Virus record (IMG/VR): IMGVR_UViG_3300042287_000597
Coordinates: 1 to 28,258 of that record
Source: a virus
Length of the DNA stretch: 28,258 bases
Reading direction: 5' to 3' (one strand)
Below the pieces are notes generated by a model, which was not told the DNA's origin, did not search any database, and worked only from the letters and a program-made list of their open reading frames with translations. Below, one piece after another: positions 1-28,258 of this stretch. How positions within the stretch are numbered: position 1 is the stretch's first letter; every line of letters starts with the position of its first letter. The translations under genes and the position numbers were made by a program.

Positions 1-206
1 TGGTGCTTAATGTCAACGGCAATTACTTTTTCATATAAATGACATAATGCAACTGAAGTACCACCAAAGTTACTACCAATTTCTAATGCATATTTTCTTT
101 TTTTTGTATTACTCAAATGATCTAAAAACAATTTGAATTCTTCTGGTTTTTGTTCAATGTTAAATTTTAAACACGAATTCCAAATAGTATTAAAATTATA
201 GTTCAT
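1..206 (-). CDS. SAM-dependent methyltransferase, partial (C-terminus outside window)
   Basis: Reading the minus strand from an ATG at 206 gives an open frame to the window edge, about 68 codons. Residues about 41-49 read LEIGSNFGG, followed by a strand ending AVD. This is the glycine-rich SAM-binding motif I and acidic motif II of class I methyltransferases. Only the N-terminal part of the Rossmann fold is visible, so the substrate is unknown. The start lies one base after the stop of the upstream glycosyltransferase (TAATATG). This is the same coupling used between the two preceding genes, so it should be the third gene of a sugar-modification operon. Methylation of a glycan or small molecule is plausible by context only. 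Confidence 0.7.
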   Translation of the reverse strand, partial: MNYNFNTIWNSCLKFNIEQKPEEFKLFLDHLSNTKKRKYALEIGSNFGGTSVALCHLYEKVIAVDIKH

Positions 207-207
207 A

Positions 208-1002
208 TTAATTACTGTTGTTTAATGAATAGGAACTTTTACTTGAGTCCCAAGCTAAATTTATAATATAAAAGTTTTTATGACATAAACTTTTATATTT
301 TTTTGACCACCTAATTGCAAACTCTAATTCAGTTCTCATTTTATTTGTGTCGTAATTTGTTGAAAATTCACCAATACTTAAAAATCTTTTGGAGTGGTTA
401 ACACCTGGTCTTAAAGAAAAACTTGGCCAATTAAGATATTGCATCCAAAGATTTGGTATCATAGTTTGTACCGCCGAGACTTCATCAATAAAAAGGTGTT
501 CGTTTATTGGTTTTTTTGGGTCGTAATACCATTCCCAATAGTCTCCAATAGTTTTAGGTTGTATTTCGGGGGGAAAATTTTTATACGATTGAGAAAACCC
601 AACATAACCGTATTCTTCATGTTTTTCTAAAAGGTCTATGGTTTCTTTAATATTAAAATGATTCACAAAAAGATAATCATCCTCTAACATAAAAAAATAA
701 TCGGTCTCTGTATCAATTAATTTTTTTCTCATTTCATTTAAAATTCTTGAGTGTCTATACCCATCCTCAAAAGAATTTTCATAAAAATGTGTTACTATTA
801 TATTTTTATTTGGGAATTTATCTTGTAATAGTTGCTCCATATTTATTTTGTCCATTTCAGATGATGAATCATCAAAAAATATAACATTGTCAATAATACC
901 CAAATCTTTACAAAATGTGACAAAACCACGAAGAGTCATTTGTAATAATTCAAATCTCTTTGATGATGTTATTGTTAGAGAAATTTTTTTGTTATTGTAC
1001 AT
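208..1002 (-). CDS. Glycosyltransferase, GT-A fold (family 2-like)
   Basis: This 264-residue protein has the layout of a GT-A nucleotide-sugar glycosyltransferase. Residues 5-13 form the first strand (KKISLTITS), FFDDSS is at 42-47, and MLEDDY at 105-110 is a DXD-type metal and nucleotide-sugar site. I chose the ATG at 1002 because it sits one base after the stop of the upstream gene. The longer reading starts at a TTG at 1023 inside that gene. It is the middle gene of a three-gene minus-strand operon. It probably transfers a sugar onto a surface glycan or virion protein, but donor and acceptor cannot be read from sequence. The family call is moderate; the GT-A fold is more secure. Confidence 0.72.
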   Translation of the reverse strand: MYNNKKISLTITSSKRFELLQMTLRGFVTFCKDLGIIDNVIFFDDSSSEMDKINMEQLLQDKFPNKNIIVTHFYENSFEDGYRHSRILNEMRKKLIDTETDYFFMLEDDYLFVNHFNIKETIDLLEKHEEYGYVGFSQSYKNFPPEIQPKTIGDYWEWYYDPKKPINEHLFIDEVSAVQTMIPNLWMQYLNWPSFSLRPGVNHSKRFLSIGEFSTNYDTNKMRTELEFAIRWSKKYKSLCHKNFYIINLAWDSSKSSYSLNNSN

Positions 1003-1003
1003 A

Positions 1004-3601
1004 TTATTGTTTGTATACGTCAAATTTAGATAAGTCAGGGTAAGGTAATTCTAAATCCTCATTATGTTTTGGCATTCCGTCTACTTTATAAAATTGGTTC
1101 ATAAGAAGTAAACCTCGAGATGCGATTTCTGGCATCATATAAAAGTTCCAACCCAACATATCAAAGTCATCTTCATGATATGAACATTCATTTCTACCTG
1201 AAAATCTTGCTCTCTTGAACCATTTATATGCTTCGTAATCATCCGTTAAAATTGCCCCACCTTTACCTAACTTCAAATGTTTGTAAGGTCCTGTAAATGA
1301 TAGACACATATGAGTGTTTGATATGTACATATCTGTTGTAAATCTTAACGCGCTATCCCAAACTTTTGTTGGGTATAATTGATATGCGCCTTTTAATGTT
1401 AAACCATTAACTGGTTCAAATTCAACCTTACCACCTGCATGTATAATCTCACAAGGAACTGAAGGGTATGTACGTGATGGAATTTTTATAGTTTGTCCTT
1501 TTATGTTTTCATACATTAAAGCTAAAAACAAAGCATTACTTTGGTTATCTACTGTAACCGCATAAGGAGCTCCTGTGTAATCACAAAGAACTTGTTCAAA
1601 ATCTTTTGTAACTTGATATACGGATCCATTTATTGTACCAGGTTTTTTTGAATTTTTTGTTTTTGGTTTTGCAAAAATAACACCATGATCAACTGATTCA
1701 TCAGATCTTATTTGTTTTCCCATTTCAAATACTATGATTTCATATTCAAAATTGTTTCTTTTTAATTTTTCAATTATTGGTGCAATTTCATTATTATAAT
1801 TTCCATGAAACTCAACCATAAATCTATCAACCAATTTTATTTGTTCGTCAGTTACAGATTCAAAGAAAGGATATTCACCACCCTCAATATCGCATTTTAA
1901 TAATGATATTCTTTCATAATTGTTATCTTTTAAAATATCGTCTAAAGTAATTGTATCACATTCAATAACATTATTTAATTGACCGTAGTTAAGATCGTCA
2001 GTTCCAAAATAATTTGACCCAATAGTTGTGTTCTCCATTGAGAACCTAAATGGAATTTTTGTGTGTTCTTTATAAATTGGGTTCATGTAAATTACAGATC
2101 TTTCATTATCATCATCCAACAAAGTTTCAATACTATCTCTTAGGTAAGGATTGGCCTCCACTAATATTACTTTCTTTGCGTTAATTGAATACATGAATTT
2201 TGCAAATAACCCAACATTGGCACCAATATCTATAACTGTATCTAAATTATCTAAAGCTAAACCACTAAAGCATCTATCAATAAAAAATTCGTGATAGTTA
2301 ACATAGTTACAATCAAATGGTTTAAAATTGAATGATGGAATATTTGCTTTCACATTATTCACAACTAATTCTTTTGAGCCTAATAACTCATCGTTCAAAT
2401 TATAAAACTCAATTTTAAAACCTCTAAAATCTTTCATTCCCTCAAATTTCATAACATGAACTGGAATTGGAATCACAAAGTAAGATATTGGTTCAGTAAT
2501 ATCTAAATTAAACCAATATAGTGGAGCATTTGAACTCATACATCTCACACTAATGTTTAGATTTATTTTTTCTGAATAACCATAATTTAATATGATTTTA
2601 TTTTTGCTACCATCCCAATGAACATCAAACATATTCCCTACGTTTGAAATACCTAAAGTGTTTAATAGTATTTGTGTGTCTTTATTAATGTCTCCTGTCA
2701 TAAATTTAATATTTTTATCGTTATTATACTTACCACAATAAACGTCCAAATTAAACATCATCATTGGTAATTTGTATTTGATTGCTTCTTTAATTGCAAT
2801 CGGGTTTAATTCTTTATTGTTTCTATCTCCTTTTGATGGAAACAAAAATAAATCTGATGCTTGTAAAAATGTATCAACATCAGATCTCTCACCCCAAACT
2901 ATACAGTTATCAGGTTTATCTTTCATTAAAGGTTCCCAATAATGTCTGAAATTGTCGGCTTGGTTTCCAATAAAATGAAATAATATTTTTTCATCTTTTA
3001 ATTGTTTTGCCATTTCAAACACGTAACCTTGATTTTTCCTTTCAGTAAACAAACCAACTGTAACAACATGTTTCCAATTTGGGTCAAAAAGAAATTGATC
3101 TTGTGCCCACTCTTTGTTTGGTGTGACAACATCTATTGGGTACTCAATGATTTCATAAGGAATGTCATACATTGAATATCTAAATGCGTTAAATGGACTC
3201 ACAAAAATAAATTTATCAGGAAACCATCTTTTATTTGTAACAGGTATACTTGAATCATGAGTTGTCTCAAAAATTTTATAATTTCTGTTTGGGTTAAATA
3301 ATTTTTGATTTATTTCTTCAGGAATGAAGTACTCACAAAATTCTTCAATACAGATAATATCTGGTTGGAAATTATGAATTAGGTCAAATATTTTATCTTT
3401 ATCTTCTCCTAACATAAATAGGTTTTCAGGACCTATTAAATTTTTAATTCTATTTTTTTGAACTACGAATGCGTCTCCGTGCCAACTCCACTCAACACAT
3501 TTAATTATGTAATCGTTTTTCAATAACTCTATCTTATTAACAAGTACTTGTGGTGAACCTCCTGTGGAAAGGTGAGGCGCGATGAATAATATCTTTTCCA
3601 T
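1004..3601 (-). CDS. Three-domain sugar enzyme: GT4 glycosyltransferase, FkbM methyltransferase, short DegT-like aminotransferase
   Basis: This 865-residue protein (from the ATG at 3601) joins three enzymes. Residues 1-300 look like a GT-B family 4 glycosyltransferase: STGGSPQVLV near the start, GLFTERKNQG at about 183-192 and an E-x7-E pair at E264/E272. A beta-rich linker follows (about 320-430). Residues 430-640 are an FkbM-type methyltransferase with VIDIGANVG at about 456-464, EANP near 482 and KCDIEGGE near 569-576. Residues 655-865 match the PLP core of DegT/DnrJ/EryC1 aminotransferases, with SFTGPYKHLKLGKGG carrying the probable PLP lysine (about K774). That family usually runs near 370 residues, so the last domain is short and lacks the C-terminal part. 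A start nine codons upstream at 3628 is also possible. It heads the minus-strand operon. Substrates are unknown. Confidence 0.75.
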   Translation of the reverse strand: MEKILFIAPHLSTGGSPQVLVNKIELLKNDYIIKCVEWSWHGDAFVVQKNRIKNLIGPENLFMLGEDKDKIFDLIHNFQPDIICIEEFCEYFIPEEINQKLFNPNRNYKIFETTHDSSIPVTNKRWFPDKFIFVSPFNAFRYSMYDIPYEIIEYPIDVVTPNKEWAQDQFLFDPNWKHVVTVGLFTERKNQGYVFEMAKQLKDEKILFHFIGNQADNFRHYWEPLMKDKPDNCIVWGERSDVDTFLQASDLFLFPSKGDRNNKELNPIAIKEAIKYKLPMMMFNLDVYCGKYNNDKNIKFMTGDINKDTQILLNTLGISNVGNMFDVHWDGSKNKIILNYGYSEKINLNISVRCMSSNAPLYWFNLDITEPISYFVIPIPVHVMKFEGMKDFRGFKIEFYNLNDELLGSKELVVNNVKANIPSFNFKPFDCNYVNYHEFFIDRCFSGLALDNLDTVIDIGANVGLFAKFMYSINAKKVILVEANPYLRDSIETLLDDDNERSVIYMNPIYKEHTKIPFRFSMENTTIGSNYFGTDDLNYGQLNNVIECDTITLDDILKDNNYERISLLKCDIEGGEYPFFESVTDEQIKLVDRFMVEFHGNYNNEIAPIIEKLKRNNFEYEIIVFEMGKQIRSDESVDHGVIFAKPKTKNSKKPGTINGSVYQVTKDFEQVLCDYTGAPYAVTVDNQSNALFLALMYENIKGQTIKIPSRTYPSVPCEIIHAGGKVEFEPVNGLTLKGAYQLYPTKVWDSALRFTTDMYISNTHMCLSFTGPYKHLKLGKGGAILTDDYEAYKWFKRARFSGRNECSYHEDDFDMLGWNFYMMPEIASRGLLLMNQFYKVDGMPKHNEDLELPYPDLSKFDVYKQ

Positions 3602-3637
3602 AAACAAAATATAGTTAAGATCAAACATAAAACAAAG

Positions 3638-3644
3638 TATTTAT
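3638..3644 (+). promoter_or_regulatory. Candidate phage promoter motif GTATTTAT
   Basis: TATTTAT preceded by G lies 19 bases before the ATG of the LamG-domain gene, in the coding direction. It is one of fourteen such copies. Promoter function is inferred from position and recurrence. Confidence 0.5.
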
Positions 3645-3663
3645 TTATGATAAAATTTTTTAC

Positions 3664-5361
3664 ATGCCAAACACAATAAAATACTCAACAACCGGAGATA
3701 CCCAATCATTAAAGAAAGGTAATCTATATTTAGGCGTTGGTGATGTTCCAAAAGGACCTAGTAATATTACATTACACTATCAAGGTATATCACCACCAAC
3801 TAGTGGTTATACCATTTATGCAAATACAACAGGTGCGTTGACTACCATATTTTGTGCAAATAACGATTTCCAAATAATAAATTTCACAAAAGGTTTTTCG
3901 GGTCAAAATTTTACAGGTGTTACAGAATCTTTAACTTGGTACTCAACTCAAAATAATTTTGCTTGTGTTAATAGAGATTATGAAACAACAATAACTAGTG
4001 ACTTATCCGTATGTTTAGATGCGGGTTATGTTCCTTCATATCCTAGATCAGGAACAACATATTATAACATAGGTAATAACGATAATCCGTTAACATTTAG
4101 TTTGGTAAATGGTGTGACTTACTCAACAGATGGTGGTGGTTCTTTATTATTTGATGGTGTAGATGATGAGGTTGTAAGTAATGATCGTTATACTATGGTG
4201 TCAGGTATGACTTGGGATATATGGGTTAAAAGGACCTCAGACGGAAATATATTCAATATGATGATGAGTAACTTTTTACCATATATGGCCTTCAGAGGAA
4301 CCGGAAGTGGATCAGACATAAATAAATGTCATGTTACATACCGTACAGTTACAGGTGGTACAACAACTCAACGAAATTTATATACGACAGGTGCGACTTT
4401 TAGTAATAACGTATGGTATAATTTCACTTACACTTTATTGTATGATTTACAAAATCAACTTGCAACTGCAAAAATTTATGTTAACGGAGTATTCAATACA
4501 TCTTCTTCAAATTACAGTGATTCAATTAACCAACCATCTGTAGGTAGTAGATTACGTTTAGGTAATTATACATCAAATCAATTTCCATTTCCAGGTTACA
4601 TAGGAAGATTTTTAGTTTATAATAAAGTATTAACGGATGCAGAAATTTCCCAAAACTATAATGCCTTTGTTGATAGGTTTACCCCATCTATTAACGCCAA
4701 TTTAGTTTATAATTTAGATGGTGCAAATTATTCGGCAATGCCAACAAATGGTTCTACGATTGATGGTACGGGGGCATACCCAATTACAATGACTAATACC
4801 AATAATAGTATGTCATGGAATAGCTCAAACGGAGGAGTATTCAGAAAATCAACAGCAAATACATCTGACTTGTTTATTGGTGGACCAAACTATTCAAGTG
4901 GGTCACAAGCGTATACAGTATTTATGGCTTACAAATGGGATGGTGGAACTGCAGGTAGATTACTTAATGCTAACTCAGCATCACCTGATTGGTTATTAGG
5001 GTTGTGGGGGGCACCTGCATCAAGAATGGATATTGCATTTAATGGTGCATTTGTTGGAAGTAGCACGACGGCTGCAGATACTGCTTGGCATTTTATATGG
5101 ATGACTGATGATGGATTAAACACAACCAATAGTACAAAATCTTATATTGCAACTAATGTTGCACCATCAGGAACAAATGGTACTCGTAATGCAAGTTCAG
5201 GATTTAATAGTTTAAGATTGTTTGGTAGATACTCAACGGCAACAACAAGTTCAGAACCTGTAACAGGTGATGTTGGGTTTGTTAAAGTTTGGGATGGAGC
5301 GTTAACATTATCAGAGATACAAGAATTACACGCATACTATAAATCAAGATTTGGTTATTAA
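3664..5361 (+). CDS. Tail fibre/adhesin-type protein with two LamG (concanavalin A-like) domains
   Basis: This 565-residue protein is rich in Gly, Ser, Thr, Asn and aromatics, as beta-structured virion proteins are. After about 110 N-terminal residues, residues 115-335 look like a LamG/concanavalin A-like jelly roll: SLLFDGVDDEV near 159, MTWDIWVKR near 182, and GYIGRFLVYNKVLTDAEI near 311. The last of these is the typical closing motif of LamG_3 domains. Residues 345-565 repeat the theme, ending GDVGFVKVWDGALTLSEIQ. Such domains bind carbohydrates or proteins and occur in phage fibres and decoration proteins. There is no signal peptide or membrane segment. It opens a plus-strand run of fibre genes, so host-surface binding is the likely role; its place in the particle is unknown. 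Confidence 0.72.
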   Translation: MPNTIKYSTTGDTQSLKKGNLYLGVGDVPKGPSNITLHYQGISPPTSGYTIYANTTGALTTIFCANNDFQIINFTKGFSGQNFTGVTESLTWYSTQNNFACVNRDYETTITSDLSVCLDAGYVPSYPRSGTTYYNIGNNDNPLTFSLVNGVTYSTDGGGSLLFDGVDDEVVSNDRYTMVSGMTWDIWVKRTSDGNIFNMMMSNFLPYMAFRGTGSGSDINKCHVTYRTVTGGTTTQRNLYTTGATFSNNVWYNFTYTLLYDLQNQLATAKIYVNGVFNTSSSNYSDSINQPSVGSRLRLGNYTSNQFPFPGYIGRFLVYNKVLTDAEISQNYNAFVDRFTPSINANLVYNLDGANYSAMPTNGSTIDGTGAYPITMTNTNNSMSWNSSNGGVFRKSTANTSDLFIGGPNYSSGSQAYTVFMAYKWDGGTAGRLLNANSASPDWLLGLWGAPASRMDIAFNGAFVGSSTTAADTAWHFIWMTDDGLNTTNSTKSYIATNVAPSGTNGTRNASSGFNSLRLFGRYSTATTSSEPVTGDVGFVKVWDGALTLSEIQELHAYYKSRFGY

Positions 5362-5362
5362 A

Positions 5363-5369
5363 TATTTAT
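5363..5369 (+). promoter_or_regulatory. Candidate phage promoter motif ATATTTAT
   Basis: TATTTAT preceded by A lies only 5 bases before the ATG at 5375. If this is a -10-type element, transcription would begin at or next to the start codon and give a leaderless message. Confidence 0.45.
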
Positions 5370-5374
5370 AAAAT

Positions 5375-5647
5375 ATGGAAACACAATTACAAGAATACGA
5401 TAACAGAAGATTTATGATATTTGCTTTATCAGAATTGGGTCAAATTGATTTTACTCAGGTTTTGGAAACATCAATCGACACCGTAAGAAAATCTGTTGAT
5501 GAATTAAAAACATTTGTTAAGTGGGATGGTGTAATGCCTGAGTGTGTAACTAACCTTACAACAAAAGAAGGTCCATACACCTACGAAGAAATTTTGCAAA
5601 TATTAAGTACTCCAGTATGGACTGACCCAACACTAATTGAGTTATAA
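5375..5647 (+). CDS. Small hypothetical phage protein (90 aa)
   Basis: I do not recognise this 90-residue protein. It is acidic and mostly helical in appearance. A central stretch (about 28-50) could form an amphipathic helix, and a Pro/Thr-containing C-terminus follows (YTYEEILQILSTPVWTD). There is no signal peptide, membrane segment or catalytic motif. It sits between two fibre-type genes, has a promoter-like motif just upstream, and its stop overlaps the next start by one base (TAATG), implying translational coupling. Its neighbours suggest a virion part or a small assembly factor for a fibre, but that rests on context alone. The ATG at 5375 is the only sensible start. Confidence 0.6.
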   Translation: METQLQEYDNRRFMIFALSELGQIDFTQVLETSIDTVRKSVDELKTFVKWDGVMPECVTNLTTKEGPYTYEEILQILSTPVWTDPTLIEL

Positions 5648-5949
5648 TGCCAAACTATGTTCAAATAAATTCAATTGTCGGAACACCACCATATACAATA
5701 TTTGTGTGTGATCAGACCTTCACATATTGTTATTTAGCCGCAGGACCCGTAACAATCACAACACCATACACATTTATGGTACCACCACCATTAACTAATA
5801 CCACAGATGTAATTGTTAAAATAATAGATTCAAATGGGTGTGACACTTGGGTTCCGTTATCTTGTGGTATATATTATGGAAAAGAGTTTGAGGATTTTGC
5901 AATATTCTTATTTCAGGATGCAAATATTTATTTATTTGAAGGTCAGTAA
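5647..5949 (+). CDS. Small beta-rich virion-type protein, SprB-repeat-like
   Basis: This 100-residue protein looks like one immunoglobulin-like domain. Residues 11-20 (VGTPPYTIFV) and 56-70 (VIVKIIDSNGCDTWV) follow the pattern of the SprB/PKD-like repeat of Bacteroidota surface adhesins: a G-x-PPY opening strand, then V-x-V-x-D-x-NGC at the end. Cysteines at about 21, 28, 65 and 73 could matter for folding. There is no signal peptide, so it is not secreted by the usual route and more likely belongs to the particle. It overlaps the upstream stop by one base and precedes the collagen-like fibre, so it may be a fibre adaptor or tip. The SprB resemblance is by eye only. Confidence 0.6.
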   Translation: MPNYVQINSIVGTPPYTIFVCDQTFTYCYLAAGPVTITTPYTFMVPPPLTNTTDVIVKIIDSNGCDTWVPLSCGIYYGKEFEDFAIFLFQDANIYLFEGQ

Positions 5950-5956
5950 TATTTAT
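5950..5956 (+). promoter_or_regulatory. Candidate phage promoter motif ATATTTAT
   Basis: TATTTAT preceded by A begins right at the stop codon of the preceding gene and ends 4 bases before the ATG at 5961. The spacing again implies a nearly leaderless transcript if it is a promoter. Confidence 0.45.
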
Positions 5957-5960
5957 TAGT

Positions 5961-7673
5961 ATGCCAGTTTATAATAGACTCACAGATAGATCACAAGTTT
6001 CAGCGGTTACGGTTAATGACATCATTCACGTTGTTGTGACAGGAGACACAAGTCAAAGCCCTCAGGGTTCTTCATATTTTGCCCCAATTAGTTTTTTACA
6101 ACCAATACTAAGTGGTGCCAGTGGCACTCAAGGTACTTCAGGCACAAGTGGTAGTTCAGGATCAAGTGGATCTTCAGGAACATCAGGAACAAGAGGTTCA
6201 TCAGGAACATCAGGATCTAATGGTACAAGTGGTAGTTCAGGAACCACAGGATCTTCAGGATCTTCAGGAACTTCAGGAACTAATGGAAGTAGTGGTAGTA
6301 GTGGTAGTAGTGGTATCAGTGGATCTTCAGGGAGTAGTGGGACAAGCGGCACTAGCGGATCTAATGGATCAAGTGGTACTAGCGGATCTAATGGAACTTC
6401 AGGTAGTTCAGGATCAAGTGGTAGTGCTGGATCTGCGGGTACCTCAGGATTATCATTTGGTACTTCAGGTACAAGTGGTAGTTCAGGATCGAGCGGATCT
6501 TCAGGTACAAGTGGTGCCAATGGTACTTCAGGAAGTTCAGGTTCAAGCGGTAATAGCGGTACATCAGGTTCTAGTGGTTCATCAGGTACATCAGGAGCAA
6601 ATGGTACATCAGGTTCTAGTGGTTCATCAGGTACATCAGGAGCAAATGGTACATCAGGATCTTCAGGAAGTAGTGGAAACTCAGGAACATCAGGTTCAAG
6701 TGGAACAAGTGGCGCTAATGGTACTTCAGGTTCGTCAGGATCAAGTGGTAACAGTGGAACAAGTGGAAGTTCAGGAACTTCAGGGGCGAACGGAACTAGC
6801 GGTTCATCAGGTTCTTCAGGAAATAGTGGGACAAGTGGATCTTCAGGTACAAGTGGTATAAGTGGAACTCAGGGTGCAAATGGTTCGAGTGGTAGTTCTG
6901 GTACAAGTGGATCTAACGGTACTTCGGGTTCTACAGGTACTAGTGGTAGCGCGGGTACATCAGGAACATCACCAACTTCAGCAACTACAGTGAGTACTAT
7001 ACAAAACACAGGAAATACTAAATTTTATATAACATTTGTTGACTCAAACAATATCGTGGCAGGTCCTGAAAGTTTATATACTAACACTGGTATAAGTTTC
7101 AATCCAAGTACAGATATTTTAGAACTCATAACAGGATATCAAAGTGGTGATGGAACAGTTTCGGCCCCACCTTATAGTTTTATTGCGGATACCAATAGTG
7201 GGTTATATAGGGTCGGTACAGACCACGTAGGTTTGAGTACAAATGGTTCACATAGATTTTCGGCAAACAGTGTTGGTTTAGTTAATATTGGTGGTAATGG
7301 AAATGGGTCTCTAAACTATCAATTAGAAGGAAATGTTTCGACAAGTACAAATACTGTAACAACTTTATTATCTTTATCAACAATAACTGATTATTTTTAT
7401 ACTGTTGAGGCTTGGGTCATTGCAGGTAATATAAGTTCTCCAGGAGCAGTCGGTGGAAAAGTTTACGCTGTTTTTAGAAACGTTGGTGGGGTATTAACAC
7501 AAGTAGGTTCGACTGAAACCACATTTGTTAGAGAAGATTTTCCGATAGGGACACCTTCATTTACAATCGATGGTTCTGGTACAACAATAAGACTTAGAGT
7601 AACAGGTTTATCAGGAGTAAATATCGATTGGTATGGTAAATTTGTTTACCAATATTTGAACGCGGCAGTTTAA
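5961..7673 (+). CDS. Collagen-like tail fibre with Gly-X-Y repeats
   Basis: This 570-residue protein has three parts. Residues 1-50 are a compact N-terminal region, probably the attachment end. Residues about 52-336 are nearly unbroken Gly-X-Y triplets, mostly GTS, GSS, GAN and GNS, with one visible break (GLSFGTS). Proline is essentially absent from the repeat, unlike animal collagen. Residues 337-570 are a globular C-terminal region with a motif common in phage fibres (GTVSAPPYSFIADTNSGLYR, about 397-416) and a beta-rich end suited to receptor binding. Fibres of this type form long trimeric rods. The dense Ser/Thr content makes the shaft a possible O-glycosylation target, and three glycosyltransferase-like genes follow directly. 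Confidence 0.82.
   Translation: MPVYNRLTDRSQVSAVTVNDIIHVVVTGDTSQSPQGSSYFAPISFLQPILSGASGTQGTSGTSGSSGSSGSSGTSGTRGSSGTSGSNGTSGSSGTTGSSGSSGTSGTNGSSGSSGSSGISGSSGSSGTSGTSGSNGSSGTSGSNGTSGSSGSSGSAGSAGTSGLSFGTSGTSGSSGSSGSSGTSGANGTSGSSGSSGNSGTSGSSGSSGTSGANGTSGSSGSSGTSGANGTSGSSGSSGNSGTSGSSGTSGANGTSGSSGSSGNSGTSGSSGTSGANGTSGSSGSSGNSGTSGSSGTSGISGTQGANGSSGSSGTSGSNGTSGSTGTSGSAGTSGTSPTSATTVSTIQNTGNTKFYITFVDSNNIVAGPESLYTNTGISFNPSTDILELITGYQSGDGTVSAPPYSFIADTNSGLYRVGTDHVGLSTNGSHRFSANSVGLVNIGGNGNGSLNYQLEGNVSTSTNTVTTLLSLSTITDYFYTVEAWVIAGNISSPGAVGGKVYAVFRNVGGVLTQVGSTETTFVREDFPIGTPSFTIDGSGTTIRLRVTGLSGVNIDWYGKFVYQYLNAAV
6114..6970 (+). repeat. Degenerate repeat coding Gly-X-Y collagen-like shaft
   Basis: About 285 codons repeat a nine-base theme (GGN plus two Ser/Thr-type codons). 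Longer near-copies occur inside it, for example around 6545-6660 and 6700-6860 (GTSGANGTSGSSGSSGNS type). Synonymous codons vary a lot between copies (tca, agt, agc for serine), so the protein repeat is conserved more than the DNA. Confidence 0.85.
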
Positions 7674-7707
7674 TTTACAATTATAATTTTTTAAATATTT
7701 TTTCTGT

Positions 7708-8952
7708 ATGAAAATATTTGTGCAGATTGCTGCTTATCGTGACCCCCAACTTATACCAACAATTAAATCTATGTTGGAGAAAGCAAAAAAACCAAAAAAT
7801 ATTATTATTGGTATTGCAAGACAATTTCATCCTGAAGATGGTTTTGATGATTTAACTGAATATGAAAATGATGATCGTTTTCGTATTTTAAATATCCCAC
7901 ACACTGAATCAAAAGGCGTTTGTTGGGCAAGACACCAAGTCCAACAATTATATGGAGGTGAAGAATACACACTTCAAATCGATTCTCATATGAGATTTGA
8001 AAAGGATTGGGATGATACTTTAATCAAAATGATTAAAAAATTACAAAAACTTGGTCATAAAAAACCTTTGTTAACAGGTTACGTTTCATCTTTTGATCCT
8101 GATAATGATCCTGAAGGTAGGGTTAATGAACCTTGGAGAATGGCGTTTGATAGATTCACACCTGAAGGTGTTGTATTTTTCTTACCTGAGGTAATTCCTG
8201 ATTGGACTAAAATTAAAGACCCGATCCCTGCAAGATTTTATTCGGCACACTTCTGTTTTACTTTAGGTCAATTCTCAACTGAAGTACAACACGATCCTGA
8301 ATTTTATTTTCATGGAGAAGAAATTTCAATAACCGTTAGAGCCTATACTCATGGATATGATTTATTCCACCCAAATAAAGTTGTTATTTGGCATGAATAC
8401 ACAAGAAAAGGTAGAACTAAACAATGGGACGATGACAAAGATTGGTACTTAAAAAATACCGCATGTCATAAAAAAAATAGACAACTTCTTGGTATTGATG
8501 GTGAAAAATATGATGGAGACTATTACGATTGGTTTGGTAAAGAAAGAACAATAAGAGATTACGAAAAATATGCAGGGTTGTTATTTGAGACAAGAGCAGT
8601 ACAACAAGATACTATAGATAAAAAATATCCTCCAAACCATTATGACTTTGAAAATGAAAATGAATGGAAAAAAAGTTTCTCAACAATATTCAAACACTGT
8701 ATTGATTTAGATTTAAATCAAGTTCCTGAAACGGACTACGATTTTTGGGTTGTTGCTTTTCACGATCATGAACACCAAACAATTTACAGACAAGATGCCG
8801 ACGCAAACGAAATCATAAGAATAAAGTCAGACCCTGAGGGATATGGTAAAATATGGAGAGAATTCAACACAACAAAAATACCATCGTATTGGGTAGTATG
8901 GCCTCACTCAATTTCAAAAGATTGGTGTGATAGAATTGTTGGTAATTTATGA
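7708..8952 (+). CDS. GlcNAc-type glycosyltransferase (Skp1 GnT1/PF11397-like)
   Basis: This 414-residue protein matches the pattern of the GlcNAc-transferase family whose best-known member adds GlcNAc to Skp1 in Dictyostelium. It begins with MKIFVQIAAYRDPQL. GVCWARHQVQQLYGGEEY at about 70-87 is followed by LQIDSHMRF at 89-97, where D92 and H94 take the place of a DXD site. Further conserved-looking parts are ARFYSAHFCFTLG near 178 and FHGEEISITVRAYTHGYDL near 207. The last ~110 residues (from about 300) form a separate region of unknown role. It follows the collagen-like fibre by 34 bases and overlaps the next gene by four. Transfer of GlcNAc or a related sugar to a hydroxyl on a virion protein would fit, but is inferred. 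Confidence 0.75.
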   Translation: MKIFVQIAAYRDPQLIPTIKSMLEKAKKPKNIIIGIARQFHPEDGFDDLTEYENDDRFRILNIPHTESKGVCWARHQVQQLYGGEEYTLQIDSHMRFEKDWDDTLIKMIKKLQKLGHKKPLLTGYVSSFDPDNDPEGRVNEPWRMAFDRFTPEGVVFFLPEVIPDWTKIKDPIPARFYSAHFCFTLGQFSTEVQHDPEFYFHGEEISITVRAYTHGYDLFHPNKVVIWHEYTRKGRTKQWDDDKDWYLKNTACHKKNRQLLGIDGEKYDGDYYDWFGKERTIRDYEKYAGLLFETRAVQQDTIDKKYPPNHYDFENENEWKKSFSTIFKHCIDLDLNQVPETDYDFWVVAFHDHEHQTIYRQDADANEIIRIKSDPEGYGKIWREFNTTKIPSYWVVWPHSISKDWCDRIVGNL

Positions 8953-9836
8953 GAACATTATTTGTAACTTGTTTATATTCAAAACTTTTTGGATCTGAGT
9001 TTGGTGGTAGGGATAGTAGAGATGGTCACTACAAAAATTCACTAAAAAGTCTTTTAAAGATGTCTGACGCTAAATTTATTTGTTATACGTCAGAAGATCA
9101 GATAAATGATTTAAAATCTTTTTTCTATAAACAAAACAAATTTAATGAGGACCAAATCCAATTCAAAATCTTCGATTTAAAAAATTGCGAGTATCACCAA
9201 AAAATTTCTGAATTAAGGAAAACTCAAAGTAATTTACTACACGATAGATGTTATGAAATACAATATTCTAAATTTTTTTGGTGTTTAGAAAATTGTAACA
9301 ATTCAGATTTTGATTATGTTTTTTGGATAGATGCAGGGTTATCACATAGTGGACTGATACCACCAAAGTATTTAGACCAAACAAAAGGATATTGGGAAAA
9401 ATATTTTGAGTCTGAATTATTTAACAACACACTTTTAAATAATTTAATTAAACATACTGGCGAACAGATTGTGGTGTGTGCAAAAGAAAATCAAAGAAAC
9501 CATTGGTCAAAAACTTTACCAAAAAAATATTATAACAATTATAGTTTTGATAGACACATTATTGGCGGTTTGTTCGGAGGTAAAAAAGAAAATCTAAAAG
9601 ACCTTTGTAATTTATTTAACGAAAACATCAAAAATGTTTTAAACAACGAAACTGAACTTTACTTAGAAGAAAACATAATGAGTTTAATGTTCTTTAATAA
9701 TAATGAATTGTTCAACCCACTTCTATTTGATATTTGGTGGCATGAGGAAGACTTTATACCTGGTGTTGATTTAAAAGAATTAACCTTAAAAGAAAAAAGT
9801 TTTTATAAAATTATAGAAAATCTAAATAATATATAA
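8949..9836 (+). CDS. HtrL/YibB-like putative glycosyltransferase
   Basis: This 295-residue protein resembles the HtrL/YibB family, thought to be GT-A-type sugar transferases linked to LPS loci. Residues 123-131 read YVFWIDAGL, the family signature and probable metal/nucleotide-sugar site; the next gene carries the same WIDAGL at 135-140. A second region, RHIIGGLFGGKKENL at about 202-216, matches the GGFFGG-type stretch of the neighbour. Its start overlaps the upstream stop (ATGA), and the next start is one base after its own stop. The three genes are therefore one coupled unit. The donor and acceptor are unknown, and enzymatic activity is an inference from the family. Confidence 0.62.
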   Translation: MRTLFVTCLYSKLFGSEFGGRDSRDGHYKNSLKSLLKMSDAKFICYTSEDQINDLKSFFYKQNKFNEDQIQFKIFDLKNCEYHQKISELRKTQSNLLHDRCYEIQYSKFFWCLENCNNSDFDYVFWIDAGLSHSGLIPPKYLDQTKGYWEKYFESELFNNTLLNNLIKHTGEQIVVCAKENQRNHWSKTLPKKYYNNYSFDRHIIGGLFGGKKENLKDLCNLFNENIKNVLNNETELYLEENIMSLMFFNNNELFNPLLFDIWWHEEDFIPGVDLKELTLKEKSFYKIIENLNNI

Positions 9837-9837
9837 G

Positions 9838-11505
9838 ATGATAACATTAGTTACAGGATTATGGGATATTGGTAGGGGAGACCTATCAGAAGGATGGTCA
9901 AGATCTTTTGATCATTATTTAAGTAAGTTCGAACAACTATTACAAGTAGATTGTAATATGATAATTTTTGGTGATAGTGAGTTAGAAAAGTTTGTTAATC
10001 AAAGACGAAGTGTAACCAACACACAATTTGTATTAAGAGATTTAAATTGGTTTAGAAATAATGAATTTTATAATCAAATTCAATCAATAAGAACAAATCC
10101 AAAATGGTATAATCTTGCAGGTTGGTTAAAAGACTCAACACAAGCGAGATTAGAAATGTACAACCCATTAGTAATGTCAAAAATGTTTTTATTACATGAT
10201 GCGGTATTATTAGATAAATTTAATTCTGAAAAACTATATTGGATTGATGCTGGTTTAGCAAACACTGTTCACATGGGTTATTTAACTCATGATAAAGTAT
10301 TACCAAGGATTGATGATCTTTTTACTAATTTTACATTCATTTGTTTTCCATATGTTGCGGATAAAGAAATACATGGTTTTGATATTAATAAAATGGATAT
10401 CATCACGGGAACAAGAGTTGATAAAGTTTGTAGAGGAGGATTCTTTGGGGGGCCTGTAAATCTAATAAGACAAATGAATACCCTTTATTATAATTTGATA
10501 AAATCAACATTAGAAAGAGGATTAATGGGAACGGAAGAAAGTTTATTTTCAATTCTATTATATAACAACCCAACAATAATTGATTATGTTGAGATCGAAT
10601 CTAACGGTTTAATTTATAAATTTTTTGAAGATGTAAAAAACAATAACTTAGTTATTAAATCTTTAAAAAAAGAAAGAGTTATTAAAAATAAAACCAATGG
10701 TCAAGTTGGTTTATATGTGATAACATTTAATAGCCCAAAACAATTTGAAACTCTTATCAATTCTATGTTACTATATGACTCTGAATTTTTAGAAAAAACT
10801 AATAAATTTTTATTAAATAACTCAACCGATCTATCGACAACACCTGAATATATTAAGTTATGTGAACAATATGGATTTGAACATATTAAAAAAGATAATA
10901 TAGGAATTACAGGTGGTAGAGTATTTGTTGCAGATCATTTTGAAAATTCTGAAATGGAGTACTATTTGTTTTTTGAAGATGACATGTTTTTCAACATGGG
11001 TGCGGATGATGTATGTAAAAATGGGTTTAATAGAAATGTAAGACATCTATATAGGAAAGTTCTACAAATTATGAGAAAAGAAAATTTTGATTTTCTTAAA
11101 TTAAATTATACGGAATTTTACGGTAGTCATGAAAGACAATGGTCTTGGTATAATGTAGATCAAGAATTTAGATCAAAACATTGGCCAAACAATCAAAAAC
11201 TACCAACACACGGACAAGATCCTAACTCTCCTTTTTTAGAATTTAAAAACATAAAATCAGTCGACGGTTTACCATACGCAACAGGTGAGATTTATTTATC
11301 TAATTGGCCAATTATTTTGTCAAGAGAGGGTAATTACAAGTGTTATATTGAAACTAAATTTGATCATCCTTACGAACAAACTTTAATGTCTCATTGTTAT
11401 AAACAAACAATCAAAGGTAGAATTCATGCCGGTTTACTTCTTCTAACTCCAACAGAACACAATAGGTTTGACTTCTATGATGGTAAATTGAGAAAAGAAT
11501 TCTAA
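9838..11505 (+). CDS. Two-domain protein: HtrL/YibB-like plus second GT-A glycosyltransferase
   Basis: This 555-residue protein fuses two sugar-transferase-like domains. Residues 1-270 look like HtrL/YibB: LWDIGRGDLS at 8-17, LYWIDAGLA at 133-141 and RGGFFGGPVNLIRQM near 200-214. Residues about 283-555 start a new GT-A fold (GLYVITFNSPKQFETLINS), with FFEDDMFF near 377-384 as a DXD-type site. The C-terminal part ends with HAGLLLLTPTEHNRFDFYDG, an acceptor-side region I cannot place. It is the last gene of the coupled trio and probably adds one or two sugars in sequence to the same target. The stop is followed by a promoter-like motif for the next gene. I am fairly sure of two domains, less sure of each family name. 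Confidence 0.65.
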   Translation: MITLVTGLWDIGRGDLSEGWSRSFDHYLSKFEQLLQVDCNMIIFGDSELEKFVNQRRSVTNTQFVLRDLNWFRNNEFYNQIQSIRTNPKWYNLAGWLKDSTQARLEMYNPLVMSKMFLLHDAVLLDKFNSEKLYWIDAGLANTVHMGYLTHDKVLPRIDDLFTNFTFICFPYVADKEIHGFDINKMDIITGTRVDKVCRGGFFGGPVNLIRQMNTLYYNLIKSTLERGLMGTEESLFSILLYNNPTIIDYVEIESNGLIYKFFEDVKNNNLVIKSLKKERVIKNKTNGQVGLYVITFNSPKQFETLINSMLLYDSEFLEKTNKFLLNNSTDLSTTPEYIKLCEQYGFEHIKKDNIGITGGRVFVADHFENSEMEYYLFFEDDMFFNMGADDVCKNGFNRNVRHLYRKVLQIMRKENFDFLKLNYTEFYGSHERQWSWYNVDQEFRSKHWPNNQKLPTHGQDPNSPFLEFKNIKSVDGLPYATGEIYLSNWPIILSREGNYKCYIETKFDHPYEQTLMSHCYKQTIKGRIHAGLLLLTPTEHNRFDFYDGKLRKEF

Positions 11506-11511
11506 TCGAAG

Positions 11512-11518
11512 TATTTAT
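11512..11518 (+). promoter_or_regulatory. Candidate phage promoter motif GTATTTAT
   Basis: TATTTAT preceded by G lies 14 bases before the ATG at 11533, in the short gap after the glycosyltransferase trio. It would separate the virion-protein pair from the sugar genes. Confidence 0.5.
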
Positions 11519-11532
11519 AGATAAAAGATTAG

Positions 11533-12078
11533 ATGGAGTTTTTTATCAGAAAAAATGCAACACTCCCCGTGTTGAAGATTAACGCTATTAAAGACGGAAG
11601 AAGTGACTACAATAGGTCTATGAGATTTATTGAGGATACTGACATCTTTTTTTCTATGGTAGACACAGAAACCAACATTCCTAGAATAACCTCAAGACCT
11701 GCTGGTCTAATGAAAAAAGATCCGTTAGATATTAGTACAGATGCAGAATATTATGTGTACTATCAATTTACACCATTCGACACAAAAAAAGTTGCAAGAT
11801 ATAAAGGTCAATTTTTATTTAGAAATGAAACTGGAATATTAACCCTACCTTTAAGTGAGGAAATATATATAAACGTAATTGAAAGTTTTATTATTGATGA
11901 CTTTGAGTTTCAAAGTTGTTATGTTGTGGATTACCCTTGTTGTTTTGGTCCGGTACCACCAAGTCCTCCAGGACCTCCTCCAGGTCCAACAACAACTACA
12001 ACCACAACTATAATACCTACAACTACAACCACAACTATAATACCTACAACTACTACTACAACAAGTATTTATATTTAA
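11533..12078 (+). CDS. Virion-type protein with Thr-rich tail, paralogue of the next gene
   Basis: This 181-residue protein has a folded part (1-140) and a low-complexity tail (142-181). The folded part matches the next gene almost end to end: ME-F-I-x-(K/Q)N at the start, LPVLKINAIKDG, FFSMVDTETNIPRIT, AEYYVYYQFTPFDT and YINVIESFI. The pattern (a bounded beta domain with G-x-(Y/F)-x-G-x-FLF near residue 95) resembles baseplate or fibre N-terminal domains such as those of BppU-type proteins, but I cannot confirm that. The tail holds PPSPPGPPPGP and then three Thr blocks separated by IIP, encoded by a 27-base tandem repeat. It lacks the Cys-rich C-terminal domain of its paralogue, so it may be a shortened copy. 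Confidence 0.65.
   Translation: MEFFIRKNATLPVLKINAIKDGRSDYNRSMRFIEDTDIFFSMVDTETNIPRITSRPAGLMKKDPLDISTDAEYYVYYQFTPFDTKKVARYKGQFLFRNETGILTLPLSEEIYINVIESFIIDDFEFQSCYVVDYPCCFGPVPPSPPGPPPGPTTTTTTTIIPTTTTTTIIPTTTTTTSIYI
11992..12053 (+). repeat. 27-bp tandem repeat, about 2.3 copies, coding Thr-rich tail
   Basis: The unit acaactacaaccacaactataatacct begins at 11992 and again at 12019 with no mismatch that I see, followed by a partial third copy at 12046. Each unit codes nine residues (TTTTTTIIP). Exact copies suggest recent slippage or recombination, so the tail length may vary between related phages. Confidence 0.85.
12066..12072 (+). promoter_or_regulatory. Candidate phage promoter motif GTATTTAT
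   Basis: TATTTAT preceded by G lies inside the last codons of the previous gene and 15 bases before the ATG at 12088. It sits at nearly the same distance as the motif before the paralogue upstream (14 bases), as if gene and promoter were duplicated together. Confidence 0.48.
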
Positions 12079-12087
12079 ATAAAATCT

Positions 12088-12939
12088 ATGGAATTTACAA
12101 TAGGACAAAATTCAAGCTTACCATTACTTAAATTACAAGTAGTGAATGATGGTACACAAAATTTTGACTCAATGATGAAGTTTATTGAGACCTCATCTGT
12201 GTTTTTTTCCATGATTAAAACGGAAAATGGAATCCCAAAAATATTAACAAAAAGTGCTGGTTTTGTTGAAAAATTAGAAATGGATCCAAATGCTTCGCCT
12301 GAGTATTATGTTTACTACCGATTTACAACTCAAGACACCTCAAAACCGGGAAGATTTGAAGGTCAGTTTTTATTTATAAATGAAGACGGAACTTTAGTTT
12401 TACCAATAAGAGAAAGTTTATATATTAATGTTATTGAAAGTTTCATAGCAAATGATTTAACTTATGATCCTTGTTATGTTTTAGAATATAAATGTTGTAC
12501 AACGCCATTCCCTTCACCAACACCAACACCTACAAAAGAACCGGTAATTAGTCCAACACCAACAACAACTGCCACCCCAACACCGACAGTTACTCCAACA
12601 CCAACAACAACACCAAATAAACCTATTTGTCCTCATCCTGTGGTGAGAACTTTAGTTTACGGTACAGATCAACACGGACCATTTGGAAGTAGTAAAGATA
12701 AAGTTTGTGAAGGATATTATTGTTTTTTAAATGGTTCATGTACAACATCAGATTATTTAATTAGATATTTTAATGTTGGTGGCCCAAATGTTGGTTCTTT
12801 AGTTTTTGATGATGAGATATCATGTTATAAAACAAATGATACAGGATATTTTATTTCATGGTATGCAAATGCTTATACCGTATATTACATAGATGATGGT
12901 GTAATTACGGACATATACGATTGTGATTGTGACATTTAA
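12088..12939 (+). CDS. Virion-type protein with Pro/Thr linker and Cys-rich C-terminal domain
   Basis: This 283-residue protein has three parts. Residues 1-138 are the same beta-rich domain as in the preceding gene. Residues about 143-176 are a Pro/Thr linker (PSPTPTPTKEP and further TPT runs). Residues 177-283 form a unique C-terminal domain with many Cys and Tyr (CEGYYCFLNGSC, ISCYKTND, YDCDCDI at the end). Cysteines paired across such a domain could stabilise it outside the cell. There is no signal peptide. Placement after fibre and glycosyltransferase genes suggests a baseplate or fibre component with an exposed, possibly receptor-binding, tip. I do not recognise the C-terminal domain. 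Confidence 0.65.
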   Translation: MEFTIGQNSSLPLLKLQVVNDGTQNFDSMMKFIETSSVFFSMIKTENGIPKILTKSAGFVEKLEMDPNASPEYYVYYRFTTQDTSKPGRFEGQFLFINEDGTLVLPIRESLYINVIESFIANDLTYDPCYVLEYKCCTTPFPSPTPTPTKEPVISPTPTTTATPTPTVTPTPTTTPNKPICPHPVVRTLVYGTDQHGPFGSSKDKVCEGYYCFLNGSCTTSDYLIRYFNVGGPNVGSLVFDDEISCYKTNDTGYFISWYANAYTVYYIDDGVITDIYDCDCDI

Positions 12940-12970
12940 TATTTGTTGACGATAATAAATTAATCATTTA

Positions 12971-12977
12971 TATTTAT
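12971..12977 (+). promoter_or_regulatory. Candidate phage promoter motif ATATTTAT for DNA polymerase
   Basis: TATTTAT preceded by A lies 57 bases before the polymerase ATG. That is the longest spacing of the fourteen copies and leaves room for a structured leader of about 50 bases. Confidence 0.48.
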
Positions 12978-12990
12978 TTACGAAGGTAAA

Positions 12991-13008
12991 TGCCGACCTA
13001 ATTCGGTA
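12991..13008 (+). promoter_or_regulatory. Hairpin in DNA polymerase leader, possible translational operator
   Basis: TGCCGA (12991-12996) pairs with TCGGTA (13003-13008) as a six-base-pair stem with one G-T pair, closing a CCTAAT loop. It lies 26 bases before the ATG and after the promoter-like motif, so it would be in the mRNA leader. T4 gp43 is known to repress its own translation through a leader hairpin. A similar role here is a guess from position. Confidence 0.35.
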
Positions 13009-13034
13009 GCTAATACACCAAAAGTAAAAAATAT

Positions 13035-15896
13035 ATGATATCACAAGAAGAAATTGAAAACTTCCTTGTGGGTAATGACCCTGAGGAATTTATCGTATCG
13101 GTAGAGTACGATTACGTATCTGACAAAATCTACAAAATCAAAGAAGTTCCTGGTAAAGGTAAACAGATCCAAAGAGACACATTGATCTCATTTGCTTGGG
13201 TTGGTGATCTACGTGGTCAAAACTTTTACTCATCATCAAAAGGTTTACAAAAAGAAGCCATGACCAAACATGGTATTATGATTGAGAAACTTAAAACTGA
13301 AGGTAATGATCGTTTAGAACGAGGACTTACCTTTATGGTTAAGTCGATGAAAGGTTATCGAAATCTAATACAATTTTTTAGAGAAGGTGGTGTTGATCCT
13401 TGGGGTGAAAAAACAAAAGACCTCATCATGGTACTTCCACCTGTTGAGCAGTACCTCATCTCTAAAGAGAAAAGACTATTCAAAGGATTCGAAGAATACA
13501 ATGACATCACGAGGATGGTATTCGACTTGGAGACGACCTCACTTGAACCCAAGGATGGTCGTATCTTCATGATTGGAATTAAAACAAACAAAGGTTATAA
13601 AAAAGTTATTGAGTGTGCAACACCCGATGATGAAAGAAGAGGACTTGTTGAGTTCTTTAACATCATCGATGATATTAAACCTTCAATTCTTTCAGGATAC
13701 AACTCATTCAACTTCGACTGGTATTGGATCTATGAAAGATGTAAAGCATTAAACCTCGACATAAAAAAAGTTGCCAAGTCACTAAATCCTGAGAAATCAA
13801 TTTCAATGAAAGAGTCGATGTTGAAATTGGCAAACGAAGTTGAGAAATTTAACCAAACACAAATGTGGGGTTATAACATTATTGATATCCTACACTCAGT
13901 TCGTAGAGCTCAGGCAATCAATTCAAACATCAAGGAAGCTGGTTTGAAGTACATTACCAAATATATTGAGGCTGAAGCTCCTGATCGTGTTTATGTAGAT
14001 CATGATAAGATCGGATCTATGTATCGAGATAAAGAAGAGTATTGGTTAAACATTGAAAATGGTAAGTATAAGAAAGTAGGTAATGATCCAAAAGTTGATG
14101 ATGTTTGTGGAAGACATTCTAAAGTCTATATCAAAACAACAGGAGACGACATTATTGAGCGTTATCTTGACGATGACTTGGAGGAAACTCTATTGGTTGA
14201 TGAAGAGTTCAATCAAGGTTCATTCTTGTTGGCATCATTACTTCCAACAACATATGAAAGAGTTTCAACAATGGGTACCGCAACATTATGGAAAATGTTG
14301 ATGTTGGCTTGGTCTTATAAACATAACTTGGCAATTCCTGCTAAAAATGATAAAGGGAACTTTGTAGGTGGACTTTCTCGATTGATCCGAACAGGATACT
14401 CAAGAAACGTATTAAAACTTGACTACTCGTCTCTTTACCCCTCCATTCAGTTGGTACACGATGTATTTCCTGAGTGTGATGTGACAGGTGCGATGAAAGG
14501 ATTATTATCTTATTTCCGTAACACTCGTATCAAATACAAACAACTTGCTGAGGAATATGCGACGATTGATAAGAAAAAATCAACATCTTATGACCGTAAA
14601 CAATTACCGATTAAGATCTTCATCAACTCGATGTTTGGTGCATTGTCCGCTCCACAGGTATTCCATTGGGGTGACATGGACAAAGGTGAAATGATTACTT
14701 GTACAGGTCGTCAGTATCTTCGTATGATGATTCACTTCTTTATGGATCGTGGATACACACCACTTGTAATGGACACGGATGGTATTAACTTCTCGGTTCC
14801 TGAAGGTGTAGAAGAAAGACGTTATGTCGGTAAAGGTCTGAACTGGAAAGTTGTTGATGGTAAAGAGTATGTTGGTGAAGAAGCGGATGTGATGGAGTTT
14901 AACGATCTTGCGATGAGAGGTGAAATGGCACTTGATACTGATGGACAATGGCCAGCTTGTATCAACTTGGCTCGTAAGAACTATGCTTTGATTACCGCAA
15001 AAGGTAAAATCAAACTTACAGGTAACTCAATCAAATCTAAAAAGATGCCGATCTACATTGAGAAGTTCTTGGATAAAGGAATTAAATTATTACTTGATGG
15101 TAAAGGACAAGAGTTTGTTGAGTGGTATTATGAATACGTACAAAAAATATTTGATCAGAAAATTCCTTTGATGGATATTGCAAACAAAGCAAAGATCAAA
15201 CAAACTATCGATGATTACATCGCAAGAAGTAAAACCAAAACTAAAGCGGGAGCATTGATGTCACGTCAAGCACATATGGAGTTGGCAATCAAAGACAAAC
15301 TGAATGCTAATCTTGGTGAGGTTATCTTCTATGTAAACAATGGTACAAAGGCATCTCATGGGGATGTTCAAAAAGTTAATAAACCAAAGAAAGGTTGGTC
15401 TCAAGAACACATTGATAATTACATGAGAGATTGGGGAACAACAATACCTGAAAACGTAGATTCAATTATTCAGTTAAATTGTTATCGAATTGATCCTTCA
15501 GACATTGAAACTAACCCAACAATGACCGGTGAATATAATATTCAGAGAGCAATTGCGACTTTTAACAAACGAGTAGAGCCTTTATTAGTTGTGTTCAAAC
15601 AGGAAGTTAGAAATGGATTATTAGTTAAGAATCCTGAGGATAGACCATTCTTCACTAAAGTTCAATGTGAGTTAATTAATGGACAACCTTTTGAAGAGGG
15701 GGATCAAGACAAATTAGAAGATGTAATGGAAATTTCTGATGAGGAAATGTCTTTTTGGAATCGTGTTGGTGAAACGCCTTATCACATGTATAAAGATGCA
15801 GATCAAACTATGTGGATGTATGTACCCAAAAAAGAGTTAATCCATTTTAATTCCGTCGGAGGAAAGGATATACCAAACACCGTTGACATTTTGTAA
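13035..15896 (+). CDS. 43: DNA polymerase, family B, with 3'-5' exonuclease (gp43-like)
   Basis: This 953-residue protein is the replicative polymerase; T4 gp43 has 898. The exonuclease domain shows motif I FDLETT (D164, E166), motif II GYNSFNFDWYW (221-231) and a Y-x3-D motif III candidate near 376-380 (YLDDD). The polymerase domain shows motif A KLDYSSLYPSI near 461, motif B KIFINSMFGAL near 525 and motif C VMDTDGINF near 577-584. Motif C usually reads DTDS; here serine is replaced by glycine, with both metal-binding aspartates kept. An extra segment of about 60 residues (330-390) precedes motif III. Arginine is often coded by CGT/CGA here, while its neighbours mostly use AGA. Its 3' end overlaps the convergent gene by 60 bases. 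Confidence 0.95.
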   Translation: MISQEEIENFLVGNDPEEFIVSVEYDYVSDKIYKIKEVPGKGKQIQRDTLISFAWVGDLRGQNFYSSSKGLQKEAMTKHGIMIEKLKTEGNDRLERGLTFMVKSMKGYRNLIQFFREGGVDPWGEKTKDLIMVLPPVEQYLISKEKRLFKGFEEYNDITRMVFDLETTSLEPKDGRIFMIGIKTNKGYKKVIECATPDDERRGLVEFFNIIDDIKPSILSGYNSFNFDWYWIYERCKALNLDIKKVAKSLNPEKSISMKESMLKLANEVEKFNQTQMWGYNIIDILHSVRRAQAINSNIKEAGLKYITKYIEAEAPDRVYVDHDKIGSMYRDKEEYWLNIENGKYKKVGNDPKVDDVCGRHSKVYIKTTGDDIIERYLDDDLEETLLVDEEFNQGSFLLASLLPTTYERVSTMGTATLWKMLMLAWSYKHNLAIPAKNDKGNFVGGLSRLIRTGYSRNVLKLDYSSLYPSIQLVHDVFPECDVTGAMKGLLSYFRNTRIKYKQLAEEYATIDKKKSTSYDRKQLPIKIFINSMFGALSAPQVFHWGDMDKGEMITCTGRQYLRMMIHFFMDRGYTPLVMDTDGINFSVPEGVEERRYVGKGLNWKVVDGKEYVGEEADVMEFNDLAMRGEMALDTDGQWPACINLARKNYALITAKGKIKLTGNSIKSKKMPIYIEKFLDKGIKLLLDGKGQEFVEWYYEYVQKIFDQKIPLMDIANKAKIKQTIDDYIARSKTKTKAGALMSRQAHMELAIKDKLNANLGEVIFYVNNGTKASHGDVQKVNKPKKGWSQEHIDNYMRDWGTTIPENVDSIIQLNCYRIDPSDIETNPTMTGEYNIQRAIATFNKRVEPLLVVFKQEVRNGLLVKNPEDRPFFTKVQCELINGQPFEEGDQDKLEDVMEISDEEMSFWNRVGETPYHMYKDADQTMWMYVPKKELIHFNSVGGKDIPNTVDIL

Positions 15897-16184
15897 CTCA
15901 ACACAAGCACCCTTACCAATTGAGATTTCATCCCAATCTTCGTCTATTCGACCTATGTCGGGAACAATTACACAGTTGGTAAGTGTTTTTATTTTAACTC
16001 GTTCTGTTGTTGTTGAATCTAGTTTTACTTTTGATTGTGCAACATCTCTTACGATTAAAAGAGTTTCACCATTAGTTATGTAAGTTTCATTACTGTTTAT
16101 TACAACATCAAACGATTCAAAATTAAATGATTGATTTCCTTTTATTACGGTTTTTCTAACTGGTTTGTTTCTTATAATTGACAT
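15837..16184 (-). CDS. Small beta-rich phage protein, possible virion part
   Basis: This 115-residue protein is beta-rich, with many Val, Ile and Thr. The C-terminus (VELQNVNGVWYILSSDG) resembles the closing strands of small phage decoration or fibre-base proteins, but I cannot name a family. There is no signal peptide or membrane segment. The ATG at 16184 follows the stop of the neck-protein candidate by four bases, so the two are probably made from one message started at the motif at 17330-17336. The last 60 bases are antisense to the 3' end of the DNA polymerase gene, in a different codon register. A structural role is inferred from its partner. Confidence 0.6.
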   Translation of the reverse strand: MSIIRNKPVRKTVIKGNQSFNFESFDVVINSNETYITNGETLLIVRDVAQSKVKLDSTTTERVKIKTLTNCVIVPDIGRIDEDWDEISIGKGACVELQNVNGVWYILSSDGIKMD

Positions 16185-16188
16185 AAAA

Positions 16189-17316
16189 TTAAATTACATA
16201 TATCTGACGAGGCATAGCTCTAAACTTAAGAGTTTTGTTTAAGTTTTCAGCTAACAAAGCTTCTCTTTCCATCACTTTTTCAGGACGAAGTCTTGTTAAT
16301 CTTCCTTCAGGGCCGATTAATTCCTCAGCTAATTTAGCCTTTTCATCTTTACCCTCAGTACCTAATGTTGCATAATCCATAGTTAAGTCACCATCAGGAG
16401 TCTTTAAGTTACCACTAAATTTACCACGAACTCTCGCTAAAGTTTCTTTACAGTAAGCAATAAACCATCTACGAACCCAAACTTGAGCAGGATTATTTAG
16501 TTTGTACCAACTTATTTTATTGAATGGGACATCGGAAGGTAAAAGAACAATATCAGGATTATCAGCTAAACACTTATCTCTATCACCTTGTGAAGTATCA
16601 TAATACCAATACCAAACTTGACCTTTTGCTAATTCAGCATTACCGAAGTCAAATTTACCACCTGGAGTGTTCAAAAGGTGTAATGCTTTTTTACCACCAG
16701 GGAGTGCTGTAATATAATAAGTTAAATCTCCCGCAAATATTCTTCTTTGGATGTTAACTTCTTGCATTCTTAATAATGTATCGAAGGCAGGTGTTAAATA
16801 ATAACTTCCCGCCATATTACCAATTTGTGCAAGACCTCCACCACCACCAAGTCCAGTTCCATTACCAATACCCGCAAAACCACCTAAACCAAACATTAAG
16901 TTGTTTAATGTTGATGGAGTAAACCATAATACTTCATTTATCTCACGACCCGCAGGTATCTCATAAATCTGTTGGTTAGGTACTAACTGTATAAAGTCTT
17001 TTTTAATTTCCCAATCACCACCTGCCTGTAGACCAACAATTTTGGAATAAGCATAAGTGTACCTTGTTTCAAAATCTAAACTTTTAGTAATAAAGGCTCT
17101 TGATAAAGATTGTGTGTCTAAATTTAAATTATTTAATGTGGTCCATTGAGATTCAATTAACCAATCTTGAACATATTGAGAATAATCGTCAATTGAATAT
17201 TCTAATAATGTGTCCATCATTTCATCTTCCAATTCCACAGATCTTAAAGGTGCACCCAATAAGTGTCTAACTTTTTGATAGAATTGACTTCTTTCTGGTT
17301 CGTCGATTATTGCCAT
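16189..17316 (-). CDS. Neck/head-completion protein candidate (gp13-like)
   Basis: This 375-residue protein starts with a helical region that fits neck proteins (FYQKVRHLLGAPLRSVELED at 12-31, then a dimer-like helical stretch to about 110). Next comes a beta part ending QLVPNQQIYEIPAGREINEV near 109-128, a Gly-rich loop at about 141-160 (FGLGGFAGIGNGTGLGGGGG), and a C-terminal helical region with WVRRWFIAYCKETLARVRGKF near 281. The same order is seen in T4-type gp13 proteins, which seal the portal and join head to tail; T4 gp13 is 309 residues, so this one is longer. gp14- and gp15-like candidates lie 3 kb away on the other strand, supporting the idea. The call is from layout rather than a signature motif. 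Confidence 0.55.
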   Translation of the reverse strand: MAIIDEPERSQFYQKVRHLLGAPLRSVELEDEMMDTLLEYSIDDYSQYVQDWLIESQWTTLNNLNLDTQSLSRAFITKSLDFETRYTYAYSKIVGLQAGGDWEIKKDFIQLVPNQQIYEIPAGREINEVLWFTPSTLNNLMFGLGGFAGIGNGTGLGGGGGLAQIGNMAGSYYLTPAFDTLLRMQEVNIQRRIFAGDLTYYITALPGGKKALHLLNTPGGKFDFGNAELAKGQVWYWYYDTSQGDRDKCLADNPDIVLLPSDVPFNKISWYKLNNPAQVWVRRWFIAYCKETLARVRGKFSGNLKTPDGDLTMDYATLGTEGKDEKAKLAEELIGPEGRLTRLRPEKVMEREALLAENLNKTLKFRAMPRQIYVI

Positions 17317-17329
17317 AGGATTTTTTATT

Positions 17330-17336
17330 ATAAATA
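17330..17336 (-). promoter_or_regulatory. Candidate phage promoter motif ATATTTAT (minus strand)
   Basis: On the minus strand TATTTAT preceded by A lies 13 bases before the ATG at 17316. It would drive the neck-protein candidate and the small gene after it. Confidence 0.5.
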
Positions 17337-17365
17337 TCTTCTAAAAAAAAATGTGGTAGCGGATC

Positions 17366-18460
17366 TTATTTAGAATCCTTTTTTGTTCTTTTCAAGTATA
17401 GGTCATTAACAAATTCCCAATTAACAACATCCCAAAACTTTTGGATATATTCGTCACGTTTGTTTTGGTACTTTAAATAGTATGCGTGTTCCCAAACATC
17501 AAGACCCAACAAAGGATATCCACCCTTCTTAACTATGTTCATTAATGGATTATCTTGATTTGGTGTAGACATGATTTTTAAATCACCATCCTTATTCAGA
17601 TATAACCAAGCCCATCCAGATCCAAAACGATCTTTAGCTGCTTCGTTAAATTCATCTTTCATTTTTTTAATGTTACCAAAATCTTTTTTGATTTTTTTTA
17701 AAATCTCACCACTTGGTAGTTGTTTTTTAGGAGATAACATCTTCCAAAATAATGCGTGGTTAAAAGCCCCACCAGCATTATTTCTAACTTTATTATCGAA
17801 TTTACTTATAGTTCTTACAATATCTTCTAACTCTAAATCACCATCAATGTCTTTGATTGCTTTATTTAATTTATCAACATATCCTTTGTAGTGTTTATTG
17901 TAATGGATATTCATAGTTTTTGAATCTATAAATCTATTCAAAGAGGAATATGAGTAAGGTAACTTTTCAATACCAATTGATTTCATTTCAGAAACCAAAT
18001 TTTTTTTGATTAGTTGTTTTTCGTTTAATAAAATTTGTTCAGATAGAAGACTTACTTTTCCCTTGATCCCTTTATGTTCATACATCAATTCCTCAAGTTC
18101 AGGATATTTTTTTTCAAATTTTTTGACAATCTGACCTGCAAAAGCATTTGCTTCGTCTTCATTAATACCACCAATATTAGGTCCGTGTTCTCTACCAAGA
18201 ATTGTCATTTGATATTCGTGAACCCATTCATGTGCTAATGTTCTCATGATGTCACGATTTAATCTTCCTTTAGCAAGAACCTTAATTAAATGATCACCTC
18301 TTCTACTACCTGTAGACATCTCACCTTTTCTATCATCTAAAAACATAATTTTTAAATCATTCTTGAGTGGATACTCTTCTTGTAATAAAGAAATAAACTT
18401 TGTAACAAAGTCTTTTCGTTTTTTAATATCGGGATTTTCGTATTTGATAGAAACTTTCAT
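17366..18460 (-). CDS. Fusion of HExxH metallopeptidase-like domain and Fe/Mn superoxide dismutase
   Basis: This 364-residue protein joins two metal-site domains. Residues 1-120 contain LAHEWVHEYQ (H77, E78, H81), a zincin HExxH motif, and EDEANAFAG (E103 a likely third ligand), as in small zinc peptidases. After a charged linker, residues about 175-364 are a full-length Fe/Mn superoxide dismutase. It has the first ligand H186 in MNIHYNKHYKGYV, also with the gateway pair H190 and Y194; the second ligand H235 in GGAFNHALFW; and D321 and H325 in LDVWEHAYY. STPNQDNPLM (Q302) matches the Mn-type glutamine position, so Mn is the likelier metal. The enzyme would convert superoxide to peroxide and oxygen. 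I chose the ATG at 18460, since the promoter-like motif overlaps the longer reading from 18481. No signal peptide is seen, so it is cytoplasmic or packaged. Confidence 0.85.
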   Translation of the reverse strand: MKVSIKYENPDIKKRKDFVTKFISLLQEEYPLKNDLKIMFLDDRKGEMSTGSRRGDHLIKVLAKGRLNRDIMRTLAHEWVHEYQMTILGREHGPNIGGINEDEANAFAGQIVKKFEKKYPELEELMYEHKGIKGKVSLLSEQILLNEKQLIKKNLVSEMKSIGIEKLPYSYSSLNRFIDSKTMNIHYNKHYKGYVDKLNKAIKDIDGDLELEDIVRTISKFDNKVRNNAGGAFNHALFWKMLSPKKQLPSGEILKKIKKDFGNIKKMKDEFNEAAKDRFGSGWAWLYLNKDGDLKIMSTPNQDNPLMNIVKKGGYPLLGLDVWEHAYYLKYQNKRDEYIQKFWDVVNWEFVNDLYLKRTKKDSK

Positions 18461-18465
18461 CTTTG

Positions 18466-18472
18466 ATAAATA
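18466..18472 (-). promoter_or_regulatory. Candidate phage promoter motif ATATTTAT (minus strand)
   Basis: On the minus strand TATTTAT preceded by A ends 5 bases before the ATG at 18460. It lies inside the alternative N-terminal extension, which argues for the shorter start of the dismutase fusion. Confidence 0.47.
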
Positions 18473-18489
18473 TTCTACCAATCAAAAGA

Positions 18490-20256
18490 TTATCGTCTAT
18501 TGTTGATTAGATTCAATATTTCTTCAACAATGTCACCTGTATTTTCCACAACACCATCACCCATTACGGTTCTAATGATTTCTTTTTTACGATTAAGGAT
18601 GTCATAAATTGTGCCTTCGATGGTATTTTCAAATAGTGGGTAGTAAACCAATACGTTTGATTTTTGACCATAACGATAAGCTCTATCTTCAGCTTGTGCG
18701 TGTTCTGCAGGAACAAAAGATAAATCATTCATAATCACAGCTTCCGCAGAAGTTAAAGTCAAACCAACACCCGCAGCTTTTAAGTTACCAACAAAAACTT
18801 TAATTTTATCATCGTTTTGAAATTGATCTACGGCTTGTTGACGCATGGCATTAGAACAACTACCATCAAGGTAAACTGCTTGTTTTGAGAAATGTTGGTA
18901 TATTGTTTGAAGGGTATCAGTAAAGTTTGTGAATATTATAACTTTCTTTCCCTGTTCTATAATGTTTTCAGCAAACTCAATTGTTTGTTTTGTTTTTTCA
19001 TTTGCAATTACTTTTCTAACTTTCATAAGTTTAGAAAACTGAACTGTTAAAGATGATGACTCGTCAGGATTTTTATCGTACCAATCAAAATATTCACCCA
19101 TTAAATCTTCGTACTCTTTTGATTTTAATCTCAAATAAACAGGTGTAATGATTTTATCAGGTAAATCTAAAACATCTTCTTTCAATCTCCTAAGAATTTG
19201 TTTAGATGTACGATCTCTCAACTCTTCTAAATTAGAGGCACCTGTCACATTCCATACTTTTCTTTTACCTGCGGTAAATTGGAATCCTTGACAATACCTA
19301 ATTGCATAAGCCTTCCAATTCTGAGCAACAGGACTTTCAATTAGATTTAATAAATTATAATAATTCATAGGCCGAGAAGTCATTGGTGTTCCTGTTAACA
19401 ACCAAACTCGTTCTACTTTTTTTGCAAAACTATTAATAATCTTTGTTCTTTGTGCCTGAACATTTGATATCATGTGAGCTTCATCTAATATTACCAAGTC
19501 AAATCCACTTTGTAATAATAGAGACTCATCTTTTTTCTTCGCGTCTGAGTCGTGGAAGTTTTTAAGGATATCATAATTAACGATTACAAAATCATCTTCA
19601 GTTGAAAATTTTTTACCTTCCGCAATAAAAACAGGTCTATCTGAATAATTTGCAATTTCTCTTTGCCAATTTATCTTTAAAGACGCAGGGCAAACAATTA
19701 ATATTTTTTTTGCTCCTGTTTCTAAAGCGGCAATAATAGTTGAGGTTGTTTTACCAAGACCCATGTCATCGGCAAGAATAAATCTTTTAGATCCTGCTAA
19801 TTTTTCGATCGCAATTTTTTGATGATCAAGCGGAGGACGATGAGAATATTTAGAATAATCAACACTAACGGATTGAACGTTATGGGTTTTAATTAATGCA
19901 GATTTCGGAATCCAAAATTCTGATAGTTTATCCTTTTCAAAAAATTTACCCCAAACATGATAAGACTTTTCTTTTTCAACTAAAAGTTTTTCAATATAAA
20001 TCTGTTCTGGTACTTGAATCAAATATTTTTCTTCTGCGAATTTTTTAGAGAAGTAAGTGTCAAGCTCAACCCATTTACGTGCAATTTTAGGTGTTGAGTT
20101 GTAATATGTTGTAATATATTCCGATTGACTTCTAGTTGGGTAAAATTTACTAGAGACTTCTTTTTTATGTTTGAGATATAGTATATAATTATTTGCACCA
20201 CTATAACTTTCGAGCAACTCTAATGCTTTATGTTCTATCAGTGTTTTTGTTTCCAA
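18490..20256 (-). CDS. SNF2-family DNA helicase/translocase (SMARCAL1-like core)
   Basis: This 588-residue ATPase has the SNF2 layout. An N-terminal 130 residues of unknown role is followed by motif I ADDMGLGKT (162-170), motif Ia IVCPASLKINWQRE (187-200), motif II DEAH (258-261) and motif III LLTGTP (286-291). The C-terminal RecA-like domain has IIFTNFTDTL (440-449) and motif VI QAEDRAYRYGQ (521-531). The short core and LKINWQREI are closest in style to SMARCAL1-type fork-remodelling translocases. It probably moves on DNA during replication, recombination or repair, filling the place of T4 UvsW, though it is not UvsW itself. The frame opens with a TTG at 20256 immediately after an in-frame stop, and no ATG occurs until motif I, so TTG is the likely start. 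Confidence 0.88.
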   Translation of the reverse strand: METKTLIEHKALELLESYSGANNYILYLKHKKEVSSKFYPTRSQSEYITTYYNSTPKIARKWVELDTYFSKKFAEEKYLIQVPEQIYIEKLLVEKEKSYHVWGKFFEKDKLSEFWIPKSALIKTHNVQSVSVDYSKYSHRPPLDHQKIAIEKLAGSKRFILADDMGLGKTTSTIIAALETGAKKILIVCPASLKINWQREIANYSDRPVFIAEGKKFSTEDDFVIVNYDILKNFHDSDAKKKDESLLLQSGFDLVILDEAHMISNVQAQRTKIINSFAKKVERVWLLTGTPMTSRPMNYYNLLNLIESPVAQNWKAYAIRYCQGFQFTAGKRKVWNVTGASNLEELRDRTSKQILRRLKEDVLDLPDKIITPVYLRLKSKEYEDLMGEYFDWYDKNPDESSSLTVQFSKLMKVRKVIANEKTKQTIEFAENIIEQGKKVIIFTNFTDTLQTIYQHFSKQAVYLDGSCSNAMRQQAVDQFQNDDKIKVFVGNLKAAGVGLTLTSAEAVIMNDLSFVPAEHAQAEDRAYRYGQKSNVLVYYPLFENTIEGTIYDILNRKKEIIRTVMGDGVVENTGDIVEEILNLINNRR

Positions 20257-20290
20257 TTAATCTTTTTTAAAAAAATACTAATAAAAAAGA

Positions 20291-20297
20291 TATTTAT
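20291..20297 (+). promoter_or_regulatory. Candidate phage promoter motif ATATTTAT
   Basis: TATTTAT preceded by A lies 15 bases before the ATG at 20313, in the 56-base gap between divergent genes. I see no exact copy facing the helicase. Confidence 0.5.
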
Positions 20298-20312
20298 CAA
20301 TAAAATCGTATT

Positions 20313-20825
20313 ATGAGAAGTAATGTTCCTATTACAAGATTTGGTAAATTCTTTGGTGATCGTGATTTCGAACTAGAAATTGGTATGGGTCAAGAATGGT
20401 TAATTGGTGATATGAACTTCACTTGTGTTTTGTATAGAGTAGATAAAAACAAAATAAAAACTGATGACGTATATGGTGAGGCGGTAACAGACGGAATTAA
20501 ATTTTTACCACCTGTAGAGTTTAATGCCTATGTTGGGATTGCAGCACCTGAAAACAAAATGATCGGTTCTACTCGTATGGATCAACTTGAACCAGGTAAT
20601 ATAACAATGTCTGTTTATATGAAAACTCTTGATGATTTAGATATTGAAATTGACTTTGGTGATTACGTTGGTTACTACGATAGTGAAAATTTTGTAAGAT
20701 ACTATACTGTTGTTAACGATGGTCGTGTGACTTCAGATATAAAACATACCTATAAGGGGTTCAAACCTTTTTATAGAACAATAATTGCGGCTCCTGTTGG
20801 ACCAAATGAATTTAGAGGATTATAA
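20313..20825 (+). CDS. Neck protein candidate (gp14-like)
   Basis: This 170-residue protein has the hallmark order of phage neck or head-tail joining proteins of the gp14 type: a short N-terminal region, then DDVYGEA (51-57), FLPPVEFNAYVGI (64-76), a central beta stretch and IDFGDYVGYYDSENFVRYYTV near 113-133. The D-x-x-YGE motif followed by GD-x-(V/I)-x-Y is what I rely on. T4 gp14 is 256 residues, so this is shorter. It would sit at the ring between portal and tail. Its stop overlaps the next start by one base (TAATG), coupling it to the gp15-like candidate, as genes 14 and 15 adjoin in T4. Confidence 0.55.
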   Translation: MRSNVPITRFGKFFGDRDFELEIGMGQEWLIGDMNFTCVLYRVDKNKIKTDDVYGEAVTDGIKFLPPVEFNAYVGIAAPENKMIGSTRMDQLEPGNITMSVYMKTLDDLDIEIDFGDYVGYYDSENFVRYYTVVNDGRVTSDIKHTYKGFKPFYRTIIAAPVGPNEFRGL

Positions 20826-21868
20826 TGGCTTTACCAAAAAAACACCCAATAAAACCGTCAATACCTTTAACGTATCCTAAAACTCTTTTACCGAGAAGAG
20901 AAGAGATAAAAGATATGATTACAAAGGATGGTACGTACCTTCCTAAGTCATTATTACATGCCGATTTGGATGGTGGTTTTTTAGAGTTTGTTAAAAATAC
21001 TTTAAAAATTTCATCAGAAGGAAAAACTGTACCTGTTGCTGATATACTAATTACAACACAAAACTGGTCACAGTTTGTTGAAACTTGGGATTTCCAAAAC
21101 ATTGATAAGAACATTGAACCTCCATTTATTACTGTAATTAGAAATCCTGAAGTAAAGTACGGAAATAATCCTGCTGTTATGTACAACATACCAAACAGGA
21201 GAATGTATTATTATATGGAAGTTCCTACTTGGGACGGTAATAGAGTTGGCGCTGACATTTATAAAATACCACAACCTGTACCCGCAGATTTTAAATACAC
21301 GGTTGCAATTGTTTGTAATAGAATGAGAGAATTAAACTCATTTAATAAAAAAGTTTTAGAAACGTTTGCATCAAGACAGGCTTATCAAGTTATTAAAGGT
21401 CACTACATTCCGATTATAAATGATAGTATGACCGATGAATCGGTTTTGGATTTAGAAAAAAGAAAATACTACATACAAAAATATGAATTTACAATGATGG
21501 GATTCTTAATAGACGAAGATGAGTTTGAGGTGTATCCTGCATTATCAAGAACTTTTCAAATGTATGAGGTCGATCAAAGACCCGTTAAAAGACCTCAGAA
21601 AAAACAAATGCCAGTACAACCCGAAACAATTCGTTTGATATATCCTGTGGATAATTTATCTCAAGAATACTTTTTTGAATACACTTGTAATTTAAATTTT
21701 GATAACTCAGATAATTTAGAAAGTTATTCCGTCTATATAAATGACCAATATTATGGTGATAATGTTGACAAAATTCAAATCAATACTAACGACACATTAA
21801 GGATTGATGTTGTTAAACAAGTGAGTGCTGCAGAATCTTCATTAGCATTCACACAATTTTTAGTTTAA
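20825..21868 (+). CDS. Tail completion/sheath stabiliser candidate (gp15-like)
   Basis: This 347-residue protein has an N-terminal extension (1-110) and a central region (about 115-250) with a mixed fold: RRMYYYMEVPTWDGNRVGAD, then YTVAIVCNRMRELNSFNKKV, then KYEFTMMGFLIDEDEFEV. This looks like the tail-terminator fold used by T4 gp15, which caps the tube and sheath and docks to the neck. The last 80 residues (about 265-347) look like an added immunoglobulin-like domain. T4 gp15 is 272 residues. Gene order (gp14-like, this gene, then sheath and tube) agrees with T4. No exact motif settles the call. The gene has an SD-like AGAGGA at 20812-20817, unlike most genes here, placed inside the upstream coding region. 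Confidence 0.5.
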   Translation: MALPKKHPIKPSIPLTYPKTLLPRREEIKDMITKDGTYLPKSLLHADLDGGFLEFVKNTLKISSEGKTVPVADILITTQNWSQFVETWDFQNIDKNIEPPFITVIRNPEVKYGNNPAVMYNIPNRRMYYYMEVPTWDGNRVGADIYKIPQPVPADFKYTVAIVCNRMRELNSFNKKVLETFASRQAYQVIKGHYIPIINDSMTDESVLDLEKRKYYIQKYEFTMMGFLIDEDEFEVYPALSRTFQMYEVDQRPVKRPQKKQMPVQPETIRLIYPVDNLSQEYFFEYTCNLNFDNSDNLESYSVYINDQYYGDNVDKIQINTNDTLRIDVVKQVSAAESSLAFTQFLV

Positions 21869-22026
21869 CTTTCCCCGTATATATCTTTCTTTTCCTTACA
21901 TTTTTCAAGTATAAGGTTCTCTAAAAATTTATACATTTTAATACCTCTCTTATCACAATATTTTTTTAGGACATCGTGTACTTCGGCGTCAATTTTTAAG
22001 TTTTTTATCTTCTTAGGTTCTTTCAT
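21865..22026 (-). CDS. Small ribbon-helix-helix-type protein (53 aa)
   Basis: This 53-residue protein (MKEPKKIKNLKIDAEVHDVL and on) reads like a ribbon-helix-helix DNA-binding protein. A basic strand (KKIKNLKID) is followed by helix 1 (AEVHDVLKKYCDKRG) and helix 2 (KMYKFLENLILEKCKEKK). Such proteins usually bind operators as dimers. I chose the ATG at 22026 because the promoter-like motif at 22069-22075 would otherwise fall inside the gene; the longer frame from 22083 is less likely. It sits alone on the minus strand between gp15-like and sheath genes, and its stop overlaps the convergent stop. It could regulate the divergent tail operon. This is inferred. Confidence 0.6.
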   Translation of the reverse strand: MKEPKKIKNLKIDAEVHDVLKKYCDKRGIKMYKFLENLILEKCKEKKDIYGES

Positions 22027-22068
22027 AACAGTAGGCAGAAAAAAGGCAGAATAAAATCTTACCAAAAT

Positions 22069-22075
22069 ATAAATA
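22069..22075 (-). promoter_or_regulatory. Candidate phage promoter motif CTATTTAT (minus strand)
   Basis: On the minus strand TATTTAT preceded by C lies 42 bases before the ATG at 22026. It is the only one of the fourteen copies not preceded by a purine. Confidence 0.42.
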
Positions 22076-22111
22076 GTTTGCATAATGTAAAGTTTTTACT
22101 AAAAACTCGAA

Positions 22112-22118
22112 TATTTAT
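22112..22118 (+). promoter_or_regulatory. Candidate phage promoter motif ATATTTAT for tail sheath
   Basis: TATTTAT preceded by A lies 32 bases before the sheath ATG at 22151. With the minus-strand copy 37 bases away it forms a divergent pair. Confidence 0.5.
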
Positions 22119-22150
22119 AGGTAAAATAAATAAGTAAAGACATTTTAAAC

Positions 22151-25100
22151 ATGGCAACAAACAGTAAAGTTTTCGTTTCACCTGGTGTTTATACTTCTGA
22201 AGTAGATTTGAGCTTTGTTGCTCAGAGCGTCGGGGTAACAACATTAGGTATCGTAGGTGAAACTTTGATAGGTCCAGCTTTTGAACCGATTTTTATTACA
22301 AATTTTGATGAGTTCCAAACAGTATTTGGAGGTACCTCACCAGAAAAATTTGTTAATACACAAATTCCAAAGTATGAAGCGGCTTACATTGCAAAAGCAT
22401 ATCTACAACAATCTAATCAATTATTTGTGACAAGAATCTTAGGATTATCGGGTTATGATGCAGGACCATCTTGGTCAATAACTACAGTCGCTAACGTAAA
22501 TCCATCAACTATTGGTGTTTGGTGTTTAAGTTCCGTGACTGATCCAACAACTTGTATCACAACATGTGTAACACCTAAAGAACTTACATTTACAGTTCCA
22601 TTTACAGCTTGTACAAATTCAACAACAACAATAGGATACCAAGCTAATTTCCCTTCAATTATCCAAGATATAATTAATCAACAATATGAAGAGTTTAATG
22701 GAAATACATCTACATTAGAAACTCAAATTAATAATTTAATTTTTAATGTAATAACAAGTAACAACCCTTATGTTGCTGAAGACGAACAAATTGCGTACTT
22801 TGGTTCTATCGCAACTAATGATTATGACACATTAAATGGTGCAGGATGGACAGCAGAAACAAACGTATTTAATGTCCCATCAGTTTCTTTAAATGATACT
22901 GATTTGTCATCACCATTCAATGACTCTTGGTATTATGCCTTATTTACTAATACAGGTAACACAAATTACTCAGGGTATTCATTCTCTACATTAGTATCTG
23001 GTTTAACGGCTTATTATCCAAACCCAACACCTACACCTCAAGCGTCATCAACACCAACGCCTACACCATCGGCTGCGAATCCTTGTATTACACCGTCACC
23101 TTTTGTGTCACCAACACCTACACCTACACCTGTTAACATTGATTGTTATTCAGGAACTATTGTTGGTAAAATTTATTACTACACAGGAACATCATATGTT
23201 GATTATGATAATGTTGTTGTTGCAACTTTAAGATCAAGAGGTATTGCAACTTATACAAACTCAACTAATCCAGCATACTCAGTGACTGCAACGACAGATG
23301 CTAGTTTAGATATGACAGGTAAATACGCAGGAGTTCTTAAAAACCCATACTTAACATTCGCAGTTAACTGTACTGATAAGTTTGGTCAAAACTTTACATT
23401 CGAAACTTCATTAACTCAAAATGATCCTGAGTATATTAGTAAAGTATTTGGAATTGCAAACTTCCAAAAACCAAGAATTGAAGTTCCTTTATTTAATGAG
23501 GAAGTATTCCAATCTTGGTTAAACTATTCTTGGAAAAAAGGATATGTTAGAGGTTTGAATCCAAACTTTATTGAATTAGACTCCGCTCAAAGTGGTGATC
23601 CTAACTCAATTGGTTGGTACTTGGATAGATATCAAACACCTAACTCACCTTGGGTTGTATCAGAATTAAGAGGTAATAAAGTTTATGACCTATTCAGATT
23701 CTACACAATTTCTGATGGTGATGCAGCAAACACATTGATTAAAGTTTCACTTATAAATCAAACTTATAACAACTTAACGTTTGATGTATTGATTCGTGAT
23801 TATTTTGATACAGATGCAAACCCTGTAGTTCTTGAGAAATTTACAAACTGTACAATGGATCCAGGACAAAACAACTTTATCGCAAATAAAATTGGTACAT
23901 TAGATGGAGAATATGCTTTGAATTCTAAATACGTAATGGTTGAAATGAATGAGGACGCACCAATCGATGCACTTCCTTGTGGGTTCAACGGATTCAACTT
24001 TAGAAATTACGCAGGAGCTCAATCACCATTCCCAATTATTAAAGGTAAATATGACTTCCCTGGTGAAGTAATCTATAACCCACCATTTGGTTTATCTTCG
24101 GGTAATGATGATGCATTAGTAAGTCCGGGAGACAATGTAAGAAGAACATACTTAGGTATATCTAATAGTTTAGGATGGGATGCCGCTTACTTCGAATATG
24201 TTGGTAAGAGAAATCCTAATAACACTTGTGATATCGACGGTCTACCATTTAATTACAGATCGGCAGGTTTCCACATGGATGTAAATGCAAGTGGTTTAAC
24301 AATCGGACCTGAGTTCTCAACAAGTGGTGATCCAAGATTTATCTGTGGTAACTCATCATTCATTCAAGAACCTGAACTTCCAACAAACGCATACTATAGA
24401 TTGTTCGCACGTAAATTTACATTCTTAGTACAAGGTGGATTTGATGGATGGGACATCTATAGAGAATGGAGAACTAACGAAGACAGATTCCAAATCGGTA
24501 GAACAGGATTCTTATTCGGAGCTTGTCCATCTACAAGATACCCACAAGCAACAGGTTGGGGAGCATTTAAAGAAATTTCTTTAGGTGACGGAACTCAAAA
24601 TTGGGCAAATACTGACTACTACGCATACTTGTTAGGTCAACAAACATTTGCAAACCCTGAAGCTGTTAACATTAACGTGTTTGTAACACCGGGTATTGAC
24701 TATGTGAATAACAGTAATCTTGTTGAAGATGCGGTTAACATAATCGAATTCAACAGAGCTGACTCATTATATGTTTGTACAACACCTGACGTTGATATGT
24801 ATGTTGCAACTACAACAGGAGTTGATGTGTTTATCTACCCAACTGAAGCGGTTGACAACTTAGAAAATACAGGAATTGACTCTAACTACACAGCCACTTA
24901 TTATCCGTGGGTATTGACAAGAGACAGTGTAAACAATACACAAATCTACATCCCACCAACAGCTGAGGTAACAAGAAACTTAGCATTGACAGATAACATT
25001 GCATTCCCTTGGTTCGCAGCGGCGGGTTACACTCGTGGTATTGTTAACTGTATCAAAGCTCGTAAGAAGTTAACTCAAGAAGATAGAGACATCCTTTATG

Positions 25101-25501
25101 TAGGTAGAATTAACCCAATTGCAACCTTCTCTGATGTAGGTACGGTAATTTGGGGTAACAAAACTCTACAAGTAAGAGAATCGGCTCTTGATAGAATCAA
25201 CGTTAGAAGATTGTTGTTACAAGCTCGTAAATTGATTTCAGCAGTATCTGTAAGATTATTGTTTGAACAAAACGACTCACAAGTAAGACAAGACTTCTTA
25301 AATGCTGTTAACCCAATCTTAGATGCGATCAGAAGAGATCGTGGTTTATATGACTTCCGAGTTACAGTTTCTTCAGATCCTGAGGATTTAGATAGAAACC
25401 AAATGACAGGTAAGATCTACATCAAACCAACAAGATCACTTGAATTTATCGACATCACATTCTACATCACTCCAACAGGAGCATCGTTTGAGAATATATA
25501 A
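22151..25501 (+). CDS. 18: Contractile tail sheath protein (gp18-like), enlarged
   Basis: This 1116-residue protein is the tail sheath. T4 gp18 has 659, so about 450 residues are extra. The N-terminus is typical (KVFVSPGVYTSEVDLSFVAQ, then VTTLGIVGETLIGPAFEP). The C-terminus is the conserved sheath core: VGRINPIATFSDVGTVIWGN near 995-1014, ESALDRINVRRL and YDFRVTVSSDPEDLDRNQ near the end. LTQNDPEYISKVFG near 424-437 also matches T4-type sheaths. The extra material lies mostly between about 110 and 400 and includes a Pro/Thr linker at 291-327, so one or more domains probably protrude from the sheath surface. It polymerises around the tube and contracts on infection. The gene is followed by a terminator. 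Confidence 0.93.
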   Translation: MATNSKVFVSPGVYTSEVDLSFVAQSVGVTTLGIVGETLIGPAFEPIFITNFDEFQTVFGGTSPEKFVNTQIPKYEAAYIAKAYLQQSNQLFVTRILGLSGYDAGPSWSITTVANVNPSTIGVWCLSSVTDPTTCITTCVTPKELTFTVPFTACTNSTTTIGYQANFPSIIQDIINQQYEEFNGNTSTLETQINNLIFNVITSNNPYVAEDEQIAYFGSIATNDYDTLNGAGWTAETNVFNVPSVSLNDTDLSSPFNDSWYYALFTNTGNTNYSGYSFSTLVSGLTAYYPNPTPTPQASSTPTPTPSAANPCITPSPFVSPTPTPTPVNIDCYSGTIVGKIYYYTGTSYVDYDNVVVATLRSRGIATYTNSTNPAYSVTATTDASLDMTGKYAGVLKNPYLTFAVNCTDKFGQNFTFETSLTQNDPEYISKVFGIANFQKPRIEVPLFNEEVFQSWLNYSWKKGYVRGLNPNFIELDSAQSGDPNSIGWYLDRYQTPNSPWVVSELRGNKVYDLFRFYTISDGDAANTLIKVSLINQTYNNLTFDVLIRDYFDTDANPVVLEKFTNCTMDPGQNNFIANKIGTLDGEYALNSKYVMVEMNEDAPIDALPCGFNGFNFRNYAGAQSPFPIIKGKYDFPGEVIYNPPFGLSSGNDDALVSPGDNVRRTYLGISNSLGWDAAYFEYVGKRNPNNTCDIDGLPFNYRSAGFHMDVNASGLTIGPEFSTSGDPRFICGNSSFIQEPELPTNAYYRLFARKFTFLVQGGFDGWDIYREWRTNEDRFQIGRTGFLFGACPSTRYPQATGWGAFKEISLGDGTQNWANTDYYAYLLGQQTFANPEAVNINVFVTPGIDYVNNSNLVEDAVNIIEFNRADSLYVCTTPDVDMYVATTTGVDVFIYPTEAVDNLENTGIDSNYTATYYPWVLTRDSVNNTQIYIPPTAEVTRNLALTDNIAFPWFAAAGYTRGIVNCIKARKKLTQEDRDILYVGRINPIATFSDVGTVIWGNKTLQVRESALDRINVRRLLLQARKLISAVSVRLLFEQNDSQVRQDFLNAVNPILDAIRRDRGLYDFRVTVSSDPEDLDRNQMTGKIYIKPTRSLEFIDITFYITPTGASFENI
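23021..23131 (+). repeat. Pro/Thr low-complexity linker within the tail sheath gene
   Basis: Codons 291-327 of the sheath code runs of Thr-Pro (TPTPTP type) with Cys and Ser between them. The same kind of linker occurs in the virion protein at 12088-12939. It probably tethers a surface-exposed domain to the sheath core and is a possible O-glycosylation site. Confidence 0.75.
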
Positions 25502-25523
25502 GTTGGTTTATTATTCATACGAA

Positions 25524-25547
25524 GGGGGACGAAAGTTCCCCTTTTTT
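25524..25547 (+). terminator. Rho-independent terminator after tail sheath
   Basis: GGGGGAC (25524-25530) pairs with GTTCCCC (25535-25541), seven base pairs with one G-T, closing a GAAA tetraloop. Six T follow (25542-25547). It lies 22 bases after the sheath stop. Confidence 0.9.
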
Positions 25548-25557
25548 ATTTAGCGGA

Positions 25558-25564
25558 TATTTAT
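25558..25564 (+). promoter_or_regulatory. Candidate phage promoter motif ATATTTAT
   Basis: TATTTAT preceded by A lies 4 bases before the ATG at 25569 and 10 bases after the terminator T-run. Terminator followed by motif supports a new transcription unit, with a leaderless or near-leaderless message. Confidence 0.52.
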
Positions 25565-25568
25565 TAAT

Positions 25569-26396
25569 ATGAATTACAAAAAAATTGTTAAAGAAATTTT
25601 ATCTGAGATCATTCACGATCAGATGAAACCCACAATGAAGTATTATGCTTTTGACTGGGATGATAATCTTATGTATATGCCAACAAAAATTTATCTTGTA
25701 GATGATAAAGGAAAAACTGTTGGTATGTCTACGGAAGATTTTGCAGAGTATAGAACTGAGATTGGTAAAGAACCATTCGAATACGAGGGACATACTATTG
25801 TAAATTTTGACAAAGATGCCTTTAGAGACTTTAGAGTACCGGGAGATAAAGCTTTTATTAGTGATGCTATGAAAGCAGAAACAGGTCCAGCTTGGAGTGA
25901 CTTTGTTGAGGCGGTTAATAATGGGTCTGTATTTTCGATCATCACAGCAAGAGGACACACCCCTTCGGTACTTAAAAATGCTGTTTACAACCTAATTAAG
26001 AAGAACAAACACGGATTAAGTGAAAAAGAACTTGTTAAAAATCTTAAAAAATATAGAGATTTAGCAGATGAAGAAGATTTGTCTGATGATGAATTGGTTA
26101 GAGCTTATTTAGATATGAATAAGTATCATCCTGTAAGTTTCGGTGAAGGTTCGGCCGCGAATCCTGAAGAACTTAAAGTGAAAGCAATGAGAGAGTTTAT
26201 GTCATATGTTCAAGACTTATCAAGAAAATTACAAGAAAAAGCCTTTATGAAAAATAAAATAAGTAATTACTTTATACCTTATATTGGTTTTTCAGATGAT
26301 GATTTAAGAAACGTCCAAGCAATGAAGAAACATTTTGATGATGAATCTGGATTAGATATTTATCATACAGGAGGAGGTAAAAAAACTAAATTTTAA
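25569..26396 (+). CDS. HAD-superfamily phosphatase-like protein
   Basis: This 275-residue protein carries the HAD signature. Motif I is AFDWDDNLM (D29 nucleophile, D31), motif II is SIITARG (T126), and motif IV is IGFSDDDLRNV (D243, D244). The motif I threonine position is Asn. A helical insertion of about 100 residues (130-235, many Lys and Glu) separates motifs II and IV and could act as a cap; a motif III lysine may be in ELKVKAMREF (201-210). The enzyme probably removes phosphate from a nucleotide, sugar or nucleic acid end. The first 22 residues form a separate basic helix. It sits between sheath and tube genes, bounded by a terminator and its own promoter-like motif, so its place in the tail region may be incidental. 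Confidence 0.72.
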   Translation: MNYKKIVKEILSEIIHDQMKPTMKYYAFDWDDNLMYMPTKIYLVDDKGKTVGMSTEDFAEYRTEIGKEPFEYEGHTIVNFDKDAFRDFRVPGDKAFISDAMKAETGPAWSDFVEAVNNGSVFSIITARGHTPSVLKNAVYNLIKKNKHGLSEKELVKNLKKYRDLADEEDLSDDELVRAYLDMNKYHPVSFGEGSAANPEELKVKAMREFMSYVQDLSRKLQEKAFMKNKISNYFIPYIGFSDDDLRNVQAMKKHFDDESGLDIYHTGGGKKTKF

Positions 26397-26467
26397 TTAT
26401 AACCAGAACTAGTTAAGATATAATTTGAAAAATAATTGAAGTAAATAGAAAAAATTTTATTTCATAG

Positions 26468-26474
26468 TATTTAT
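26468..26474 (+). promoter_or_regulatory. Candidate phage promoter motif GTATTTAT for tail tube
   Basis: TATTTAT preceded by G lies 33 bases before the tube ATG at 26508, nearly the same distance as before the sheath gene (32 bases). The rest of this 111-base gap is plain AT-rich DNA. Confidence 0.5.
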
Positions 26475-26507
26475 AATAAAAATAAAACAAAATTTAAACA
26501 ATAAGAT

Positions 26508-26996
26508 ATGGCTGATTTATTAATGAAAATGCCGATCCCTTACGAACCGAAAAGGGAGAACCGATGGATCTTAAGATTTCCTTCATCACTTGGAATTAAC
26601 GAGTGGTATGTGGAAAGTACATCAAGACCGAAACTTACTATTGGATCAAAAGAGATCGAATTTTTAAACACTTCAACGTTTGTTGCTGGTAGATTTAAAT
26701 GGGATGCAATTTCAGTTAAATTCCGTGACCCTATCGGACCTTCAGCATCACAAGCAATTATGGAGTGGATTCGTTTATGTGCTGAGTCTGTAACAGGACG
26801 TATGGGTTACGCAGCAGGTTATAAAAAGAATGTAGACCTTGAAATGTTGGATCCAACAGGAGTAGTTGTTGAAAAATGGATATTAGAAGGAGCATTTCTT
26901 TTAGGATATGATGGAGGTTCTTTAGCTTACAACTCTGACAACATTGCAGGTATTACTTGTTCAATGCAAATGGACAGATGTATCTTGGTATACTAA
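26508..26996 (+). CDS. 19: Tail tube protein (gp19-like)
   Basis: This 162-residue protein has almost exactly the length of T4 gp19 (163). It shows the family pattern: ENRWILRFPSSLGINEWYVE at 17-36, TSRPKLTIGSKEIEFLNT at 38-55, WDAISVKFRDPIGPSASQAI near 65-84 and a C-terminal strand pair ending ITCSMQMDRCILVY. Hexamers of this protein stack into the inner tube through which DNA passes. It is flanked by its own promoter-like motif and a strong terminator, which suggests single-gene expression to a high level, as suits a major virion part. The ATG at 26508 is the only good start. Confidence 0.9.
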   Translation: MADLLMKMPIPYEPKRENRWILRFPSSLGINEWYVESTSRPKLTIGSKEIEFLNTSTFVAGRFKWDAISVKFRDPIGPSASQAIMEWIRLCAESVTGRMGYAAGYKKNVDLEMLDPTGVVVEKWILEGAFLLGYDGGSLAYNSDNIAGITCSMQMDRCILVY

Positions 26997-27020
26997 CCTA
27001 AATAATAGTAAAACATATAA

Positions 27021-27051
27021 CCGTAGACTTTACAGTTTACGGTTTTTTTTT
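27021..27051 (+). terminator. Rho-independent terminator after tail tube
   Basis: CCGTAGACT (27021-27029) pairs with AGTTTACGG (27034-27042), nine base pairs with one G-T, closing a TTAC loop. A run of nine T follows (27043-27051). It ends 27 bases before the next gene. Confidence 0.9.
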
Positions 27052-27078
27052 ATCATTTAAGTTGAAATTATATATAAT

Positions 27079-27849
27079 ATGGAACAAAATGAATATACAG
27101 TAGGTCACGGTAATTTGAATTTACCTCATGACGTTATAACTCTACCAACACAGGGGATTTTTTACAAATCAAAAAAGAAAACAGTTAAAGTGGGTTATTT
27201 GACTGCGGTTGATGAAAATATCCTTTCAGATTATGATGGAACAAGAAATGTTACTGAGTCAATTATTCTACCATTGTTAAGAAACAAAGTATATGAAAGG
27301 GAAATTAGACCTGAAGAACTTTTAGATGGAGATGTTGAAGCAATCTTATTGTTCTTAAGAAACACAGCTTTTGGTCCTGAATACAAACTGACAGTCACAG
27401 ATCCCGTAACTGACCAAAAATTTACCGCAACAATTCAGTTAGATGAACTTAATTTCAAACAGACAGAGGTACAACCTGATGAAAACGGACTTTTCAATGT
27501 AACATTACCTATGTCAAAAAACAAAGTAACTTTAAAATTATTATCAATATACGATACGTTAGAAATTAACACAATTTTAAAATCATATCCTTCTGACAGA
27601 ACCGCACCGACAATCACAACAAAATTAAACAAACACATTGTAAGTTTAAATGGGGATACAGATAGAATCAAAATTTCAACATTTGTTGAAAGTATGCCTA
27701 TAGCCGATTCTAAATTCATTAGAAGATTCATCGTAGATAACGAACCAAGATTAGATTTAAGAAAAGAAGTAATAGCCCCGTCAGGAGAAAGAGTAATGGT
27801 CAACATTGCTTTTGGGGTGGAATTTTTTCGGCCTTTCTTCGCAGTATAA
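27079..27849 (+). CDS. T4 gp26-like baseplate/tail assembly protein
   Basis: This 256-residue protein follows the pattern of the T4_baseplate (gp26) family. It has an early DVITLPTQGIFYKSKKKTVK, then VGYLTAVDENILSDYDG (39-55), a helical middle (EAILLFLRNTAFGPEYKLTV near 95-114), and a C-terminus rich in family features: ADSKFIRRFIVDNEPRLDL, then VNIAFGVEFFRP, similar to the FFWP ending of relatives. T4 gp26 is 208 residues. Family members are placed at the baseplate hub or act in tail assembly. It lies after the tail tube gene and before a new long protein. An open +1 frame overlaps its end (see next entry). No exact TATTTAT copy precedes it; only a variant AT-rich stretch does. Confidence 0.65.
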   Translation: MEQNEYTVGHGNLNLPHDVITLPTQGIFYKSKKKTVKVGYLTAVDENILSDYDGTRNVTESIILPLLRNKVYEREIRPEELLDGDVEAILLFLRNTAFGPEYKLTVTDPVTDQKFTATIQLDELNFKQTEVQPDENGLFNVTLPMSKNKVTLKLLSIYDTLEINTILKSYPSDRTAPTITTKLNKHIVSLNGDTDRIKISTFVESMPIADSKFIRRFIVDNEPRLDLRKEVIAPSGERVMVNIAFGVEFFRPFFAV

Positions 27850-27982
27850 GATAACCATATTGGATGAGTTTTATTATTTCTCAAAAATTTTCAGAACACA
27901 GTATTCTGAGTTCATGTCTTTACCCACATATATAAGGAAATATTTAATCAACAAATATGTTGAAGAAATTGAAAATAAATAA
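27830..27982 (+). CDS. Possible +1 frameshift extension or separate small ORF after the gp26-like gene
   Basis: In the +1 frame relative to the gp26-like gene, codons are open from 27797 to a TAA at 27980-27982. The downstream part (LDEFYYFSKIFRTQYSEF, then MSLPTYIRKYLINKYVEEIE) looks like a real small helical protein with a D/E-E-F-Y start and an MP/LP-x-x-R-x-Y/W-LI core. That is the style of tail-chaperone C-terminal extensions and gp26-neighbour small proteins. TTT TTT CGG at 27823-27831 is a candidate slip site: the second TTT tRNA could move to TTC, and CGG is probably a slow codon. Alternatively, translation could start at TTG 27860. The feature is given from the first codon after the proposed slip. 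There is no ATG at its head. Confidence 0.5.
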   Translation, partial: GLSSQYKITILDEFYYFSKIFRTQYSEFMSLPTYIRKYLINKYVEEIENK

Positions 27983-27987
27983 ATTGA

Positions 27988-27994
27988 TATTTAT
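27988..27994 (+). promoter_or_regulatory. Candidate phage promoter motif ATATTTAT
   Basis: TATTTAT preceded by A lies 20 bases before the ATG at 28015, and just after the stop of the +1 frame. It suggests the last gene in the window has its own promoter. Confidence 0.5.
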
Positions 27995-28014
27995 GAGTAA
28001 ATAGAACAGAAATA

Positions 28015-28258
28015 ATGACTGAAGAAGAAAAAAAAGAAGTCCAAAAACAAATTCAAGAAGCTGTTGCTGCCGAGAGAAAGAAAATTGCTCAAGGAGTTTC
28101 TGGTGAAGAAACAAAAGTTCCATTACTTGATTTTGAAGAAGATTATGTAAAAAGTTGGCAAATTGGTCTAAAGGATATTAAAGATATCACTCAAACAACA
28201 ATGCAACAAGTTGCCGATTCTTTTGTCGATAAAAGTATGGGTGAGAACACTTTTATTA
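28015..28258 (+). CDS. Start of an unidentified protein, partial (N-terminal 81 aa)
   Basis: An open frame runs from the ATG at 28015 to the window edge. The first 30 residues are a charged helix (MTEEEKKEVQKQIQEAVAAE). A second part (VPLLDFEEDYVKSWQIGLKD, then TQTTMQQVADSFVD) also looks helical. Position after sheath, tube and gp26-like genes is where many long-tailed phages carry the tape-measure protein, but this piece is too short to tell. A promoter-like motif is 20 bases upstream. Confidence 0.6.
   Translation, partial: MTEEEKKEVQKQIQEAVAAERKKIAQGVSGEETKVPLLDFEEDYVKSWQIGLKDIKDITQTTMQQVADSFVDKSMGENTFI

Follow-up and report, generated by a model that had tools for sequence, protein, structure and literature searches.

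The window analysed here is the whole 28,258-nt stretch of the IMG/VR virus record IMGVR_UViG_3300042287_000597 and, judging from the similarity of its tail sheath, belongs to a T4-like phage. On its minus strand lies a gene joining a glycosyltransferase, a beta-rich domain, a methyltransferase and a DegT domain of about half the usual size (mini-DegT). The features referred to below are as follows.

1004..3601, minus strand: fused gene, GT4 - beta domain - FkbM - half-size DegT, 865 aa from the ATG at 3601
2657..3601, minus strand: GT4/GT-B glycosyltransferase domain (Pfam, EX7E motif KELNPIAIKEA, Foldseek)
2264..2623, minus strand: beta-rich linker domain of ~120 aa, modelled as 7 strands (pLDDT ~90)
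1742..2230, minus strand: FkbM-type SAM methyltransferase domain (motifs DIGANVG, VEAN and KCDIEGGEY; PF05050; TIGR01444)
1004..1624, minus strand: mini-DegT domain of ~206 aa (PF01041, PDB profile search, model, Foldseek)
1355..1357, minus strand: codon of aspartate D758, the expected partner of the PLP ring nitrogen
1280..1282, minus strand: codon of the PLP lysine, K783
208..1002, minus strand: next operon gene after the fusion, with its ATG at 1002, one base past the stop codon of the fusion
3664-5361: lectin-like structural gene beside the fusion
5961..7673, plus strand: Ser/Thr-rich collagen-like (Gly-X-Y) protein (PF01391), a candidate glycosylation target
7708..8952, plus strand: second glycosyltransferase of the region, PF11397 GlcNAc type (Pfam)

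The minus-strand open reading frame spans 1004-3628 and encodes 874 aa from an upstream ATG at 3628, and the start seen in an alignment of relatives corresponds to the ATG at 3601; residue numbers such as K783, D758 and S777 refer to the 874-aa frame. A plus-strand frame for the interval 1004-3601 was discarded, being interrupted by stops throughout. The initial annotation had read a glycosyltransferase, an FkbM methyltransferase and a DegT aminotransferase in one protein of 865 residues, and HMMs, motifs and models agree with this reading; its three-domain account lacked a fourth folded segment, the beta-rich stretch of ~120 aa between the GT and FkbM parts. The N-terminal part matches Glycos_transf_1 of Pfam at residues 178-294 (E=5e-10), both EX7E glutamates are invariant in 16 aligned relatives, and its model is GT-B-like, with Foldseek matches to BshA, WaaG and PglA. 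It thus resembles the GT4 family in fold and motif but differs by the unclassified beta domain that follows it. A Pfam search with this beta domain returned no family match; the domain is kept in relatives, yet it is the fastest-evolving stretch of the fused chain. The methyltransferase domain lies above the curated cut-offs of the FkbM family, both for Methyltransf_21/FkbM (PF05050, residues 467-629, E=1.7e-15, 58 bits vs a cut-off of 22.7) and for the NCBIfam model TIGR01444 (62.6 bits vs 37.7), and its SAM-motif residues are invariant in the same 16 relatives, although it is, unlike that family, set in a four-domain chain. DegT_DnrJ_EryC1 (PF01041) is matched in two stretches from residue 671 (E=8.5e-14, 52 bits vs a cut-off of 19.8).

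A search of other phages for the same fusion, which the initial annotation had proposed, recovered the intact GT-beta-FkbM-DegT chain from 13 further IMG/VR viral contigs, at identities of 61-100% in the GT part and 83-100% in the DegT part. One of the 13, identical over the common stretch and ending inside the gene at its contig end, may represent the same phage. Pairwise dN/dS among the fused genes, taken where synonymous sites are unsaturated, is ~0.05 (below ~0.1) in the DegT part, and the domains on both sides of the fusion junction are under purifying selection. The initial annotation had itself named a frameshift or assembly join as grounds for doubt; no frameshift, read-through or chimeric assembly was found, and such an artefact is ruled out for practical purposes by the same layout in 13 other contigs and by selection on the domains that flank the junction. 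A tree of subgroup A, one of three subgroups of ~70 members each among the 213 distinct short sequences that we analysed, places the fused DegT domains in a single clade (support 99/99), within which the fusion was later split once. The sole unfused member within this clade carries a second methyltransferase fused in the DegT slot, its DegT now being a separate gene. Outside the clade, locus L111 has a GT-FkbM gene (645 aa), a mini-DegT gene (214 aa) and a PglD-type gene (196 aa) as unfused neighbours, and L110 has an extra separate FkbM gene; in relatives the third slot after GT and FkbM holds a second methyltransferase, another glycosyltransferase-like domain or nothing. The fusion is a genuine gene, confined to a restricted group of phages and maintained by selection; it originated a single time, when two genes that are adjacent but separate in relatives were joined. 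Because its modules are separate or swapped in those relatives, it is one outcome of module swapping. The same GT4 domain is joined to other modules in L099 (5647-8334), in about ten similar loci and in L086 and L117; these chains have in common a C-terminal domain of type IKLVHLQTTLNDERE..., which by eye resembles another glycosyltransferase family.

In a full-chain AlphaFold2 model the GT, beta and FkbM parts are good; the DegT part, covered there by few alignment rows, came out unfolded and unusable, and was therefore modelled separately, as a single chain, on an alignment of 124 relatives from which three phage-record rows were left out. This model reached a mean pLDDT of 94.3 and a pTM of 0.90, and its nearest PDB fold is GDP-perosamine synthase (Foldseek E=6e-10, TM-score 0.62-0.67 by query length), indicating that the C-terminal third takes the DegT fold. 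PDB profile alignment places K783 on K186 of GDP-perosamine synthase, the position occupied by Ala in the K186A entry 3dr4, which bears out the PLP lysine that had been proposed from the sequence. In all 213 mini-DegTs, down to ~30% identity, K783, D758, S777, F778, Y721, Y749, R812 and several glycines are invariant, the ring-side tyrosine of the PLP site included; the second phosphate-binding residue is Ser or Thr in the alignment. By analogy with the roles assigned in Spr1654, these positions would provide the Schiff-base lysine, an aspartate for PLP activation (D758 is expected to pair with the ring nitrogen as D170 does there) and a phosphate-binding serine, S777 (PMC5936713). A decaying remnant of a normal aminotransferase is ruled out by the invariant catalytic residues and the low dN/dS. 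The structural matches also include ColD (3b8x, 3gr9; Foldseek), so that a ColD/E1-type sugar 3-dehydratase, dependent on PLP/PMP, was weighed. It is most improbable: ColD has His at the PLP-lysine site (H188 in the entry titles), where all 213 mini-DegTs have Lys, and the coupling to acyltransferases described below fits an amine product. ColD-type identity was rejected on the Lys at this position.

The domain is accordingly close to GDP-perosamine synthase of C. crescentus (PDB 3bn1/3dr7) and other DegT/DnrJ/EryC1/StrS enzymes in PLP-site residues, order of core elements and large-domain fold, and departs from them in size. As the initial annotation had noted, it is shorter than usual and lacks the C-terminal part (~206 aa vs 360 positions in the Pfam DegT model). 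Set against enzymes of ~370 residues, mini-DegTs have ~195-215 aa, with ~35 residues gone at the N-terminus, ~38 internally where one matched stretch gives way to the other, and ~110 at the C-terminus; the N-terminal arm and the small C-terminal domain are absent from the DegT of the window and from the mini-DegTs examined; it is hence a variant rather than a standard member of the DegT family. In the aligned members shown, Lys (GKGG) or Arg stands where GEGG has its glutamate. From its sequence, then, mini-DegT appears to keep the whole catalytic core without about half of the normal enzyme. Known aminotransferases are dimers with shared active sites, and fold-type-I aminotransferases are thought to require both domains together with the shared dimeric site. 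In Spr1654, contacts to the nucleotide come from the N-terminal arm of the other subunit and from one C-terminal-domain residue, and the GEGG glutamate, E205, is described as common to all sugar aminotransferases (PMC5936713). With the PLP site kept and the nucleotide-binding parts gone, the substrate site must be built differently, through oligomerisation, a partner or another substrate; the loss of arm and C-terminal domain and the replacement of the glutamate likewise mean that mini-DegT could act on a different substrate or lack activity by itself.

One way of restoring the missing parts would be a heteromer, in which mini-DegT is half an enzyme and a full-length DegT of phage or host, or some other partner, contributes the small domain and the N-terminal arm. 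Solved sugar aminotransferases, in which both subunits form each active site and the parts missing here bind the nucleotide (PMC5936713), speak for such an arrangement, as do loci holding both forms, such as genes 94 (399 aa) and 99 (214 aa) of phage immuto. However, a full-length DegT lies near only 21 of the 213 mini-DegTs and no other gene is constantly adjacent, so that a constant full-length partner was dropped and we regard the heteromer as unlikely, though a host protein may yet serve as partner. Both forms also occur on the viral contig L202 (1966-10580), in a long sugar pathway with full-length DegT, cupin-like, ketoacyl-synthase-like, hexapeptide acyltransferase, mini-DegT and GMD-like genes and two short ORFs resembling transketolase halves, several of these assignments having been made by eye.

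The missing C-terminal part is no peculiarity of this fusion; an entire phage family has this form as its standard. One scan with the domain of the window found 493 related stretches in viral contigs, and scans with two diverged mini-DegTs found 197 and 196, overlaps between the scans not having been removed. A genome collection yielded 23 loci, mostly metagenome-assembled, together with two Prochlorococcus records and distant full-length archaeal forms; some of these loci may be phage contigs binned with hosts. The 213 sequences are nearly all ~195-225 aa long, and the open frames of unfused mini-DegTs nearly all measure 180-225 aa. Besides uncultured huge phages, isolated phages with the domain are rare, namely four immuto records and Synechococcus phage S-SCSM2R. 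The product of gene 99 of Flavobacterium phage immuto (QQO91778.1) is 70.6% identical to the C-terminal domain of the window and its gene is followed by a pilin-glycosylation (PglD-type) gene; unlike the fusion, it stands alone. It is annotated as dTDP-4-amino-4,6-dideoxygalactose transaminase, with no mention of the absent half. PHROGs and NCBIfam contain no matching model of this length, so mini-DegT genes carry ordinary transaminase annotations. A search of the open-access literature, with most subscription papers outside it, found no description of a half-size DegT, and every DegT enzyme known to us is about twice the size. The novel element is the short DegT, which represents a widespread viral family, so far without a name, of putative sugar aminotransferases of half the usual size.

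For 21 of the 35 non-redundant tandem cases in subgroup A, the gene after mini-DegT, which often overlaps it by 4 bp, encodes an acyltransferase (vs 13/278 other gene pairs in the same loci, P=5e-15), and in subgroup C it is GDP-mannose-4,6-dehydratase-like in 26 of 45 (vs 13/416, P=5e-21). These P values take no account of relatedness among the loci; with a cut at 70% identity, sufficient cases are left in subgroup C alone (P=2.5e-7). The acyltransferase of L019 is above the NCBI cut-off for the NeuD/PglB/VioB family, and the GMD-like gene, at 391, is just under the NCBI gmd cut-off of 415. Mini-DegT resembles the PglE-PglD and VioA-VioB pairs, which carry out amination and N-acetylation, in its coupling to an acyltransferase of this family, whereas it is half-size and phage-encoded, with one of its branches joined to GT4 and FkbM domains. 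Another type of fusion occurs at L301 (4581-5600), where a GNAT acetyltransferase domain is joined N-terminally to mini-DegT, and L299 (4551-5615) has the same length and layout; the N-terminal extensions of the two are 140-150 aa. Among the distinct fused loci, 8 of 9 have an acyltransferase, and no dehydratase is visible near the fused genes within the loci read. The gene at 208..1002 gave no Pfam match. In the closest relative, L002, the fusion is followed by the same gene (271 aa), then by a 434-aa gene and then, three genes downstream, by a PglD-type gene. The short DegT is mostly encoded on its own, and its usual partner is a PglD/NeuD-type acyltransferase gene or a GDP-mannose-dehydratase-like one rather than a methyltransferase gene.

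The half length, the exchange of the GEGG glutamate and the loss of the nucleotide-binding regions could also describe a PLP-binding pseudo-enzyme or a structural module devoid of aminotransferase activity. Strong purifying selection, a PLP site whose Lys, Asp, Ser and Tyr are invariant in 213 of 213 sequences, and the coupling or fusion to N-acyltransferases and coupling to a dehydratase-like gene all argue against this, and we consider it slightly less likely than the heteromer. Known 4-amino-sugar pathways (perosamine, viosamine, bacillosamine) proceed in three steps, catalysed by a dehydratase, an aminotransferase and an N-acyltransferase. Aminotransferase activity of mini-DegT is the favoured reading because its neighbours supply the dehydratase and N-acyltransferase steps of such pathways. 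We propose that the product of the fused gene is a modular enzyme with which a T4-like phage decorates glycans: mini-DegT would place an amino group on a keto-sugar in a PLP-dependent manner, a separate acyltransferase of PglD/NeuD (or GNAT) type would next acylate the amine, the GT4 domain would transfer a sugar to a glycan, and the FkbM domain would O-methylate it. We give this account as a whole, including sugar amination by mini-DegT followed by N-acylation, a probability of about 0.6. In the dehydratase-linked subgroup C the sugar would be of the 4-keto-6-deoxymannose type, and the fused domains would, on this account, act on one common glycan. Of the one-chain path to an aminated and methylated sugar envisaged by the initial annotation, the enzyme assignments stand, but the route itself is borne out only in part: its modules are also found apart, relatives exchange the third slot, and the keto-sugar and acylation steps have to be supplied by proteins other than the fusion.

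On a broader scale, the odds seem about even that mini-DegTs form a large unnamed family, in phages and a few bacteria, of ~200-residue single-domain sugar aminotransferases that work without the small domain, a module that phages plug into different chains (GT4-FkbM, GNAT) for custom N-acylamino sugars. Because a full PLP site is conserved at half the usual length, mini-DegT opens the minimum needed for sugar transamination to direct testing, and it provides a marker for phage amino-sugar pathways. The locus also suggests that uncultured T4-like and large phages build glycan-decorating enzymes by module joining.

The surroundings of the fusion point to Ser/Thr-rich fibre proteins of the phage itself as candidate carriers of the glycan. 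Of 28 distinct sequences of this type of glycosyltransferase, 8 have a Ser/Thr-rich collagen-like ORF nearby, vs 1 of 243 loci without it. In the window itself, the collagen-like protein (5961-7673, plus strand) lies among glycosyltransferase genes and has Gly-Thr/Ser-Ser triplets, with 86% Ser/Thr at X and Y in its longest run. The same chemistry could instead serve to modify a host surface polysaccharide or phage DNA, given that such cassettes resemble O-antigen gene clusters and that phage glycosyltransferases have been reported for DNA, host serotype and virion (PMC12619734); the Ser/Thr-rich collagen-like and lectin-like structural genes adjoining this glycosyltransferase type weigh, indirectly, against it, and we hold such a target to be possible, at somewhat worse than even odds. 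Elsewhere in the window, a 555-aa product (9838-11505, plus strand) carries an HtrL_YibB domain (PF09612) and, after it, a region that weakly matches a phage DNA glucosyltransferase family. Both domains of iron/manganese superoxide dismutase, Sod_Fe_N and Sod_Fe_C, lie in the second half of a 371-aa ORF (17366-18481, minus strand); its first part gives a weak, sub-threshold SprT-like match, and the ORF is a possible phage superoxide dismutase fusion.

Follow-up and report, generated by a model that had tools for sequence, protein, structure and literature searches.

A conserved zincin-superoxide dismutase fusion of T4-like phages as a candidate precursor of packaged enzymes

The prohead protease gp21 of phage T4 cuts after L/I-X-E, and the internal proteins of T4 are packaged, many being ejected, as described in the available excerpts of PMC9026906. 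The accessible part of PMC12542629 counts superoxide dismutase (SOD) among the auxiliary genes of putative Microcystis viruses, the SOD of CPR bacteria is, from its accessible portion, the subject of PMC9875498, and the word 'superoxide' is absent from the part of PMC7824862 that was available. The protein described here, which joins a zincin domain to an SOD, resembles the gp21-cut T4 internal proteins and Alt in belonging to a T4-like phage, in carrying (L/I)xE motifs and in the presence of a gp21-type protease in some relatives; in T4, however, the targeting leader is N-terminal on single proteins, whereas in the phage fusion the motif lies between enzyme domains. With the polyvalent proteins, as portrayed in the accessible sections of PMC5512222, it shares several unrelated domains including a zincin, a phage-borne gene and exchanged modules, but the fusion stands in a T4-like setting, its junctions resemble prohead-protease sites, and 'superoxide' occurs 0 times in the main text of that paper. 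None of the literature on phage SOD, covered as titles and abstract starts of open-licence PMC full text, names a zincin-SOD fusion, and the modular construction, the motifs at the junctions and the late-type setting, likewise unnamed in these literature listings, appear to be new here. We suggest, at a probability of roughly 0.46, that the protein is a late-made multi-enzyme precursor of a T4-like phage that would be cleaved within the prohead and packaged together with the DNA.

The gene is located in a stretch of 28,258 nucleotides (IMG/VR virus record IMGVR_UViG_3300042287_000597, positions 1 to 28,258), the whole of which was analysed and is referred to as the window. It runs on the minus strand from an ATG at 18460 to a stop codon at 17366–17368 and encodes a protein of 364 amino acids, P0001 (Table 1). 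A preceding sequence-only reading had placed the open reading frame (ORF) at the correct coordinates, but the plus strand there is full of stops. The phage origin that it had assumed is borne out by window matches to tail sheath, tail tube, baseplate, neck and DNA polymerase proteins, and no tRNAs were found in the window. The adjoining ORF, proposed in the same reading to encode a neck protein, indeed matches a head-tail adaptor family (phrog_211), with no match to its product among named phages.

Table 1. Coordinates of the fusion gene, its parts and its neighbours in the window
Feature	Position	Strand	Basis
Whole gene, zincin-SOD fusion protein, 364 aa (P0001)	17366..18460	-	ORF + Pfam
Predicted IrrE/SprT-like minimal zincin domain, residues 1-128	18077..18460	-	AlphaFold2 + profile matches
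HEWVH zinc-binding motif, residues 77-81	18218..18232	-	invariant in alignments
E101, likely third zinc ligand (ExxAN)	18158..18160	-	invariant 27/27
Variable inter-domain linker, residues 129-158	17987..18076	-	pLDDT mostly <50; alignment
Predicted Mn-type superoxide dismutase domain, residues 159-356	17393..17986	-	Pfam + solved MnSODs
SOD metal ligand H186	17903..17905	-	alignment + solved SOD
SOD metal ligand H235	17756..17758	-	alignment + solved SOD
SOD metal ligand D321	17498..17500	-	alignment + solved SOD
SOD metal ligand H325	17486..17488	-	alignment + solved SOD
Short tail + stop; frame runs on into C-terminal module in 64/80 relatives	17366..17392	-	
ATATTTAT promoter-like motif, 5 nt before start codon	18466..18473	-	
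Downstream neck/head-tail adaptor candidate, own ATATTTAT motif	16189..17316	-	phrog_211 E 3.8e-9
Upstream DNA helicase, without ATATTTAT motif	18490..20256	-	phrog_62 E 1.2e-113

A search for the same fusion in other phage genomes, as the sequence-only reading had proposed, was made by scanning IMG/VR, where 219 stretches encode relatives; the best 80 were kept and comprise 56 distinct proteins. A helicase gene lies upstream on the same strand in 80/80 of these loci (the best 80 of 219), and a neck gene follows on the same strand in 75/80, the contigs of the other five ending at most 1,200 bases from the matched part. The recurrence of the fusion in 80 loci with the same helicase and neck neighbours therefore marks it as a stable gene of one lineage of large phages, recovered from environmental DNA. 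The fusion is real and conserved, and an assembly error is excluded by its presence in the 80 kept loci. A fusion to the neck protein was also considered and rejected, since the ORFs of 700–750 amino acids that had suggested it contain different sequences, with the neck gene as a separate ORF behind them. Of 50,697 phage records, none has a place that covers 80% of the zincin-SOD protein, and SOD-only and zincin-only matches are present in 30 records, with some records resembling bacterial DNA. The uncultured Caudovirales phage protein A0A6J5L953 (501 amino acids), named only as 'superoxide dismutase', matches the SOD with 67% identity across 204 alignment columns. A fusion like those of type d described below would have about this length, but the match itself comprises the SOD alone. 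In one relative (L039:5965-8145), a single in-frame stop lies inside the SOD half, which may reflect either a misassembly or a disrupted gene, and this locus is excluded from the zincin-half counts, from the shared-part identities and from alignment A1, the 38 sequences of which were hand-picked from the 80 loci and the window.

Residues 165–353 of P0001 match both halves of the Fe/Mn SOD family in Pfam (Sod_Fe_N, E 1.9e-21; Sod_Fe_C, E 2.4e-41; both above the curated cut-off) and align lengthwise with solved MnSODs. The four metal ligands (His, His, Asp, His) recognized in the sequence-only reading all line up with those of a solved SOD and are kept across relatives: H235, D321 and H325 are identical in 81/81 rows (L002–L081 and the window copy, L001), and H186 in 80/80 rows with a residue there, the L039 row being without the first half. 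The Mn-type motif claimed alongside them also holds, in that NNAGG and NQDNPLM, which we take to be marks of Mn-type SOD, are invariant in 38/38 aligned phage sequences. Judged by sequence, residues 165–353 constitute a complete Mn-type SOD, with the first half modelled with moderate confidence only (pLDDT blocks of 57–68 over residues 171–240), and the fusion protein is probably enzymatically intact. In its metal ligands and its full-length match to solved MnSODs, the phage SOD agrees with the Mn type of the Fe/Mn family; it differs in being joined to a zincin, often with a third module, and in that the phage sequences group on a long branch of their own, away from the 80 bacterial SODs compared. 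The earlier statement that SOD is unusual in a phage stands insofar as such genes are uncommon, but they are already known and annotated in some jumbo phages. Divergent SODs, approximately 29–30% identical over half of the query, are present in PA5oct-like Pseudomonas jumbo phages and in Vibrio phage 2.275.O.

When modelled alone, residues 1–130 adopt a small zincin-like fold in AlphaFold2 (pLDDT 90.4, pTM 0.87). Residues H77, E78 and H81 of the zincin motif, as well as E103, which had been put forward as the likely further ligand, are present in 80/80 rows of fusion relatives. However, among 27 sequences that include stand-alone zincin homologues, position 103 varies (Q, F, R), whereas H77, E78, H81, E101, A104 and N105 are found in 27/27. 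The third zinc ligand is therefore probably E101 rather than E103. The resulting ExxAN is presumably a mark of the Peptidase_M78/IrrE-like family. Profile matches are spread over the 27 family members, with Peptidase_M78 (PF06114, the IrrE N-terminal domain) matching 10/27 weakly (best 6.5e-5), a SprT-like profile 10/27 weakly (best 0.0058) and the phage metallo-protease family phrog_87 9/27 (best 8.6e-8); for the domain of the window itself, the only listed Pfam match is SprT-like at 0.064, below the cut-off. Foldseek comparison with the PDB gives no match at E 0.001 or better, the best being Wss1 (2.6e-3), and the fold matches comprise Wss1, YbeY and gluzincins. A second fold comparison yields Z scores of up to 10.2 with AQ_1354, M1 aminopeptidases, Wss1 and YbeY, the top rows having Z 8–10 over approximately 110 residues. 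IrrE/ImmA chains are absent among the PDB matches listed, and the viral fold matches include proteins named IrrE-like. The domain resembles IrrE/ImmA (Peptidase_M78), SprT and Wss1 in its HExxH and ExxAN motifs, its small zincin fold and its weak but repeated profile matches, and differs from them in being joined to an SOD, with no DNA-binding domain found beside it.

The zincin also occurs outside the fusion. It is a stand-alone protein of 132 amino acids in cyanophage S-SRM01, and stand-alone zincin ORFs of 132–135 amino acids are present in 80/80 kept loci of the zincin search. Viral fold matches in BFVD include long uncultured-phage proteins annotated as AAA, amidoligase and cytidyltransferase, these descriptions being the sole source for partners other than SOD; outside the SOD-bearing frames and loci L082–L164, no zincin fused to a non-SOD partner was found. 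Because it is matched in such proteins and also stands alone, the zincin looks like a mobile module.

Beyond the SOD, the frame extends in 64/80 kept loci, usually by 320–380 further residues and by 150 in type d. Of four C-terminal module types, which share no BLASTP links, type a is present in 37 of the 80 loci, b in 23, c in 1 and d in 3; 15 loci have none, and the contig end of L071 cuts off the C-terminal part (L026, L027 and L071 were missed by the module pattern and typed by hand). These modules are exchanged between close relatives: L013 (type a) is 94% identical over the common part to L014–L016 (type b), and L003 (type a) 98% identical to L002/L078, which have no module. Searches with the C-terminal modules gave nothing above the cut-off in Pfam (best 0.026) and, for types a and b, no match above the cut-off in PADLOC; type b has a nuclease-like look. 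The modules are also encoded alone, namely type d in L180, two genes upstream of gp21 and behind a leader with (L/I)xE (66% identical over 118 amino acids), and type a in L224–L226, behind an (L/I)xE-containing stretch. A further type-a module ends a 1007-residue protein with a different HExxH (FAHEIQHM; L221:509-3532), where it follows an internal leader-like linker, and the preceding stretch contains (L/I)xE. The gain and loss of the third module between close relatives is unlike a structural part, and the neck gene is separate and has its own upstream motif; we therefore regard it as very improbable that the protein is an uncut structural component of neck or tail that carries enzyme domains outside the head, even though it adjoins the neck gene wherever the contig reaches (75/80).

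The junctions between the domains are enriched in the motif recognized by gp21. At least one (L/I)xE is found in 17/17 non-redundant C-terminal linkers (<60% mutually identical), compared with 29% of 2,226 background windows drawn from the ORFs of one relative, and at least two in 13/17, compared with 5.5% of these windows. The observed mean is reached by 0/20,000 resamples and 0/5,000 shuffles, although the motif is short and the linkers have a high content of E, K and L and share some common descent. The zincin-SOD linker is variable and mostly below pLDDT 50, and contains 2–4 (L/I)xE motifs in each of the 38 aligned sequences. In the window copy, strict motifs end at E141 and E147, and E158 has V at P3; E128, E147 and E158-M159-K160 are invariant in 38/38, with L/I at P3 of E147 in 34/38 and L/I/V at P3 of E158 in 38/38, and the SOD match starts a few residues past E158. 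The P3 residue at E128 is mostly M, unlike the gp21 motif, and E128 is nevertheless invariant; thus, invariance alone marks no cleavage site. A helix could account for E147 and E158, and translation could also start internally at M159, although no conserved ribosome site was found before it.

Among ten long relatives, all of them fragments, a gp21-type protease is present in 4/10 and missing in 6/10, and a gp23 capsid protein is present in 5/10 and missing in 5/10; both genes lie outside the window genes searched, the window's phage being known from 28 kb only. All five capsid proteins read LINE followed by A at residue 60, which would constitute a cut site and which we take to be approximately where the T4 capsid propeptide ends. 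At the N-terminus of P0001, no capsid-targeting leader of the kinds seen in a relative with a 272-kb contig (G001; L308–L321) is recognizable by eye, and the protein is therefore not filed among T4-type packaged internal proteins. Indeed, the short form in the window, with only inter-domain sites and without an N-terminal targeting leader, is the main weakness of the precursor model, and its missing C-terminal linker also counts against it. The earlier remark that the protein could even be packaged is indirectly favoured by (L/I)xE at the domain junctions and keeps its conditional form. Zincin-like domains have been proposed to process phage and plasmid polyvalent proteins (accessible sections of PMC5512222), and the zincin is matched in the long AAA, amidoligase and cytidyltransferase proteins, both of which would suit a polyvalent-type protein in which the linkers are cut by its own zincin and not by the prohead protease, either ahead of packaging or once the protein has been injected. 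We consider such self-processing unlikely, as the stand-alone zincins in 80/80 loci indicate that the domain need not act in cis, and the motif in the linkers agrees with the specificity of gp21-type proteases and with the site expected in the capsid protein.

The gene also has its own promoter-like motif, as had been noted from the sequence, in the form of ATATTTAT (Table 1). In G001, the same motif precedes 58/270 ORFs compared with 169/20,000 random stretches, a 25-fold enrichment, and the genes that it precedes include those for scaffold, protease, neck and SOD. The window has it before 7/22 genes, including those for zincin-SOD, neck and tail sheath, and lacks it before the polymerase, helicase, tail tube and hub genes. 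Among the relatives, TATTTAT precedes the SOD gene in 71/80, compared with 2.2% of random stretches, and the other nine have 450 bases or more between the end of the helicase gene and the SOD gene. The T4 late promoter TATAAATA was tried as a candidate and falls below ATATTTAT in enrichment (15/270 ORFs compared with 0.81% of random stretches, approximately 7-fold). We read ATATTTAT as a late-promoter-like element, which would indirectly point to late expression of the zincin-SOD gene. The suggestion that the protein may be made late thus agrees with the late-gene-like setting, but the capsid gene of G001 lacks a preceding ATATTTAT, as do the tail tube and hub genes of the window, and the designation as late promoter is therefore unproven.

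These observations bear on a further possibility, which we rate as real but short of an even chance, namely that the protein acts as an ordinary auxiliary SOD in the infected cell, with the zincin as a solubility, dimer or regulatory partner and structural linker glutamates, and is never packaged. The stand-alone SODs of jumbo phages, the separation of the phage SODs as one group, with ligands kept, from the 80 bacterial SODs compared, the window copy without a C-terminal module and the auxiliary role suggested for putative Microcystis viruses (in the accessible part of PMC12542629) are all in keeping with this. It does not account as readily for an upstream motif common to scaffold, protease and neck genes, for the enrichment of (L/I)xE at junctions with unrelated modules, or for C-terminal modules that also occur alone behind (L/I)xE leaders.

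The precursor model builds on the architecture, conservation, synteny, module exchange and motif enrichment observed for the fusion, and on the protease and capsid genes present in some of the relatives. In this model, the zincin, the SOD and often an exchangeable third module would be made late as one precursor, together with head and tail proteins, and the precursor would enter the prohead, where the phage's own gp21-type protease would cut the (L/I)xE linkers. Once freed, the enzymes would remain inside the head and reach the next host along with the DNA, in the manner of the T4 internal proteins. In the new host, superoxide arising during infection would be removed by the SOD, which might alternatively protect the packaged DNA against oxidation. 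The zincin would cleave some host protein, possibly a repressor, as do peptidases of the IrrE type. Cleavage, packaging, ejection and targets are what we infer in proposing this sequence of events. A wider reading, which we put forward tentatively, is that of a general cargo system, with (L/I)xE leaders on many unrelated proteins and some cargoes strung together as precursors, such that the prohead protease would split zincin-SOD-X in the head and the SOD would be carried by the particle and injected.

If the precursor model is true, a phage head would ship oxidative-stress protection and a peptidase as one precursor cut by the capsid protease, and packaged zincin-SOD would represent a new use for an antioxidant enzyme. 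It would also link auxiliary metabolic genes, usually thought to be active after host expression, with effectors that are packaged and act early. For uncultured T4-like phages, it would further provide a sequence rule, based on (L/I)xE in leaders and linkers, by which virion cargo could be predicted.

When the 38 phage SODs are placed in a tree with the 80 closest bacterial SODs kept, they cluster together (100/100), set off by a long branch, which fits one old acquisition; 70/80 of these bacterial SODs are from Bacteroidota by title. The SOD was perhaps acquired from a Bacteroidota host, and Bacteroidota are tentatively favoured as the host of the phage. The pattern TTG-N17-21-TAnnTTTG is found before 9/268 ORFs compared with 0.8% of random stretches, and a sigma70-like pattern before 6/268 compared with 1.3%. 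The capsid protein is about equally near to those of Microcystis (43.7%) and Flavobacterium (41.3%) phages.

We note that 35/270 ORFs of G001 open with leaders such as MKRIVRLTESDLARIVRRVINE, MKELIRHILKEE and MKIIITE.Q, as counted with hand-made patterns for which a few chance matches are likely, and that the bodies behind them look unrelated. In this genome, (L/I)xE is approximately 1.8 times as frequent in residues 1–20 as in residues 41–80, and TATTTAT lies upstream of 23/35 leader ORFs compared with 70/235 other ORFs. The leaders possibly represent a genome-wide capsid-targeting system. Within the window, the ORF at 25569–26396 has the N-terminus MNYKKIVKEILSEI, a HAD-type phosphatase-like body by eye and ATATTTAT upstream, with no PHROG match at 0.01. 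The ORF at 5961–7673 encodes a long collagen-like GTSGSSG repeat protein and is also preceded by ATATTTAT, and three consecutive ORFs at 7708–11505, lying amid structural genes, look by eye like the glycosyltransferase type.
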